From Methyloligella sp. (GTDB taxonomy: Bacteria > Pseudomonadota > Alphaproteobacteria > Rhizobiales > HXMU1428-3): a stretch of DNA of 64,000 bases. The position numbers were made by a program, and so were the translations under genes. The notes beneath the pieces were generated by a model. That model was not told the DNA's origin. It saw only the letters and a program-made list of their open reading frames with translations, and did not search any database. The stretch covers positions 310,001-374,000 of the forward strand of contig BQJJ01000001.1 in NCBI GenBank assembly GCA_021604645.1, read 5' to 3'. Positions 1-64,000 of the stretch are shown piece after piece (the first letter of the stretch is position 1; each line of letters opens with the position of its first letter).

Positions 1-1282
1 TTAAGCTTTCAGCAAATTCACGGCGCTCAGCCCAAAGCGTAACTCTTACTTGTTTGCCAACCAGTCCAAGTGAGGCATGTACAGGGCCGGTATCATCTGT
101 CTCTATTGAGAACTTAACTCCAAAACGGCTTCTTTCTTCAGCTCCCTCATCGCCTTCCCGTTCTGGTGTAATTTGTAAATTTACAAAAACCGGTTTTTCA
201 GCGCCTTGTATAGGGAGTTCCAAATTTAATTCCAGAGGTTTAGTCAGAGGCTTTTGTTGAACTTCTTGTACTTCTTCCACTGCTAGAGAAGACATGTTTT
301 TATATTTAGCTGATACATCCTCGGCCAATTTCTGGTTTTGTAAGCTGTTTATTCCTGCATGTTGCGGGCTACCTTGCCAGTTGCTCTGACCAGCAGTTTT
401 TTCATGACCTTGTATGTGGGCCTGAGTTTGAGCCTGATTTTGGGAACGTCCGCCAAGCTTTTTCGCAAGTCCTGGCAGGGTGTCTGCGACAACCCCGATC
501 AATGCAGAGGCTGTAATTTGCGCCTGAACCTGGCCCGGTCTTGGCGCTTGTGATGTTACAAGAGCCTGATTTTGAACCTGGTTGTTTGGGGGAAGCTGTG
601 TACCTGGAGAACCTGAAGTGTTTGAGTTTAACCCACCAGTTGAGTTCACTAAATTGCTAGAATGAAAAGCAGAGTTCGGCTGTTGTGAATTTAAAGTCTG
701 TCCGCCTTGAGCTTGTGGAGTTAAGCCTTGTTGAGCAAGAGGCTGACCATTAGGGAGTTTTGCCTGTACTTGGCCTGTCTGTGATTGTCCTTGGGCAACT
801 TGCCCTGCTAGAGTTGTGCTAGAAGAATTGAGAGGCGAGGAGTTCACAGCAGCTGTATTCTGAGCACCCGCAACAGGAGTTCCGTTTTGTAAGGTCGCTC
901 GTCCTGCGTTAGTGGAATTTACTTGCTGCCCTGTTTGCTGGCCAGCAGGTAGTGAGGACTTGGAGTTCGTGCCATCTCCAAGAGGTTGAACCAAGCGAAG
1001 GGCACTGCCGTGCTGCTCAACTTTTAACTGTAACACTTCGCCTGTTTTTAAAGGAAGAGACGCTTTTACATCAAGCTTTAAACCATTAGTGAGTACTTCA
1101 GCACGCCCATTTGGCAGGGACTTCAAAACTTCAACAGAAAGAGGTTTCCCTTGATTGAGTGCCTGGAGTTGTTGCACTAAACTTTCAGTTTTGTGAAGCA
1201 CATTCAAAGTCAATGGCCCGGAGCCACCGTTAGTTAAATGATTTTGTAACGCAGCTTGTACATGCGTCAAAGATACAGACAT
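1..1282 (-). CDS. FliK-like flagellar hook-length control protein (partial, C-terminus cut by window edge)
   Basis: An open frame on the minus strand starts at ATG 1282 and runs off the left edge after 427 codons without a stop. Seen: an N-terminal segment of about 100 residues (MSVSLTHVQAALQNHL and on), a long Gln/Asn/Ser/Thr-rich low-complexity middle (residues about 110-300), and a C-terminal part reading FGVKFSIETDD then VRVTLWAERREFAES. The last part matches the Flg_hook domain of FliK-type proteins, which measure hook length and switch export substrate. In alphaproteobacteria a gene of this build often sits beside a cytoplasmic FlhB-like gene, which would lie outside this window. The family call is fairly sure; its exact role is not. 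Confidence 0.75.
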   Translation of the reverse strand, partial: MSVSLTHVQAALQNHLTNGGSGPLTLNVLHKTESLVQQLQALNQGKPLSVEVLKSLPNGRAEVLTNGLKLDVKASLPLKTGEVLQLKVEQHGSALRLVQPLGDGTNSKSSLPAGQQTGQQVNSTNAGRATLQNGTPVAGAQNTAAVNSSPLNSSSTTLAGQVAQGQSQTGQVQAKLPNGQPLAQQGLTPQAQGGQTLNSQQPNSAFHSSNLVNSTGGLNSNTSGSPGTQLPPNNQVQNQALVTSQAPRPGQVQAQITASALIGVVADTLPGLAKKLGGRSQNQAQTQAHIQGHEKTAGQSNWQGSPQHAGINSLQNQKLAEDVSAKYKNMSSLAVEEVQEVQQKPLTKPLELNLELPIQGAEKPVFVNLQITPEREGDEGAEERSRFGVKFSIETDDTGPVHASLGLVGKQVRVTLWAERREFAESL

Positions 1283-1363
1283 GATGAACCACCGCACGAA
1301 TTATCGTTTTTTAAAGAATCTCTACAAATAATACCCCGAAGACTATTAATAAGGCCTTACTAG

Positions 1364-1497
1364 CGCGTGTCGCACAAAAGTGGGTTCCGGTTTTGTGAAA
1401 TGGCGGATGCTTTGTGGGCATCAGAAGCAAATAAAGACACGCCCAAACAAAAACTTAGAGCATGACTTTTAATTCAAAGCAAAGTGGCATGCTCTAA
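1364..1497. repeat. RIME-like double palindrome carrying an inserted 32-nt hairpin unit
   Basis: Two consecutive palindromes fill the gap between the FliK-like gene and the caspase gene. The first has outer arms GCGTGTC and GACACGC with inner arms CACAAAA and TTTTGTG. The second has arms TAGAGCATG and CATGCTCTA. A near-identical copy lies at 30669-30768. The copy here is interrupted at 1401-1432 by one unit of the short hairpin family found throughout the window. The AAGTGGG-NN-CCGGTTTT core resembles the repetitive palindromes common in Hyphomicrobiales genomes. The rest of 1283-1666 holds no recognisable gene. Confidence 0.85.
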
Positions 1498-1666
1498 GGT
1501 AAGCCTTTGTTAATAATTGCGATTTCAATGAAATCATTAAAAAACTTTAATCTTCTCCCTCTACAAATCAGTTTAAACTTGGGTTAGACTACTCTGGGTG
1601 CTTTGTGCCAGTAGCAAGTAGGCAACCTTAAGTACAAATAAAAACAATAGCCGAGATAGAGATGTA

Positions 1667-3793
1667 GTGAGAGAATACATGATCAAAATACTCAATTTAC
1701 CAAAAACTCTTTCGCTTAAGTTTTTTATCAGTTTCACCATGCTGATTGCGCTTCAGTTCAACTTATCCTCACCAGCTAATGCAAAGCGCTTGGCCTTAAT
1801 CATCGGCAATGACTTATATGCAAATGTAACTCCTTTAAAAAAGGCGGTTAATGATGCTGATGCAATCTCAAGCACCTTAACAGACCTCGGTTTTCAAACC
1901 CATTTATACAGCAACCTGAACAGGCGTTCTATGAATGCGGCTTTAGCTGAATTTACCAACGAGATTGAAAAAGGCGATGAAGTTCTGTTCTTTTTCTCCG
2001 GGCACGGCATCTCTGTCAGAGGAGAAAATTATCTCCTACCAACCGATGTTCCCAAGGTCGCACCAGGCCAGGAAGGCTTCATTACAAGAGAAGCTTTTTC
2101 AGAAAATGAAATTATTCAATCCCTGCAAGACAAACGCGTTCGGGTGAGCATCCTCATTCTTGATGCCTGCCGAAATAATCCTTTCCCTCGCAAAGGCACT
2201 AGGTCCATTGGACGGTCAATTGGATTAGGGCGCACTTCCGCTCCGCCAGAGGGAACCTTTGTAATGTATTCAGCTGGTGTCGGCCAGGAAGCTCTTGATC
2301 GTTTAAGCGATGATGATCCCCACCCAAACTCAGTTTATACAAGAAAACTCATCCCCTTAATGAAAGAGGAAGGTTTGCAAATTGTTCGGGTCGCAAAAAG
2401 GTTGCGTTCTGAAGTTGAAAATTTAGCAAGAACAGCTAAAGGCGGAGCACATAAACAATACCCTTCTTATTATGATGAGCTAAGAGGTGATTTTTTCTTC
2501 AAACCAGGCAAGAGAAGCGAAAAAAATACTGTTGCTGATGCCGATGAAATCCTATGGCAAGCTATTGAAAAATCAAACAAGAGCAGTGACTTTGAGTTCT
2601 ATCTAAAAGAACATCCAACAGGGCGCTATTCTTCAATCGCTAGACTAAAACTCATTCAGCTAAAAAATAAGGACACCATTAAAGCCGAAAAAGAAAAACC
2701 CCTTATCGTTAAAGATGCTGATGATAAGCTCTGGAGTGAGGTGCGAGGCTCACGGCGCTCCCTCGAAGTAGAAGCTTATATTCACAAATTTCCAAGAGGC
2801 AAATATATCGCTGAAGCGCGGCGGATTTTGGAATTGCTGAGACACGCAGAATACCGCGAATATTCTCGGATCAAAGCGTTAGAAGAAAAAAAAGTGGCAG
2901 TGGTAACGCCAAAAGAAATAAAGAAGCCCAAAACGCGCTCTTACCAATTTGGAGAAAGATTTCAGGAGTGCGGTGAATGCCCCAAAATGGTCGTCTTGCC
3001 AACCGGACAATTCTCCATGGGCTGGAAAGATAAACGAAAAGGGCAGCATCAATACGCTTTGCCTATACATAAAGTGAATATTAACTACCAAATCGCAATC
3101 GGTGTACATGAAATCACCATCAAGCAATATGATGCCTTTATCAAACAATCTGGCCATGATCCAGGAAGTCTTTGTTGGACCAATGAAAAGGGGCGCGGCA
3201 AATATAGAAAATTCCGCAACTATCAAAAAAACGGCCTGCCCTACAAGTTGAATTACCCAGCAACATGTGTGAGTTGGTATGATGCCAAAGAATATGTGAA
3301 GTGGCTCAACAGGCAAATCCCAAGCGGTGGCTATAGATTACCAACAGAAGCTGAATGGGAGTTCGCCGCAAGAGCAGGGCGTCAAAGAAATTGGCATTAT
3401 GGAAATAGAGTGAGTTTTTTGTGCCAATTCTCTAATCACGCAGCAGCGGAAACCAAAGTGAAATGGCGCAATAAAACATGTAATGACGGTGTAAAAGTTC
3501 TCTCTAAAGTCGGTGGGTTTAAAGCCAATCCATGGGGCGTTTATGACATGTATGGCAATGTTGGTGAGTGGACTGAAGATTGCGTCCACTATGATTATAA
3601 AGGCGCACCTACAAATGGAGATGCTTGGATAATCTCAAACAATCGTAATCACGGCTCATGCGCAAACCGCATCCACCGTGGCGGCAGTTGGCTACAAAGC
3701 AGTCCATCAGTGACATCATGGAATAGACAATTCACAAAACCAACAGATAGAACAATCACACTAGGCTTTCGGGTTGTAAAAGACTTGCAATAG
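1667..3793 (+). CDS. Secreted caspase-domain (peptidase C14) protein with C-terminal SUMF1/formylglycine-generating-type domain
   Basis: The start is GTG 1667 or ATG 1679. A signal peptide ends about residue 39 (SSPANA). The caspase-like domain follows directly (RLALIIGNDLYANV): catalytic His in FFFSGHG at residue 113 and Cys in LILDACRNNPF at residue 168. Residues about 290-420 form a linker with two similar segments (DEILWQAIEKS and DKLWSEVRGS, each followed by a YxxxxPxGRYxxxAR-like stretch), probably short helical repeats. From about residue 430 there is a SUMF1-type domain with GVHEITIKQYDAF, YRLPTEAEWEFAARAG, NPWGVYDMYGNVGEWTED, RGGSW and LGFRV. Caspase plus SUMF1 proteins are known in alphaproteobacteria, but their substrates are not. 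No partner gene is adjacent. Confidence 0.88.
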   Translation: MREYMIKILNLPKTLSLKFFISFTMLIALQFNLSSPANAKRLALIIGNDLYANVTPLKKAVNDADAISSTLTDLGFQTHLYSNLNRRSMNAALAEFTNEIEKGDEVLFFFSGHGISVRGENYLLPTDVPKVAPGQEGFITREAFSENEIIQSLQDKRVRVSILILDACRNNPFPRKGTRSIGRSIGLGRTSAPPEGTFVMYSAGVGQEALDRLSDDDPHPNSVYTRKLIPLMKEEGLQIVRVAKRLRSEVENLARTAKGGAHKQYPSYYDELRGDFFFKPGKRSEKNTVADADEILWQAIEKSNKSSDFEFYLKEHPTGRYSSIARLKLIQLKNKDTIKAEKEKPLIVKDADDKLWSEVRGSRRSLEVEAYIHKFPRGKYIAEARRILELLRHAEYREYSRIKALEEKKVAVVTPKEIKKPKTRSYQFGERFQECGECPKMVVLPTGQFSMGWKDKRKGQHQYALPIHKVNINYQIAIGVHEITIKQYDAFIKQSGHDPGSLCWTNEKGRGKYRKFRNYQKNGLPYKLNYPATCVSWYDAKEYVKWLNRQIPSGGYRLPTEAEWEFAARAGRQRNWHYGNRVSFLCQFSNHAAAETKVKWRNKTCNDGVKVLSKVGGFKANPWGVYDMYGNVGEWTEDCVHYDYKGAPTNGDAWIISNNRNHGSCANRIHRGGSWLQSSPSVTSWNRQFTKPTDRTITLGFRVVKDLQ

Positions 3794-3850
3794 GCGAGGC
3801 TTGAGGACTAAAAGTTCAAAGAAATAATTTTTACCTTAAGAGAGTTTCCT

Positions 3851-4540
3851 TTGAACAACCTAAACAACTGGAAAACCCGCCAAAAACCAGAACCCACAGA
3901 ACTGAACGGCAAGTTGGTTCAGTTAACTCATTATAATTTTGATGAGCACAGTGCGAGTTTGTGGGAAGCCCTTGGCGCAGAGAAGACCAATGAGCTTATT
4001 CGTTTTTTTCCAAATGACCTATATGAAAATTCCGCCGACTTTGGGTCTTGGCTAAAAGAAGTGAATGATAGCAAAGAGTTTCATACGATGATTATATCAT
4101 CAGTGGAAACAAAAGATGTTCTCGGCATGGCCAGCTATATGCGGTGCGCCCCTAAAAACGGTTCAGTTGAAATAGGTGCAATTGCACATGGGCCGAATAT
4201 GGCTCGTTCCGCCCTTGCAACAGAAGCGCATTTTATACTAGCTAAATACATTTTTGAAGAGTTAGGCTATCGTCGCTATGAGTGGAAATTGAACAATGAA
4301 AATGAGGCATCTCATAAAGCCGCTAAAAGATTGGGTTTCTCCTTCGAAGGTGTATTTCGCCAACATATGGTCGTAAAAGGGAAAAACAGAGACACAGCAT
4401 GGTATTCAATGTTAGATAACGAATGGTCGCTGATCAAAGCGACTTTTGAAAGTTGGTTAGATCAAAGCAATTTTGATGATTCAGGGAAACAAATTAAATC
4501 ACTCATTCAAATCAGAACTGAACGCGCAGCTGAGAAGTAA
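3851..4540 (+). CDS. GNAT family N-acetyltransferase, RimJ/RimL type
   Basis: The reading frame has 229 codons from TTG 3851, with AAGAGAG about 7 nt upstream; no better ATG lies nearby. Seen: a typical Acetyltransf_3 layout with VLGMASYMRCAPKNGSVEIG (central strands), then FEELGYRRYEWKLNNENEAS and AAKRLGFSFEGVFRQHMVVKG with the WYSML ending. These proteins transfer acetyl from acetyl-CoA to an amino group of a protein N-terminus or a small molecule. The substrate cannot be told from the sequence. It lies 57 nt after the caspase-SUMF1 gene in the same direction, but nothing else links the two. Confidence 0.85.
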   Translation: MNNLNNWKTRQKPEPTELNGKLVQLTHYNFDEHSASLWEALGAEKTNELIRFFPNDLYENSADFGSWLKEVNDSKEFHTMIISSVETKDVLGMASYMRCAPKNGSVEIGAIAHGPNMARSALATEAHFILAKYIFEELGYRRYEWKLNNENEASHKAAKRLGFSFEGVFRQHMVVKGKNRDTAWYSMLDNEWSLIKATFESWLDQSNFDDSGKQIKSLIQIRTERAAEK

Positions 4541-4624
4541 AAGAAGCATTTGCTGAAATGATTTCTTGTCATATAATGATGGCTGCATTCGTCTAACAGT
4601 ATGAAAAACAACAGGAAAAAATAA

Positions 4625-4846
4625 TTGAGTAATAAGAATTCAGATACATCCGCCTTTATAGCAGCTGCGCTCATTATGTTGTTTGTGTTTCTAGGTGTTT
4701 ACTTTCTCCCTCCTTTGATGAAGCAAATGGCTGAGTACAATGAATGGCTAGCTTATGGAATAGGCTTTGCTTTTATCATTAGTTTTGTGTTGATTTTCTG
4801 GGTACGTAGTCTCTTTCAAAAAAGTCAGCAGAAAAGCGATGAATAA
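4625..4846 (+). CDS. Small two-helix membrane protein of unknown function
   Basis: The frame has 73 codons and starts at TTG 4625 with CAGGAAAA upstream. Two hydrophobic segments are visible (about residues 9-30 and 41-63: AAALIMLFVFLGVYFLPP and YGIGFAFIISFVLIFWV), followed by a short charged, Lys/Gln/Ser-rich tail. No family was recognised. The hydrophobic pattern and a ribosome-binding site favour a real gene, but its size and rare start codon keep confidence moderate. Confidence 0.55.
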   Translation: MSNKNSDTSAFIAAALIMLFVFLGVYFLPPLMKQMAEYNEWLAYGIGFAFIISFVLIFWVRSLFQKSQQKSDE

Positions 4847-4960
4847 AATTTTTCCTGCCTTTAAACTGCGACATATTGACGGCCCAAGTCATGTTGCTTA
4901 TGGTTGAAATTCATTCAGTTTCTGGGGCGAAACTCTCTTTATTTTGTCAAAAATATTAAA

Positions 4961-4999
4961 TTTACTTATTCAAATTTACATTTACTTATTCAAATTTAG
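4961..4999. repeat. Tandem 20-bp direct repeat upstream of the CoA-transferase genes
   Basis: TTTACTTATTCAAATTTACA at 4961-4980 is followed at once by a second copy that differs only at its last bases. It lies 70 nt before the start of the CoA-transferase A gene, where a regulator would be expected to bind. No known operator was recognised. Confidence 0.6.
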
Positions 5000-5069
5000 A
5001 ATGACATCAACCACACAAAGGTGAAGCCATCTACAATGGCTCAGTTGATGATCATTTCAAGGAGCAAAA

Positions 5070-5765
5070 ATGAAAAAAATTTATGAAACAGCTGAAAGTG
5101 CTCTTGAGGGCCTGCTGTTTGATGGAATGTTTATCGCAGCAGGTGGTTTTGGATTATGCGGAATTCCTGAAAATCTAATTGAAGCCATTAAAACAGCGGG
5201 CACTAAAGACCTCACCTTTGCGTCTAACAACGCAGGTGTTGATGAATTCGGTATTGGTATTTTGCTTCAAACACACCAAGTGAAGAAGATGATTTCTTCA
5301 TATGTTGGTGAGAATGCTGAATTTATGCGTCAATATCTCTCTGGTGAACTGGAATTGGAATTTGCCCCTCAGGGAACATTAGCTGAGCGGATGCGCGCTG
5401 GCGGTTGTGGTATCCCTGGATTTTACACCAAAACAGGTGTCGGTACCGTCATCGCAGATGGTAAAGACCATAAAGAATTCAACGGCGAAACATTTATTTT
5501 AGAAGAAGGAATTTTCGCAGATCTCTCCATCGTAAAAGCATGGAAAGCAGATGAGACCGGAAATTTAATTTTCAGAAAAACAGCCAGGAACTTTAACCCA
5601 CCAGCAGCCATGTGCGGCAAAGTCTGTGTTGCTGAAGTTGAAGAAATCGTCCCAACAGGAAGCCTCGACCCGGATCATATTCACCTACCCGGTATTTATG
5701 TGAACCGCTTGATTAAAGGTGATCATGAAAAACGGATTGAACAACGCACAACGCGCGCGGCTTAA
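5070..5765 (+). CDS. scoA: 3-oxoacid CoA-transferase, subunit A
   Basis: This is the alpha subunit of a class I CoA-transferase (succinyl-CoA:3-ketoacid type). It moves CoA from succinyl-CoA to acetoacetate so that ketone bodies or butyrate can be used. Seen: [20 protein letters not shown] near the N-terminus (the CoA-transferase glycine loop), [17 protein letters not shown] and [15 protein letters not shown]. Its 231 residues match the family. A good AAGGAG precedes ATG 5070. Subunit B follows 12 nt downstream, so the two are surely an operon. A tandem 20-bp repeat lies upstream. The exact acid acceptor (acetoacetate or another short-chain acid) is inferred. Confidence 0.93.
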
Positions 5766-5777
5766 AGGAGAATTCAT

Positions 5778-6401
5778 ATGTGGGATCGCAATCAAATGGC
5801 CGAACGGGCCGCACAAGAATTAGAAGATGGTTGGTACGTGAACCTAGGGATCGGCATTCCAACTTTGGTGTCGAACTTTATCCCCGAGGGTATCGAAGTA
5901 ACGCTCCAATCAGAAAATGGCATGCTCGGCATGGGACCATTTCCAACAGATGATGAAGTTGACGCAGATCTGATCAATGCAGGCAAGCAAACGATTACAG
6001 AGCTACCGCAAACAGCATATTTTGACAGCTCTCAAAGCTTCGGCATGATCCGTGGTGGAAAGATCGCCATGGCGATCCTCGGTGCTATGGAAGTTGATGA
6101 AAAAGGTGATCTAGCCAATTGGATGATCCCGGGCAAGCTCGTCAAAGGCATGGGCGGCGCGATGGATCTGGTAGCTGGCGTTGGCCGCGTTGTTGTGGTG
6201 ATGGATCACACCAACAAAAAAGGTGAGAGTAAATTACTCAAAGAATGCACTCTGCCATTAACAGGCAAAAGTGTGGTTGATCGCATTATCACCAACCTTG
6301 GCGTGTTTGATGTGGTTGAAGGTGGATTAAAACTCATCGAACTAGCTGACGGCGTCACTGAAGAGGAAGTAAAAACCTCAACAGAAGCCACGCTTGTCTA
6401 G
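5778..6401 (+). CDS. scoB: 3-oxoacid CoA-transferase, subunit B
   Basis: This is the beta subunit that carries the catalytic glutamate, in the motif [14 protein letters not shown], where the acid forms the enzyme-CoA thioester. Also seen: [18 protein letters not shown] at the N-terminus and [20 protein letters not shown]. It has 207 residues, the usual length, and a ribosome site AAAGGAG before ATG 5778. Spacing to scoA is 12 nt. The stop codon is followed directly by a cluster of short hairpin repeats. Confidence 0.93.
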
Positions 6402-6590
6402 CGCGGTTACCGCGGCGGTTGCAGGTGGCAACTGAAGGGGCGTCAAGAGAGTGGGCAACTATAGTGTAACTAAGAAAGTACGGTTGTTTTGCGGATGCTT
6501 TGTGGGTATCTGAAGCACAGAAAAGCGGGCAACTGAAGCGCCACTAATAGCGCGGTTGCTGGTGGGCAACTGAAGCGCCACTATAAGAAA
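6401..6590 (+). repeat. Cluster of about four short hairpin (REP-like) units, one nested in another
   Basis: Units of the 30-nt family begin right at the scoB stop codon. At 6478-6543 one unit (GCGGATGC, loop, GTATC, TGAAGCAC, 6491-6518) sits in the loop of an outer unit whose halves are CGGTTGTTT and GGGCAACTGAAGCGCC. A further intact unit lies at 6550-6579 (GCGCGGTTGC, loop TGGTGG, GCAAC, TGAAGCGC). Confidence 0.85.
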
Positions 6591-6612
6591 GAATAGCCGT
6601 GAGAGAAAACAA

Positions 6613-6642
6613 ACCCCCGCTAGTTTTTTAACTAGCGGGGTT
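6613..6642. terminator. Bidirectional intrinsic terminator
   Basis: The arms are CCCCGCTAGTT and AACTAGCGGGG with a short T-rich loop, then TTCTTTTTT on the plus side. It lies between the ends of scoB and the polysaccharide deacetylase gene and can serve both. Confidence 0.85.
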
Positions 6643-6647
6643 CTTTT

Positions 6648-7676
6648 TTAATACCGTCGTTTACGTCCATAAACACGCTTGGAATATCTCTTACCTCTAT
6701 ATTTGCGGGATCGTTTTTTATGTGATTGCTGTCTAAATGCCCGTTTTGCTTTTTTTGCGGACTTGCCACCATAAAGTTGTCTGTAAGTTAAGCCGCCGAT
6801 AATCGTTTTCGGATCTTTATGGCTAAAGTCCTCATAGAGCATGTTGATAAGAGCAATAGGGATAGGTTTAAATGGTTTTCTCGGCACAATGTGTACGATC
6901 TTATAGCCACGCGCCTTTAAGGCTGAAAGCAATCGGGGCAGGGCCGCTGCCGTTGCTGGCTTAATATCATGTAATAACAAAATACCCTTGCCGCGCCGTC
7001 TGAGTTGAGAAAGAGTATTTCGTATTATCCGAGCGGGGCTATATCCGCTTGTATCTCCAGGAACAATATCAACCGAAAAATTAGCGATATGGCGATCACT
7101 CAGATAGTCATTCATTTCTTTATAATCATGCAGTCCTGGAAATCTAAAAAATGGAGCGATAGGTCGCCCCGTTGCGGTTTGCACATCTTGAAATCCTCTC
7201 TCGATTTGAAAACGAGAATAAGGAAAATAATGATGGCGTAAATCTCTTGGGTGACTATGTGTGTGCGCTCCAACAGTGTGCCCCTCATTATAAACTTTTT
7301 GAATGATCTGCGGATAAGCTTTCGCCATTTTACCAACGGCGAAAAAAGTGGCTTTCGTACAATGACGCTTTAATGTCCGAAGAATGCTTTTCGTCACAGA
7401 AGGCAAAGGCCCATCATCAAATGTGATAACAACCTCTTTGTGCTTTAAGGGCAAAAGCTGGTCTTTAAATTGTACACGTCCGTATCGCGGTCCCGTACTT
7501 GTATCAATTTCTAGAACACGAGAAACACCAATGGCTCCTTTATTTCGGCAACTCTCTCCCTTAGTTGGGCCTCCTGCATAAGAATGCTGAGAGAGGAGTA
7601 GTGCATGAAATAAAAGCAGCCCTAAACAGACGAATAAAAATGAGAATAATTTAACGCAACGAAAACGCAAAAACAC
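6648..7676 (-). CDS. Secreted polysaccharide deacetylase (NodB-homology, carbohydrate esterase 4)
   Basis: The 342-residue frame has an N-terminal hydrophobic segment (residues about 8-34) that acts as signal peptide or anchor. The NodB-type domain shows the metal and catalytic motif VVITFDDGP (residues about 82-90), the metal histidines in HTHSHPRDLRHH, FFRFPGLHDY, and the late motif ILLLHDIKP. CE4 enzymes remove acetyl groups from cell-wall or exopolysaccharide sugars. The last 40 residues are very basic and Arg/Lys/Tyr-rich (KKRSRKYRGKRYSKR), which could bind an acidic polymer. The gene stands alone, and its substrate is unknown. Confidence 0.88.
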   Translation of the reverse strand: MFLRFRCVKLFSFLFVCLGLLLFHALLLSQHSYAGGPTKGESCRNKGAIGVSRVLEIDTSTGPRYGRVQFKDQLLPLKHKEVVITFDDGPLPSVTKSILRTLKRHCTKATFFAVGKMAKAYPQIIQKVYNEGHTVGAHTHSHPRDLRHHYFPYSRFQIERGFQDVQTATGRPIAPFFRFPGLHDYKEMNDYLSDRHIANFSVDIVPGDTSGYSPARIIRNTLSQLRRRGKGILLLHDIKPATAAALPRLLSALKARGYKIVHIVPRKPFKPIPIALINMLYEDFSHKDPKTIIGGLTYRQLYGGKSAKKAKRAFRQQSHKKRSRKYRGKRYSKRVYGRKRRY

Positions 7677-8001
7677 TGGAATTGACCCCTGTAAATATCT
7701 ATTAGTTGCCAGTTTTTCAGCTTTGAAAAAACAACAAGAAATAGAGCGTGAAGGTCTATAATAACTGTATCAATCAAGAGAAAAGAAGCATAATGTGAAA
7801 AAGAATCTAAAAAAAAATGTCCCAGTGCATTAATCATCCAGTTAACACTGTCATAGTAACAAAATTTCCTTTAGATATTTATGAGTTAGCGATTTCTGTC
7901 TTTGCAAAAAGAATGATTTTTTAGAGTGTGGAAAAAGCTAAATTTATAAGTCTACGGCCTGAATGACAAAGATATAAGAAAAAACGTTTTTTAAGGAGCG
8001 C
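7677..8001. other. Divergent intergenic region, no gene seen
   Basis: 325 AT-rich bases separate the start of the deacetylase gene from mgtE and must hold promoters for both. A perfect AAAAAACGTTTTTT palindrome sits at the mgtE ribosome site (AAGGAG). No M-box or other Mg-sensing leader could be recognised. Confidence 0.5.
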
Positions 8002-9390
8002 ATGGCAATGAGCAAGCATCAAAGCATAGATGAGTTAGGCCAAAGCGACAAAGAAGAGATTAGTAAAACTCTGATCAAAGAGGTTATCTCTTCCATTAAA
8101 GCGGATGATGTTAAATCACTTTTAAAACTTGTCGGAGAATTGCACTCTTCCGACCTTGCTGACTTGATTGAGAACTTGCCTGCCAAAAAGCGCAACAAAT
8201 TCATTTCTCTCTTAGGCGATGATTTTAATCTCGATACATATGCCGAACTTGAAGAGCCGGTGCGGACGAAAATTGTTGAGGATATGCCCAATGATGAAGT
8301 CGCCGACGTTATTCGGAAACTAGAAACAGATGATGCTGTCTACTTAATCGAGGATTTAGAAGAGGAAGAGCAAAGCAAAATCCTCGAGCAAATTCCTGAA
8401 ATTGAGCGGGCACCATTGGAGAGGTCCTTAGAATACCCGGAAGATAGTGCCGGCCGCCTGATGCAGGCTGAATTCATCGCGGTGCCTCCATTTTGGTCTG
8501 TTGGTCAAACCATAGATTACATGCGCGAGACCACAGATCTACCAAACATCTTTTCAGAGATCTATGTTATCAACCCGGATTTTCACTTGCTTGGTATCAT
8601 CACCTTAGATAGATTGCTTCGAACCGGGCGTCCCATTTCTGTAAACGACATCATGGACACAAGTCACCATGAAATCGACGCTAATCTGGACCAAGAAGAA
8701 GTAGCGCGGCAATTCGAGCGTTATAATTTATTTTCAATGCCCGTGGTTGATCAAGACAGACGCTTGTTAGGTGTCGTTATGATTGATGACATCGTTGATG
8801 TGATCAACGAGGAAGCTGAAGAAGACATCCACCGCCTGGGTGGTGTTGGTGATGAGGCCCTGACAGACACTGTCCTCAATATTGCCAAAAGTCGCTTTAC
8901 CTGGCTGGCGATCAATCTTTTTACAGCGATCCTTGCCTCCATCGTCATTAATATGTTCGACGCCACCATCAATGAAAAAGTCGCTCTCGCAGTGTTGATG
9001 ACCGTGGTCGCCTCAATGGGCGGCAACGCGGCTGTACAAACAATGACCGTATCAGTACGAGCCCTCGCCACGAAAGAGCTAACGCCAGTGAATGCGCTGC
9101 GTATTGTATCTAGGGAGGGCATGGTCGGTGTTTTAAATGGGATCTTGTTCGCAATTGTCACCGGCCTGGTGACACTGGTCTGGTTTCAAAGCACTGGGCT
9201 TGCTGTCATCATGGGGGTCGCGATGATTTTTAACATGATCATCGCAGGCCTCTCAGGCATTCTAATTCCAATTTTCTTAGAGCGCCTGAAAGTCGACCCC
9301 GCTGTCGCCTCAAGCGTTTTTGTGACAACAGTCACAGACGTCGTCGGCTTCTTTAGTTTCTTAGGCTTGGCAGCAATGTTCTTAGTTTAA
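8002..9390 (+). CDS. mgtE: Magnesium transporter MgtE
   Basis: It has 462 residues and starts at ATG 8002 after AAGGAG. Domain order is classical: an acidic, helical MgtE N domain (residues about 10-140, with DLADLIENLP and MPNDEVADVIRKLE), a pair of CBS domains (about 145-270, AEFIAVPPFWSVGQT through LLGVVMIDDIVDVI) and a five-helix membrane domain (about 290-460). The membrane domain carries ASMGGNAAVQTMTVSVRA and DPAVASSVFVTTVTDVVGFF, the pore motifs. In this family the N and CBS domains bind Mg and close the pore when internal Mg is high. Confidence 0.95.
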   Translation: MAMSKHQSIDELGQSDKEEISKTLIKEVISSIKADDVKSLLKLVGELHSSDLADLIENLPAKKRNKFISLLGDDFNLDTYAELEEPVRTKIVEDMPNDEVADVIRKLETDDAVYLIEDLEEEEQSKILEQIPEIERAPLERSLEYPEDSAGRLMQAEFIAVPPFWSVGQTIDYMRETTDLPNIFSEIYVINPDFHLLGIITLDRLLRTGRPISVNDIMDTSHHEIDANLDQEEVARQFERYNLFSMPVVDQDRRLLGVVMIDDIVDVINEEAEEDIHRLGGVGDEALTDTVLNIAKSRFTWLAINLFTAILASIVINMFDATINEKVALAVLMTVVASMGGNAAVQTMTVSVRALATKELTPVNALRIVSREGMVGVLNGILFAIVTGLVTLVWFQSTGLAVIMGVAMIFNMIIAGLSGILIPIFLERLKVDPAVASSVFVTTVTDVVGFFSFLGLAAMFLV

Positions 9391-9420
9391 TTTTAAAACC
9401 AGTATCCATGAGGGGTTTTG

Positions 9421-10779
9421 ATGAAATATAAAATTGGTTTGTTTTTTGTTTTCCTAAGTTTATGTAGTCCTACCGTCGTGTTTTCAAAAAACATTGATTA
9501 TAAATCAAAGCTAAGCATTTATCAGTTTGCAGTCTTTTCAATAAGTGATCAAAAACAACTTTCACTCAAGCAGGTAAAAGCAAAAATTGCGGCAAGTCTT
9601 TCAGAGGCTAAAATTGTTCAAAAATATTCTAAAGAAAATCTAAAACCTGAAGTCTTACTCGATTTAATCAATCAAGAAGGCTTAAAGAAATATCGTCCGC
9701 AAACTTTAAGAGAATTAAAATATTTTGGCCGAGGGCTAACGACTGGCGAAGCAGAAAAATTGCAGAAAAGCAATGAAGTGCTCGTTGTGACATTCTTTGT
9801 ACCTAAAAAATATGGAATGAGTTTTCACAAAAAAACTCTGAACTTCATGGCTGAGCTAGGGCAAGGTTGTTCATGTGTTCTATGGGATGAAACTACAAGA
9901 GAAACATATGGAGTGACTGCCTGGAAGGAAAGACGGTTAGCATATTGGGAAAATGCTTTACCAATCTCCAGGTTCCACACCGTCGTACATTTTTATAAAT
10001 CTGGAAACAAAGGTCTAGCAAGAGCTGTCTCTTTGGGGATGGGTAAATTCGGGCTGCCGGATGTTGTCATCAATGATATGACCGTTTCAGCTGGTAAGAC
10101 TATGGTGAGCTTGATCAATGTCATTACTCAAGCCATGGTCGAAAATAAAGCACTCTCTTCAAAAGGCGAGATGGTCCTCCAAATAGATCAAATGCAGCAT
10201 AAGCAGGAACAGAAATTATTATTCTCAGGCTTAAAGAAAAACCGAAAAGAAAAAGTTCTCATTAGGCTGGCTCCTTTAAAGAAAAATGATCCAGGAGATC
10301 CAAATAATCTAATTTTGGAAGTTCGGTTCGATCACGTAAGTGGAAAAAATCTACAAGAGAAACAAGGTAAATTAGTATCCGATGTTTTCGGTAGTGAAGA
10401 CAAAGTCTCTTTAGTGAAACATAATCAGGCAATAAATACCGCCAGTTCAAATGCCCGCAAAAAACTCCCAAAACTAAGACAAGAGGTCTTGGATCAATTC
10501 CAATCAACTGGGGGTGGTTACTTATTGTTAAAAGGACCATTTAAAACACCACAAGGCGGCAATGAGTGGATGTGGGTAGAAGTTATTAAATGGGAAAATA
10601 AACAAATCAGCGGATTTCTAAAAAACGAACCCCGTTTAATACCGAACCTAAAAGAGGGCGCAGAAGTCACAATCAAAGAAGATGATGTCTTTGACTATAT
10701 AAGAGTTAAAGCAGACGGAACCTCTGAGGGAAATGAAACAGGAAAACTGATTTTAAAATACCAGAAATCACAGTATTAA
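9421..10779 (+). CDS. Exported protein with C-terminal DUF2314 (YegJ-type) domain
   Basis: The start chosen is ATG 9421 (GAGGGG just upstream; an in-frame TTG precedes it). A signal peptide covers residues 1 to about 23 (LCSPTVVFSK). The long middle part has no recognised domain, although DVVINDMTVSAGKTMVSL looks like a conserved core. The C-terminal 90 residues (EWMWVEVIKWENKQISGFL, then LIPNLKEGAEVTIKEDDVFDYI) match the DUF2314 family. The function is unknown. It starts 31 nt after mgtE in the same direction, perhaps co-transcribed. Confidence 0.72.
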   Translation: MKYKIGLFFVFLSLCSPTVVFSKNIDYKSKLSIYQFAVFSISDQKQLSLKQVKAKIAASLSEAKIVQKYSKENLKPEVLLDLINQEGLKKYRPQTLRELKYFGRGLTTGEAEKLQKSNEVLVVTFFVPKKYGMSFHKKTLNFMAELGQGCSCVLWDETTRETYGVTAWKERRLAYWENALPISRFHTVVHFYKSGNKGLARAVSLGMGKFGLPDVVINDMTVSAGKTMVSLINVITQAMVENKALSSKGEMVLQIDQMQHKQEQKLLFSGLKKNRKEKVLIRLAPLKKNDPGDPNNLILEVRFDHVSGKNLQEKQGKLVSDVFGSEDKVSLVKHNQAINTASSNARKKLPKLRQEVLDQFQSTGGGYLLLKGPFKTPQGGNEWMWVEVIKWENKQISGFLKNEPRLIPNLKEGAEVTIKEDDVFDYIRVKADGTSEGNETGKLILKYQKSQY

Positions 10780-10798
10780 AAAACAAGGCGTCCTGTCA

Positions 10799-12199
10799 TC
10801 AGTCCCGCCAAAGCGCCGTTTTTGGATGAAACTGAGACCAGGCAAACCAAAATGCCTGATGGCTGCCAAGATCAGAGCCATCTGTCGAGATAGCTTTAAT
10901 GCCGCCTGCGTCAAGTTTCAAACGCACATTTTCAAAAGTAATAGCTTCACCTTTGCTCAACGCAACAAAAGCTTTGCTACGTTGAAATGCCACAGGCTTG
11001 CCAGATGCTGTGATGACACCAATAATATCCTCATGAACGGGTAACCGAGGGTCAACATCACCAACCGGGAATATCGGACCATTAGCATCTCGGTTATTGC
11101 GAAAATCAAAATCACGACCAAGCGCCAACTCTTCAACTAAAACGGTTGTTTTGGGGTGAGCCTTTTTCCATGTGCCCCAGTCAGTTGTTACAACACTGGC
11201 TTGCTTTAGCTGCACGTTTTTCGCAGCTAAAGGACCGGTGACCGCATGGCCTTTAAACGTATCAAACACTGAATAAGTCTCAACGTCATACATCACTTTA
11301 TTCGATCTGATTAATAGGCCTGAAGTGCGCAATATTGGCCGTTTAACACCAATAGGCACACGGTCAGTAAAATAGGCTTGGGCTGCTCCGCACAAAGTAC
11401 AGTAAGGAATGCCAAGATGACGTCCGCCTAATGTGTCATTCACCATCTCGCGCACTTCCATAATGCGCCGCGGATAAGCCCTGAACTCTCCATTGACCTC
11501 AATCCCAAAAACAATATCTTCGTCCTTCAGCCAAGTGGCCTCTTTTGCACTACTAACTTTCGGGTTATCAGCTGCGGGGATGCAATTGCATTCATCATCT
11601 GTTTTATTGTAAGCGCGGTCATCAATCAGCACACCGCCCCAAGAGACCTGCCGCCAGTCGATGTCACCACTCACAAAAATCTTATCCCAGCCAGGCACAA
11701 CACTTGTGAAAATGGCGCGCTTTGCAACTAAGTAATCGGGCGGTGCAGGTATATCCCAGGCAATGAGATGATCAGTCGTCTCGCCCCATGAATTTGATTT
11801 TGGCACAGTCTTACCCAACAACCTGGAAGCAGCATCTGTGAGTGCATCGTTCAATTGTTGTCCGGCAGTGAAGCGCATCAAGTCACTGATAATCCAAACT
11901 AGCCGCGGGTCTTTTGAGTTAACAATTGTATCAAGGGCAATGCCTTGGTCTCTTCCCCAAGTCGACTGCTTAATACCCTCAATAAAAGCCACTTGCACGG
12001 CAGATTGTACGTCCTTGGACAGCGGACCTTTGGGGATAGCTGGTGGCCGACCAAATTCCTTAATCACATAATCTGGAACAGTTGCAGCTTCCTTTGCATG
12101 CAGTACATCGGCCCTCATTGCATCGAGCAAAAAGAGGGAAGCAAGTACCAACGGTGCAAGCATGAAATTGCGGAAATAAGAACTAAGCGCAGAAACCAT
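10799..12199 (-). CDS. DUF3179 domain-containing exported protein
   Basis: The frame is open to 12379, but ATG 12199 is preferred because GAGAGG lies 8 nt before it and the protein then begins with a clean signal sequence (LAPLVLASLFLLDAMRADVLHA). This gives 466 residues. The C-terminal half is DUF3179: VNGEFRAYPRRIMEVREMVND, LGIPYCTLCGAAQAYF, LIRSNKVMYDVETYSVF, and FQRSKAFVALS. The family is widespread, with unknown activity. Conserved cysteines (NCIP, YCTLCG) suggest a metal or redox site. It is convergent with the DUF2314 gene and ends 20 nt from it. Confidence 0.82.
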   Translation of the reverse strand: MVSALSSYFRNFMLAPLVLASLFLLDAMRADVLHAKEAATVPDYVIKEFGRPPAIPKGPLSKDVQSAVQVAFIEGIKQSTWGRDQGIALDTIVNSKDPRLVWIISDLMRFTAGQQLNDALTDAASRLLGKTVPKSNSWGETTDHLIAWDIPAPPDYLVAKRAIFTSVVPGWDKIFVSGDIDWRQVSWGGVLIDDRAYNKTDDECNCIPAADNPKVSSAKEATWLKDEDIVFGIEVNGEFRAYPRRIMEVREMVNDTLGGRHLGIPYCTLCGAAQAYFTDRVPIGVKRPILRTSGLLIRSNKVMYDVETYSVFDTFKGHAVTGPLAAKNVQLKQASVVTTDWGTWKKAHPKTTVLVEELALGRDFDFRNNRDANGPIFPVGDVDPRLPVHEDIIGVITASGKPVAFQRSKAFVALSKGEAITFENVRLKLDAGGIKAISTDGSDLGSHQAFWFAWSQFHPKTALWRD

Positions 12200-12581
12200 A
12201 ACAGAACCTCTCAAATATCTGTTCCATCCAAACAGACACAGGCACCCAAAAAAGAGTACCCACGCCACCAGCAAGACACAGCAAAAATCAGCCGTGACCC
12301 CAGTGCCAAAACACCAAGCGCTAGATACAGACATTCTCAATCTCATCTCAATAAGTTGCAAATCACAACAAATCAGCATTTTGTGAACGGGGAATGTTTA
12401 CTACCGGGAGGAGTTTCAATAACAGTTAGATACACCAGCAACATATAAGATAAGTGGTGATATGCTCGGTTATAGTATTCTTGGAAAGTATCAAGAAAAG
12501 AGAGCTTTACTTACGAAGTGTTGCTGAGTAAAAACTGAAGTTAACGTGCGTGTCTAAAAGATAAGCTTGGAATGTTATTTG

Positions 12582-13031
12582 ATGTTTAAAAATATACTTA
12601 TTGGGTTCATTCTAATGTCTGTTGTTGCTTTTGCAAAGTGGCATTACTTTAAGCCTGTAACAGAGCAAAAACTTATCATTACAAATACTGTAATTCTAAA
12701 GCTTCAAATACTACGTCAAGAACCAAAATATTATGAGGTGCCGGACACTTCTTTCAATGGAATGAGTCCTGAAACACTAAGAAGATTGTCAGAAATCCAA
12801 CTCAACAAAATGATTGATAACATAATACATGGGATAGCTTCAAAACCCTTAAAACGTTTTGTTTTACAAGAGTTTAAAATAACAATGAATCAATTCGAAC
12901 CGACAGATACTGAGGATAGAGAAAGGTTTCTTGGATATCTTGAAGAAATAATGGATATAGTTGGAATAGAAAGTACAGACGGTTTGTTTAAAAGGTGGAT
13001 GTATGGTCCTATTTTAGGTCCATTTACTTAG
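12582..13031 (+). CDS. Hypothetical protein with N-terminal membrane segment
   Basis: ATG 12582 was chosen over an in-frame TTG 15 nt upstream; GGA lies about 10 nt before it. The 149 residues begin with a hydrophobic helix (KNILIGFILMSVVAFA). The rest is helical and charged, with LRRLSEIQLNKMIDNII and ERFLGYLEEIMDIVGIE. No family was recognised. It has no clear operon partner: the next gene starts 83 nt later in the same direction and is unrelated. Codon use is AT-rich. Confidence 0.55.
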   Translation: MFKNILIGFILMSVVAFAKWHYFKPVTEQKLIITNTVILKLQILRQEPKYYEVPDTSFNGMSPETLRRLSEIQLNKMIDNIIHGIASKPLKRFVLQEFKITMNQFEPTDTEDRERFLGYLEEIMDIVGIESTDGLFKRWMYGPILGPFT

Positions 13032-13114
13032 AAGAAATTATAAGAGAACGTCAACATAATTACAGCTAATTGACAATTTCAGGTATAGTTGATTGCTTAA
13101 CTATGGAGTTTCAT

Positions 13115-13510
13115 ATGACAAAAAAAGATGAAAAATTGAGACGAATGCAAGTCCGTGGAGATATCGGTAATCGTGAAATCCATAAACCCATCGCATCATC
13201 AAGCCATCCAGAATATTTAATTGCCTTTGCTTGTTTTGAATGTAGGAAAAGTTTTAAAAAGCCAGTAAACGACGAGAAACAAAAGTGCCCCCAATGCGGA
13301 GAGGTATTGAAGGATATGGGACGGAGTTTTAAAACTCCGAAAACGAGGGATGTTGATCAATGGACTAAGGTTCAACGGTTATGGGAAGCAGGGTTTCGGT
13401 TTGTTGGTAACGGTTGGCACGATAGCCCAAAACTGCCGGAACAGCCAAATGAGGTTGATCTATTTATTGCAGAAAATCCAACCCACCACCTGAGGTTTGA
13501 CCACGATTGA
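13115..13510 (+). CDS. Hypothetical zinc-ribbon protein
   Basis: ATG 13115 is preferred to the longer frame because GGAG lies 8 nt upstream. It encodes 131 residues with one zinc ribbon made of FACFECRKSF and KCPQCGEVL (two CxxC pairs about 20 residues apart). The C-terminal part (VQRLWEAGFRFVGNGWHD) resembles small bacterial proteins often seen as orphans. No enzymatic motif is present. It could bind nucleic acid or protein, which is inference from the fold only. Confidence 0.6.
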   Translation: MTKKDEKLRRMQVRGDIGNREIHKPIASSSHPEYLIAFACFECRKSFKKPVNDEKQKCPQCGEVLKDMGRSFKTPKTRDVDQWTKVQRLWEAGFRFVGNGWHDSPKLPEQPNEVDLFIAENPTHHLRFDHD

Positions 13511-13620
13511 TTGACCATTGCAGGAATTTTAAATTTCCTAGATGTCAGTGCATTTGCATGCCGAAGGCATAAGAAAAAACTAGTTTACACAGCGTAGATT
13601 CGGGTGCGAACAATACACAA

Positions 13621-13740
13621 AAACATCTTAACGAAGAAGGAGCTCAGTCCACTTCGGACTGAGGGACATGGCGAAGCCCGGCGCTTAGCGCCGCACAGCG
13701 TAGGGCCTGCCGCTTTTCAGCGGCAGAATAGCTCGTGAGT
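13621..13740 (+). repeat. Mosaic hairpin repeat with CGAAGAAGGAG left end
   Basis: The block starts CGAAGAAGGAG, then a hairpin (CTCAGTCC, TCGG-type loop, GGACTGAG), GGCATGG-like text, GGCGCTTAGCGCC, and a hairpin CTGCCGC/GCGGCAG. It ends AATAGCTCGTGAG. Related blocks occur at 41280-41396 and 55442-55686, with different stems but the same end motifs. Confidence 0.7.
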
Positions 13741-13742
13741 TA

Positions 13743-13772
13743 GCACGGTTGCGTAGTGGGCAACTGAAGTGC
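13743..13772 (+). repeat. Short hairpin (REP-like) unit
   Basis: GCAC-GGTTGC, loop GTAGTGG, GCAAC, TGAA, GTGC. The outer arms are GCAC/GTGC here, where most copies have GTGC/GCAC or GCGC/GCGC, so pairing is kept with different bases. Confidence 0.85.
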
Positions 13773-13778
13773 CAAGCA

Positions 13779-14129
13779 TTAAGCTAAAGCACTCTGCTCG
13801 TTGAAGCTGACACCTTTGTCTTTTAAGAGCTGTTGTAGTTCGCCAGCTTGGGTCATTTCACGAATGATATCGCAGCCGCCAACAAACTCACCCTTAACAT
13901 AAAGCTGAGGTACAGTTGGCCAGTCTGAGAATGACTTAATGCCTTCGCGAATTCCCATATCATCAAGAACATTCACGTCTTTAAACTCAAGACCAAGATA
14001 GTCCATGATCTGAGCAACTTGACCAGAAAAACCACATTGTGGAAATTTATGTGTGCCCTTCATGAAAAGAACAACGTCATTTGAGGCCACTGTTTGGCGG
14101 ATCCAGTCATGGATTTCTTGTTCACTCAT
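13779..14129 (-). CDS. grxD: Monothiol glutaredoxin, CGFS type
   Basis: The 116 residues carry the signature KFPQCGFSGQ (CGFS, residues about 30-33), WPTVPQLYVKGEFVGGCDII and the glutathione-binding TVP loop. CGFS glutaredoxins bind a glutathione-ligated 2Fe-2S cluster shared with BolA and pass it to Fe-S acceptors. The neighbouring bolA gene, 39 nt upstream in the same direction, fits that partnership. The pair follows the purine genes, as in other alphaproteobacteria. Confidence 0.95.
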   Translation of the reverse strand: MSEQEIHDWIRQTVASNDVVLFMKGTHKFPQCGFSGQVAQIMDYLGLEFKDVNVLDDMGIREGIKSFSDWPTVPQLYVKGEFVGGCDIIREMTQAGELQQLLKDKGVSFNEQSALA

Positions 14130-14168
14130 AGTTTTAAATCCTTGTTTTAAGTCTGTTTGATCACCCTT

Positions 14169-14408
14169 TCAGGCGTCTGTTGGGGCTGATGTTTCTAAAG
14201 CAAGAGCGTGCAAAACACCGCCCATATTGCCTTTTAAAGCGCCATAAACCATTTGGTGCTGCTGAACGCGGCTTTTGCCCGCAAATGCACTCGAAATGAC
14301 TTTCGCTGAATAATGATCTCCATCTCCCGCCAAATCGGTAATCTCGATTTGAGCATCAGGCAGAGCCTCTTTAATCATCCGTTCAATTTCACTGGCTTCC
14401 ATTGGCAT
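14169..14408 (-). CDS. bolA: BolA family protein
   Basis: It has 79 residues. Seen: IERMIKEALPDAQIEITDLAGDG at the N-terminus, then HYSAKVISSAFAGKSRVQQHQMVY and a final helix, the complete small BolA fold with its conserved FxGxxxxxRHxxVY-like segment (here FAGKSRVQQHQMVY). BolA proteins form Fe-S-bound heterodimers with CGFS glutaredoxins, and grxD is the next gene. Starts at ATG 14408, 46 nt after the purL stop. Confidence 0.93.
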   Translation of the reverse strand: MPMEASEIERMIKEALPDAQIEITDLAGDGDHYSAKVISSAFAGKSRVQQHQMVYGALKGNMGGVLHALALETSAPTDA

Positions 14409-14454
14409 AGGTGCAAATCCTTCTTTTCGTCTAGTATATAAGAGCGATTTTCAT

Positions 14455-16704
14455 TTATGCCAGTAAATTCGGCAAATAAGCTTCAAACTCAGCAGATAAT
14501 TGTTCCAAAGGTAAAGAACCGTGACTTTCGATGGTTATCTCATTTCCAGTTACCACCCCAATCTGGTAAGCAGGAATGCCTTTATCCGACAATTCAGCCA
14601 ACAAGGCCTCACTGTCGCCTGGGTTAACAGAGACGACATAACGCGCCTGGTCTTCACCAAACCAGAAGCTACCAGCAGGAATATCGCCTGAAATATCATC
14701 AAGCTTAACACCAATTTTACCCGCCAAACACATCTCAGCAACAGCAACTAATAAGCCACCATCAGATGTATCGTGAACAGCTTTTAAGCGCCCTTCAATA
14801 ATGAGCGAGCGGATCATATCACCATGTTTACGCTCAAGCTCAAGGTCAACAGCAGGCGGTGCGCCATTAAAGTCACCAGTTTGCAACTCCTGATAAATGC
14901 TTTGCCCAACATGGCCAGTTGTCTCACCGATCACAATCAGAACATCACCTTCATCACGAAGAGCAACAGTGGCTTGGGTAGAAATATCATCAATCAGCCC
15001 GATGCCGCCAATGGCTGGAGTTGGCGGAATGCCAATACCATTGGTTTCATTATAAAGTGAAACATTGCCAGAAACGATCGGGTAATCAAGAGCGCGGCAC
15101 GCATCACCCATGCCCTCGAGACAACCAACAAATTGCCCCATGATTTCTTCGCGCGTCGGGTTGCCAAAGTTGAGACAATTGGTAATGGCCAATGGAGATG
15201 CTCCAACAGCAGTTAGGTTCCGCCACGTCTCAACCACAGCTTGCTTGCCACCCTCATAAGGGTCCGCATAACAATAGCGCGGTGTCACATCGGTAGCAGA
15301 CGCTAAGCCTTTTTTCGTTCCATGCACACGAACCACAGCGGCATCACCGCCAGGGCGCTGCACAGTGTCACCCATCACCATGTGATCATATTGTTCATAA
15401 ATCCAGCGGCGCGAACAAAGGTGAGGGCCACTCATCAATGTCTTTAATGTGCCAAGCACATCATCCGTTGCTGGCACATCTGAAGGTGAGATTGCATCTG
15501 GTTTTGGTGTTTTAACAAAGGGACGCTGATATTCAGGCGCACTGTCTGCCAAAGTCGCCACCGGCAAGTTCGCCTCAATCACACCTTTATGATGCACAAT
15601 CAAACGGCCCGTGTCAGTGGTCTCACCAACAACCGCAAAATCAAGATCCCATTTATCAAAGATAGCTTTCGCTGAAGCCTCAGAGCCTGGTTTTAAAACC
15701 ATAAGCATCCGTTCCTGACTTTCAGAAAGCATCATCTCATAAGCCGTCATACCAGTTTCGCGCTGGGGCACATGATCAAGGTTCATAGTGAAACCAACAC
15801 CGCCCTTATCAGCCATCTCAACAGAAGATGAAGTCAGACCAGCCGCGCCCATATCCTGAATAGCAATGATCGCGTCAGAGCTCATCAACTCAAGGCATGC
15901 CTCAAGCAATAGTTTTTCAGCAAATGGGTCGCCCACTTGAACAGTAGGGCGTTTCTCATCCGTTTGCTCATCAAACTCAGCTGATGCCATGGTCGCGCCG
16001 TGAATACCATCACGTCCGGTTTTAGAACCCACATAAACAACCGGCAAACCAACACCTTTTGCAGCCGAGTAGAAAATTTTGTCAGTATCCGCCAAGCCAA
16101 TGCACATCGCATTCACAAGAATGTTTTGATCATAGCGTTTATCAAAATTAGTCTCACCGCCAACCGTTGGCACGCCCATGCAATTACCATAAGCCGCAAT
16201 ACCAGCCACTACGCCGTTGACAAGATGACTTGTTTTCGGATGATCAGGCGCACCAAAACGAAGCGCGTTTAGGTTCGCAACAGGGCGCGCACCCATGGTA
16301 AAGACGTCGCGCATAATCCCGCCAACACCGGTTGCCGCACCTTGAAAAGGCTCAATGTAAGACGGGTGGTTATGGCTTTCCATTTTGAAAATTGCCGCTT
16401 GACCATCACCCAAATCAACAACACCTGCGTTCTCACCAGGTCCTTGAATAACTTGAGGTCCATCAACCGGTAGCTTTTTAAGATGGAAGCGTGATGATTT
16501 GTAAGAGCAGTGCTCAGACCACATCACAGAGAAAATGCCAAGCTCAGTCGAAGAGGGCTCTCTGCCGATAATCTCAAGAAGGTGCTTATACTCATCATCA
16601 CTAAGCCCATGTTCGGCGATTAATTCAGCCGTAATAGCCACAGGCTCAGGAATTTCAGTTTCAGATATAAGAGTTGTATCGCTCATGCCATTATTCTCAC
16701 TCAA
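14455..16704 (-). CDS. purL: Phosphoribosylformylglycinamidine synthase, subunit PurL
   Basis: This is the synthetase subunit of the three-part FGAM synthase (PurL-PurS-PurQ). It makes formylglycinamidine ribonucleotide from FGAR, ATP and ammonia in purine synthesis. At 749 residues it is the small PurL type, which needs PurS and PurQ, and both are encoded next door. Seen: [19 protein letters not shown] (active-site His), [45 protein letters not shown], and the repeated half-domain later ([18 protein letters not shown]). Its start overlaps the purQ stop by 4 nt. Confidence 0.97.
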
Positions 16705-17390
16705 TGAAGTGCCTCCACCAAACTTTCAAACAGTCCTAAACCATCTGTTCCGCCAAGCTCTTGCGAGATCAGGCGTTCAGGGTGAGGCATAAGGCCAAGC
16801 ACCTTCATGTCTTTATTATAAATTCCTGCAATGTTGTTCTGAGAACCATTTGGATTGGCATCAGCCGATGCATTGCCGGCATCATCCACATAGCGAAACG
16901 CGACACGGCCATCACCTTCTAATTCTTTTAAGGTTTCAGGAGAGGCAAAGTAGTTGCCATCATGATGGGCAATCGGAATGGTGATGATCTCACCTTGATC
17001 ATATTGAGATGTAAAGATTGTATCGTTGCGCTCAACTTTCAGCAGAACATCTTTACATAAAAATTTAATATCGCGGTTGCGCATAAGGGCGCCTGGTAAA
17101 AGCTCGCTTTCAACCAAAACCTGAAAGCCATTACAAATTCCAAGAACTGGTACACCAGTTTTTGCCTTGGTAATAACATCTTTCATAATAGGAGATTGCG
17201 CAGCCATCGCACCGGAGCGCAAATAATCACCAAATGAAAAACCACCAGGCAACACGATTAAGTCACTCTCTGGTACGGTGCTCTCTGCATGCCAAACCAA
17301 AGAGGGCTTAGAACCTGTAATTTTCTCAAGGGCAACGCTTGCATCTCGGTCGCAATTTGAAGCGGGAAAAACAATAACGGATGATCGCAT
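16701..17390 (-). CDS. purQ: Phosphoribosylformylglycinamidine synthase, glutaminase subunit PurQ
   Basis: This class I glutamine amidotransferase supplies ammonia to PurL. The nucleophile Cys lies in [11 protein letters not shown] and the His-Glu pair in [25 protein letters not shown]-like text ([18 protein letters not shown]) marks the N-terminal part. The 229 residues match the PurS-dependent PurQ type. It overlaps purL by 4 nt and starts 5 nt after the purS stop, so expression is likely coupled. Confidence 0.97.
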
Positions 17391-17395
17391 CAGAG

Positions 17396-17635
17396 TTACT
17401 CCAGCTCAATAGAGTAATTTTCAATCACCGTGTTGGCCAGAAGCTTTTCGCACATTTCTGTAACCCGGGTCATTGCGGTTTCCTTATCAGTATCATTCAG
17501 ATCAAGTTCAATCAGCTTACCTTGACGAACTTCATCAACACCAGCAAAGCCAAGCCCCTCAAGAGCATGTTCGATGGCCTTTCCTTGTGGGTCAAGAACG
17601 CCGGTTTTTAATGTAACAGTGATCCGTGCTTTCAT
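17396..17635 (-). CDS. purS: Phosphoribosylformylglycinamidine synthase, small subunit PurS
   Basis: The start ATG 17635 gives 79 residues, [20 protein letters not shown], the usual PurS length; the longer open frame upstream has no family support. Also seen: [14 protein letters not shown]. PurS bridges PurL and PurQ and helps pass ammonia between them. Spacing to purQ is 5 nt. Confidence 0.94.
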
Positions 17636-17780
17636 TTTTGTGTCTTTCTTTAGTCTTTCGTAAAAGCTGCAACCATAAATGGCCTCGCTTTTTAAAACCG
17701 AGACCATATTAGTGATAGATATTTTGTTAATAAAATTAGGTGTGGAACAAACCTAACGAGTTAGGCTCCACCACACTGTC

Positions 17781-18554
17781 TTATTCGTTTGATGTTACAA
17801 GCCTTGGACCAGAAGGTTCGTTTGTTGGGTTTTCGGTTAAAATGCCAAGGCGTTTAGCAACTTCAGTATAGGCATCAATCAATCCACCTAAATCCTGACG
17901 AAAACGGTCTTTGTCCAACTTGTCATCAGTTTCTATGTCCCAAAGGCGACAACAATCCGGGCTAATTTCATCAGCAAGAATGATCTTCATAGTTTCATTT
18001 TCAAAATGGCGGCCAAACTCAATCTTAAAGTCGACAAGACGAATGCCGATGCCAAAAAACAAACCAGAGAGAAAATCATTAATCCGAAGGGCAAGAGCCA
18101 TCATCTCATCTATTTCTTGCGGATTAGCCCAGCCAAAAGCTGTTATATGCTCTTCAGAGACCATAGGATCATCTAATTCATCAGACTTGTAATAAAACTC
18201 GATGATAGAGCGAGGCAATTGCATGCCTTCATCAAGCCCGAGTTTTTTGACCAAAGAACCGGCCGCAACATTGCGCACAACCACTTCAATCGGCACGATC
18301 TCACATTCTTTAATGAGTTGCTCACGCATATTCATTCGTTTGATGAAATGCGTAGGGATACCTATTGAACCAAGGCGATCAAATATATGTTCTGAGATAC
18401 GATTGTTTAAAACACCCTTACCTTCAATAGAATCATGCTTTTTTGCGTTAAACGCAGTGGCATCATCTTTAAAATGTTGAATGAGTGTTCCAGGCTCTGG
18501 GCCTTCATAAAGGATCTTTGCTTTACCTTCATAAAGCCGTCTGCGACGGTTCAT
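17781..18554 (-). CDS. purC: Phosphoribosylaminoimidazole-succinocarboxamide synthase
   Basis: SAICAR synthetase joins CAIR and aspartate with ATP. Seen: [14 protein letters not shown] (nucleotide loop), [35 protein letters not shown]-like text ([15 protein letters not shown]) and [14 protein letters not shown]. At 257 residues it is the short bacterial form. It is the first gene of the purC-purS-purQ-purL run; the 145-nt gap before purS may hold a second promoter. The C-terminal extension after residue 240 is Pro/Ser-rich. Confidence 0.96.
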
Positions 18555-18869
18555 ATTGTATTCCTTTTCAAAACTGTGAAGGAAAACCTCCCTCCAACAA
18601 GCTATATGGCCGCAAACTAGCCTAAACCCTCATTAAAAACAATAATTAACAGAGGTAATAACACGGCTTGTCCCCCATAAGTCTTTTTCTTCGCTTTGAG
18701 CTAAAAAAACGGGTATTAACCTGGCCTTAACTAATAAATTGAGATTTATCAAGGTAAAGCCCCTGAAAAGCGTTGAATTTAGACCTTTAGCGCATTATGT
18801 GTGAGGTAAGATTGGTATTAATGAGTTTACTATTATTCAGCTTAAAAAACAAAATATGAGGAATGCCCA
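18555..18869. other. Divergent promoter region between purC and the DUF1476 gene
   Basis: 315 bases separate two outward-facing genes, so both promoters must lie here. No riboswitch, RNA gene or repeat unit could be recognised. Confidence 0.5.
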
Positions 18870-19184
18870 ATGAATAATTTCCAAGATCGTGAAAAAGCGT
18901 TTGAAGCCAAATTTGCCCATGATGAGGAATTGCGCTTTAAAGTGGATGCACGCCGTAATAAATTACTTGGCCTGTGGCTGGCTGATAAAATGGGCAAAAC
19001 AGGCGATGACGCGGAAAGCTACGCCAAAGAAGTTGTAATTTCAGATCTCAAAGAAGCCGGTGACGCTGACATTATCGAAAAAGTAATGACGGATATCAAA
19101 GATGCTGGCCTTGGTATCTCAGAAGCTGAAATCGTCGAAAAGCTTTCAGAGTTCTTTGTAAAAGCTGGTGAAGAACTTAGCTAA
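18870..19184 (+). CDS. DUF1476 protein, ATP synthase inhibitor (zeta subunit) family
   Basis: The 104 residues begin MNNFQDREKAFEAKFAHDEE, the hallmark of DUF1476, and continue LRFKVDARRNKLLGLWLADKMG. This family includes the zeta subunit of Paracoccus F1Fo ATP synthase, whose N-terminal helix blocks ATP hydrolysis. The gene is commonly found beside purC in alphaproteobacteria, as here, facing away from it. A strong terminator follows. Confidence 0.93.
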   Translation: MNNFQDREKAFEAKFAHDEELRFKVDARRNKLLGLWLADKMGKTGDDAESYAKEVVISDLKEAGDADIIEKVMTDIKDAGLGISEAEIVEKLSEFFVKAGEELS

Positions 19185-19210
19185 GTAACGAATCAAAAAA
19201 ACACTGCATA

Positions 19211-19235
19211 AAGGCCGCATTTGCGGCCTTTTTTA
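19211..19235 (+). terminator. Intrinsic terminator after the DUF1476 gene
   Basis: Arms AAGGCCGC and GCGGCCTT with loop ATTT, then TTTTAT; 26 nt after the stop codon. Confidence 0.92.
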
Positions 19236-19410
19236 TTTCGAGTTATAATAAAAACATAGATGCAGCCTTAGGGAAGTAAAAAATTATACTTTGCAGGTGA
19301 GATTAACAAGCAAATTTGATAGTAATTTGCATAAAAACAATAGGGAGTTTAAATATACATATTAAGTAGAGGAAGTATAAGGCTTAATGTTCTTGGGGGG
19401 GGAGCTAAAA

Positions 19411-20157
19411 ATGATTGAAGCATTTATTGAAAATACGAATAGAGCGACCTCTAAAGAAGAGGTCTACCAGCTTTTTTTAAAAGCGCTCAATAACTTTGGC
19501 TATGATCGCACAATCTATACCTACTTAACCGACCAGCCAGATCTAAACAAAGAGGCCGAGCACGGTATAGTCACAAATTATCCTGATGAATGGATGGAGC
19601 GTTATTTCTCCTCCGACTATATAAAAAATGACCCAACCTTTAAGAAGGCCCTTATTTATAACGGGCCCTTCAGTTGGGACAGCCTTTCAAAAATTAAAGA
19701 ATTCACTAAAATTGAAAAACAAATCATGGATGAAGCCAACGAGATCAATCTCTTTAGTGGCGTCGGTGTCTCCATTCATGGACATTTCGGAAATCTATCA
19801 GGTCTTGGCATAGCAAGTAGCTATGAAAAAACAAATCCAAGTTTAGATACCTTAAGAAAATTAAACGCACTCTCTAGGCAATTTCATTTAGCTTACTCAG
19901 ATCATAATCAAGATACTGTAGAAGAGAAAAAAATTAAACTCTCAGCCAGAGAAAGAGAAATTCTACTCTGGGCTGCTGAGGGAAAAAGTGATCCAGTGAT
20001 TGCTGAGTTGCTTGAAATCAAACATTCAACGGTCAGATTCCATATTCAAAATATTTTTAAAAAACTAGGGGTAAATGAGAGAACCATGGCCGTAGTAAAA
20101 GCCATTAAAATGCGCATGATCTCACCAAGTTACATAGGGTTTCCATATAAGGGGTAA
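19411..20157 (+). CDS. LuxR family regulator with autoinducer-binding domain (copy 1)
   Basis: ATG 19411 is chosen because a G-rich ribosome site lies just before it; an in-frame ATG 24 nt upstream sits before that site. The N-terminal half is an autoinducer-binding domain with the key residues of LuxR: W and Y in PDEWMERYFSSDY, D-P in NDPTF, and W in GPFSWDSL. The C-terminal LuxR helix-turn-helix reads LSAREREILLWAAEGKSD through STVRFHIQNIFKKLGVNERTMA. No luxI synthase is in the window, so this is a LuxR solo here. A close paralogue and a truncated third copy follow in tandem. Confidence 0.92.
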   Translation: MIEAFIENTNRATSKEEVYQLFLKALNNFGYDRTIYTYLTDQPDLNKEAEHGIVTNYPDEWMERYFSSDYIKNDPTFKKALIYNGPFSWDSLSKIKEFTKIEKQIMDEANEINLFSGVGVSIHGHFGNLSGLGIASSYEKTNPSLDTLRKLNALSRQFHLAYSDHNQDTVEEKKIKLSAREREILLWAAEGKSDPVIAELLEIKHSTVRFHIQNIFKKLGVNERTMAVVKAIKMRMISPSYIGFPYKG

Positions 20158-20215
20158 GCCTGCATTCTCCCTATTTAGAACTATTGAAAAACAATGTGAA
20201 GACCAAAGTTTAAAA

Positions 20216-20965
20216 ATGATAGACAGCTTTATTGAAAATACAAACAGAGCAAACAACAAAGAAGACGTCTACCAACTCTTTCAAAGCGCTTTGGAAAGCA
20301 TGGGCTATGACCGACTTATTTATTGCTATGCAACCGACCAACCCAAATTAAATAGAAAAGCCGAATTTGGCATCGTCACCACTTATCCAGAAGAATGGAC
20401 AAATTATTACAATCAATCCAACTTTATGGATCATGATCCAGTCGTTAGGCAACTCTTTAAATCTGACGGGCCTTTCGCATGGGAAAGCATTATAGAAAAA
20501 CAGGAATTAACCAAAATCCAATCTAAGATCATGCATGAAGCAGAGGATGTTGGAATTTTTAGCGGTGTCGGTGTCGGTGTTCATGAGGGAATGGAAGTCT
20601 CAGGTTTTGGGATTACAAGCAGCTTTAAACGAGCCGCGCCAAATAAAGATATGCTGGCCAAGCTCAATCTGCTTGCCTTTCAATTTCATGAAGTTTATTC
20701 CAAACTAAATTATACGCAGCCAACGGCTAGCCCAAACAATCTTTCTCTACGTGAAATTGAAATCTTGCATTGGATGTCTGAAGGAAAAAGCGATCAATCA
20801 ATTGCTGATATTTTATTCATTCAGCACGCAACTGTTCGCTATCACATCAATAATATCTTTTTAAAAATTGGCGCCAATAACAGAACCATGGCGGTCGTTA
20901 AGGCCATTAAAATGCAGCTCATCACTCCAAGTTTCATCGGTACCTTATGCCATGACCAAAAATGA
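20216..20965 (+). CDS. LuxR family regulator with autoinducer-binding domain (copy 2)
   Basis: This 249-residue paralogue aligns end to end with copy 1 (MIDSFIENTNRANNKEDVYQ against MIEAFIENTNRATSKEEVYQ). It keeps W, Y, D, P and W of the ligand pocket (EEWTNYY, DHDPVV, GPFAWESI) and the HTH (LSLREIEILHWMSEGKSD, TVRYHINNIFLKIGANNRTMA). The segment around GVGVGVHEGMEVSGFGITSSF differs most from copy 1, which might change ligand choice. It starts 58 nt after copy 1, so the two probably share a transcript. Confidence 0.92.
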   Translation: MIDSFIENTNRANNKEDVYQLFQSALESMGYDRLIYCYATDQPKLNRKAEFGIVTTYPEEWTNYYNQSNFMDHDPVVRQLFKSDGPFAWESIIEKQELTKIQSKIMHEAEDVGIFSGVGVGVHEGMEVSGFGITSSFKRAAPNKDMLAKLNLLAFQFHEVYSKLNYTQPTASPNNLSLREIEILHWMSEGKSDQSIADILFIQHATVRYHINNIFLKIGANNRTMAVVKAIKMQLITPSFIGTLCHDQK

Positions 20966-20972
20966 TTTTTAT

Positions 20973-21386
20973 ATGTTCAAAGGAGCAGTAGTTGCAATTC
21001 ATGGCCGCTTTGGCGGGCTCTCAGGAGTTGGAATTGCTAGCAGTTACGATAAAGAAACACCTAATTTAGATATGCTCAGAAAAATAGATGCTCTAACAAG
21101 GCAATTTCATTTTGCATATTCAGACCATAATAAAAACAGCAACATAAAACTCTCACTCTCAGAAAGAGAATGTGAAATTTTGCTATGGACAGCTGATGGA
21201 AAAAGCGATCAGGTGATTGCCGATATCCTTATGATTAAGCATTCAACAGTAAGGTTTCATATCAAGAATATATTCCATAAATTAGAAGTGAACGAACGCA
21301 CCTTAGCTGTTGTAGAGGCCATTAAATTAGGGCTTATCACACCAACTAGCGCGGATGCTTTGTGGACATCTGAAGCGCTGCTCTAA
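20973..21386 (+). pseudogene. Truncated third LuxR copy (C-terminal half only)
   Basis: From ATG 20973 the frame encodes GAVVAIHGRFGGLSGVGIAS and then a complete LuxR-type HTH (LSLSERECEILLWTADGKSD, STVRFHIKNIFHKLEVNERTL). It matches copy 1 from about residue 120 to the end. The first half of the ligand domain is missing, and the joint lies 8 nt after the copy 2 stop. Copy 1 is its nearest relative in the window (HTH and SSYDKETPNLD). The last dozen codons come from an inserted short hairpin repeat. It may be dead, or a free DNA-binding domain may still be made. Confidence 0.75.
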
Positions 21387-21431
21387 TAGCGCTGATGCCG
21401 CGCCGGTTGCTAGTGGGCAAGCCGAAGGCGC
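21348..21431 (+). repeat. Two short hairpin (REP-like) units at the end of the luxR run
   Basis: Unit 1 (21348-21379) has outer arms AGCGC/GCGCT and overlaps the 3' end of the truncated luxR frame. Unit 2 (21400-21431) has outer arms GCGCC/GGCGC and inner arms GGTTGC/GCAAGCC. Both keep the GTGG loop. Confidence 0.85.
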
Positions 21432-21473
21432 ATCAAAAAGTGGGCGTCTGTAGCGTATGCTTTAGTGTGAGTA

Positions 21474-21500
21474 CCCCTATCAAGGTTGATAGGTGTTTTT
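21474..21500 (+). terminator. Intrinsic terminator after the luxR cluster
   Basis: Arms CCTATCAA and TTGATAGG with a two-base loop, followed by TGTTTTT. Confidence 0.8.
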
Positions 21501-21607
21501 GCTTAGAAAAACTGTAGTCTGATAGATGAAATGAATTAGAATCTACTAATTACAGATATATTTTAGGTTCAATTGAGCCTTGAATGGTTTCTTAAGAGAA
21601 TAAACAC

Positions 21608-21925
21608 ATGAATTTGACCGATGAACAAGAAGTTGAGTTACGTACAACGATTGCTTCACTTTATTATCTAGCCAAAGATGCTGAATCTGTTGGCCTAGAT
21701 CAAGTCTCTAAAATCATTATCCTGACAATAAATGAGCTAGATCTTTCGTTGAAAGAAGATGGTCTAGACCTTACGAATTTGATCATTAAAAATGATCTGC
21801 TCCCACTTTTGGAATTCATGTACAAATATAGCAATGAAGAAAAATTTGAAATGATCGCAGATATGATCATGGAAAAAGAAGACCATAATGTTCATGAAAA
21901 CAAACAGACCAAGATCATAAATTAA
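21608..21925 (+). CDS. Hypothetical acidic helical protein
   Basis: The 105-residue frame starts at ATG 21608 with AAGAGA about 8 nt upstream. The product is acidic and almost all helical (DEQEVELRTTIASLYYLAK, LLPLLEFMYKYSNEEKFEMI). No family was recognised. It lies between the luxR cluster and a diguanylate cyclase, 112 nt before the latter and in the same direction. A role in that signalling block is possible but not shown. Confidence 0.55.
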   Translation: MNLTDEQEVELRTTIASLYYLAKDAESVGLDQVSKIIILTINELDLSLKEDGLDLTNLIIKNDLLPLLEFMYKYSNEEKFEMIADMIMEKEDHNVHENKQTKIIN

Positions 21926-22037
21926 ACTGAAAGTGTGCGTGCCAAAACAACTCAGCACACCAATAAAATGTAACTCGCCATTAAACACAATTATGCTTAA
22001 TTCACCTATGAACGAAAGATGGTAAAAGGTGAATAAA

Positions 22038-23291
22038 ATGAGCTACAGAAGAGATATCGAAACGGAACTTACACAACAAAATGCCAACCTCTCTGTAAAG
22101 CAAACTTTAGCGCAGCAAATACAAATCACTGAGCGTGACATAGCTATAAGAAAAAAAATGTTAGGCTTTACAAAGACACATGAAAAAAGTCTGACGAAGG
22201 CAAAAGAAATTGCCTACCAAAATGTAAATCAAATCGTTGAAAATTTTTACATAACCCAATTAGAACATCCAGAAATTTCACTACTCATCGGTGACTTGCA
22301 CTCTCTTATGCGATTAAAAAGCTCAATGAGAGGATATATCCTTGATTTGTTCGGAGGGTTTTATGATATGGAATATGTCGATAAACGCTTGCGGATCGGT
22401 AAGGTCCATCACCGCATTGGTGTGTCACCAAAGCTTTATGTCTCCGCAATGATGCAGTTAGAAACCGCCGTTAACAATTGCATTCTTCCGCTAATGCAAG
22501 AAAAAGAAACAGAAGAAGTTTTTGTAGAATTTCAACAAGCTTTGAAACAACTCTTCATGTTTGATATGCAATTGGTCTTTGACACTTATATCGCAACCCT
22601 TGTCACTGAAGTTGAGATGGCAAGAAAAGAAATGAAAGACTATGCTGAAGGGCTTGAAGAAGTCATAGCAGAACGAACCGCACAGTTAGAAGAGCTATCA
22701 TCGAAAGATTCGCTTACAGGCCTTTATAACCAGCGTGTATTTTATGAGCAAATGCGCAGAGAAATTGCTGTTGCACAACGAATTGGTAGCCGCGTCACAC
22801 TGATTTATTTTGACTTAAACGGCTTTAAAGAAATCAACGATAATAAGGGGCATATAGCTGGCGATAATATTTTAAAATTTGTTGGTCAAGTCATACAAAA
22901 AAACATTCGCGAAGTTGATATTGGTTGCAGATATGGCGGTGATGAATTCTGTATTATTCTACCAAACACAGAGCAAAAAATGGCAAAAGATATTGTCGCC
23001 AAACGGATCTTTAGCGCCTTGGAGCAACAGGACAAATTAAGAATTAATGTCTCAATGGGAGTTGTTCAAACCGGACCGGATGTATTTTGCGAACCAGATG
23101 AACTCGTCAAGGCAGCCGATCAACTCATGTATATGGCCAAAGGGAAAAGTCGGCAAAACCCTGGAAATCATGTTGAGATGACAGAATTTCATCTAGGTAA
23201 GGGCGATGCGAAAAAAGCAGTACAAGACCTAATTGCCCAAAGAAAAGCAAACGAAGAAAATTACCAGACCGTGGAACTCGTTGCGATTTAG
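22038..23291 (+). CDS. Globin-coupled sensor diguanylate cyclase
   Basis: ATG 22038 has AAAAGG 8 nt upstream; a GTG nine bases earlier is less likely. The N-terminal protoglobin domain (about residues 25-190) carries RLRIGKVHHRIGVSPKLYV, where H124 or H125 should be the heme ligand. A short helix (about 195-222) leads to the GGDEF domain with DSLTGLYNQRVF, YFDLNGFKEINDNKGH and an intact RYGGDEF (300-304). An RxxD inhibitory site (REVD, 291-294) sits five residues before it. Such proteins make cyclic di-GMP in response to oxygen bound at heme. The C-terminal 50 residues are of unknown role. Confidence 0.92.
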   Translation: MSYRRDIETELTQQNANLSVKQTLAQQIQITERDIAIRKKMLGFTKTHEKSLTKAKEIAYQNVNQIVENFYITQLEHPEISLLIGDLHSLMRLKSSMRGYILDLFGGFYDMEYVDKRLRIGKVHHRIGVSPKLYVSAMMQLETAVNNCILPLMQEKETEEVFVEFQQALKQLFMFDMQLVFDTYIATLVTEVEMARKEMKDYAEGLEEVIAERTAQLEELSSKDSLTGLYNQRVFYEQMRREIAVAQRIGSRVTLIYFDLNGFKEINDNKGHIAGDNILKFVGQVIQKNIREVDIGCRYGGDEFCIILPNTEQKMAKDIVAKRIFSALEQQDKLRINVSMGVVQTGPDVFCEPDELVKAADQLMYMAKGKSRQNPGNHVEMTEFHLGKGDAKKAVQDLIAQRKANEENYQTVELVAI

Positions 23292-23368
23292 GAATTGAGA
23301 AATTCTTCCCCTTTGTCAGCAGAGGCTTTTGTCAAACCACTAAAAAACTGCCAAAGGGGAACTGAATA

Positions 23369-24670
23369 TTAGCCAAACACGCGCTTATAAATAGTATCGA
23401 CATGTTTCGTGTGATAGTCGAGATTAAACTTCTCTTTGATATCATCTTCACTCAAAGCAGCTCGAACTTCTTCATCAGCCAAAAGCTCGGTCATAAAGTC
23501 TTTGCCTTCACGCCAAACTTTCATAGCATTGCGCTGCACAAGACGATAACTATCTTCACGGCTCACACCAGCTTGCGTTAATGCTAGAAGCACTCGCTGA
23601 GAATGGACTAAGCCACCTAGCTTATTGAGGTTCTTCTCACAGTTCTCAGGGTAGATAACAAGCTTATCCATCACATTCGTTAAGCGTTTCAGAGCAAAAT
23701 CAAGTGTCACTGTCGCATCAGGGCCAATCATCCGCTCAACAGAAGAGTGTGAAATATCTCTCTCATGCCAAAGCGCAACATTTTCCATTGCAGGAATTGA
23801 AAAGCCGCGAACCAAACGAGCAAGACCAGTGAGGTTTTCAGTCAAAATTGGGTTCCGCTTATGCGGCATAGCTGAAGAGCCTTTTTGACCAGGCGAGAAA
23901 TATTCTTCAGCTTCTAAAACTTCGGTTCTTTGTAAATGACGAACTTCAACTGCCAGGCGCTCAATAGAGCTGGCAATCACACCTAAGGTTGCAAAATACA
24001 TCGCATGACGATCACGAGGGATCACTTGAGTTGAAACCGGCTCGGCTTCAAGGCCAAGCTTCTCTGCAACATAAACTTCAACCCGTGGGTCAATATTTGC
24101 AAATGTGCCAACTGCACCAGAAAGCGCACATGTTGCAATCTCTTCGCGCGCAGCAAGAAGGCGTTTTTTCGAGCGATCAAACTCAGCATAAAAAGAAGCC
24201 ATCTTTAAACCAACAGTAACCGGCTCAGCATGAATGCCGTGGCTACGGCCAACACAGACGGTGTCTTTGTGCTCGTCTGCACGGCGTTTTAGAACCGCAA
24301 GCAATTCATCAAGGTCAGCAAGTAGAATATCCGTTGCTTTAACAAGCTGCACGTTAAAGCAAGTGTCTAAAACATCAGATGAGGTCAGCCCCTGGTGCAC
24401 AAAACGGGCATCATCTCCAACATGCTCGGCTAGATGTGTTAGGAAGGCAATCACATCATGCTTCACTTCCCGCTCAATCTCGTCAATGCGGTCAACATTA
24501 AATTCAGCTTTCCCGCCTTTTTCCCAGATCACATCAGCAGAAGCTTGCGGAATAGTCCCAAGTTCAGCCATTGCAGAAGCTGCATGAGCTTCAATTTCAA
24601 ACCAAATGCGGAATTTCGTAGCTGGTTCCCAAATATCAGTCATCTCTTTACGGGAATAGCGAGGGATCAT
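23369..24670 (-). CDS. purB: Adenylosuccinate lyase
   Basis: PurB acts twice in purine synthesis: it cleaves SAICAR to AICAR and adenylosuccinate to AMP, releasing fumarate. Its 433 residues start MIPRYSRKEMTDIWEP. Seen: VGRSHGIHAEPVTVGLK, the fumarase/lyase signature GSSAMPHKRNPI, and HSSVERMIGPDA. It stands 4.8 kb from the purC cluster, facing the same way. An inverted repeat (TTCCCCTTTG at 23306, CAAAGGGGAA at 23352) separates its end from the convergent cyclase gene. Confidence 0.97.
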   Translation of the reverse strand: MIPRYSRKEMTDIWEPATKFRIWFEIEAHAASAMAELGTIPQASADVIWEKGGKAEFNVDRIDEIEREVKHDVIAFLTHLAEHVGDDARFVHQGLTSSDVLDTCFNVQLVKATDILLADLDELLAVLKRRADEHKDTVCVGRSHGIHAEPVTVGLKMASFYAEFDRSKKRLLAAREEIATCALSGAVGTFANIDPRVEVYVAEKLGLEAEPVSTQVIPRDRHAMYFATLGVIASSIERLAVEVRHLQRTEVLEAEEYFSPGQKGSSAMPHKRNPILTENLTGLARLVRGFSIPAMENVALWHERDISHSSVERMIGPDATVTLDFALKRLTNVMDKLVIYPENCEKNLNKLGGLVHSQRVLLALTQAGVSREDSYRLVQRNAMKVWREGKDFMTELLADEEVRAALSEDDIKEKFNLDYHTKHVDTIYKRVFG

Positions 24671-24832
24671 GAGCGTTTACTTTCTATTGTGTTTAAGAAA
24701 TGAGGTGTGGCCTCATAAAAAGAAAATTGTGATGGTTTAGGAGATTTCATTTTTGCTCTCGCCTGTCAAGAGTAGCTCAATGAAAACTCAGGTGAAAAAT
24801 GACGCAAACCCACCAGAAAGCGAATAAAAATG

Positions 24833-24864
24833 AAAAAAGCAGCACTTCTTTACAGAAGCACTGC
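24833..24864 (-). terminator. Intrinsic terminator after the four-helix membrane protein gene
   Basis: On the minus strand, GCAGTGCTTCT, loop GTAA, AGAAGTGCTGC, then TTTTTTC. Confidence 0.88.
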
Positions 24865-24907
24865 CAATTCTACTTAATTGATTTAGCTATCAAACTAGCT
24901 TTATCAA

Positions 24908-25426
24908 TTAATCTCTTCTAGGACCAAACATCGTGATATACAAAGCACCAGCTGGCAAAAGGCCTAAAATTGAAAGACGTAGCGGGCTTAAAAATAGAGA
25001 TGTAAATGCATTAATCCCTTGCACAAGAGAGATGTAAAAATCTTGCGCACCGCTAAATTGATAAGTCGGGCCAATTTTTCCAGGAAGTGGTAAATATTCA
25101 TGTGCTAAAGTTAGAGCACCGCCCACAACCAAAAACAAAACTGTAAGAGTTAGAAAAGCAAAAACAAATCGAAAGAGTATAGGGCGACTAGCAACTAAAA
25201 TCTGAAACCACCATGTTAATAAAGCGGCAATTGAACCTGAGATCCCAACAGCATAAGCCGTGTTTGCCACATCATCTGTTAATTCACCACCACCCATTTG
25301 GATGTGTTCTGTCATCAAAGCGCCAGATAAGAAAATTCCATAAATAACTGAAAATAAAATCGCAAGCACTAAGCCAGCAATTTTACCGCGTCCATGTCCC
25401 GCTGTTGCGGCTGCACTATTTGCCAT
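24908..25426 (-). CDS. Hypothetical membrane protein, four predicted helices
   Basis: ATG 25426 is preferred to the longer frame because AAGGGGAAG lies just upstream. The 172 residues have four hydrophobic segments (GLVLAILFSVIYGIFL, YAVGISGSIAALLTWW, FVFAFLTLTVLFLVVGGAL, LSILGLLPAGALYITMF) and a loop between helices 3 and 4. No family was recognised. The gene stands alone with its own terminator. Confidence 0.65.
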   Translation of the reverse strand: MANSAAATAGHGRGKIAGLVLAILFSVIYGIFLSGALMTEHIQMGGGELTDDVANTAYAVGISGSIAALLTWWFQILVASRPILFRFVFAFLTLTVLFLVVGGALTLAHEYLPLPGKIGPTYQFSGAQDFYISLVQGINAFTSLFLSPLRLSILGLLPAGALYITMFGPRRD

Positions 25427-25701
25427 TAAACTTCCCCTTAAAAACTTAAATTTCAAATTTCGATTAAAGAGCCTAACCAATGATTGAGACAGTTTCACGG
25501 CTCAAACACAGCTATTTTCGTAACTAATGCCGTTTTAAACTGTTCAACCGAGGGTTAAACAATCGCAACGTTGAAAAAATGTAAGGTTGTGTATAGCAAA
25601 GCAAATCAAGGAGCAAAATAGAGTCCGCGAGAGAACGGCGACTTGTGCACAATTAAGGCCCAAAACGTCAGTATTAGCTATTGCTTACTGAGAATTACGA
25701 C

Positions 25702-26520
25702 TTAGTTTGTCGCATTAAAAGCAGGCAGCCAGGATGAATTTGCTAAATATCGACCGTCATCACCTTCAAAGCCATAGCTAAAGATTTGTAAAATAACGAT
25801 ATAAACAGATTCTTTTTTCTTATTCTTAGAAGAAGAAAGTTGAGGGACAAACTTTATAATATCTGAAATCGCATATCTTTTGGGACAACCGCGGCTAGTC
25901 GGAATACGCTGATCTTTATGCAAAAGAGTTTCTTTTTTATCTTGCGCTTGCATAGATAAGGAGTAACCGGTTTGAGCTTCATCCCCGTAATCTTTACATC
26001 TTTTCGTAGGTAAATCGATGTCTGAAACTCGAAAAGTCAGTTTGAATTTTTGCCAATACGGGTCTCTGCCTGGAAAAACTGTAACTTTTTTAGGGTCTCG
26101 ATCCACTTCAGAGAGCGGGTTATGAGCCAAAAGGTCACCAGGTTCACTGATCTTGTATTTTTTTAAAGTAGCGTCAGCTAGCAACAAAGCTTTATCCCGT
26201 GCGCGTTTCAATCTGAGCCGCTCTTCATTTAGATCAGCATCACTCTCATCTTTTAGCAAAACCCGATAAGGGGAGCCCTTTACCCAGCTATTGTTGCGCG
26301 TGTTTGTGATGTAAATATTAGAATAGGGAAAACCAGAACCATCCTGCACGCCAAATTCTTCAAAAGCAAAATAAGTCCCATCAGGAGAGAAACCCAAAAT
26401 ATGCCTCTTTGCTACATCTCCAGCCCGAGCTGTTCCTAAAAGAGCAGACACAAAAATCAAAGCCAAAATGATAATATTGATCGAACGCCGTGTTCTGGAT
26501 TTAAACATAAGAGGATGCAT
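25702..26520 (-). CDS. DUF2259 family secreted protein
   Basis: The 272-residue frame starts at ATG 26520 or the in-frame ATG 26508. A signal peptide ends near SALLGTARA (about residue 33). The mature part begins with the DUF2259 hallmark HILGFSPDGTYFAFEEFGVQ then DGSGFPYSNIYI, and ends SYGFEGDDGRYLA with the same kind of motif. The family is found in alphaproteobacteria, with no known activity. It has no operon partners. Confidence 0.82.
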   Translation of the reverse strand: MHPLMFKSRTRRSINIIILALIFVSALLGTARAGDVAKRHILGFSPDGTYFAFEEFGVQDGSGFPYSNIYITNTRNNSWVKGSPYRVLLKDESDADLNEERLRLKRARDKALLLADATLKKYKISEPGDLLAHNPLSEVDRDPKKVTVFPGRDPYWQKFKLTFRVSDIDLPTKRCKDYGDEAQTGYSLSMQAQDKKETLLHKDQRIPTSRGCPKRYAISDIIKFVPQLSSSKNKKKESVYIVILQIFSYGFEGDDGRYLANSSWLPAFNATN

Positions 26521-26691
26521 AACAATTCTTCCACAAAACTTATAAGGATTAACTTAACCTAAATCAGAAAACATGAACAGAAGCTGACTTGTATTTCTCT
26601 CTGTAGATAATATAACTATAGCCAAAATGCGCCAATTAAATATTGTTCACAATTAAATTTCAAAATGGCCTTATAAAAGAGAAAATAACTT

Positions 26692-26760
26692 AGAGCATTC
26701 CGCCCAAAAGCGGGTATCAGTTTTAGGTTCGTGCGGTTGTTAGTGGGCAACCTGAAGCAC
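26692..26760 (+). repeat. Degenerate RIME-like palindrome with a short hairpin unit
   Basis: GAGCATTCCGCCC-type text followed by AAAAGCGGG and CAGTTTT resembles the larger palindrome at 1364 and 30669 in decayed form. A hairpin unit of the short family (GTGC-GGTTGT, GTGG, GCAACC, TGAA, GCAC) lies at 26731-26760. Confidence 0.7.
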
Positions 26761-26788
26761 ATAAAAGAAGCCTTAAGGAGGCAAATTC

Positions 26789-27715
26789 ATGACGCAAACC
26801 AAATTAAATCCACCAATTCGATCAATCCGGTGTGGTGATGCGTCATTGAAAGAAGGCGAAAATGTGGGGCAAGACTATATACTCACATTGGCGTGCTGTG
26901 ATGCACCGGGCATTGTGGCAAGTATAGCCGGAACAATCGCAGAAATAGGTGGTAACATCATCGAAAGTTCTCAATTCGGAGATCCTCAAACAGGGCGCTT
27001 TTTTATGAGGGTAAAATTTTCGTCCAGCCAGGAAGTGAAGAAAAGCGAAATTGTAACAGCTCTGGAACAGCCCGGCGAAAAATTTACAATGGAATGGCGC
27101 CTCTATGAAGCAAACCGGCCAACAAAAACGGTCATCATGGCATCAAAAACAGATCATTGTTTAAACGATTTGGTCTATCGTTGGAGAATGGGGACATTAC
27201 CAATAGATATCGTTCGCATTATTTCAAATCATAAAGATGTAGAAGACATTGCAAAATTAAATAACATCCCTTTCACCTATGCTCCGGTCACAAAAGAAAC
27301 CAAAGAAAATCAAGAACAGCAACTGCGTGAATTGTTTGTAAATGATGGTACAGAGCTCATTGTTCTGGCGAGATACATGCAGATCTTATCTGACAAATTA
27401 AGTAAAGATTACTTTGGCTCGATCATCAATATTCATCACTCTTTCTTGCCAGGCTTCAAAGGGGCAAAGCCCTACCACAGAGCCCATGACAGAGGTGTAA
27501 AGCTCATCGGGGCAACAGCCCATTATGTCACCCCTGACTTAGATGAAGGCCCAATTATTGAGCAGGAAGTGGAGCGGGTTAATCATGCCATGAATGTGAC
27601 TGACTTAATCGCCGCTGGTAGAGACATAGAACGCCGAGTATTAGCAAAAGCTGTAAGATATCACATTGAACATCGCGTTCTGATCAATGATGGAAAAACC
27701 GTTGTTTTTCTTTAG
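26789..27715 (+). CDS. purU: Formyltetrahydrofolate deformylase
   Basis: PurU splits 10-formyl-THF into THF and formate, balancing one-carbon pools and feeding PurT. Its 308 residues include an N-terminal ACT domain from about residue 29 (YILTLACCDAPGIVASIAG). The formyltransferase domain has INIHHSFLPGFKGAKPYHRA, GATAHYVTPDLDEGPIIEQ (catalytic N, H, D set) and VEDIAKLNNIPF. The first 28 residues are an extension not usual in the family; a later start is possible, but AAGGAGG sits well before ATG 26789. Confidence 0.95.
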   Translation: MTQTKLNPPIRSIRCGDASLKEGENVGQDYILTLACCDAPGIVASIAGTIAEIGGNIIESSQFGDPQTGRFFMRVKFSSSQEVKKSEIVTALEQPGEKFTMEWRLYEANRPTKTVIMASKTDHCLNDLVYRWRMGTLPIDIVRIISNHKDVEDIAKLNNIPFTYAPVTKETKENQEQQLRELFVNDGTELIVLARYMQILSDKLSKDYFGSIINIHHSFLPGFKGAKPYHRAHDRGVKLIGATAHYVTPDLDEGPIIEQEVERVNHAMNVTDLIAAGRDIERRVLAKAVRYHIEHRVLINDGKTVVFL

Positions 27716-27843
27716 AATTCCTCTAAAAACAGGGCTAAAACACACATAAGTGTGGCATATATCCATTAGCTGTGGAACGAAGAGTCTATATCTCGGTAAA
27801 ATCGCAAAAATTTCTCTCAAAAATTTGGAGTCTCGGCATATTT

Positions 27844-27902
27844 CATGCAGAATGTCCGGCACGGTTACATGCAGAATGCTCGATACAGCTTCATGCAGAA
27901 TG
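27844..27902. repeat. Three direct repeats with exact 24-bp period
   Basis: CATGCAGAATG occurs at 27844, 27868 and 27892, each followed by a different spacer, 65-120 nt before the alanine symporter start. The even spacing and position suggest regulator sites. Confidence 0.65.
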
Positions 27903-27966
27903 TGCCGTAAGGGCTTGAGACCCCCCAATTATAATAAGGGTTCAAAAAACGGGAGAGAAACTTACC

Positions 27967-29508
27967 ATGAAACGAAAGATCAACGCGGCACTCGCCGCAG
28001 TGATGGCCACACTGACCATCACACTACTACCTGCCTTGGCTATGGCTCAAGAGGTAGCAGAGAAATCAATAGATGCACAAATAAATGACTTTGTGGCCCC
28101 CATTGCAAAAGCCGTCGTAGATGTCATTTTCTTCTCAGTCCCGTTTTCGGGCGTTCCTATTCCCCTCATTGTTGTTTGGCTCATTATAGCGGCTCTTATC
28201 TTCACATTATATTTTGGCTTTATCCAATTTTTTGCATTCCGTCATGCGATTGATATCGTAAGAGGAAAATATACCAATCCAAACGATCCAGGACAAATCA
28301 CTCACTTTCAGGCACTCTCAACAGCTCTTTCAGGCACAGTTGGCTTGGGTAATATTGCTGGTGTAGCTGTTGCTGTCAGTATCGGTGGTGCAGGCGCTAC
28401 CTTCTGGATGATCCTTGCGGGTCTGTTGGGCATGGCAACCAAATTCACAGAATGTACCCTAGGCGTGAAATACAGAAATGAACATGCCGATGGTTCAGTT
28501 TCTGGTGGCCCAATGTATTATTTGTCCAAAGGTTTAGCTGAAAAAGGTATGGGCGGATTAGGCCGTATATTAGCGGTATTATTTGCTTTTTGTTGTATAT
28601 TTGGTGCTCTTGGCGGCGGGAACATGTTCCAGGCAAACCAATCATTCAGTCAAGTCTATAATGTAACAGGTGGCGACGCCGGACCTCTTGCAGGTTCTGG
28701 CTGGATCTTTGGCGCTGTGTTGGCTGTTATTGTAGGTGCCGTCATTATTGGCGGAATTCGAACAATTGCTAGCGTGACATCAAAAATCGTTCCCTTCATG
28801 TTAATTATTTATGTGCTGGCAGCTTTGGCAATTATCATCATGAACTATGATAAAATTGGCTGGGCATTTGGCCAAATTATTGATGGTGCATTCACTGCAA
28901 CAGGCGTTGCCGGCGGTGCAATTGGCGCAATTTTACAGGGTTTTAAACGGGCGTCATTCTCGAATGAATCTGGTATGGGTTCAGCAGCCATTGCTCACTC
29001 AGCAGTAAAAACAAAAGAGCCAATTTCAGAAGGCTTTGTAGCTCTACTAGAACCCTTTATTGATACAGTAGTTGTCTGTACTTTGACAGCGCTGGTTATT
29101 GTGATCTCTGGTGAACTCGTTGTTGGCCAAAAAATCGCTGGTGTAGCTCTGACCTCAAAAGCATTTGCAGTCAATATTTCCTGGTTCCCATATGTCTTGG
29201 CAGTAGCAGTAGTTCTGTTTGCCTTCTCAACTATGATCGCTTGGTCTTATTATGGGCTTAAAGCGTGGACGTATCTTTTCGGTGGAAGCTCCATTTCAGA
29301 ATTAATTTATAAATTAATTTTCTGTCTTGCGATCATTCCTGGCTCAGCAATGAACTTAAGTGCGATTATTGACTTTACAGACGGTACATTCTTCGCAATG
29401 GCCATCTTTAACATAATCGGCCTCTATCTCTTAGCACCCGTTGTGAAGAGAGAATTGCAAAGCTATATGACCCGCCTAAAATCGGGTGAAATTCAAAAAT
29501 ACAGATAA
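27967..29508 (+). CDS. Alanine/glycine:sodium symporter (AGCS family)
   Basis: The 513 residues make a multi-helix inner-membrane carrier. Seen: GQITHFQALSTALSGTVGLG and NIAGVAVAVSIGGAGATFWM (the AGCS signature region), GGGNMFQANQSF, RASFSNESGMGSAAIAHSA and FSTMIAWSYYGLKAWTYLF. The N-terminal 27 residues look like a cleavable signal (LLPALAMAQ), which several members have. The family couples alanine or glycine uptake to sodium. It has a promoter-proximal 24-bp repeat array and its own terminator. Confidence 0.93.
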   Translation: MKRKINAALAAVMATLTITLLPALAMAQEVAEKSIDAQINDFVAPIAKAVVDVIFFSVPFSGVPIPLIVVWLIIAALIFTLYFGFIQFFAFRHAIDIVRGKYTNPNDPGQITHFQALSTALSGTVGLGNIAGVAVAVSIGGAGATFWMILAGLLGMATKFTECTLGVKYRNEHADGSVSGGPMYYLSKGLAEKGMGGLGRILAVLFAFCCIFGALGGGNMFQANQSFSQVYNVTGGDAGPLAGSGWIFGAVLAVIVGAVIIGGIRTIASVTSKIVPFMLIIYVLAALAIIIMNYDKIGWAFGQIIDGAFTATGVAGGAIGAILQGFKRASFSNESGMGSAAIAHSAVKTKEPISEGFVALLEPFIDTVVVCTLTALVIVISGELVVGQKIAGVALTSKAFAVNISWFPYVLAVAVVLFAFSTMIAWSYYGLKAWTYLFGGSSISELIYKLIFCLAIIPGSAMNLSAIIDFTDGTFFAMAIFNIIGLYLLAPVVKRELQSYMTRLKSGEIQKYR

Positions 29509-29530
29509 AAGTTTTATATGAAACAAAAAA

Positions 29531-29563
29531 GCCCCTGTACGAAACGTACAGGGGCTTTTTTTT
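29531..29563 (+). terminator. Intrinsic terminator after the symporter gene
   Basis: Arms GCCCCTGTAC and GTACAGGGGC with loop GAAAC, followed by nine T. Confidence 0.95.
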
Positions 29564-29598
29564 TAATAACAGAACGAGCAATAAAGCCCTTTTAAAAA

Positions 29599-29741
29599 GT
29601 GCGGATGCTTTGTGGGCATCTGAAGCACATTAGAGTGCGGATGCTTAGGGCCGGTTTCTGGTGGGAAATCTGAAGGCCCATCAAAAGTGTCATCTGAAGC
29701 ACCACTAAAAGTGCGGATGCGTAGTGGGCATCTGAAGCACC
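29599..29741 (+). repeat. Four short hairpin (REP-like) units, one nested
   Basis: Intact units lie at 29599-29629 and 29710-29741 (arms GTGC/GCAC). Between them an outer unit (GTGCGGATGC at 29635, CATCTGAAGCAC ending 29702) is split by an inner unit at 29648-29679 with arms GGGCC/GGCCC and GGTTTC/GAAATC. Confidence 0.88.
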
Positions 29742-29760
29742 ACTAACAAAGACACGAGTG

Positions 29761-30006
29761 TCAGTAAAGTAGGTGAGAGCCGTCACACCAGGGGCCGTCA
29801 TCTGTTTTCTTGCAGCCGCATAAAGTCACAGTACCTGTTGTCTCTGCAACAAATGGAACCGGCTTAAAATCCGTTCCCTTGTGAGATCCATCGCAAAAAG
29901 GTTGGGTTTTTGATTTGCCACATGAGCACCAAAAATAACGTTTACCTTCTTCCACTTCAGCCATATAGGGCGACATTTGTGGGCTTTCAGGCTCTTGATC
30001 AGACAT
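29761..30006 (-). CDS. CDGSH iron-sulfur domain protein (two domains)
   Basis: ATG 30006 follows AAGGGA and gives 81 residues. Two CDGSH motifs are complete: CSCGKSKTQPFCDGSH and CGCKKTDDGPWCDGSH. Each should hold a 2Fe-2S cluster with three Cys and one His ligand. Bacterial two-motif proteins of this size are common; roles in redox or iron handling are suggested but not settled. It is a single gene convergent with the symporter. Confidence 0.92.
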   Translation of the reverse strand: MSDQEPESPQMSPYMAEVEEGKRYFWCSCGKSKTQPFCDGSHKGTDFKPVPFVAETTGTVTLCGCKKTDDGPWCDGSHLLY

Positions 30007-30045
30007 AAAAATAAATCCCTTATCTATAAAACAGTTTATCAGCAA

Positions 30046-30668
30046 TGTTTGGCATAGGTGCTCTAGCTAAGTACAGCAATGATCCAAATCAAATACCTTT
30101 TATTATGCGGGCAGTTTATCAAGCTCTTCCTTAGAGTCAATTGAACCAGTGTTTGGTTTAGCAATGCCCTAAAATGCTCTAATGGCCAGAAATAAACAGG
30201 TGTTTTAGATCACTTTCATATCAAAGCCACATAACCGAGCCAAAGATATCTCACCAGAGTTCTATCAGTTAAATGAAACTGATATACGCCTCAAAACGTG
30301 CTTAAATAGCTCAAATTATTGTCGCGAGAATGAAAAATTATAAAATATGAGCAATGAGATATTAAGAAGCAGACAAGAGCTAAGAAAAATAGGTAACTAT
30401 TCTAGCTAATAGACTAAAAAATAAGGAAAAAATTAAAAACTGGCGCTTAAACTAAAAAATACTGTGTTGTTCCAGCACAAGGTGAGTGAAAATGTCCACA
30501 GACCCTTGAAGAGCATGAAAGACAGTCATATTTGAGAAGCAGTAGGGTGTAAGATCACATCAATTATGCAAATTGTGATAAGTGTTTGAGTGTAAGCGGT
30601 GAAAGTGTAGTCTATAAAAATAGAAACCAAAATGCTTGTCGTTCAACTGCTTAGTTATAGAACCTAGT
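30046..30668. other. Long intergenic region with no gene seen
   Basis: This AT-rich stretch precedes fadE. Neither strand shows a convincing reading frame, RNA gene or repeat unit of the families found elsewhere. Confidence 0.5.
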
Positions 30669-30768
30669 GCGTGTCGCACAAAAGTGGGTACCGGTTTTGT
30701 GAAAAAAGACACGCCAAAACAAAAAGATAGAGCATGTCTTTGAATTCAAAACAAAGTGACATGCTCTA
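30669..30768. repeat. RIME-like double palindrome, uninterrupted copy
   Basis: It has the same two palindromes as 1364-1497 (GCGTGTC...GACACGC and TAGAGCATGTC...GACATGCTCTA) but lacks the 32-nt unit: TTTTGTGAAA is followed directly by AAAGACACGC. It is thus the empty-site version. It ends about 20 nt before the fadE start. Confidence 0.88.
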
Positions 30769-30790
30769 AAGTAAAAAACGGGGTGTTCCA

Positions 30791-33355
30791 ATGGCAATAA
30801 TCATTAGTTTTATTTTTCTTTTCCTAGGGGCTATGGTTTTATCCGTTCGTCATGCATCTCTCATTTTTTGGACTGCTCTTTTTCTCCTGGCAAGTTTAAT
30901 CGTGCTCTTAAGTTCCGGCACAGGCTCTGGCTTTAGCATTCTGTTCTTCATCTTTGCAGCAATAACATCAGCTCTTGGATTATGCTCAATTGAAAGCATC
31001 CGTAAGTCATACATCGTAAAACCTATATTCAAGGCCATATCAAAAATTATCCCCCCCGTTTCCGAAACTGAAAAAGAAGCCCTCGAGAGCGGAACCGTAG
31101 GGTGGGACGCAGAACTCTTTAGCGGTAATCCTGATTACGAAAAATTACGGGCTATTTCCCCCATCCGTCTAACAGATGAAGAACAAGCCTTTCTAGAGGG
31201 GCCAACAGAAACACTCTGTAAGATGATTGATGATTGGCAAATCAGGGCCTGTAATCGTGAAATACCCGAAAATATCTGGAGCTATATTAAAGAACACGGT
31301 TTTTTGGGCATGCTTATTTCCAAAGAACATGGTGGGTTAGGCTTTTCAGCCCAGGCCCAATCGCTCATTTTAGGCAAAGTAGCCTCACGCTCACCAGATG
31401 TTTCCGTCATTATTATGGTGCCAAATTCTTTAGGCCCAGGTGAGTTAATCGAAAAATACGGCACACCGGAACAAGTCGAGCAATATTTGCCGCGACTGGC
31501 AAAGGGACAAGAAGTTCCTTGTTTTGGCCTAACAGGCCCTACATCAGGTTCGGACGCAGCGACAATGCGCGATATAGGCACTGTTTGCGAGGAAGAATTT
31601 GAAGGACAGAAAACCCTTGGTATTAAACTGAGCTGGGACAAACGCTATATTACCCTCGGGCCTAAAGCCACGCTTTTGGGGCTGGCTTTTTATCTGTTTG
31701 ATCCAGATAAACTAATCGGCGATGAAGAAGAAATTGGAATTACTCTGGCCTTGATCCCTGCGGACCATAAAGGTGTAAATATTGGTAACCGACATTTGCC
31801 AAATGGCTGTGCCTTTCCAAATGGACCAAATAGCGGCACAGATGTTTTCATTCCCCTATCATGGGTGATCGGCGGCCAGGAAAGAGTTGGTGAAGGCTGG
31901 AAAATGCTCATGAGTTGTTTAGCGGCTGGCCGAGCTATTTCACTTCCCGCAAGTTCTACAGCTGCCGCGAAAGCCATGCTGCGCTTTACAACAGCCTATG
32001 GCCGTATTCGCAATCAATTCGGTATCCCGATTAACAACATGGAAGGCGTTGAAGAGCCTCTCTCCAGGCTGGTCGAGACGGCTTATGTATTGGAAGCTGC
32101 AAGAGCTATGACGGCGTCTATGGTACAAGGCGGAGAAAAGCCAGCAGTCATTTCTGCGCTTCTGAAATATCAATCAACAGAATGGGCCAGGCGTGCAGTA
32201 AACGATGCCATGGACATCCATGGCGGGCGCGGCATTTGCGATGGGCCCTCAAATTACTTACAGGCCGCATATCAATCAATCCCAGTCGCAATAACCGTTG
32301 AAGGTGCCAACATACTGACCCGCACCCTGATTACCTTTGCCCAAGGGTCTCTACGCAGTCACCCTTATTTATATAAAGAAATTCAAGCCGTTCAGGTTGA
32401 AAATAAAGAGCAAGGACTAGAGGAATTTGAACCTCTCTTGTGGGGCCATGTGAAATATTCTCTCGCCAATATTTTTGGCAGTCTTTTTCATAACCTCACA
32501 TTGGGTGCGTTCGCTCACGCTCCCCATAGAGCGGGGAATAGCACAAAGTGGTATCGAGCTCTCTCTCGTGCATCAAGAAATTTTGCATTATTATCAGACT
32601 TAACAGTTGCCCTTTTAGGGGGGAGCTTGAAAATGAAGCAAAAACTATCTGGCCGAATGGCAGATGCCCTAAGTGAGCTTTATTTTTTATCAGCCATTTT
32701 AAAACGCTATGAAGATGATGGGCAAATCACAGATGATCTTGTCTATCTGGAGTTTGCAGCCCAAAACACTCTCTATAGGTTTTACAAATCATTAGACAGC
32801 GTTTTATTAAACTACCCGTCTCCAATGGTAGCAGCTGTCTTGCGACGAATAATTTTTCCTCTCGGCAATCATCACAAACAAGCAAAAGATCGTTTAGGTA
32901 AAGCCATTGTCAAAAAAACGATCAACGAACCAACAATGAGAGATCGTCTAACGAACCATATCTTTGTCAGCAATGATGAAAATGATCCAACAGGTATTCT
33001 TGAAGTCACATTGGCTGAAGTTGTTGAGTTAGCCCCCTTGAGTAAAAAACTAGAAAAAGCCATCAAACAGGGTGACATAAGACGTTACCACGGTATGGAC
33101 TGGTTTGAAGCGGCAGTAAAAGCTGAAATCATCACAGATAACGAAGCAGCAAGGTTAAGACGGCTGGAAGAGTTAACAAATAAAGTGATTGCAGTAGATC
33201 AGTTTCACCCTGATGAAATACAGGGGATAAAGTTGCCCTCTATGCAAGGAGCTCACGGTGGAGACCTGAGTGGAGCCCACAGTGCAGATCAGAGTGAGAG
33301 GCAATCACCTCTAAATCATTCTTCCGCAAAACCAGAAGCAAATGAGTATAAATAG
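30791..33355 (+). CDS. fadE: Membrane-associated acyl-CoA dehydrogenase, FadE type
   Basis: This enzyme does the first step of beta-oxidation, forming trans-2-enoyl-CoA with FAD. At 854 residues it is the large FadE class: two or three N-terminal hydrophobic helices (about residues 1-70), then the dehydrogenase (HGFLGMLISKEHGGLGFSA, FGLTGPTSGSDAA, MDIHGGRGICDGPSNYL). The catalytic Glu lies in ITVEGANILTRT. A long C-terminal DUF1974-type region follows, with a low-complexity Gly/His/Ser/Gln tail (LSGAHSADQSERQS). The next two genes encode the remaining steps of the cycle, so it leads a beta-oxidation operon. Confidence 0.95.
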   Translation: MAIIISFIFLFLGAMVLSVRHASLIFWTALFLLASLIVLLSSGTGSGFSILFFIFAAITSALGLCSIESIRKSYIVKPIFKAISKIIPPVSETEKEALESGTVGWDAELFSGNPDYEKLRAISPIRLTDEEQAFLEGPTETLCKMIDDWQIRACNREIPENIWSYIKEHGFLGMLISKEHGGLGFSAQAQSLILGKVASRSPDVSVIIMVPNSLGPGELIEKYGTPEQVEQYLPRLAKGQEVPCFGLTGPTSGSDAATMRDIGTVCEEEFEGQKTLGIKLSWDKRYITLGPKATLLGLAFYLFDPDKLIGDEEEIGITLALIPADHKGVNIGNRHLPNGCAFPNGPNSGTDVFIPLSWVIGGQERVGEGWKMLMSCLAAGRAISLPASSTAAAKAMLRFTTAYGRIRNQFGIPINNMEGVEEPLSRLVETAYVLEAARAMTASMVQGGEKPAVISALLKYQSTEWARRAVNDAMDIHGGRGICDGPSNYLQAAYQSIPVAITVEGANILTRTLITFAQGSLRSHPYLYKEIQAVQVENKEQGLEEFEPLLWGHVKYSLANIFGSLFHNLTLGAFAHAPHRAGNSTKWYRALSRASRNFALLSDLTVALLGGSLKMKQKLSGRMADALSELYFLSAILKRYEDDGQITDDLVYLEFAAQNTLYRFYKSLDSVLLNYPSPMVAAVLRRIIFPLGNHHKQAKDRLGKAIVKKTINEPTMRDRLTNHIFVSNDENDPTGILEVTLAEVVELAPLSKKLEKAIKQGDIRRYHGMDWFEAAVKAEIITDNEAARLRRLEELTNKVIAVDQFHPDEIQGIKLPSMQGAHGGDLSGAHSADQSERQSPLNHSSAKPEANEYK

Positions 33356-33429
33356 ACAGTGCTTAAACTAACTGAGGCTAAACGAACTGAGCTGAAGCTA
33401 ACTGAGCAAAGATAATGGAGTAAAGGCTA

Positions 33430-35400
33430 ATGGATATCAATATTGAGAATTTACAAAATTGGTCTTTTGAAACTGACATTGAAAAAATAGCCTGGGCCAC
33501 CATTGATTGTCCTGGCCAATCAATGAACACATTGGGTGAGCGTTCCTTTAAAGAATTAGAGGCCATTATCGATGAGGTTGAACGCGGCAAACTGAAAAAC
33601 GAGATCGCTGGATTGGTCATCATCTCAGGGAAAAAGAATAACTTCATTGCTGGCGCAGATATCAAAGAATTCGAGCAGCTTGATACAGTCGAGAAAGTGG
33701 AAGAAGTCACAGACTATGGCACAAAGCTTTTTCAAAGAATGGAAGATCTAAATGTACCAGTTGTCGTAGCTATAAATGGCTTTTGCTTAGGTGGCGGCCT
33801 GGAAATGGCCATGGCATGTCATTATCGCATAGCAACAAGAAGTGAAGGCACTAGAGTGGGGCTGCCTGAGGTAAAGCTTGGCATTATTCCAGGCATTCAT
33901 GGCACAGTACGTATGCTTAGATTAGCAGGCCCCCTAAATGGTATGACAGCCATGCTCACTGGGCGCATGCTCAAAGCCCCGGTTGCTAAAGCTTGCGGCC
34001 TGGTGGATCAACTGGTGCCAAGTCACCTTGAGCTGCGCTGGGCCGCTCGGAAAGCTGTGCTGCAAAAACGCAAATCAAAAGCCGGTAACAGCCTTTTATT
34101 TAAAATTATGCGTCTAAGCCCGGTGAGAAAACTCCTTGCCAATCAAATGCGTAGCAAGACAAAAGCTAAAGTACGCGAAGATCATTACCCAGCCCCCTTT
34201 AAACTCATTGAATTATTTGAGAACCATGGCGGCTCAGAAGCGGAGATGTTTAAAGCCGAGCAAAAAATATTTGCCCCCCTTATGGTCTCAGACACATCAA
34301 GAAATTTACGCCGGGTCTTTCATCTCTCCGAAGAAATGAAGGCACTAGCACCCAAAAATTCTAACTACAAGCCATTAAGAGCGCACATTATCGGTGCCGG
34401 TACAATGGGCGCAGATATCGCAAGCTGGTGCGTTGTCTGCGGAATGGATGTAACCCTGCAAGACATGTCGGTCGAGCAAATTACCAAAGCTCAAAAAAGT
34501 GCTAAAAAGCTATTTCGCAAAAGATTGAAAAAGCCGGTCGCTGTCGAAGCCGCTATTGCCAGACTAACAGCTGACCCAGAGGGCAAAGGCGTAAAGCGCG
34601 CCGATATTATCATCGAGGCTATTGTTGAAAATTTAGAAATTAAGCAAGAGCTTTTCCAAAATCTTGAAAAAGAAATCAAACCAGGCGCTGTCCTGGCGTC
34701 TAATACATCTTCACTTTCATTAGAAGAAATCGCAAGCGGCATGCAAGATGAAGGGCGCTTAATCGGCATTCATTTCTTTAACCCCGTAGCCCAAATGCCA
34801 TTAGTCGAGGTGGTGCAATCAACAAAATCTCGAAAAGAAGAAGTTGAAAAGGGCTGTGCTTTTGTCACCAAAATCAACAAATTCCCACTGATTGTGAAAT
34901 CATGCAAAGGCTTCTTGGTCAACCGTGTGCTCGCACCATACATGATGGAATCTGTGCGTCAGTTAGATGAAGGTGTGCCACCAGAAAAAATTGACCAGGC
35001 CGCATTAGATTTTGGCATGCCAATGGGGCCCATTGAATTAATCGATGTCGTGGGACTTGATATTGCCAAACACGTTTCTCATTCACTTGAATTAGGAGAC
35101 GCGGATAATAGCAAGCTCGGGCGTTTAGTTGCCAAAGGTAAGTTGGGCAAAAAAACCGGAGAAGGATTTTATGTCTGGAATGAAGGCAAGCCAGAAAAGA
35201 ACAAAGAAGACTATGAGGAGGCTGAACTCATAGCCCTGGCTGATGAACTCATCTCACCGTTACTGACAGAATGTGAAAAATGCGATGAAGAAAATATTGC
35301 ACCTAACAGAGGTTTGATAGACGCAGGTATAATCTTCGGAACCGGCTTCGCACCGTTCCGAGGTGGACCCCTTCACTATTTGGACCACAAAGAAAATTAA
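33430..35400 (+). CDS. fadJ: Beta-oxidation multifunctional protein: enoyl-CoA hydratase/3-hydroxyacyl-CoA dehydrogenase
   Basis: The N-terminal hydratase (residues about 1-220) shows NFIAGADIKEFEQL (oxyanion hole) and INGFCLGGGLEMAMACHYRIA (catalytic Glu). A second Glu lies in LPEVKLGIIPG. The dehydrogenase (about 315-640) has AHIIGAGTMGADIASW (NAD loop), ASNTSSLSLEEIAS, and IGIHFFNPVAQMPLVEVVQ (catalytic His-Glu). It ends FGTGFAPFRGGPLHYLD, as in FadB/FadJ. At 656 residues it is shorter than the E. coli proteins. FadJ fits best because the gene lies with a FadI-type thiolase, but FadB cannot be excluded. Confidence 0.9.
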   Translation: MDINIENLQNWSFETDIEKIAWATIDCPGQSMNTLGERSFKELEAIIDEVERGKLKNEIAGLVIISGKKNNFIAGADIKEFEQLDTVEKVEEVTDYGTKLFQRMEDLNVPVVVAINGFCLGGGLEMAMACHYRIATRSEGTRVGLPEVKLGIIPGIHGTVRMLRLAGPLNGMTAMLTGRMLKAPVAKACGLVDQLVPSHLELRWAARKAVLQKRKSKAGNSLLFKIMRLSPVRKLLANQMRSKTKAKVREDHYPAPFKLIELFENHGGSEAEMFKAEQKIFAPLMVSDTSRNLRRVFHLSEEMKALAPKNSNYKPLRAHIIGAGTMGADIASWCVVCGMDVTLQDMSVEQITKAQKSAKKLFRKRLKKPVAVEAAIARLTADPEGKGVKRADIIIEAIVENLEIKQELFQNLEKEIKPGAVLASNTSSLSLEEIASGMQDEGRLIGIHFFNPVAQMPLVEVVQSTKSRKEEVEKGCAFVTKINKFPLIVKSCKGFLVNRVLAPYMMESVRQLDEGVPPEKIDQAALDFGMPMGPIELIDVVGLDIAKHVSHSLELGDADNSKLGRLVAKGKLGKKTGEGFYVWNEGKPEKNKEDYEEAELIALADELISPLLTECEKCDEENIAPNRGLIDAGIIFGTGFAPFRGGPLHYLDHKEN

Positions 35401-35447
35401 TTGAAATCACTCATTTCGCAAAATTTTGAAATGATAAGGAGTTGAAA

Positions 35448-36752
35448 ATGGCAGACCAAACTGTAAGGCCAGTGGCAATCTTAGGTGGTATGAGAACTCC
35501 GTTTTGCCGCTCGAACACAGCATATCAAGATCTTACAAACTTGGACCTAATAGGAACTGCTCTGGGTGGTTTGGTTGATCAATATAACCTTAGCGGCGAA
35601 CACATCGATGAAGTCGTTGGCGGCGCAGTTGTCACTCATGCAAAAGACTGGAACTTGGCAAGAGAAGCTGTGGTGGCTTCAAAACTAGCCCCTTCAACGC
35701 CTGCAACAACCATGATGCAAGCCTGTGGTACTAGCCTGCAAGCCTTAATGGGAAGTGCCGCCAAAATTGCTATCGGCCAATGTGACAGCGCAATCGCTAT
35801 GGGATCAGACACAGTAAGTGATGCACCTGTTGTGTTTAAGCGCCGCTTTGCTCAAAGGTTAGTAAAATTAAGCAGAGCCAGATCCTTTAAAGACAAGTTG
35901 AAAATTTTTAAAGGCTTTTCATTTGGTGAACTTGCTCCGCAACCACCAAGCACCAATGAACCTCGCACAGGCCTTTCAATGGGGGGCCACTGCGAGTTGA
36001 TGGCACAAACTTGGCATATCCCAAGAAGTGAACAAGATGAGCTTGCTTTTAAAAGCCATGAAAATGCAGTGAAATCTTATGAAGAGGGCTATCACGATGA
36101 ACTGCTCATCCCATGTGCTGGAGTTTTTAAAGACAATAACATTCGCCCAGACATGGAATTATCAAAATTAGCAACTTTAAAAACAAGTTTTGAAAAATCC
36201 TCACGGGGCACATTAACTGCAGCAAATTCCACACCGCTAACGGACGGAGCTTCAACAGTTCTTCTCTCATCAGATGAGTGGGCAAAAGAAAAGGGACACA
36301 AGGTTCAGGCCTACCTCGTGGATGCTGAAACTTCAGCGGTTGATTTTGTAAATGGAGACGGCTTGCTCATAGCACCAACCGTTGCTGTGGCAAACCTACT
36401 TAGACGAAACAACATGAAACTTCAGGATTTTGATTTTTATGAAATCCATGAGGCTTTTGCAGCCCAGGTATTATCAACCTTAAAAGCTTGGGAAAGTGAA
36501 GACTATTGTAAATCTGCCCTTGGCATGCAGGAGGCTCTTGGCCCTATTGATCGTAGTAAACTTAATGTGAAAGGCTCAAGCCTAGCATATGGACACCCCT
36601 TTGCAGCAACAGGCGCTCGTATCGTTTCACTCCTAGCCAAGCAACTGAGTGAAACAAAAGGAAAAACAGGGCTTATTTCTATCTGTACAGCAGGCGGAAT
36701 GGGGGTTGCCGCCATTTTAAAAAGTCCTGAAGACATCCTGGAAGTTGAATAA
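35448..36752 (+). CDS. fadI: Acetyl-CoA C-acyltransferase (3-ketoacyl-CoA thiolase), FadI type
   Basis: ATG 35448 sits 6 nt after AAGGAG; a TTG earlier in frame overlaps that site. The thiolase ends beta-oxidation by splitting 3-ketoacyl-CoA. Seen: VAILGGMRTPFCRSN, the acyl-enzyme Cys in TTMMQACGTSLQALMGS, GSDTVSDAP, the His in FYEIHEAFAAQVLS, GHPFAATGARIV, and the second Cys in SICTAGGMGVAAIL. At 434 residues with a long insert it matches FadI (about 436) better than FadA (about 390). Confidence 0.92.
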   Translation: MADQTVRPVAILGGMRTPFCRSNTAYQDLTNLDLIGTALGGLVDQYNLSGEHIDEVVGGAVVTHAKDWNLAREAVVASKLAPSTPATTMMQACGTSLQALMGSAAKIAIGQCDSAIAMGSDTVSDAPVVFKRRFAQRLVKLSRARSFKDKLKIFKGFSFGELAPQPPSTNEPRTGLSMGGHCELMAQTWHIPRSEQDELAFKSHENAVKSYEEGYHDELLIPCAGVFKDNNIRPDMELSKLATLKTSFEKSSRGTLTAANSTPLTDGASTVLLSSDEWAKEKGHKVQAYLVDAETSAVDFVNGDGLLIAPTVAVANLLRRNNMKLQDFDFYEIHEAFAAQVLSTLKAWESEDYCKSALGMQEALGPIDRSKLNVKGSSLAYGHPFAATGARIVSLLAKQLSETKGKTGLISICTAGGMGVAAILKSPEDILEVE

Positions 36753-36835
36753 ACGCTATTTTTTAGCAAATATTATTTAGTAAACATTGTTGATTTTAAA
36801 TCTATGCATAATTTAATTGCGTGAATTTCATCATA

Positions 36836-36866
36836 TTGACAATTTTAGAATGGCATGTGCTATATT
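36836..36866 (+). promoter_or_regulatory. Likely sigma-70 promoter of the DUF2147 gene
   Basis: TTGACA at 36836-36841 and CTATAT/TATATT at 36860-36866, 18-19 nt apart, lie about 30 nt before the start codon at 36898. Confidence 0.6.
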
Positions 36867-36897
36867 CTCTTGAGAATTTTTATGTCCGGAGTTTGTA

Positions 36898-37446
36898 ATG
36901 AGCGTTCTTGTTAAATTTGGTCACACACTATCGTCACTAATAGTATCATCACTAGTTTTCTCTTGTCTGGTAATGGTTGCTGGTTCTTCAACAGCTTTTG
37001 CCCAAGACACAGCTGGCAAAGACATAGCTGAAAAAGGGGCAGCAGAACTCGCTGCTATTGAAGGTGTTTGGCTGACCAAACAAGGCAGATCTCATTTAAA
37101 AGTCACACCATGCGGTGAAAGCTTGTGTAATGAGATCATTTGGCTAAAACAGCCGCTTGACCGTGCAGGAAAGCCGCAAACAGATAAGCTCAATAAAAAT
37201 GGTAAATTGAGAGGTCGCCCAATCATTGGCATTTCAATTATGCTTAAAATGCGCCGTGTGCAGGACAATATGTGGAAAGGTTGGCTTTACGACCCTGAAA
37301 AAGGAAAAGCCTTTCAAGGACATGCCCGCTTAATCACTGCAAACAAACTTGAAGTTAAAGGCTGCAGTAGCATATTACCAATTTGCAAAACACATATTTG
37401 GAAAAAAGTAAGTAACCTGGAAAATTATAAAAGTGCCGAAAAATAA
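36898..37446 (+). CDS. DUF2147 family periplasmic protein
   Basis: The signal peptide ends near VMVAGSSTAFAQD (residue about 38). The mature part begins with GVWLTKQGRSHLKVTPCGES and continues MLKMRRVQDNMWKGWLYDPE and KGKAFQGHARLITANKLEVK with GCSSILPICKTHIWKK. This is the complete DUF2147 domain, with cysteine pairs likely to form disulfides in the periplasm. The function is unknown. Its final codons form one arm of an 11-bp inverted repeat (37431-37469). Confidence 0.85.
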   Translation: MSVLVKFGHTLSSLIVSSLVFSCLVMVAGSSTAFAQDTAGKDIAEKGAAELAAIEGVWLTKQGRSHLKVTPCGESLCNEIIWLKQPLDRAGKPQTDKLNKNGKLRGRPIIGISIMLKMRRVQDNMWKGWLYDPEKGKAFQGHARLITANKLEVKGCSSILPICKTHIWKKVSNLENYKSAEK

Positions 37447-37469
37447 ATTACTTTAATATTTCGGCACTT
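37431..37469. terminator. Hairpin overlapping the end of the DUF2147 gene
   Basis: AAGTGCCGAAA (37431-37441, in the last codons) pairs with TTTCGGCACTT (37459-37469). No clear T-run follows on the plus side, so termination is probable but not certain. Confidence 0.5.
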
Positions 37470-37549
37470 GAGGTCTTGAAACTTTTAACTGATCAATAGA
37501 TTTATCTGAACTTAGAAGTCCTATAAGAGAGTGAAAGCCCAAGGTTTAA

Positions 37550-39241
37550 TCAATCCCTGAGTTCCTTCTTTGAAAGTTTACCAACCATCGTTTTAGGCAG
37601 CTCTTCTCTAAACTCAATATCTTCAGGCAATTCTATTTTGGTCAATTTGTCTTTTAAAAAGTCCAAAAGGTCATTTTTAGATAAGGAACGACCCTCTTTT
37701 AATTTCACAAAGGCCTTTGGCGCTTCACCTTTATAGTCATCAGGCACTCCAATAACCGTCACTTCTTCAACAGCCTCATGTTTGTAAATCGCATCTTCAA
37801 CATGTCGCGGATAAATGTTGTAACCTGATGAAATAATCAGGTCTTTTAGCCGGTCAACGATGAATGTGTAGCCATCTTCATCAATGTAGCCAATGTCGCC
37901 TGTTCTAAAAAAGTCTCCAACAAACACATTATCGGTTTCTTCCTTAGCATTCCAGTAGCCTGGCATGACTTGAGGGCCGGTCGCGCAAATTTCACCTTTT
38001 TCTCCAAGTGGCATCTCGATTGACGGGTCTTCAAGGGAGCGAATAGAGATAATGGTATTCGGCAAAGGAATACCGATAGAGCCAGGTTTCATAACGCCGG
38101 TTGGTGGGTTACAGGTCAAAACAGGAGACGTTTCAGAAAGGCCATAGCCCTCAACTAAAGTCGCTGGGCAGATTTCTGCAAATTCATCAATTAAATCAGG
38201 AGGAAGAGGCGCTCCACCAGAAATACACAATCTTAAATGTTTCAACTCCTCAATAGGAGCCCTGTCTAAATTACAAAGAGCATTAAAGAGCGTGGGTACG
38301 CCTGGCATTAAAGTCGGCCGCTCCTTCAACATGAGTTTTAAAGCATCTTTCATCTCAAATTTAGGCATTAGGAGCAAACGCGCGCCAATCCCAATGCCCA
38401 AATTGAGAACTACAGTCATCGCAAACACATGGAAAAATGGCAAAATACCCATCGTGACCTCTTCCCCTCTACGCAAAGTGAGGCAGGCCCGCATGATTTG
38501 TTCTGTTTGAATGGAAATATTCTTATGAGTGAGCATCGCACCTTTCGGACGCCCCGTCGTACCACCCGTATATTGTAGAACAGCAATATCAGTTTCAGGG
38601 GTAATCTCAACAGGGGAAAAAGAAGCGTTGGTCTCAAGTAAATCTTCTTCGAAAATACATTTATCAGCCTGAGAAGACGCTGAAATTTTGGCCAGATCTT
38701 TCCCTTTAAAGAGCTTAAAAAGCAGAGATTTTACAGGTGGCAATAAAGAAGGAAAAGAAGCAACAATTGTACGGTTTAATACATTATTAACCATAAGTGC
38801 TTCGCATTTATCAAATAACAGTCCCAAATCAAGGGTGACCATAAGGCTGGTTTCACTATTTGTGACCTGAAAAGAAAGCTCCTCAACTGTATAAAGAGGA
38901 TTATAGTTAACAACTGTTGCACCTGTCTTTAATATGGCAAAATAAAAGCACACATAAGTAGGGCTGTTTGGGAGGAATAAACCGACCTTGTCTCCCTTGC
39001 CAATCCCAAGTTTCTGGAGGCCAGCGGCCAATTTATCAACTCTTGTACCAATTTCCTGATAGGTAATGTCTTTCCCAAGAAATGATGTGCAGATTAAAGA
39101 GCTATAGGCCTTAACTGATTGATCTAACAAGTGAAAATGAGGTTTTCCAACAAATTCTCCAGCCCAATCCACTCCTTCAGGGTAACATTTTTGCCACGGA
39201 AATTCAGAATTTGTGTTGTTGATGCTTGATTTTTTTTCCAT
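37550..39241 (-). CDS. fadD: Long-chain fatty acid--CoA ligase
   Basis: This adenylate-forming enzyme activates fatty acids to acyl-CoA for the neighbouring beta-oxidation enzymes. Its 563 residues include the ATP loop LQYTGGTTGRPKGAMLTHKN, VEGYGLSETSP, FFRTGDIGYIDEDGYTFIVD and RLKDLIISSGYNIYPRHVED (hinge). The C-terminal lysine lies in TMVGKLSKKELRD. It is convergent with the fadE-fadJ-fadI-DUF2147 run, so control by a shared regulator is possible, but none is encoded nearby. Confidence 0.94.
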   Translation of the reverse strand: MEKKSSINNTNSEFPWQKCYPEGVDWAGEFVGKPHFHLLDQSVKAYSSLICTSFLGKDITYQEIGTRVDKLAAGLQKLGIGKGDKVGLFLPNSPTYVCFYFAILKTGATVVNYNPLYTVEELSFQVTNSETSLMVTLDLGLLFDKCEALMVNNVLNRTIVASFPSLLPPVKSLLFKLFKGKDLAKISASSQADKCIFEEDLLETNASFSPVEITPETDIAVLQYTGGTTGRPKGAMLTHKNISIQTEQIMRACLTLRRGEEVTMGILPFFHVFAMTVVLNLGIGIGARLLLMPKFEMKDALKLMLKERPTLMPGVPTLFNALCNLDRAPIEELKHLRLCISGGAPLPPDLIDEFAEICPATLVEGYGLSETSPVLTCNPPTGVMKPGSIGIPLPNTIISIRSLEDPSIEMPLGEKGEICATGPQVMPGYWNAKEETDNVFVGDFFRTGDIGYIDEDGYTFIVDRLKDLIISSGYNIYPRHVEDAIYKHEAVEEVTVIGVPDDYKGEAPKAFVKLKEGRSLSKNDLLDFLKDKLTKIELPEDIEFREELPKTMVGKLSKKELRD

Positions 39242-39541
39242 TTTATGCGCCTTTTGCCAGCCAAGTGGGAGATGTTGAACAATGATCAGGTAAATTAGGC
39301 CTGTTCAAAGAGGAAGCAACACACTATATGAAATTCATAATAGCATGAAATTTGTTCCCCTTAAATGTGTGAGTGGCGTGCGCGTTAATAGCACATTAAA
39401 GGATCATATATATTGCTATAAAACTTAAACCCAAAAAGACTATCAAAACGCATTTTAACGTTATTCTAAAAGTTTTCTTGCGCTTTTCGAGGGTCTAATT
39501 TAGCACTTACATTTAAGAGTAATATTTTTATTTGCTCAAAT
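39242..39541. other. Divergent region between fadD and the acyl carrier protein gene
   Basis: About 300 AT-rich bases must contain promoters for both directions. Nothing else was recognised apart from the 15-bp repeats listed next. Confidence 0.45.
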
Positions 39542-39589
39542 GATGCAAATGTTGCGGATGCAAATGTTGCGTAAGATGCAAATGTTGCG
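39542..39589. repeat. Three copies of a 15-bp repeat before the acyl carrier protein gene
   Basis: GATGCAAATGTTGCG occurs at 39542-39556 and 39557-39571 in perfect tandem, then after TAA again at 39575-39589. Each unit contains the inverted pair GCAA-ATG-TTGC. The array ends 19 nt before the start codon, just ahead of the AAGGAGA ribosome site. Confidence 0.8.
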
Positions 39590-39607
39590 AATGAAGGAGA
39601 GCGGCAT

Positions 39608-39859
39608 ATGGAAGATGTGGCACAAAAAATTATTGATATTTTGAAAAAAAATATGAAAGAACCACCGGAAACAATTCCGATGGAAACACCATTAAGTGAA
39701 CTTGATATCGAGTCACTTGACCTGGCTGTTATTGTTTTTGATATCGAAGATACATTCGGTATTGAAATTCCATACAACGCCAATGAAGAAGTTGAAGATT
39801 TTAAAACTGTGGGCTCCGTAGTTGATAAAGTTAAAGAACTCGTCGCTGCTAACGGCTAA
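39608..39859 (+). CDS. Acyl carrier protein, specialised
   Basis: The 83 residues have the ACP fold, with the phosphopantetheine serine at S36 in ELDIESLDLAVIVFDIED. Compared with housekeeping AcpP, the canonical Asp before Ser is Glu, and the sequence after helix II (DTFGIEIPYNANEEVEDFKT) differs. It is followed 110 nt later by a ketosynthase gene. An isolated ACP-KAS pair suggests a dedicated acyl chain, as for NodF-NodE or AcpXL systems, rather than bulk fatty acid synthesis. AAGGAGA precedes ATG 39608. Confidence 0.88.
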   Translation: MEDVAQKIIDILKKNMKEPPETIPMETPLSELDIESLDLAVIVFDIEDTFGIEIPYNANEEVEDFKTVGSVVDKVKELVAANG

Positions 39860-39931
39860 TAGTTCGGGCAAAGCAGGAAACTGCTGTAAACGAGGCTATA
39901 AACGAGTTTTATCTTTTTTCGAGTAGAAAGG

Positions 39932-39964
39932 TTTTAAGGGACTTAAATTTTTAAGTCCTTAAAA
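39932..39964 (+). promoter_or_regulatory. Long hairpin just upstream of the ketosynthase start codon
   Basis: Arms TTTTAAGGGACTTAAA and TTTAAGTCCTTAAAA pair over 15 bp with one bulged G, ending 5 nt before ATG 39970. The only purine-rich ribosome-like site (AAGGGA) lies in the 5' arm. The structure could therefore limit translation or separate the expression of the ACP and ketosynthase genes. Confidence 0.6.
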
Positions 39965-39969
39965 ATTGA

Positions 39970-41205
39970 ATGAGTAATCAACAAACAAGGCGTGTCGTTG
40001 TAACTGGGACTGGTGTTGTATCGTCTCTTGGTATAGGTACTGACAAATTTTGGTCGGCTATCAAAAACCATGAATGCGGTATTGAAGACGCTAAAACCTA
40101 CAATACAGAAGACCTGCAAATTAAAATAGCTGGCGAAGTAAAAGATTTCGATCCAAAAGAAGAAGGGCTGACAAAGCAATTCCTCATGGCCGATCGATAT
40201 TCTCAATTTGCTGGCATAGCAGCACGAGAAGCTGTTAAACAATCTGGTATGGAAATGCCACTATCCCCGGAAGACGGTATGCGTGCAGCTGCCATCATCG
40301 GATCTGGTGTTGGTGGTATCAATACCCTGGAAGACAGCTATCGCGGTCTTTTTGAGCTAAAAAAACGAGCAACCCATCCGCTAACACTGCTAAAAACCAT
40401 TGGTTCATCAGGTCCAGCACATATCTCAATTGAATATGGCATCAAAGGTCCTTGTTTTGGTGTTGTAAGCGCATGCTCAACCGCAACTCACTCCATCGGT
40501 CTTGTTTACAACATGATTAAATCTGGAATGGTTGATTTTGGTCTGGGCGGTGCGGCTGAAGCTTCATTAGCTTGGGGCACAACAAGAGCATGGCAAGGTA
40601 TGCGTGTTCTTAGCCCTGTCGGTCTTTATCCTTTTTCTAAACACCGCAACGGTACAGTTTTAGCTGAAGGTGCAGGCATCCTGATGCTAGAAGAATATGA
40701 GCACGCTAAAGAGCGCGGCGCGAATATTTTAGCTGAAGTCAAAGGCTTTGGCATGACAGCTGATGCAGCTGACATGGTCAACCCAGATATTGATGGAACA
40801 GCTGGCGCAATGGATTTAGCATTGAAAGATGCAGACCTCTCTCCAAGTGATATTGATTATATCAACGCACATGGCACAGCGACGGTTGTTAACGACATCA
40901 ATGAAACTCGTTCAATTAAACGCGTTTTTGGCAATAGTGCGAAAGATACGCCTATTTCATCAACCAAATCCATGCATGGTCATGCATTGGGCGCTGGCGG
41001 CGGTATTGAAGCGGTTGCGTGTCTGAAAGCTATGGAAGATAATTATTTACCAGCAACAGTAGGTTTTGATGAGCCTGGCGATGAATGTGATCTTGATTAC
41101 ATTCCAAATGAAGGCCGCTCATCAGAAGTAAACTACACTATGTCAAATAGCTTCGCTTTTGGCGGCTTGAATGCAGTGCTAGTCTTTGGACCATCACCTG
41201 CTTAA
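39970..41205 (+). CDS. Beta-ketoacyl-ACP synthase (KAS II / NodE-like)
   Basis: The condensing enzyme of 411 residues has an intact Cys-His-His triad: C169 in VVSACSTATHSIG, H301 in YINAHGTATVVND and H338 in STKSMHGHALGAGG. VVVTGTGVVSSLGIGTDKFW and SNSFAFGGLNAVLVF mark the ends of a complete thiolase fold. FabF-type enzymes extend acyl-ACP with malonyl-ACP. It is paired with its own ACP gene, so it is probably a pathway-specific enzyme; FabF as the housekeeping copy is less likely because no fabG, fabD or fabH is nearby. Confidence 0.88.
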   Translation: MSNQQTRRVVVTGTGVVSSLGIGTDKFWSAIKNHECGIEDAKTYNTEDLQIKIAGEVKDFDPKEEGLTKQFLMADRYSQFAGIAAREAVKQSGMEMPLSPEDGMRAAAIIGSGVGGINTLEDSYRGLFELKKRATHPLTLLKTIGSSGPAHISIEYGIKGPCFGVVSACSTATHSIGLVYNMIKSGMVDFGLGGAAEASLAWGTTRAWQGMRVLSPVGLYPFSKHRNGTVLAEGAGILMLEEYEHAKERGANILAEVKGFGMTADAADMVNPDIDGTAGAMDLALKDADLSPSDIDYINAHGTATVVNDINETRSIKRVFGNSAKDTPISSTKSMHGHALGAGGGIEAVACLKAMEDNYLPATVGFDEPGDECDLDYIPNEGRSSEVNYTMSNSFAFGGLNAVLVFGPSPA

Positions 41206-41228
41206 TTCAAAATGAAATAAATCATAAA

Positions 41229-41258
41229 AAAGGGCTCGAAAATTCGAGCCCTTTTTTA
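41229..41258 (+). terminator. Intrinsic terminator after the ketosynthase gene
   Basis: Arms AAGGGCTCGAA and TTCGAGCCCTT, then TTTTATT. Confidence 0.93.
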
Positions 41259-41279
41259 TTGTGCTTCAGGAGCATCTTA

Positions 41280-41396
41280 CCGAAGAAGGAAGTGCTCAAC
41301 TGAGGAGTACTATACTAAGCTGATCGTAAAAGAAGCGCCTCCCCCCCTCGGAGGGCCTGCTGCTATAGCAGCAGAATAGCCCGTGAGAGATATAAA
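41280..41396 (+). repeat. Mosaic hairpin repeat, second copy
   Basis: It begins CGAAGAAGGAA, has an internal hairpin CTGCTGC/GCAGCAG and ends AATAGCCCGTGAGAGA. The ends match the blocks at 13621 and 55442 while the middle and stems differ. Confidence 0.65.
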
Positions 41397-41400
41397 GCCC

Positions 41401-42333
41401 TTACTCAAACAAGCTTGAAACAGATTTTTCACCAGATGTGCGGGCAATCGCTTCGCCAATGAGTGTTGAAATAGATATGACACGAATATTATGTGCAACA
41501 CGAACCGCTTCAGTTGATTGAATGCTATCAGTAATCACTAGATTCTTAAGGGAAGAGGAAGTCACCCTGGCAACAGCACCACCAGAAAGTACACCGTGAG
41601 TAATATAAGCACTCACTTCGCTGGCACCGCGTGCCAGTAGCGCATCTGACGCATTACATAATGTGCCACCACTATCAACAATGTCATCAACCATAATGCA
41701 CTCATAGCCTTCAACATCACCAATCACGCTCATCACTTCAGATTCGCCCGGACGCTCTCTGCGTTTATCAACAATTGCAAGAGGTGCGTTAATGCGTTTA
41801 GCCAAGTCGCGCGCGCGTACAACACCACCAACGTCAGGGGAAACAACCATAACTTTGCTGAGATCAAAATTTTCTTTGATGTCTTTCACCATTGTGGGAG
41901 CTGCAAAGAGGTTATCAGTTGGAATATCAAAAAAGCCTTGAATTTGCAGAGCGTGTAAATCAACAGTGAGCACTCTATCTGCGCCAGCCTGTGTGATCAT
42001 GTTGGCAACAAGCTTAGCTGAAATTGGCGTACGTGGACCAGGTTTCCTATCTTGTCTTGCATACCCATAATAAGGCACAACAGCCGTTATCCGTTTGGCT
42101 GAAGAACGCCTCAATGCATCAATAAGAATAAGGAGTTCCATCAAATGGTCATTGGTAGGAAAAGAGGTGGATTGCAATACAAAAACATCTTCCCCCCGCA
42201 CATTTTCTTCAATCTCAACAAAGATTTCCATGTCAGCAAAACGTTTAACAACGCATTTGGTAAGAGGAAGGTTCAAATAGGCACCAACAGCTTCTGCTAG
42301 TAGGTGATTACTATTACCAGCAACCAATTTCAT
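41401..42333 (-). CDS. prs: Ribose-phosphate pyrophosphokinase
   Basis: PRPP synthase makes the precursor of purine, pyrimidine, His and Trp synthesis from ribose 5-phosphate and ATP. Its 310 residues carry [38 protein letters not shown] (ATP loop), [14 protein letters not shown] (metal site), and the PRPP loop [18 protein letters not shown]. It is the usual bacterial length. It ends just beside the mosaic repeat and starts 213 nt from the lipoprotein gene. Confidence 0.96.
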
Positions 42334-42546
42334 GAGAGATATCTCCGCAGCATGTGCCTAATTCTTATTTGTAAATTGATGAATTATGACACTTTTATAA
42401 ACTTCCAAGGTTTTATGAGAAGCTTCATAACAAGAGAGCCTAGAGCTGTAAACAACTCTAGGCCCAATTAGTCCGATTTACCGCATTAATTTTGATCTTA
42501 AAGCTTATATTTGCGGTAAAAATAATGTCTTAAGGCTGGCTTAGCT

Positions 42547-43587
42547 TTATTTTTTAGCCGGTAACAGTTTCACAATACCCTTTGCCGCAGCAGAAGCTGC
42601 TGCCACAGCAGTTGGGCCCCAAGCTCCGTTTAACGAACCTGTAGGGATAACATTGTTCTGAGATACTGTTCCAACTCGGTTGCCGGTCGCATCGTAAACC
42701 TTCCAAACAATATTCACTTTTTCAGATTTTCCTGAAACTTTGTTCAGGTTTACAGAACCCTGCACAGTGTAAGAACCAGCGACTTTGCGATTTGAAAGAG
42801 CAATACCATTTTTAGACAATTCACGGCGTAGTGCATTTGTTAAAGATATACGTCCATCACCAGGTGCGCCAACAACGGGCTTCACTTGCGTTAGTAATCC
42901 CCGAGGTGCTTTGCTAACAGCACCAGTGATAATAGGGTCACCAGGCGTTCCATCTCGCGTTCCCTGGTCAAGTTTCGCAATCTGATTGATACGTTTCGGT
43001 GCGCCATTTTGCGGGCTTTGTTTTTGAGCCGGAACACGATTGCGAGCACTGGAGAACCAGTTAGCTAATTTACCGCTAGATGCATCCGCAACCTTGTTAA
43101 TGACTTGGTCATTCACAAGGGCCCAGCCATTTGAAGTTTTGCCGCCCTGTAAAATTTCATTGCCAAGGACACGGTGAATACGAACACCCTTTTTGTCATT
43201 GATATCCCAGATGTAGGAAAGCTTGCCCCCCTTACTATGAGGCGAGGCAACCAAATAACCACGAACTAGATAGCCAGCTGTAGCAATTTCTTCTGTGACA
43301 GGTATATTTTTGGCTCTTGTCTTTGCTTTTAGTGCAGCAAGCATTTTTGTAGAAACAGGAGCCGGAACTCCAACCAGCGGTGCAAAGCCAACCGTTCTCA
43401 ATTTAGATGGAAGTTGCGCTTTTTTGCTGTCTTGCTCTGTTTTTAGCCCAAAATTAGAAGCTAAATTCGATGATGCTCCACAGCCAGAAAGCGTCCCAAT
43501 CAAGAGACCCAGCAAAAGAAACTGCACGCCAGATTTTAATCTAACAAGAGATTTTAATGATATGAAATTTATAGAGAAACGCGCCAT
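42547..43587 (-). CDS. Putative lipoprotein with an internally duplicated domain
   Basis: ATG 43587 gives 346 residues; a longer start (43629) lies before the natural signal. The signal ends in a lipobox, LIGTLSGC, with acylated Cys at about residue 36. Two similar halves follow: one with STKMLAALKAKTRAKNIPV and LSYIWDINDKKGVRIHRVLG, the other with LTNALRRELSKNGIALSNR and VNIVWKVYDATGNRVGTVSQ. Each ends in a run of small residues. The family is not named, but its place near lgt and pgeF suggests an envelope protein. Its function is unknown. Confidence 0.7.
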   Translation of the reverse strand: MARFSINFISLKSLVRLKSGVQFLLLGLLIGTLSGCGASSNLASNFGLKTEQDSKKAQLPSKLRTVGFAPLVGVPAPVSTKMLAALKAKTRAKNIPVTEEIATAGYLVRGYLVASPHSKGGKLSYIWDINDKKGVRIHRVLGNEILQGGKTSNGWALVNDQVINKVADASSGKLANWFSSARNRVPAQKQSPQNGAPKRINQIAKLDQGTRDGTPGDPIITGAVSKAPRGLLTQVKPVVGAPGDGRISLTNALRRELSKNGIALSNRKVAGSYTVQGSVNLNKVSGKSEKVNIVWKVYDATGNRVGTVSQNNVIPTGSLNGAWGPTAVAAASAAAKGIVKLLPAKK

Positions 43588-43843
43588 TCTCAAAAAGAAA
43601 CACGAAAATGAAGTGCACATATCTGTCACCTTTTAACCCCTCAAATCAGAGTCTGCCTGTTAATCAGACTTCTGTATTGACCGGTGACAACAAAATACGC
43701 ATTACAACAAGGACACACACCGGCACCCTAGTAGAATCATATCATTACCCATTGTGGAAATGGTCGTCTAGTCAAAGAGGCAATTTAGGTGGGTGTTATG
43801 GACGAAAGCTGGTGAAATATGGGAAAAATGCGACAAAAATACA

Positions 43844-44617
43844 CTAGTTTATGACAATTGCAGAGATCTGCCGCCCATAATCTGCCACACTCTTATGCGT
43901 ATTCCGCCGATAACTGAAAAATTGAGTCGTATTTTCATAAGTGCAAAAGGGGAGTGAAAGCGCTTTTTGAATGCCAATTTTCTCAAGACGAGAAACAGCA
44001 AACCCGCTCAAATTGAAATGAGGGTTTTGGGTTTCCTCATGATGCTTGAAAAAAACATCATAATCAGCGTCAACAGAGCGAAATTGCTCATGAAATTCTG
44101 GCCCAACTTCATAATTATCTTGCCCAATACAAGGGCCGACAACCGCTGTAATATGCCGCCGTTGCGCCCCTAAAGAGCGCATGCTTTCAATCGTATTTTC
44201 TAAAACACCACCAACAGCACCGCGCCACCCCGCATGAGCAGCCGCGACTACCTTATTCACATTGTCAACAAAGAGCACGGGCGCACAATCAGCTGTTAAA
44301 ATGCCAATAACTACATTTGGTGAATTCGTCACAACAGCATCAGCCTCAGGGGCGTCTTTGCTACACCAACCCTCATCAGTGATCACCACATCAGAGCTAT
44401 GTTTTTGATAAGGAGTGCTTATGCGAGCCCCAGGCAAACCGAGTATCTCAGTAACGATAGACCGGTTTTGTGAAACATTAGAAGCTTCATCGTTTGAGCC
44501 AAATCCACAGTTTAATGAAGAATAGACACCTTCAGAAACACCGCCGAGTTTGGTAAAAAAACCATGTGAAATACCTTGAATGCTAAGCGCATCAGCTTCT
44601 ATTCTTCGACGTGACAT
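43844..44617 (-). CDS. pgeF: Peptidoglycan editing factor / YfiH-type purine nucleoside phosphorylase (laccase domain)
   Basis: The 257 residues show GISHGFFTKLGGVSEG-type text at the start (the family's FT.GGVS motif), VGILTADCAPVLFVD (Cys metal ligand), AAAHAGWRGAVGGVLENTI (His ligand) and VVGPCIGQDNYEVGPEF. Proteins of this fold edit peptidoglycan precursors in E. coli or act on purine nucleosides; which applies here cannot be seen. It is the last gene of lgt-midA-pgeF, one nucleotide from midA. Confidence 0.9.
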   Translation of the reverse strand: MSRRRIEADALSIQGISHGFFTKLGGVSEGVYSSLNCGFGSNDEASNVSQNRSIVTEILGLPGARISTPYQKHSSDVVITDEGWCSKDAPEADAVVTNSPNVVIGILTADCAPVLFVDNVNKVVAAAHAGWRGAVGGVLENTIESMRSLGAQRRHITAVVGPCIGQDNYEVGPEFHEQFRSVDADYDVFFKHHEETQNPHFNLSGFAVSRLEKIGIQKALSLPFCTYENTTQFFSYRRNTHKSVADYGRQISAIVIN

Positions 44618-44618
44618 T

Positions 44619-45731
44619 TTAAGAGGCTACCTTCTGATCAAATGGGGCGGGAATATCAAGTGAGGGACTGGTGACACAGAGGGCCTTAAAAAGGGCACCC
44701 ATATGTTCCGGAGCAACCAGACGAACCACATCGCTAGCGAGTTTTTCTATTTGCTCTTCACTTGCATTTTTAACTAAAATTTCCGCGCGCGCTCCAATCC
44801 CTAATTGAGAAAGAAACGCCCCTTGATCGCGCGGGCCATAACATTTCAAGCCATTTGCTACCGCTAATGCGGCTAAGGCTGTGAAATCAACATGTGCCGT
44901 TAAATCAACATCTCCAGGCATAAGAAAAGGAGTGACTGATTTATGTCCCTTAAGGGCCTGCAAAGTCTCACCAGTTTGCGGACCTTCAAAGCCATAATCG
45001 ACAAACAAAGCTGCCATTGGATGCCGCTTGGCCATACGGCAAACATCTTTCATGACAACTTCAAAATCAGGACAAAATTCAAAAACTGACCCCGGTGCTG
45101 CATTAAATAAACGCGAAGGAATAATGGCACCGCGTGGAACTTCACTACCAACAAGAAAGGCAAAATTTTCTTGATCATCAAGACCAACAACACGCTCATG
45201 CCAGGCACGGTCAGTTTTTATAAATTGGCGAATAGGAAAACAATCAAGAAACTCATTCGCAATGATAATGGAAGGCCCTTCAGGCACTTCACTTAATGAA
45301 TTGTACCAATAAACAGGGCATAAAGAGCCCTCAAGTGTCTTCTTTTGTGTTTCTTTTAGTGTGGCAGAGCGCTCAACAAGGTGAACACTCAGCATTTCAA
45401 AATTCGGATGTAACCGTTGAAGAGACCGTAATATGTCAGCCATAAGAGTGCCGCGCCCTGGTCCCAATTCAATGATTTGCAAAGGAACAGGATTGGCCAT
45501 AGCTTGCCAAGTCGTCACACACCAAATGCCCAACATCTCACCAAACATCTGACTGATCTCTGGTGCAGTTATAAAGTCGCCCTCAGCGCCAAGCGGGTTG
45601 CCTTGCCGATAGTACCCATGCTGTGGGTCATATAGGCACGCCTCCATAAAGGCTCTGACGGAAACAGGGCCTTTGGCTTTGATATATGATTTCAGTTGCT
45701 GCTCGAGCAATGTTTGTTTGTTATCTGACAT
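44619..45731 (-). CDS. MidA/NDUFAF7-family SAM-dependent methyltransferase
   Basis: The 370 residues begin with the family's region GPVSVRAFMEACLYDPQHGY, then FITAPEISQMFGEMLGIW and the SAM loop IIELGPGRGTLMADILRSL. VIANEFLDCFPIRQFI-like text (SIIIANEFLDCFPIRQF) and DLTAHVDFTAL are also present. Eukaryotic relatives methylate an arginine of respiratory complex I; the bacterial target is unproven. It lies between lgt and pgeF, a conserved order in alphaproteobacteria. Confidence 0.88.
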   Translation of the reverse strand: MSDNKQTLLEQQLKSYIKAKGPVSVRAFMEACLYDPQHGYYRQGNPLGAEGDFITAPEISQMFGEMLGIWCVTTWQAMANPVPLQIIELGPGRGTLMADILRSLQRLHPNFEMLSVHLVERSATLKETQKKTLEGSLCPVYWYNSLSEVPEGPSIIIANEFLDCFPIRQFIKTDRAWHERVVGLDDQENFAFLVGSEVPRGAIIPSRLFNAAPGSVFEFCPDFEVVMKDVCRMAKRHPMAALFVDYGFEGPQTGETLQALKGHKSVTPFLMPGDVDLTAHVDFTALAALAVANGLKCYGPRDQGAFLSQLGIGARAEILVKNASEEQIEKLASDVVRLVAPEHMGALFKALCVTSPSLDIPAPFDQKVAS

Positions 45732-45791
45732 TTCGCAAACTTATAACTGTTCAATTTAGCTTTGACTATAGCCATGCATAGAATTCATCAA

Positions 45792-46622
45792 TTAAATTGC
45801 AAGTTTTTTAGTCTTCGCACGATAAATCAAGTAAATACCTATGATTACCATCGGTAGTGAGTACAATAACCCCGCAGTAAGTGGTGTATAAATACTGATA
45901 GGGTGATCTAGATCAGGCTGTCTGAAGAAGTGTTCAACCACGCTACGAGCAACCCCATAGCCCACTAAAAACAAGCCTGTAATGAAACCAGGCTGTTGTA
46001 ATTTATGGTAATAATGAGTGGCAATCCTCAAAATGATAAACAGAACAACGCCTTCTAAAGCCGCTTCATAGAGTTGAGATGGGTGCCGCGGCACGCCTCC
46101 AGCATCTGGATGCGGAAAAATCATTGCCCAAGGCACATCTGTAACACGTCCCCACAGTTCACCATTAATAAAATTAGCGATGCGACCAAATATCAGGCCC
46201 AAAGGAATAGAAGCCGCCACAGCGTCTGCTAGAGATAAAAAGCCAATATCTCTGCTACGTGCAAAAAGGTAAGCCACAAGCGCGCCCGCTAACATAGCCC
46301 CGTGAAACGCCATCCCACCTTTCGTCAGGTAGAAAATTTGTAAAGGGTTTTCAAAATAATAGCTTGGTTGATAAAATAAGACATAACCAAGACGCCCGCC
46401 TAAAACCACACCAAGTGTGGCCCACAAGAGAAAATCATCAATATGGTTGGCATTTATCCCTGAAGACCCACCCCATAAACGATTATTCTCAACAAGACGT
46501 CGAACATAAATCCAACCAAGTAACAGACCAACGGCATAAGCCATTCCATACCAACGAATGTCTATAGGGCCAATACTTAGGGCAATTTCACCAATATCAG
46601 GAAAGGGAAGTACGCCATTCAT
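45792..46622 (-). CDS. lgt: Prolipoprotein diacylglyceryl transferase
   Basis: Lgt moves diacylglycerol from phosphatidylglycerol to the lipobox Cys of prolipoproteins. Its 276 residues are all-membrane, with LGGRLGYVLFYQPSYY, KGGMAFHGAMLAGALVAYLF (conserved His), the signature GRIANFINGELWGRVTDVP and HPSQLYEAALEGVVLF. It stands first in an lgt-midA-pgeF run and faces away from ubiK. A lipoprotein gene lies close by. Confidence 0.96.
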   Translation of the reverse strand: MNGVLPFPDIGEIALSIGPIDIRWYGMAYAVGLLLGWIYVRRLVENNRLWGGSSGINANHIDDFLLWATLGVVLGGRLGYVLFYQPSYYFENPLQIFYLTKGGMAFHGAMLAGALVAYLFARSRDIGFLSLADAVAASIPLGLIFGRIANFINGELWGRVTDVPWAMIFPHPDAGGVPRHPSQLYEAALEGVVLFIILRIATHYYHKLQQPGFITGLFLVGYGVARSVVEHFFRQPDLDHPISIYTPLTAGLLYSLPMVIIGIYLIYRAKTKKLAI

Positions 46623-47005
46623 GGAAAGAAATCCTCTATTACTAAATAATTTAAGGCGATTAAATTTGGCGAGAGAGTGGAGGGGGGAGAGAGCAGTGTC
46701 AAGTCAAGATCAAGTTATAAAGATAAAACTTTAAAAATGAAGTGATTACAATGATTTATAATACGGTTTTTAATGGCTTCTTAAGCAAGAATATCTTTTT
46801 CAAATAAGTGGCAAGTACCGTATTTGTAATAAACCTTTGTATTTTATCTAATTTGTCAAAATTGATGAACTTTAATCTCTGAATTGCTTCGTTTTGCGAT
46901 CTTGATCAATAGGCCTTTGAATGTCATAAATGAGAAAAAGTAATCAATAACGTGTCCCTTGTTTTTGAGGATACAATCTCACTTTATCAGTCTGGAATAA
47001 ACATC
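46623..47005. other. Divergent promoter region between lgt and ubiK
   Basis: 383 AT-rich bases with no reading frame, RNA or repeat recognised. Promoters for both genes must lie here. Confidence 0.45.
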
Positions 47006-47263
47006 ATGTCACAAATGAGAAATCAATTTTTCGATGAGCTAGCGAAAATAATGACCAATGCAGCTGGCGCTGCTCAAGGTGTTAGCCAGGAAGTTGAACA
47101 GCTCTTCCGCTCGCAGGGCGAAAAAATGTTAAACGACATGGACCTAGTAAAACGCGAAGAATTTGAAGCCGTAAAAGAAATGGCCGCAAAAGCAAGAGAC
47201 GAAAACGACAAACTCCAAGACCGCATTAAAGCATTAGAAGAGCAGTTGAAGTCGAAAGATTAG
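47006..47263 (+). CDS. ubiK: Ubiquinone biosynthesis accessory factor UbiK (BMFP) family
   Basis: ATG 47006 yields 85 residues, the family's usual size; the frame is open further upstream. Seen: NQFFDELAKIMTNAAGAAQG at the N-terminus and a C-terminal coiled coil (AAKARDENDKLQDRIKALEE). UbiK proteins bind lipid and assist the late hydroxylation steps of ubiquinone synthesis with UbiJ. The divergent lgt neighbour is conserved in Hyphomicrobiales. Hairpin repeats begin at its stop codon. Confidence 0.85.
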   Translation: MSQMRNQFFDELAKIMTNAAGAAQGVSQEVEQLFRSQGEKMLNDMDLVKREEFEAVKEMAAKARDENDKLQDRIKALEEQLKSKD

Positions 47264-47331
47264 CGCAGTTGCTAGTGGGCAACCTAAAGCGCCACTAAAA
47301 TGCACGGTTGCTAAGGGGCAACTAGAGTGTC
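47263..47331 (+). repeat. Two short hairpin (REP-like) units
   Basis: A unit starts at the ubiK stop codon (47263-47292, arms GCGC/GCGC, inner GTTGC/GCAAC). A more decayed one lies at 47301-47331 (TGCACGGTTGC, GGGGCAACTAGAGTGT). Confidence 0.75.
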
Positions 47332-47430
47332 TCTTAAAATGGTTGCTAGGTGGATATATAAATTAATAAAGTTTCTGCTTCTTCCCCAAAGTTGAAATTA
47401 ATACCAACTGTAGCAACATTGCTGTGCGGA

Positions 47431-48111
47431 CTAAATCTTACTTTCGCTTTGAGTAGATGTTTTGTACGGCCGTTTTTTTGAAGTTAAAAATCTTCCTATC
47501 AGTATCTCGGCAATTATTAGATTAAGCACCCAAGCAAACACCATAATAGCGTCGCGGACTGGGCCTAGAGGCTCAGTTTTGAAAAGGATAATCCAGCTAA
47601 TGCCTATGATTGCCTGCGTAGACGCACCTTGGGCTATTGCGTAGGCGCGAAGGATAGAAGCAGCGTGCCTAAAGATATTTCGAGACCTGATTGCAATCAC
47701 AGCCCATACAATGAAACCAATCATTGTTGAGCCAAGGGCAAGACGCACCCAATACAGGAGGTCACCCTGAAGCTGTGCCGGAAAGACGTAAAAGTGTGTC
47801 ATCCACAAGCCGCTTACTGCCGAGATGAAGCCAGCAATCGCAATGATGCGACCAAATCGACGATGCATTGCGGGCTGATGGTGCCTAATACTTGGCATAA
47901 ACTGCAACGCACCAACGATACAGAATAGGAAACTACTCAAAATATGAACAATGATCGGTAGCGGATCAGATAAGGATCGCGGGTTCTCAGGTGCAATCAC
48001 CGGTCCACCTAGAAATTCAAGTATGCGTAATAGTCCTCCAAATGATGGAATAAAGGAATAGACTAAGATAAAGGCCAATATTAACCACTCTAGCTTACTC
48101 AGGAATTTCAT
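47431..48111 (-). CDS. DUF2306 family membrane protein
   Basis: The 226-residue protein has about six hydrophobic segments. The conserved part reads IVHILSSFLFCIVGALQFMP then HQPAMHRRFGRIIAIAGFIS and GLWMTHFYV, typical of DUF2306, with histidines in two helices. The family is of unknown function, possibly heme or quinone related. No operon partner lies nearby. The last residues (SKKRPYKTSTQSES) form a polar tail. Confidence 0.8.
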   Translation of the reverse strand: MKFLSKLEWLILAFILVYSFIPSFGGLLRILEFLGGPVIAPENPRSLSDPLPIIVHILSSFLFCIVGALQFMPSIRHHQPAMHRRFGRIIAIAGFISAVSGLWMTHFYVFPAQLQGDLLYWVRLALGSTMIGFIVWAVIAIRSRNIFRHAASILRAYAIAQGASTQAIIGISWIILFKTEPLGPVRDAIMVFAWVLNLIIAEILIGRFLTSKKRPYKTSTQSESKI

Positions 48112-48476
48112 AGGACAATGCCCCGCGTTGGTCTGTTAGTCTTCTTTTTGTAGCTATGTCTCCACAGCTCTCTGCCAGTCTCGTATTAAGCTTGGTTTTT
48201 GTATTCCATGATACCTACAGACGATATGGTTGTTTATTATATGCATATGCAAAAAATGAAATAAATCGCATAAATTTGCATTATGCTTATACATAAAACG
48301 ATGAAACAACTGCCTTACTCATTTGATTAGAAGTAAGCACAGGTCTCTTTAGTCACAGTTGTAGAAGGCTTGCTTTTCAGTAGTAGCATGATTGACAGTC
48401 TGCTTTTGGCACATAGCTAAAAATCATAATCATCCTTGAGAAGAAGGTTTGAGCTCTCTTTGGTATCAGACCTCTA
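48112..48476. other. Intergenic region without gene
   Basis: This stretch between the DUF2306 gene start and the hairpin units is AT-rich. It has several short TGCATA/TATGCA-like palindromic words (48238-48300). No reading frame or RNA was recognised. Confidence 0.4.
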
Positions 48477-48570
48477 GCGCGGTTGTTTATGGGCAACCTG
48501 AAGCGCCATAAAAAATATTCGGTTGTTTATGGGCAACCTGAAGCGCCACAAGGGCGTGGGCATCTGAAGC
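48477..48570 (+). repeat. Three short hairpin (REP-like) units, the last truncated
   Basis: Units at 48477-48506 and 48520-48547 share GGTTGTTTATGGGCAACC with TGAAGCGCC. At 48553-48570 only a right half remains (GTGGGCATCTGAAGCAT). Confidence 0.82.
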
Positions 48571-48586
48571 ATCAGTAAAGAACCTA

Positions 48587-49903
48587 TCATCCTTTCGCAA
48601 ACATATCTGATGTAATCGCTGAGTACCACGCAATTGAGTCTAGGTAGGTTTGTTTTCGAACATCTTTGTCTTCGCTAAGAGCTGAGAGAAATCCAGAAGT
48701 GATCTTCATGGTCTTTTCGTTTGGCTCGTATTGAGAGGCGTACTTTACGCAATTTTCTGGCGAGAGCAGTGACCAACACACATTGAAATAGCTTGGTTTG
48801 AGTTTCGTCTCACCAACAAATTCAACCAATATAGAATTGGCAACTATTTTGGCCTGACTATTAGCAAGGGAAGCTGACTTAGGAAAATCCTTGGCTTTGT
48901 TGACCATAGATGAATCTCCCAGAACATAAACATCCTTGACTTTTAGAGATGAAAAATCCTGTGGTTTAATTGGGCACCAATCACCCTCGGCACAACCGGC
49001 CGCGTGAGCAATTAACCCGGCCTTCTGGCCAGGGATAATATTGACAACATCAGCCTTTATTGTCTCGCCATCACCTGTTGTAACGGTCATTTCATCTGGG
49101 TCGACCTTTTTAATCCCGCCATCTGTAAAGTCAGTGCCTATCCATTCAATAATATCGCCGTAGTGCCTTTCCCAGCCTTGCTGGAACAAATTCATTAAAG
49201 CAAATTCTGCTTTGGGATCAAAAATGATGAGCTTGGATTTTGGTTTATGGGTTTTGAGGTAATGGGCAATCATTGAAGCGCGTTCATACGGCCCAGGCGG
49301 ACAACGGAATGGATCAGGCGGCGCTGACATCACAACCAATCCACCATCTCTCAAACCTTCCAGTTGGTTTTTAAGAATTTTGGTTTGCACTCCGGCTTTC
49401 CAGGCATGCGGCATCTTCTGCGCAGCGCCTGGGGTATACCCCTCGATATCCTCCCACTTAAAGTCTATGCCAGGCGAGAGAACCAGCTTGTCATAGGTGA
49501 GCTTCTCGCCGCCTTTGAGAAAAACTGTTTTTCGCTTCGTATCAACATCAAGCGCCATGTCATGGATGATCTTGATACCAAGCTTTTTTAATCCGTCGTA
49601 GCCATGTACAAGCGAGCCAAGAGTTTGAAGCCCGCCAAGATATAGATTTGAAAAGAAACACGTCGTGTAGTGCGGGTTTACTTCGACGAGTGTCACATCA
49701 AGATCGGGGGCTTGCCTTTTGATGAGATGAGCTACAGTCCCACCACCAGCACCACCTCCGATAATAACAACTTTGCCCTTGCCCTGTGCATAGGCAAATG
49801 AGCCAACTAATGACGTTCCAAGTGGAGATGATCCAAGTGCTGATGCGGCAAATGCAGCTACACCAGCTTTCTTTGCAAACTGTCTTCGATTGATTTTGAC
49901 CAC
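48587..49903 (-). CDS. fccB: Flavocytochrome c sulfide dehydrogenase, flavoprotein subunit
   Basis: The 438 residues start with a Tat signal (NRRQFAKKAG, RR at 6-7, cut near AYA-QGKG). The FAD loop is VVIIGGGAGGGTVAHL (45-60). C82 (HYTTCFFSN) is in the place of the Cys that binds FAD covalently in FccB. C201 (FRCPPGPYER) and C376 (NVCWSLL) fit the redox disulfide; the spacings of 119 and 175 residues are close to those of the Allochromatium protein. It should oxidise sulfide in the periplasm. No cytochrome subunit gene (fccA) or sox gene adjoins it, so the electron acceptor is unknown. Confidence 0.88.
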   Translation of the reverse strand: MVKINRRQFAKKAGVAAFAASALGSSPLGTSLVGSFAYAQGKGKVVIIGGGAGGGTVAHLIKRQAPDLDVTLVEVNPHYTTCFFSNLYLGGLQTLGSLVHGYDGLKKLGIKIIHDMALDVDTKRKTVFLKGGEKLTYDKLVLSPGIDFKWEDIEGYTPGAAQKMPHAWKAGVQTKILKNQLEGLRDGGLVVMSAPPDPFRCPPGPYERASMIAHYLKTHKPKSKLIIFDPKAEFALMNLFQQGWERHYGDIIEWIGTDFTDGGIKKVDPDEMTVTTGDGETIKADVVNIIPGQKAGLIAHAAGCAEGDWCPIKPQDFSSLKVKDVYVLGDSSMVNKAKDFPKSASLANSQAKIVANSILVEFVGETKLKPSYFNVCWSLLSPENCVKYASQYEPNEKTMKITSGFLSALSEDKDVRKQTYLDSIAWYSAITSDMFAKG

Positions 49904-50250
49904 AACCCTAATCTCTCCCCTGGCAGTATTTCTAGAGGCTCAGAAAACGAACGCGCATCTAATTTGTTTCTTGTGCTTTTAGTGCGAATTGATCAGCCAC
50001 TGAGCGGCCTATTACCAAAGGGTATTTAAAAGGTTAGGTTTGGTCCATAGAAACGGGCCCGTTTTTTCATGCTGGAGGTTCGCACTTTAGTGCACCACGA
50101 GTTTTTGTTTTATTGGTTTGAAGGAACGATAATTCAAAGAGTTTTCTAAGTGGTGTTCAGCATATTCTAGAAATATAAACTTCTAGAATATGCTTGTCTT
50201 AGTGGCATTAAAGCGAAAAATAATTAAACTGTAGGACTAATAAAAGCCCC
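49904..50250. other. Intergenic region with a 12-bp inverted repeat
   Basis: The region lies between the end of the GST gene and the start of fccB. CATATTCTAGAA (50161-50172) and TTCTAGAATATG (50181-50192) form a perfect inverted repeat. A palindrome AACGGGCCCGTT lies at about 50052. Neither is followed by a T-run on the minus side. Confidence 0.6.
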
Positions 50251-50925
50251 TTAAGTTACAATTCCCTGAATGCCTTTTACAACTTCAGTCGTATCTTCAT
50301 TTTTGTCAAAAGCTGTTTCAAAAGGAACGCGGCATCCCTTTTGCAATTGAGGACGCGCTTCAAGGGCGGTTAGCCATCTTGTTAAATGCGGTAAATCATC
50401 AATAGGAACACCGGCCCATTCATATTTACGAACCCAGGCCCAGTTTGCGATATCAGCAATAGAGTAGTCGCTAGCTAAATATTCTCGATCAGCAAGACGG
50501 TCATTTAATACAGTGTAAAGTCGTTTCGTCTCTTTCTGATATCGCTCAATAGCAGCCGGTATCTTCTCTGGGAAATATCTATAAAACACATGAGCTTGCC
50601 CCTGCATAGGGCCAACACCGCCCATTTGAAACATAAGCCATTGCATTACTTCAAACCGGCCCTTGAGATCTGTAGGCATCAAACGCCCGGTTTTCTCGGC
50701 GAGATAAACCAAAATAGCACCAGACTCAAAAATCGTGAGATCATCGGCGTCTCGGTCAATAATCGCGGGAATGCGACCATTCGGATTAATCTTTAAAAAA
50801 ACAGGCTCCTTTTGAATGCCCGTATTGATATCAATTTCATGAACAGTGTAGGGCAGTTCAAGTTCTTCAAGCGCTGCTGAAACTTTCCAACCATTCGGTG
50901 TGCTCCAGCTATATAAATCGATCAT
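50251..50925 (-). CDS. Glutathione S-transferase, YfcG/Nu-like
   Basis: The 224 residues begin [21 protein letters not shown], with the TPNG motif of Nu-class GSTs (YfcG, YghU). The thioredoxin-like half also shows [14 protein letters not shown] and the [14 protein letters not shown] glutathione site. The helical half has [18 protein letters not shown] and [17 protein letters not shown]. Nu-class members reduce disulfides with two bound glutathiones. It is a single gene with no informative neighbours. Confidence 0.9.
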
Positions 50926-51184
50926 AAGATCCTCATTTCATCTTTTTGAGAAAAATGTTTTGTCATTGCTACCTAGATGAGTGTTCAAAACAAGTTTTAC
51001 AAGAAAAATCATCTGTTTCATTTTCACAAACTCTAAACTTTTTGTGAAGCAAGTTTTTCAAAAATAAGTATCAATCATCCCCATCTTTACAAAGAAAAAA
51101 TAGAGTAAGTGAAAATAAAAATATGACAGAGACCGAAGGGAAGATTAGGCTTGTTGAAAGTTTGTTTCAAAAAGGAGAGTGATG

Positions 51185-51841
51185 ATGAATGAGATGTATG
51201 GCAAGGAGCACAGAGATTTACAAGACCAGTTTGAAACAAGAAAGCTAGCAGATAGGCTAGAAGAGATCATTGTTAAAACTGAATTTGATGATAATGACAA
51301 AGCCTTCATTGAAAGCCAAAACATGTTCTTCCTTTCAACCATCAATCATGAGGGACATCCAACTGTTTCCTATAAAGGCGGTGCCAAAGGCTTCGTTCAG
51401 TTGATCAATGAAACTACGTTGGCTTTTCCTTCTTACGACGGCAACGGCATGTTTTATTCAATGGGAAATATCACCAAAAAGCCTGAAGTCGGGCTGCTCT
51501 TTATTAATTTTGAGACCCCAGCTAGATTGCGCGTCCATGGCACAGCAACCATTGTTAAAGATGATCCTTTGCTTGATTATTTCAAAGAAGCCGAATTAAT
51601 CGTCCGCGTGGAACTTTCCAAATTATGGGTCAATTGCCCAAGATACATTCACAAAATGCAGCAACTCGAGCAAAACCGATATGTCCCGGCAGAAGGGGAA
51701 ACAACACCACTAGCAAGTTGGAAACACATCGACCTCGTACAAGATGTCTTACCACCCAAAGACCAAGGGCGCCCCGAAAAAGAAGGCGGCATCATCACCA
51801 TCGAAGAATGGATGGAAGAAGTGGGTAAGGGCACTGCTTAA
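51185..51841 (+). CDS. Pyridoxamine 5'-phosphate oxidase-fold flavoprotein
   Basis: ATG 51185 follows AAAGGAG by 7 nt; a further ATG lies one codon earlier. The 218 residues carry QNMFFLSTINHEGHPTVSYK, GFVQLINETTLAFPSYDGNG and VGLLFINFETPARLRVHGTA, a full PNPOx split barrel that should bind FMN or F420. The C-terminal part reads LWVNCPRYIHKMQQLEQNRY, found in the pyridoxamine oxidase-like subfamily with unknown substrate. It is not PdxH itself. Hairpin repeats start right after its stop. Confidence 0.87.
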   Translation: MNEMYGKEHRDLQDQFETRKLADRLEEIIVKTEFDDNDKAFIESQNMFFLSTINHEGHPTVSYKGGAKGFVQLINETTLAFPSYDGNGMFYSMGNITKKPEVGLLFINFETPARLRVHGTATIVKDDPLLDYFKEAELIVRVELSKLWVNCPRYIHKMQQLEQNRYVPAEGETTPLASWKHIDLVQDVLPPKDQGRPEKEGGIITIEEWMEEVGKGTA

Positions 51842-51844
51842 TAG

Positions 51845-52015
51845 AGCGGATGCTTGTGGGCATCTGAAGCACAAAGAAGAAGATGCTTGTGGGTATCTGA
51901 AGCACCAACAAGAAAGCGCGGTTGCAAGTGGGCAACCTAAAGCGCCAACAAGGAAGTGCGGTTGCTCGAGGCGGTTTCTGGTGGGAAACTGAAGGGGTAT
52001 TCAACCTAAATGCCA
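51845..52015 (+). repeat. Five short hairpin (REP-like) units, one nested
   Basis: Units lie at 51845-51872, 51881-51904 and 51916-51945. An outer unit (GTGCGGTTGC at 51956, CAACCTAAATGCC ending 52013) is split by an inner one at 51969-51997 (GGTTTC, TGGTGG, GAAAC, TGAAGGGG). The rest of the gap up to 52204 shows no gene. Confidence 0.82.
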
Positions 52016-52204
52016 TCAAGAGAGTGGGATATCTAAACGAAATGTTCTTCTGCTTTTGACCCCTTGCAGAAATCTACTGTTTACTAGCTTTCATAACCTT
52101 AGTACCGCTCAATATAAAAGATTTGATGGTATTGTTACTTGTCAGATGATCAGCAGCGATGAAAGGTTATCCCCTTCACCGCTACGACCAAACAATTTAT
52201 TTAA

Positions 52205-53089
52205 TTAGCTTTGAACTGTCAGAGCTTTCAAAATTACACTCAGATTATGTTCGAACATAGCAAGGTAGCTTGTTGCCGGTCCGCCCTTAACTGAAAGCGC
52301 ATCAGAGAAGAGGCGACCACCAATTTTGAGTCCTGTTTCTTTCGAAATTTGTTTAACAAGTGCAGGACTTGTGATGTTCTCAACAAAAAGCGCAGCAACT
52401 TTCTCACGCTTGAGTTGATCAATCAATTCAGCCAGTTCTTTTGCTGATGGTTCAGCTTCTGTATCGATGCCAACGGGCGCCAAGAATTTTAGCTGATAAG
52501 CGCTTGCAAGGTACCCAAACGCATCATGTGCCGTCACAACAATCCGGTTATCTTTAGGAAGTGCATTTAATTCCGCCACAGTGTGCTTATGCAGCTTTTC
52601 TAGTTTAGCGATATAAGTCGAAGCGTTTGCTTCGTAAGTTTTTGCATTTTTAGGGTCAGCCCCTGCCATTGCCTTAGCAATGTTGCGAACGTATATCACG
52701 CCATTTGTGAGGGCGTTCCAAGCATGTGGGTCGACTTCTCCATCGACCTTAAGAGGGGTGATGCCTTGAGTGGCAACAAAAACTTTAGCTTTTGTACCAG
52801 ATGTTTCAATCAGTGTTTTCGACCAAGTTTCAAACCCAAGGCCATTCACGAAAATAATGTTGGCATTTGTGACCGCACGAGCATCATCGACATTTGGTGT
52901 GTAAACATGAGCATCAGCATCAGGGCCAACGATTGTTGTGATTTCAGCCAGATCACCTGTCACCTGCTGTACCATATCACCAAGTATGGAGAAACTGGCA
53001 ACAACTTTTAACTTTTCGGCATGTGCCGGTGCTATGAATAGTGCAAGTGATAGGGCATAAACCGCCAAATAGGAGAGGAGTCGTTTCAT
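52205..53089 (-). CDS. Metal ABC transporter, periplasmic binding protein (TroA/ZnuA family)
   Basis: The 294 residues begin with a signal peptide (LALFIAPAHA). The cluster-9 binding-protein ligands are visible: H61 (DADAHVYTP), H122 (DPHAWN), H188 (VTAHDAFGY) and D263 (LFSDALS). This His3-Asp set is the zinc/TroA type; manganese proteins have Glu at the third site. The His-rich loop common in ZnuA is absent. It overlaps the permease gene by 4 nt. Given the upstream cobalamin riboswitch, cobalt is a likely substrate by inference; zinc (AztC-like) is the main alternative. Confidence 0.9.
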   Translation of the reverse strand: MKRLLSYLAVYALSLALFIAPAHAEKLKVVASFSILGDMVQQVTGDLAEITTIVGPDADAHVYTPNVDDARAVTNANIIFVNGLGFETWSKTLIETSGTKAKVFVATQGITPLKVDGEVDPHAWNALTNGVIYVRNIAKAMAGADPKNAKTYEANASTYIAKLEKLHKHTVAELNALPKDNRIVVTAHDAFGYLASAYQLKFLAPVGIDTEAEPSAKELAELIDQLKREKVAALFVENITSPALVKQISKETGLKIGGRLFSDALSVKGGPATSYLAMFEHNLSVILKALTVQS

Positions 53090-54003
53090 AAGACTTTATT
53101 CCTTTTTTGTTGAATGAGGACCGTTTTTGCAGTCTCTGTTTTTTTCTCTGCAGATCTTTTGGATGTGCGTCGAACTTGTGATGCCAGCCTGAACCCTTGC
53201 GGACCAAACAGGAGGCTAATAATGAATATCCCTCCGGCTACAAGCACGATCGCAGGACCTGACGGCACTTTGGGAACATAGAATGAGATGATCAGCCCAG
53301 CCCATGAACTAGTAAGGGCCAAAGCAAAAGTAAGAATGAGATAAGATGTGATGGTGGAGACCCAATAGCGCGCTGCCGTTGCGGGAAGGATCATAAGGCC
53401 AACCGCCATAAGCGTGCCAAGTGCCTTGAAGGCGCCTAAGAGATTTAACACCACCAAAAACATGAACAAATGTCCAACGATCCAAGGACGGCGTAATTGG
53501 CTCTCATAGAAAACCGGATCGATTGTTGAAACAATCAAGGGACGAAGTATAAATGCAAATGAAATCAGTGTGATAACTGCAGTTGCCCCAATAAGCATCA
53601 AAGTGTCATCGCCGATACCAAGAATTGAGCCAAATAAAAAACTCTTTAAAGGCACTGCTGAGCCAGCAGCGGATAAGATAAAGATACCAAGGGCAAGAGC
53701 AAGTAGGTACATCGAGGCCAAGCTCGCATCCTCCCTGATAATTGTCTTGTTAGCTAAAAGCACCGAAAACAGCGCAACGCTCACACCAGCTATTAATCCA
53801 CCCACTATCATAGAAAATACTGACAATCCAGCTACCACAAAAGCAATCACGATACCGGGGACGATCGCATGCGCCATCGCTTCACCTGCCAGAGATAAGC
53901 GCCGCAGAACAAGAAAGGCTCCAACCGGAGCAACCGAGAGACTAAGGATAGACGTCGCCAGTAGCGCCCGTTTCATAAAATCATAATCCAGCCACTCAAA
54001 CAT
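53086..54003 (-). CDS. Metal ABC transporter, permease (ZnuB/TroC family)
   Basis: The 305 residues have about eight membrane helices. Seen: APVGAFLVLRRLSLAGEAMAH near the N-terminus, typical of ABC-3 permeases, then GDDTLMLIGATAVITLI, GTLMAVGLMILPATAARYW and the coupling segment. The last 45 residues are a basic, cytoplasmic tail. It starts 8 nt inside the ATPase gene and ends 4 nt inside the binding-protein gene, so the three form one unit. Confidence 0.92.
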   Translation of the reverse strand: MFEWLDYDFMKRALLATSILSLSVAPVGAFLVLRRLSLAGEAMAHAIVPGIVIAFVVAGLSVFSMIVGGLIAGVSVALFSVLLANKTIIREDASLASMYLLALALGIFILSAAGSAVPLKSFLFGSILGIGDDTLMLIGATAVITLISFAFILRPLIVSTIDPVFYESQLRRPWIVGHLFMFLVVLNLLGAFKALGTLMAVGLMILPATAARYWVSTITSYLILTFALALTSSWAGLIISFYVPKVPSGPAIVLVAGGIFIISLLFGPQGFRLASQVRRTSKRSAEKKTETAKTVLIQQKRNKVL

Positions 54004-54778
54004 TTACTAAGACCTTTGGTTTCATGTTTGTCTGTTTTACTTCCGCTTGATCGGCATACATAGTCTCTAACCAGCCCACTTGGCTTTGCGAGAGATACCC
54101 GTAATCGACAAGGTTAGTTGGTGTTAAAACCTCGTGCGGAGAACCAAACAACGCTTCGTTGTTACCAAGCAGGAGTGCCTTGGTGCAATGTTTAAGAACA
54201 GCCGAAAGATCATGTAAAACAAGAATGATGGCACGGCCTTCCGCGGCCCAATCATCAATTAGCCCCAAAAGGTAAGACTCTGTCGTCTGGTCGATTGCCG
54301 TAAAAGGCTCATCAAGCAAAATCAAAGGGGTGTTCTGAACAATGGCACGTGAGAATAAAGCGCGTTGTAATTGTCCTGCTGATAAAACATGCAGCGGTTG
54401 GTCTGCGATATGGGCGATGTTGGTTCGCTCTAGCGCATATTCGACCAAGTCTTGATCTTTTTCTTTTAGCCAACCAAATAAGCCTAACCTTTGCCACGCA
54501 CCCATTGCCGCCAGATCACGGACGCGGATTGGAAAACGTCTATCAAATTCTGTTCTCTGTCCGAGATAAGCGATTGACTGCGGCTTTCCCTCTGGCCACT
54601 CAAGCGTCCCACTAATAGGTGGGATCACATCTAAGAGAGTTTTTGCAAGCGTCGATTTCCCTGAACCATTATGCCCCACAACGGCAAGGACCTCACCAGG
54701 TTCTACCTGAAAAGAAACGGATTTAATGAGCGGCTGGCCTGCATAACCAAGTGCGAGCTGCGAGGCTTTGAGTAACAT
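53996..54778 (-). CDS. Metal ABC transporter, ATP-binding protein
   Basis: The 260 residues hold Walker A (VVGHNGSGKST, residues about 34-43), the signature LSAGQLQRALFSRAI, Walker B (LILLDEPF) and the switch His in LVLHDLSAV. Helical-domain text QRTEFDRRFPIRVRDLAAMG is typical of ZnuC/MntB-type ATPases. It is the first gene of the transporter unit, about 270 nt below a cobalamin riboswitch and 100 nt below a short reading frame. Confidence 0.92.
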   Translation of the reverse strand: MLLKASQLALGYAGQPLIKSVSFQVEPGEVLAVVGHNGSGKSTLAKTLLDVIPPISGTLEWPEGKPQSIAYLGQRTEFDRRFPIRVRDLAAMGAWQRLGLFGWLKEKDQDLVEYALERTNIAHIADQPLHVLSAGQLQRALFSRAIVQNTPLILLDEPFTAIDQTTESYLLGLIDDWAAEGRAIILVLHDLSAVLKHCTKALLLGNNEALFGSPHEVLTPTNLVDYGYLSQSQVGWLETMYADQAEVKQTNMKPKVLVNV

Positions 54779-54880
54779 AACTTGTCCTAGAGTTTAGATG
54801 GTGATTGTTTATACTGAGTTGTCTGTGATCAAAGCGGTGAAGAAAGTCAAACACCAGAGCTGTCAAACAAATCGTAAAAA

Positions 54881-54991
54881 TCAAATTTCTTTGATTAGTA
54901 CACTGTCTAGGAACAAGCGTTTTAGCAGTTTAAATGCAATAAAACCGCCGCGGCTATGCGGATTTTGGTAAGAAAATATCGTCAAAGACAT
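54881..54991 (-). CDS. Candidate 36-residue leader peptide or small protein between riboswitch and transporter
   Basis: ATG 54991 has a full AAAGGAG seven bases upstream and opens a frame of 36 codons, reading MSLTIFSYQNPHSRGG, then FIAFKLLKRLFLDSV and LIKEI, stop 54881. It is the first start codon below the riboswitch. GGGGCGGGCGACCCC just before its ribosome site could be the expression platform. No family was recognised. It may be a small protein, a leader, or chance. Confidence 0.45.
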   Translation of the reverse strand: MSLTIFSYQNPHSRGGFIAFKLLKRLFLDSVLIKEI

Positions 54992-55046
54992 GTGTATACT
55001 CCTTTAAGGGGTCGCCCGCCCCTCATGATGGAATTAATAATAAAGA

Positions 55047-55246
55047 CTTGGCAGGTTTTCTGGCTTACAGTTATGGGCAACTTACTCACCTTCCCAGCTG
55101 AATAAAGCCAGTGGTATATCGAGTGTGCCAACCGTTTACAGTTGCGAGGACAGCCCCGGTCTTGCTGAACAATATTTTGCTGCTAAAATAGTACAGCTCA
55201 CCGAGTTCCCTTTTAAGCTTGGTCCATAAAGATCAAGACGCCAAGT
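55047..55246 (-). ncRNA. Cobalamin (AdoCbl) riboswitch
   Basis: Read on the minus strand, the elements appear in order: closing helix arm CTTGGCG, AAAAGGGAACTCGGTGAG, GACCGGGGCTGTCCTCGCAA followed by CTGTAAACGG (the B12 box region), CCACTGG and CTGGGAAGG, then AACTGTAAGCCAG and AAACCTGCCAAG, which closes the P1 helix. This set is diagnostic of the class I cobalamin riboswitch. It lies ahead of the metal ABC transporter genes, with a short reading frame in between. High adenosylcobalamin normally turns such genes off. Confidence 0.93.
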
Positions 55247-55441
55247 GTTTGCAATCTAATGAAGGTTAAATGAAATAACAAGATAAATATTTTTGTTATA
55301 AAACTAGGCCTTACTTTGGTCTGTTAACTTTAGTGATTTAGGTCGCACAATTATATGCAAGTGAGCTTTCAAACCGTTATGAATTGAAGATTTATCCAGG
55401 GCTATTTCTGGCACAAATCCAAAAACTAAAAACTATCTATA
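55247..55441. other. Region upstream of the riboswitch
   Basis: This should hold the promoter that reads through the riboswitch toward the transporter genes. No gene or repeat was recognised. Confidence 0.4.
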
Positions 55442-55686
55442 CGAAGAAGGAGCTCAGCTCTTTTTGAGCTGAGGGCATGGGCACAGCCCGTTTCTTAGCG
55501 CGGTTGCTAGTGGGCAACCTAAAGCATAACAAAAAGTGGTTGCTAGTGGGCAACCTAAAGGGCAAAAAAGCTCAGTCCCTCGCAGGCAGATAGTGCGGAT
55601 GCTTTGTGGGCATCTGAAGCACAGAAAAAGTGCGGATGCTTTGTAGGCATCTGAAGCACAACAAAAAAGTCCGTAAGAGAAAATTA
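55442..55686 (+). repeat. Mosaic hairpin repeat, third copy, filled with short hairpin units
   Basis: It begins CGAAGAAGGAG with a hairpin AGCTCAG/CTGAGCT-type stem and ends near TCCGTAAGAG. Inside lie four units of the short family at 55498-55525, 55537-55562, 55592-55622 and 55629-55659. The end motifs match the blocks at 13621 and 41280. Confidence 0.75.
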
Positions 55687-55696
55687 ACTTGAGAGA

Positions 55697-56614
55697 TTAA
55701 TAAGATCGACAAAGTTTAAAAAGCCGGGCTAGGCGGGGGTGCTTGTAGAGTTGGTTTTGAGAACTCTGTTGATCAAGCTCTTGTATGACTGATGGCGGCA
55801 AAGCCAAACCCACTTCCGCAAGGCGAGCTTTCATCTCTTTGGCATCAATGTCTAAATAGAGCGCCTGGCGAAATAATCCATAATTGATAAACGGGTCAAT
55901 CACAGAAAACTGCACATCGTAAAATTTGCCAAGGTCTTTGTAGGCTTGCGGATGAGAATGACAAATGGCTAAAATCACCAAATCAGTAAAAGCTGTATGA
56001 AGTAAAATCTCTTCATCAAGCGGCATTTGAGATCTTGCCCAATCAATCGGGCGATCAAGGCCTTTAGGGCGAGAGCGATCTTCAATAAGCATGTTGAGCG
56101 CCTCTGAATTCTCTTTAAAGAAAATACCAAGCCGTGGTTTGGGGGCAAAATGAGTAAAGCGGGTGTCAGTGTTTTTAATTGTCTTGGAGCTGTCAGTTTT
56201 AAGGGGAGCGTAAGGGGCAATCCCTGCTTTCAATTTAGGAACTGCAAGCACGCGGCTCAAATGTTTGAGGGCCTGACAACGACGATAACCAAGTGCATAA
56301 ATCTCAAGTGCTGTCTGATCAACTTTGTTGCGAGTTGCACCAACAGCAAAGCGGTCAGAAAATTCAGGCCGTGAGAGAACAAGCCCCTCCTGTTCGATCT
56401 CTAAAACTTCAGAGCAATAGCCATGGGCTTGTGCCGTTTCATAAAGTGTTTTTTTATCTTCTGGGATGGTTTCAAATGAAGGGCGCGCATTTAGTGTGAA
56501 CTTGTTTTCATCACCGCCAACACTAAAAGCAGGAGAAGAGACACAAATCAAAAAGCTTGCTAGAAGCAATCTACTAAAAACCAGTCTTGCTAAAGGCAGC
56601 AAAAAAGAGCCCAT
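55697..56614 (-). CDS. Hypothetical exported protein
   Basis: ATG 56614 gives 305 residues with a signal peptide (LLASFLICVSSPAFS); the frame is open to 56692. The mature part is helical and rich in Ala, Leu and Lys, with LYETAQAHGYCSEVLEIEQ, YALGYRRCQALKHLSRVL and LVILAICHSHPQAYKDL. Four cysteines are conserved-looking, but no family was recognised. The gene is alone; the next gene upstream is a thioesterase 162 nt away. Confidence 0.65.
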   Translation of the reverse strand: MGSFLLPLARLVFSRLLLASFLICVSSPAFSVGGDENKFTLNARPSFETIPEDKKTLYETAQAHGYCSEVLEIEQEGLVLSRPEFSDRFAVGATRNKVDQTALEIYALGYRRCQALKHLSRVLAVPKLKAGIAPYAPLKTDSSKTIKNTDTRFTHFAPKPRLGIFFKENSEALNMLIEDRSRPKGLDRPIDWARSQMPLDEEILLHTAFTDLVILAICHSHPQAYKDLGKFYDVQFSVIDPFINYGLFRQALYLDIDAKEMKARLAEVGLALPPSVIQELDQQSSQNQLYKHPRLARLFKLCRSY

Positions 56615-56775
56615 TATTTTTTGCTTAAAGTGGTGCACCCGATAAATCTCCAAATCACATATGTGAAATGAAATATAACATAATTTCTTCATAGAAGCAG
56701 AGAGGGGAAACGGCTTTATGCTTAATTTTTGCTCATAAACTCAATCATACATGAACCCTTGGCTTTTCATCTAGC

Positions 56776-57216
56776 TCATGACTTTTGCGGTGGGATAGAA
56801 TAAGTCAGGCTGGCATGTGCCACAATCTTTTCGGGTTCCAGTTCAGAGGCGATCGTCACATCCCCTACAGCTAATGAACGTCCAAGCTTTAACAAACGTG
56901 CTGTCCCAAGTAATCGCCCAGCAGAGGGCTTTCTCATAAAGTTAATGTTTAAATTCGTCGTCACAGCTAATGCTACTGGGCCAATATGGGCCAAAATCAC
57001 AACATACATCGCCAAATCGGCTAAAGTCATAAGTGCTGGTCCAGAAACAGTACCTCCAGGGCGAAGGTGAGTTTCATTCGCTTGAAAGGCAAGAACCGCT
57101 TCATCTGGGTTAATAGAGACAACGTCATAAGGGCTGTGATCTTCCGGGAAAAGTTCCGGGAATACATCAAGTAAATAAGAATAAACCTCCTGGCGGTTCA
57201 TCAAAATCTCAGCCAT
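56776..57216 (-). CDS. PaaI-type hotdog thioesterase
   Basis: The 146 residues show the hotdog core ETHLRPGGTVSGPALMTLAD, then LAMYVVILAHIGPVALAVT and LNINFMRKPSAGRLLGTARL. G-G-x-x-x-G-P-A-L-x-x-x-x-D replaces the usual HGG-type motif, as in several PaaI relatives. Such enzymes hydrolyse aryl- or acyl-CoA. The substrate is not evident. Confidence 0.85.
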   Translation of the reverse strand: MAEILMNRQEVYSYLLDVFPELFPEDHSPYDVVSINPDEAVLAFQANETHLRPGGTVSGPALMTLADLAMYVVILAHIGPVALAVTTNLNINFMRKPSAGRLLGTARLLKLGRSLAVGDVTIASELEPEKIVAHASLTYSIPPQKS

Positions 57217-57332
57217 ATCATCTCCAGTAAGCGTTTAAAAAACAAGACCAAAGTCGAACTATAACGGGAGGCGTGTAGAAAAAGCAAATGCCTTCTAAAA
57301 GATGAAAAAAACTTATTGCTGTCATCGCTCAC

Positions 57333-57935
57333 CTAATGAGATTGAAGCCGCCGCCGTTGAATTATCACCATAAGAACAAACACCAGCGCCGCAACGCCAA
57401 CCGCTGCCGGAAAGAGTACAGTGGTCATCGAGTAATTCTGAAGTGCAGCGATGGATATAAAATTTCGAACGGTCATTAAAACAAAAAAGCCAAGTTGCTC
57501 ATCAAAGGGGCGCGAATAAGATTTCTTGAATGTGGGGATAAAACCAACCAAGTCAATAAAGGTCAAAACCACAACAGCCCATAACGGGTCTGATGTAAAA
57601 TACCAAAGTGGAATGGACCAAACTCCGATTGCAAAAAACACCCAGTCAGTTTTTGTAATCGAGATATCTGATTTTTTAACATAAGCCAATGCGGCCACGT
57701 ATAAAGTGATGATGCCAGAGACGCCAATGGGCCAGGCACCAGCTCCCCCTTGATCAGAATATTGCGCAAGAAAAACAATAAACGTCGTCGCGCCCCATAG
57801 GATCCAGGAGAACATATGCGGCTTCGTCTCGCCTTTGTGAATTGAGCGGATGTAAGGGAAAAAAGCTAAGATAGTCAAAGCAATTGCAAAAAGCCCTAAA
57901 GCTTCTTTCGTATAAGCAAATGAAAAATCAAGCAC
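57333..57935 (-). CDS. Hypothetical multi-helix membrane protein
   Basis: The 200 residues have six or seven hydrophobic helices. The first contains FPYIRSIHKGETKPHMFSW, similar to the PQ-loop style turn of small transporters (SWEET/PQ-loop), though the match is weak. The later part (VVVLTFIDLVGFIPTFKKSY) repeats a similar helix-turn pattern, so an internal repeat is likely. No firm family. Alone on its strand, 116 nt from the thioesterase gene. Confidence 0.62.
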   Translation of the reverse strand: MLDFSFAYTKEALGLFAIALTILAFFPYIRSIHKGETKPHMFSWILWGATTFIVFLAQYSDQGGAGAWPIGVSGIITLYVAALAYVKKSDISITKTDWVFFAIGVWSIPLWYFTSDPLWAVVVLTFIDLVGFIPTFKKSYSRPFDEQLGFFVLMTVRNFISIAALQNYSMTTVLFPAAVGVAALVFVLMVIIQRRRLQSH

Positions 57936-58045
57936 CTGTCTTTCCTAGCTCCTCACATATGAAAACCCCTTATGAAGTAACATAGACAAACAAATCTTCA
58001 AGAGGTGTCTCTCAGTCTTTAGTTAGCTGTTAGGAAAAAGGAAGC

Positions 58046-58087
58046 AATAAAAAAGCTCTCGCAAAACATTTCTGTTTCACAAGAGCT
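58046..58087 (-). terminator. Intrinsic terminator after the His/Lys/Trp-rich protein gene
   Basis: On the minus strand, AGCTCTTGTGAAAC, loop AGAAAT, GTTTTGCGAGAGCT, then TTTTTTATT. Confidence 0.9.
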
Positions 58088-58159
58088 ATCCCACCTACGG
58101 GTTCTTAATGACCTGGCTTCTGCTAGCTTAAAAAAGCAAAGTTAAAACCAGAGCAAGTC

Positions 58160-58585
58160 TTATTGGCAAACCCAAACTGGACCAATTTTGATGCAGCCGT
58201 GATTTTTCTTATAGTAATTATGTTTCTTACCCCATTGGTAATGGCAATTTGGGCCAGCATGACGGTGCCAGTTTGAACCATGACCTTTGTGCCAATGCTT
58301 CTTCCATTTTCTGTGGCAGTGACCCCATTTCTTCTTTTTCTTAACGTGCTTCGGCTGGCAGTTGTAACCATGACGGTGCCAGGCCTTTTTGCCCCACTTG
58401 TAAACCATGTGCCATTTCTTATTAGAGTGACACCCTTTCACTTTCACAATATGCGGGTTCGCATCAAGCGCTTCAACTTGCGTATCAGTAGTAACACCTT
58501 GAGAAAGCGGCGCTGCAGTTGCTATTCCGAGCGAAAAAATACTTGCTGCAATAAACGCGGCAAAACCGAACAATTTAGATTTCAT
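58160..58585 (-). CDS. Secreted His/Lys/Trp-rich small protein with six or more cysteines
   Basis: ATG 58585 follows GGAAGGGG and gives 141 residues; the signal peptide ends SLGIATAAP (about residue 26). The mature part begins with an acidic linker, then a stretch with about 16 His, 9 Trp and many Lys: KGCHSNKKWHMVYKWGKKAW, KKKKKWGHCHRKWKKHWHKG, HGSNWHRHAGPNCHYQWGKK. It ends IKIGPVWVCQ. It resembles alphaproteobacterial small secreted proteins with GCG/CRPN-type prefixes but cannot be assigned with confidence. Metal binding is an inference from composition. Confidence 0.68.
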   Translation of the reverse strand: MKSKLFGFAAFIAASIFSLGIATAAPLSQGVTTDTQVEALDANPHIVKVKGCHSNKKWHMVYKWGKKAWHRHGYNCQPKHVKKKKKWGHCHRKWKKHWHKGHGSNWHRHAGPNCHYQWGKKHNYYKKNHGCIKIGPVWVCQ

Positions 58586-58774
58586 GGGTAAACCCCTTCC
58601 TGAAAATTTAACGTGGAAATAAACAGCCATTCATCCCCTCACAAACTACTCATAGCCTAGCTGAGGAATTCAAATCTCTCAAATTAAATTCTGTTCATGA
58701 AACAAAGCCGTTGATAACAAAATGTTTTGCCTAAAAATAAGCCACTGAAAAAGCGTAGTTCTCAATAAGAAGGG

Positions 58775-59350
58775 TTAAAAATCATAAGCCCCCCTGCAAC
58801 GCTTTTCTGCTAATAATTTATTGAGGTATTTATAATGAGGCGCCCCTGCGTAGATACCTTTGATAAAGTCTTGTAACGCAAGGTTAAATTGCCGAACATC
58901 ACCATTGTTTTTAGTGACAACAACCTGACCATTTTTACCGCGAAGCAGAGCGTTATAGACTTTGAAAAATTCTTTGTCACGCCATACTGCATTAGAGGGT
59001 TTGCCTGTTTTTTTAGCATTATGGCTATAGGTAGCAATGGTTTTGCCATCAACAATAATTTTAGCAAAAGCTATGTTCTTCTTTTGCTTTCCATTGATGA
59101 GAAAATAACCCTTCTTGCTGTTGAAATATTCAACGCGAAGGTCAAATTCTTTTTTGCGAAACATTTGTAATAAAAGCTCAGCATGAGAAAATGAAACCCC
59201 AACATTATATTCCCAAGGACCAATGCGGCCATTGAGAGATTTACAAAAAGGTGGTTTTGCAAGTGCGTTCGATGAAAGGGTAAAGGAAGAAAAGAACGTA
59301 AAACAAAAAGAGAGTGCAAGACTGAATAGAATAAATTTACGATAAGCCAT
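58775..59350 (-). CDS. Hypothetical secreted protein
   Basis: The 191 residues have a signal peptide ending TLSSNALAKPPF (about residue 32). The mature protein shows CKSLNGRIGPWEYNVGVSFS, VEYFNSKKGYFLINGKQKK and DFIKGIYAGAPHYKYLNKLL, with a Cys near each end that could pair. No family was recognised. It lies between two other small secreted protein genes on the same strand, each with its own terminator. Confidence 0.6.
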   Translation of the reverse strand: MAYRKFILFSLALSFCFTFFSSFTLSSNALAKPPFCKSLNGRIGPWEYNVGVSFSHAELLLQMFRKKEFDLRVEYFNSKKGYFLINGKQKKNIAFAKIIVDGKTIATYSHNAKKTGKPSNAVWRDKEFFKVYNALLRGKNGQVVVTKNNGDVRQFNLALQDFIKGIYAGAPHYKYLNKLLAEKRCRGAYDF

Positions 59351-59447
59351 TTAAGAAACTCCCGAAATCTAAAACTCAATTTAAAAAACAGGGTTATTTT
59401 CTCTTCAAATTCACTCAATGTCTATAATTTATAAATTACAAATATTT

Positions 59448-59485
59448 AAGAGAGCGACGCAGTGACTGCGTACACTCTCTTTTTC
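59448..59485. terminator. Terminator after the 127-residue secreted protein gene
   Basis: Arms AAGAGAG and CTCTCTT enclose an inner stem ACGCAG/CTGCGT. The T-run lies on the plus side, so on the minus strand it is less perfect. Confidence 0.6.
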
Positions 59486-59504
59486 TAGTTAACTAAGTAG
59501 CAGT

Positions 59505-59888
59505 TTAGTCTGACTGATCAGGCTGGTCGTGAATGCCAACAACAAAGCAATCAACACCGCCATCTGGCTCAGTAGAGAGGCCACCTTTGGCCTTGTCACA
59601 GTTAGCTTTCAGGTCTTTGATACAACCATGATCGCCGCCCGGACAAGTATCCTTCACCCCACCACGACGGCCCTTAAATGAATTCGAACGAGAATAAGGT
59701 GACCGACCTTTGCGCCGCGCAAACCGCTTCGCGCGCTTATACTTCTTAGCGCCAACAAGCTCACGGAACTCATCAAAAGAATTCATCTCAACAACAGGCG
59801 ATATATTACTGGCCCCAGAAGGCAAAGCAGATGCCGCCCCCGCACCAAAACCAATAAATAAAACTGTAAATATAATCTTCCTAATCAT
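59505..59888 (-). CDS. Hypothetical secreted cysteine-containing protein
   Basis: ATG 59888, six bases after GGGAG, gives 127 residues with a signal peptide (FTVLFIGFGAGAASALPSG). A basic stretch KKYKRAKRFARRKGRSPYSR follows, then a C-terminal part with four Cys (DTCPGGDHGCIKDLKANCDK and VDCFVVGIHDQ). No family was recognised. Four cysteines and the signal suggest a disulfide-bonded periplasmic protein. Confidence 0.6.
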   Translation of the reverse strand: MIRKIIFTVLFIGFGAGAASALPSGASNISPVVEMNSFDEFRELVGAKKYKRAKRFARRKGRSPYSRSNSFKGRRGGVKDTCPGGDHGCIKDLKANCDKAKGGLSTEPDGGVDCFVVGIHDQPDQSD

Positions 59889-59976
59889 AACCATCTCCCA
59901 AATCAAAAATTAAAATTGCGTATACAGATGAGACGCTGGAGAAGGGGAGATGGTTCAAAGTCCCAATGTAGGAATT

Positions 59977-60006
59977 AAAAAAGAGCGCTTTCCGCTAGGA
60001 AAACGC
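59977..60006 (-). terminator. Terminator-like direct repeat, distal copy
   Basis: This 30-base stretch (AAAAAAGAGCGC, TTTCCGCTAGGAAAACGC) is identical to 60427-60456. It directly follows the 133-residue protein gene on the minus strand. Confidence 0.75.
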
Positions 60007-60008
60007 CC

Positions 60009-60410
60009 CTAATATTTAAAAGGATTAGAATAATCAACTGTAGTAGAATTAAAATCAGGCTCTATGTAGTCCTTATCAAAATATTCGCTCTTACAATTAT
60101 GGCATTTCCAGTTGCCCTTTGTGTAGCCAGTCTGCAAACGAATTTGTTTTTTCTGTTTGTCATTACATAGTTGGCAAAATGGTCCGTCTTTAACATCTCC
60201 TTCAATCTTCCAATAATATGGGTCTTCATAAAATAAGTTTTCAGCATTTTCTGTTTCAGACCTTAATTTACTGTTTTCTTCTTTAAGTTGTAAAATCTCT
60301 TCTCGAAGTGATAAATGATCCTCCCTCAAAGTCATTATGATCTCTTGAGATTCAATGGAGGTTGTTTTCTTTAAAAGTTCCCAAGCAGCTTTAATATCGT
60401 CTATTGCCAT
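60009..60410 (-). CDS. Hypothetical coiled-coil zinc-ribbon protein
   Basis: The 133 residues begin with a helical coiled coil (SLREEILQLKEENSKLRSE, about residues 30-55) and end with a zinc ribbon made of PFCQLCNDK and WKCHNCKSEY. Similar small orphan proteins occur in scattered bacteria with no known function. The gene is framed by two identical 30-bp terminator copies, which suggests that gene and terminator were added behind groEL as a unit. Confidence 0.65.
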   Translation of the reverse strand: MAIDDIKAAWELLKKTTSIESQEIIMTLREDHLSLREEILQLKEENSKLRSETENAENLFYEDPYYWKIEGDVKDGPFCQLCNDKQKKQIRLQTGYTKGNWKCHNCKSEYFDKDYIEPDFNSTTVDYSNPFKY

Positions 60411-60426
60411 AATAATTCTCCTTAAA

Positions 60427-60466
60427 AAAAAAGAGCGCTTTCCGCTAGGAAAACGCTCTTTTTACT
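60427..60466. terminator. Terminator after groEL (proximal copy of the repeat)
   Basis: AAAAAGAGCG pairs with CGCTCTTTTT around an inner CTTTCC/GGAAAA stem, with A- and T-runs on both sides. It works in either direction and ends the groESL transcript. Confidence 0.85.
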
Positions 60467-60480
60467 TAACAAAGGACTCG

Positions 60481-60552
60481 TCTAATCTTCGCAGGGCCGC
60501 CCCAAGAAGATTAGACTTCGGTGTTGAGCTTCACCCGAACGCGTTCGGGTGA
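60481..60552. repeat. Two inverted repeats downstream of groEL
   Basis: TCTAATCTTC (60481) pairs with GAAGATTAGA (60506-60515) across a GC-rich loop. TCACCCGAACG-CGTTCGGGTGA (60531-60552) is a perfect 22-bp palindrome with no loop, 12 nt from the groEL stop codon. Confidence 0.75.
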
Positions 60553-60564
60553 AAGGCTACATGA

Positions 60565-62235
<1,671 letters not shown>

Positions 62236-62302
62236 CTAATTAGAGGAATAAATTAAACTGGCGCCATATTAAAAAGGCGCATGATAAATAAGGGGGATGG
62301 GA

Positions 62303-62590
62303 TTAACCAAGCACACCCATGATGTCAGATTCTTTCATGATCAATAGGTCATCACCATCGATCTTAACTTCTGTGCCTGACCATTTACCGAAAAGAACTT
62401 TGTCACCAGCTTTAACGTCAAGCGGTGTCACATCACCATTTTCAGCTTTAATACCAGTGCCAACAGCTAGAACTTCACCTGTTTGAGGCTTTTCTTGTGC
62501 ACTGTCAGGGATGATGATGCCGCCAGCGGTTTTTTGGTCTTCTTCAAGACGCTTAACCACCACACGGTCATGAAGCGGACGAAATTTCAT
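62303..62590 (-). CDS. groES: Co-chaperonin GroES
   Basis: The 95 residues begin [20 protein letters not shown] and continue [20 protein letters not shown] (mobile loop that docks on GroEL) and [18 protein letters not shown]. It is the first gene of groESL. A perfect CIRCE element and a sigma-70-like promoter lie upstream. Confidence 0.98.
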
Positions 62591-62662
62591 TCTGCAATCT
62601 CCATAATAACTTCAACAATCGAAAGCGATTGTAAGTTGATATTCCGAAATGTGGATAGATTA

Positions 62663-62689
62663 TTAGCACTCACTGAGAGCGAGTGCTAA
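62663..62689. promoter_or_regulatory. CIRCE operator (HrcA binding site)
   Basis: TTAGCACTC, nine bases, GAGTGCTAA: a perfect match to the CIRCE consensus, 73 nt before the groES start. HrcA represses groESL from this site until heat shock. Confidence 0.97.
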
Positions 62690-62700
62690 CGTGTGAGGAA

Positions 62701-62729
62701 TAACTAAGACTTTTGTTGAATGAAGTCAA
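62701..62729 (-). promoter_or_regulatory. Probable sigma-70 promoter of groESL
   Basis: Minus strand: TTGACT (62729-62724), 17-nt spacer, TAGTTA (62706-62701). The CIRCE operator lies just downstream, as expected for HrcA control. Confidence 0.65.
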
Positions 62730-62842
62730 GACTTATAGGCTAGGGTTAACAAAAAAATAAGCCAAGAGAGGCCCTATGGTTAACAAGCTCTTAATGACTG
62801 AGAGCATTGCCGTATATCTATTAATCTTTGCTCTTTCTTAGC

Positions 62843-63079
62843 GTGCCTTCAGGTTGCCCACCAGCAACCGGCACAAACTGCAACTGCCGCTTTTATCTTC
62901 AGGTTGCTTTTGCGGATACGTAGTGAGTATCTGAAGCAAAATATGTGCATCTTAGTTTATTATGCTCCAAATTCTCTAGGTAATAGCGACGGTTGCGTAG
63001 TGGGCAACCGAAGGAGCACTAAAAAGAGCAACTGAAGGAGCACTAATACGGCGGTTGCTGGTGGGCAACTGAAGCCGCC
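62843..63079. repeat. Cluster of short hairpin (REP-like) units in both orientations
   Basis: 62843-62874 is a minus-oriented unit (arms GTGCC/GGCAC). 62909-62940 is plus (TTTGC/GCAAA, inner GGATAC/GTATC). Further units lie at 62990-63014 and 63049-63079 (GGC/GCC), with a right-half fragment near 63027. Confidence 0.8.
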
Positions 63080-63087
63080 TAAAAGAG

Positions 63088-63214
63088 TAAGTTTTGGAGC
63101 AAAAAACAAGCCTGATGCACTGCTCGTATATATTCTTGCTCCAAAACTTAACTGAGATATGCACCCAACACTGTGGCATTCTTCGGGCATATATACCCTT
63201 TAAGAAGAATGCCA
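63088..63214. repeat. Two long inverted repeats near the end of creD
   Basis: TAAGTTTTGGAGCAA (63088-63102) pairs perfectly with TTGCTCCAAAACTTA (63136-63150). GTGGCATTCTT (63173-63183) pairs with AAGAATGCCAC (63204-63214). The second may terminate the creD transcript, although no strong T-run follows on the minus side. Confidence 0.7.
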
Positions 63215-63233
63215 CATTAAATTTTTGTATAAT

Positions 63234-64000
63234 TTAAGGGGTGTTTTTCTCTTCAGACTGATAACCGGACCAGTCAACATTGCGGGTCATATACATGACA
63301 CCAGAGAGCATCGCAAAGCCGGCAAGTGAGCCAATCAGCAAGGCATAATCTTCTACACGCAGCAAGAGATATAACAATCCATAAATCATGAGGATCATAA
63401 GACCAAGCACTAATCCCTTGGCTTTAGAGCGAAGCGTGCTGGAGGTGTAGAGCCCTACAAGGAGTGCTGTTGCAGTTGCTGCAAGTCCATAAGCAAACTC
63501 AAAACCAATATGCTCGGCCAAACCAAGAAGCACGAGGTAAAAGATCAGAAGTGAAAAACCAACAAACACATATTGGATCCAGTGAATAGGGCGCCCAACA
63601 TAAACCTCCATTATGTAGACCATAAGGAATACAGCAGAAATAAATGCAACAGCATATTTAAGCGCACGGCTGACCAGGTCATAAAAACCAACAGGTTGAT
63701 AGAATTGCACACCAAACAAATTCTTAGACATCAATTTATTGATATGTGTTTGAGTATGAGCTTGCCCCATACCCCTGGCTAAATGAGGCACATGCCAATT
63801 TGCATCAAATCCACTGGTGCTGATTTTCCGTTCATTAGGGAGAAAATTACCCATAAAACTTGGATGAGGCCAATTGGATGTCATATCGAGTTTCGTCTCA
63901 GCGCCCGAAGGCTCAAACAATAAATGCTTAGTGCCATTAACAGGCAAGTTGAATTGAAAGGAAAAGCCGTCATTCAATTGTGCTGAAGTTAGCTTAATAT
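63234..64000 (-). CDS. creD: CreD-like inner membrane protein (partial, N-terminus outside window)
   Basis: The frame stays open to the right edge (LTSAQLNDGFSFQF), so the true start is beyond the window. Seen: LDMTSNWPHPSFMGNFLPNE and FDANWHVPHLARGMG, both typical of CreD, then a C-terminal set of about six helices (GFYDLVSRALKYAVAFISAV, GFEFAYGLAATATALLVGLY). CreD is an inner-membrane protein of the CreBC regulon linked to envelope integrity and colicin tolerance in E. coli; its role here is unproven. No creBC is visible. Confidence 0.88.
   Translation of the reverse strand, partial: IKLTSAQLNDGFSFQFNLPVNGTKHLLFEPSGAETKLDMTSNWPHPSFMGNFLPNERKISTSGFDANWHVPHLARGMGQAHTQTHINKLMSKNLFGVQFYQPVGFYDLVSRALKYAVAFISAVFLMVYIMEVYVGRPIHWIQYVFVGFSLLIFYLVLLGLAEHIGFEFAYGLAATATALLVGLYTSSTLRSKAKGLVLGLMILMIYGLLYLLLRVEDYALLIGSLAGFAMLSGVMYMTRNVDWSGYQSEEKNTP

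Follow-up and report, generated by a model that had tools for sequence, protein, structure and literature searches.

The operon described here encodes a metal ABC importer that belongs, as judged from sequence, to a well-supported, dedicated branch of the ZnuA/TroA family linked to a cobalamin riboswitch. Cobalt import for B12 synthesis is its best-supported role, and a high-affinity ABC importer has probably moved here from zinc to cobalt. The ZnuA/TroA importer family is known for zinc, manganese and iron. The operon is located in the window, i.e., the whole stretch of 64,000 nucleotides that was analysed, to which all coordinates below refer unless a locus is named; a flavocytochrome c sulfide dehydrogenase flavoprotein gene lies nearby (48587-49903). 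The importer genes are:

53996..54778, minus strand: ATPase gene, AztA-like (Pfam ABC_tran PF00005; NCBIfam AztA 196.7 bits, cut-off 220)
53086..54003, minus strand: permease gene, AztB-like, with the motif GEAMAH (Pfam ABC-3 PF00950, 5.5e-47; NCBIfam AztB 203.3 bits, cut-off 280)
52205..53089, minus strand: periplasmic metal-binding protein gene, AztC/TroA-type (Pfam ZnuA PF01297, 2.4e-80; NCBIfam AztC 280.3, cut-off 350)

As read in an earlier note on this DNA, each of the three genes shares a few bases with the next (54778-53996, 54003-53086 and 53089-52205). PF01297, PF00950 and PF00005 are present above their cut-offs in one operon, as in cluster A-I (ZnuA/TroA) importers; the best NCBIfam matches, AztA, AztB and AztC, are all below the curated cut-offs of the AztABCD equivalogs. 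The same note had described H61, H122, H188 and D263 as kept and the His-rich loop of ZnuA as absent, which agrees with our findings: the four metal ligands are present in all clade members covering the sites, and the 11-residue loop before H122 is free of His up to the ligand. All binding proteins of the clade carry such an 11-residue loop without the His-rich stretch of ZnuABC systems. In every clade permease covering the motif, GDAxxH is replaced by GEAxxH, and GEA is also seen in one permease of the outgroup (L055). The Asp of this motif reportedly plays a role in metal passage, from work on PsaBC. The missing His-rich loop and the GEAxxH motif would agree with a changed substrate. The AlphaFold model of the binding protein (mean pLDDT 88) has AztC 5w57 as its nearest structure (Foldseek E 8e-27); it says nothing on metal choice.

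Upstream of the ATPase gene the following features were located:

55033..55260, minus strand: cobalamin riboswitch aptamer (RF00174), 96 bits, E 1.2e-22, model positions 1-189, full length
55144..55149, minus strand: L5 loop bases CCUCGC, predicted kissing interaction with 5/6 pairs to L13 (relatives scored 5-6/6)
55007..55023, minus strand: hairpin P13 with loop L13, expression platform, position and sequence kept in nearly all members
55019-55014, minus strand: kissing segment GCGGGC in L13
54999..55005, minus strand: Shine-Dalgarno sequence AAAGGAG directly 3' of P13, identified by sequence, same layout in most members
54881..54991, minus strand: remnant of the gene for a small membrane protein with one helix; its 36 codons end in a stop in place of a conserved Trp

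The riboswitch scores 96 bits against a gathering score of 31.5 bits for RF00174, and 160.8 bits with the clade-specific model R1, whose training set includes the window. The earlier note had placed it at 55246-55047 on the minus strand, within the full-length match at 55260-55033, and directly upstream of the importer genes; this holds with one refinement, as 254 nt separate the aptamer from the ATPase start and contain the regulatory hairpin, the Shine-Dalgarno sequence and the small ORF (54991-54881). The platform has the L5-L13 kissing hairpin of RF00174 expression platforms, and one L5/L13 pair shows a compensatory exchange (A-U in four members, C-G in seventeen). In most members the hairpin is followed by a Shine-Dalgarno sequence at a distance of 6-11 bases. 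Because AAAGGAG stands right behind P13 in the window, the riboswitch probably acts at translation initiation; class I cobalamin riboswitches that control translation have this platform layout. Promoter scans around the operon gave counts no higher than shuffle level. Elsewhere, cobalamin riboswitches were observed in four genomes near a conserved gene pair, one of which is a 2Fe-2S oxidoreductase (L083, L085, L087, L093).

Orthologues at 59-88% identity were taken from named genomes and searched with the Rfam model and a model built from eleven clade riboswitches. A riboswitch is found ahead of the operon in 29/30 clade members with enough upstream DNA, the window included; L005, L015 and L017, whose sequences begin too close to the operon, were left out of this count. 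No riboswitch was detected in 17 homologues at about 42-50% identity, a class-wide draw that includes three with little upstream DNA. In the binding-protein tree all riboswitch carriers form one clade together with the riboswitch-free locus L009 (support 100/100). The earlier note had proposed either a cobalt-specific branch or a zinc importer wired to B12, and had held that orthologues regularly without a riboswitch would count against it; with the riboswitch missing in 1/30, the dedicated riboswitch-linked branch is borne out by tree and orthologue survey. Beyond the operon genes, no conserved neighbours were found in the clade. In L030 (2402-2754) the riboswitch stands directly ahead of the binding-protein gene, with no ATPase or permease gene between. 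Two contigs carrying clade members, L010 and L017, are labelled Anaerolineae and Gemmatimonadaceae; since G417, the apparent source genome of L010, is placed in the class of the window, these labels look like mis-binning.

Several genome associations point to cobalt. In G410 (L123) the operon is part of a cob cluster: it comes immediately after cobU-cobT-cobV (Pfam CobS), and the cluster also contains cobD, cobQ, cobO, cobW and cobN. In L010 (G417) genes for a CsoR/RcnR-family repressor and a NicO (RcnA-like) protein are located behind the binding-protein gene. In each of G326, G262, G392, G403, G407 and G410 a single cobalamin riboswitch was found, that of the operon, which leaves no zinc or manganese isozyme under the same control. 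CobN was detected above cut-off in 25/27 clade genomes. CbtA, CbiM or a true NiCoT was found in 5/28 clade genomes vs 16/21 CobN-positive controls (Fisher p 9e-5, with kinship ignored and the search of the control genomes covering families other than CbtJKL); HupE is present in 12 clade genomes, and with HupE counted the contrast drops to p 0.06. Six clade genomes (G403, G405, G406, G407, G410 and G409) carry CobN, in G409 in fragments, together with zero matches to CbtA, CbiM, HupE and NicO. The genome of the window has CobN with many cob genes around it and only two cobalamin riboswitches, the second of which precedes a CbiM-like gene; the operon is thus not the sole cobalt candidate in this genome. 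At least one further ZnuA-family protein is encoded in every clade genome. The genome of the window has a ZnuA of its own whose His-rich loop is very long, at about 100 residues, and whose gene adjoins a NicO-family gene with His-rich stretches (L046 9762-13031).

The genome context favours cobalt over a zinc importer wired to B12. Under the zinc alternative, cells short of B12 would rely on zinc-dependent, B12-independent enzymes such as MetE and would need more zinc. It draws on the H3D metal site, which equals that of the zinc-binding AztC and nearly that of ZniA, on AztC as the closest structure and on the zinc-type locus of L009; zinc proteins have the same metal ligands, and nothing in these or elsewhere in the sequences proves cobalt. 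It is nevertheless unlikely, since the transporter is the sole riboswitch target in the six genomes named, no metE occurs among the identified riboswitch-downstream genes (part of which are annotated), the zinc-gathering loop is missing clade-wide, a separate ZnuA with a His-rich loop is present in the genome of the window and others, and the operon is linked to a cob cluster and to CsoR/NicO genes.

The locus L009 is nested in the clade and has the metal site, loop and permease motif of the clade, and its position inside the riboswitch clade makes loss of the riboswitch the simplest reading. Its neighbours are a WD40 gene and a COG0523 GTPase gene whose product shares 58-61% identity with its counterparts in zinc aztABC loci. 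A simple, crude palindrome search, which found sites in two zinc loci, detected no Zur-like site in L009. The single riboswitch of its genome drives a CbiM-like gene. This pattern is consistent with transporters having traded duties, but it also shows that the clade protein type may serve zinc. It also lends itself to a broad Co/Zn (or Co/Ni) importer whose use is set by the control element; it would carry cobalt where the riboswitch governs it and zinc in loci like L009, where the same protein features occur in a different regulatory and gene context. For the related ZniA, a link to the accumulation of zinc as well as manganese has been reported (PMC10797113). Against this very unlikely alternative, the loop is missing throughout the clade and the permease motif has changed, which points to an alteration of the protein itself and not of its control alone. 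A role in manganese import for metalloenzymes that work without B12, e.g., the class Ib ribonucleotide reductase NrdEF, is likewise very unlikely: in Tritonibacter aquimaris (L014 3588-7608) a second, divergent B12 riboswitch precedes the B12-independent nrdI-nrdE-nrdF back to back with that of the importer, but this neighbourhood occurs at one locus only, other genomes being without such neighbours, and the third ligand is His in all clade members, whereas it is Glu in manganese/iron proteins such as MtsA.

Among known systems, AztABCD of Paracoccus denitrificans and rhizobia shares with the importer the ATPase-permease-binding protein order, the fold, the H3D site and 40-44% identity; its AztC prefers zinc to manganese more than 100-fold (PMC10797113). 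The clade differs from it by the B12 riboswitch, the permease motif GEAxxH and the lack of an extended loop and of AztD; zinc-regulon neighbours and aztD are present in true aztABC loci and absent from the clade, with L009 as the exception in having Zur-type neighbours. ZniCBA of Klebsiella pneumoniae (PMC10797113) resembles the clade in an AztC-like binding protein without a His-enriched loop; unlike the clade importer, it is zinc-regulated, has Glu as fourth ligand and falls outside the riboswitch clade. CbtJKL of Sinorhizobium meliloti is a canonical ABC cobalt importer under a B12 riboswitch that supplies cobalt for B12 synthesis (PMC7689651), and a riboswitch with a BtuF-like, CbtJKL-type operon was found on S. 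meliloti pSymB. Its proteins are of the BtuF/FecCD type in the order SBP-permease-ATPase, whereas those of the window, with ZnuA and ABC-3 domains in place of a BtuF-like binding protein and a FecCD-like permease, belong to the ZnuA/TroA family. B12-riboswitch control of a canonical ABC cobalt importer is already known for the BtuF type, and the recognised cobalt importers listed in the earlier note need CbtJKL added to them (PMC7689651). Among the BtuFCD-like riboswitch operons of clade genomes, examined as CbtJKL candidates, a clear CbtJ relative occurs in G408 only (51%), and six others are at about 25%. CbiMNQO/CbiM-like systems, CbtAB, NiCoT and HupE are known or predicted to supply cobalt for B12, often under B12-riboswitch control (PMC7689651, PMC2667541); they are unrelated protein families, and most genomes with the operon lack CbtA and CbiM.

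A TroA/AztC-type importer under a B12 riboswitch was not described in the literature searched, an incomplete set. According to RegPrecise-based work, cobalamin riboswitches control 12 orthologues of cobalt-ion transport genes (PMC3766115), and it is possible that the operon was annotated earlier as a predicted cobalt transporter among these 12.

Between riboswitch and ATPase gene, 27 relatives carry an intact ORF, mostly of 40-70 codons, with one hydrophobic helix, which often ends at the ATPase gene start. In the window only a remnant is left, which aligns at the DNA level with the intact ORFs of L006 and L007 and whose translation has lost the hydrophobic stretch. Silent change far exceeds replacement change in close pairs, e.g., 10 vs 1 in L027/L031, and the predicted small membrane protein, usually the first cistron, is under purifying selection. 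It has no match in Pfam or NCBIfam. A profile built without L009 detects it in L009 (E 1.5e-8); since this locus is riboswitch-free, the small protein is more than a leader peptide for a riboswitch. Outside the clade, 10/12 related operons have similar small frames with one helix ahead of the ATPase gene, assigned by position and hydrophobicity, as the profile scores are weak. In related zinc-type loci, such proteins stand just upstream of aztA-like genes at L053 3290-3526, where the front part is His-rich, L150 2115-2255 and L151 2218-2316; they are unannotated or listed as hypothetical, the latter in a Skermanella aztA locus. The ORF is absent from the three rhizobial aztABC loci examined. 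The small protein may be an importer subunit. We tentatively suggest, with somewhat less than even confidence, that a cluster A-I branch changed from zinc to cobalt as a four-part machine, in which an undescribed single-helix subunit shared with AztABC-like zinc importers is the cistron directly controlled by the riboswitch.

The riboswitch with its conserved platform, the clade and the genome associations are established; from these we infer both the ligand response of the riboswitch and the metal transported, as follows. When coenzyme B12 is scarce, the aptamer would be empty and the L5-L13 contact would not form, and the first cistron would be translated together with the genes coupled to it. 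The binding protein would take up Co2+ in the periplasm, permease and ATPase would carry it into the cell, and the imported Co2+ would enter the cobalt insertion that depends on CobN. When B12 is plentiful, the bound aptamer would make the L5-L13 kissing contact and shut the ribosome-binding site.

If true, the reading as a cobalt importer adds a cobalt branch to a family of zinc, manganese and iron importers, and, since the change sits on the tree between close relatives on either side, the determinants of metal choice become testable. The small membrane protein would be an overlooked part of a well-studied importer class. The carriers of the operon are some marine and soil alphaproteobacteria; for B12-making marine bacteria whose whole genomes have no match to the other cobalt transporter families searched, the operon would provide a cobalt importer, and would matter for how marine cobalt and B12 exchange is modelled.
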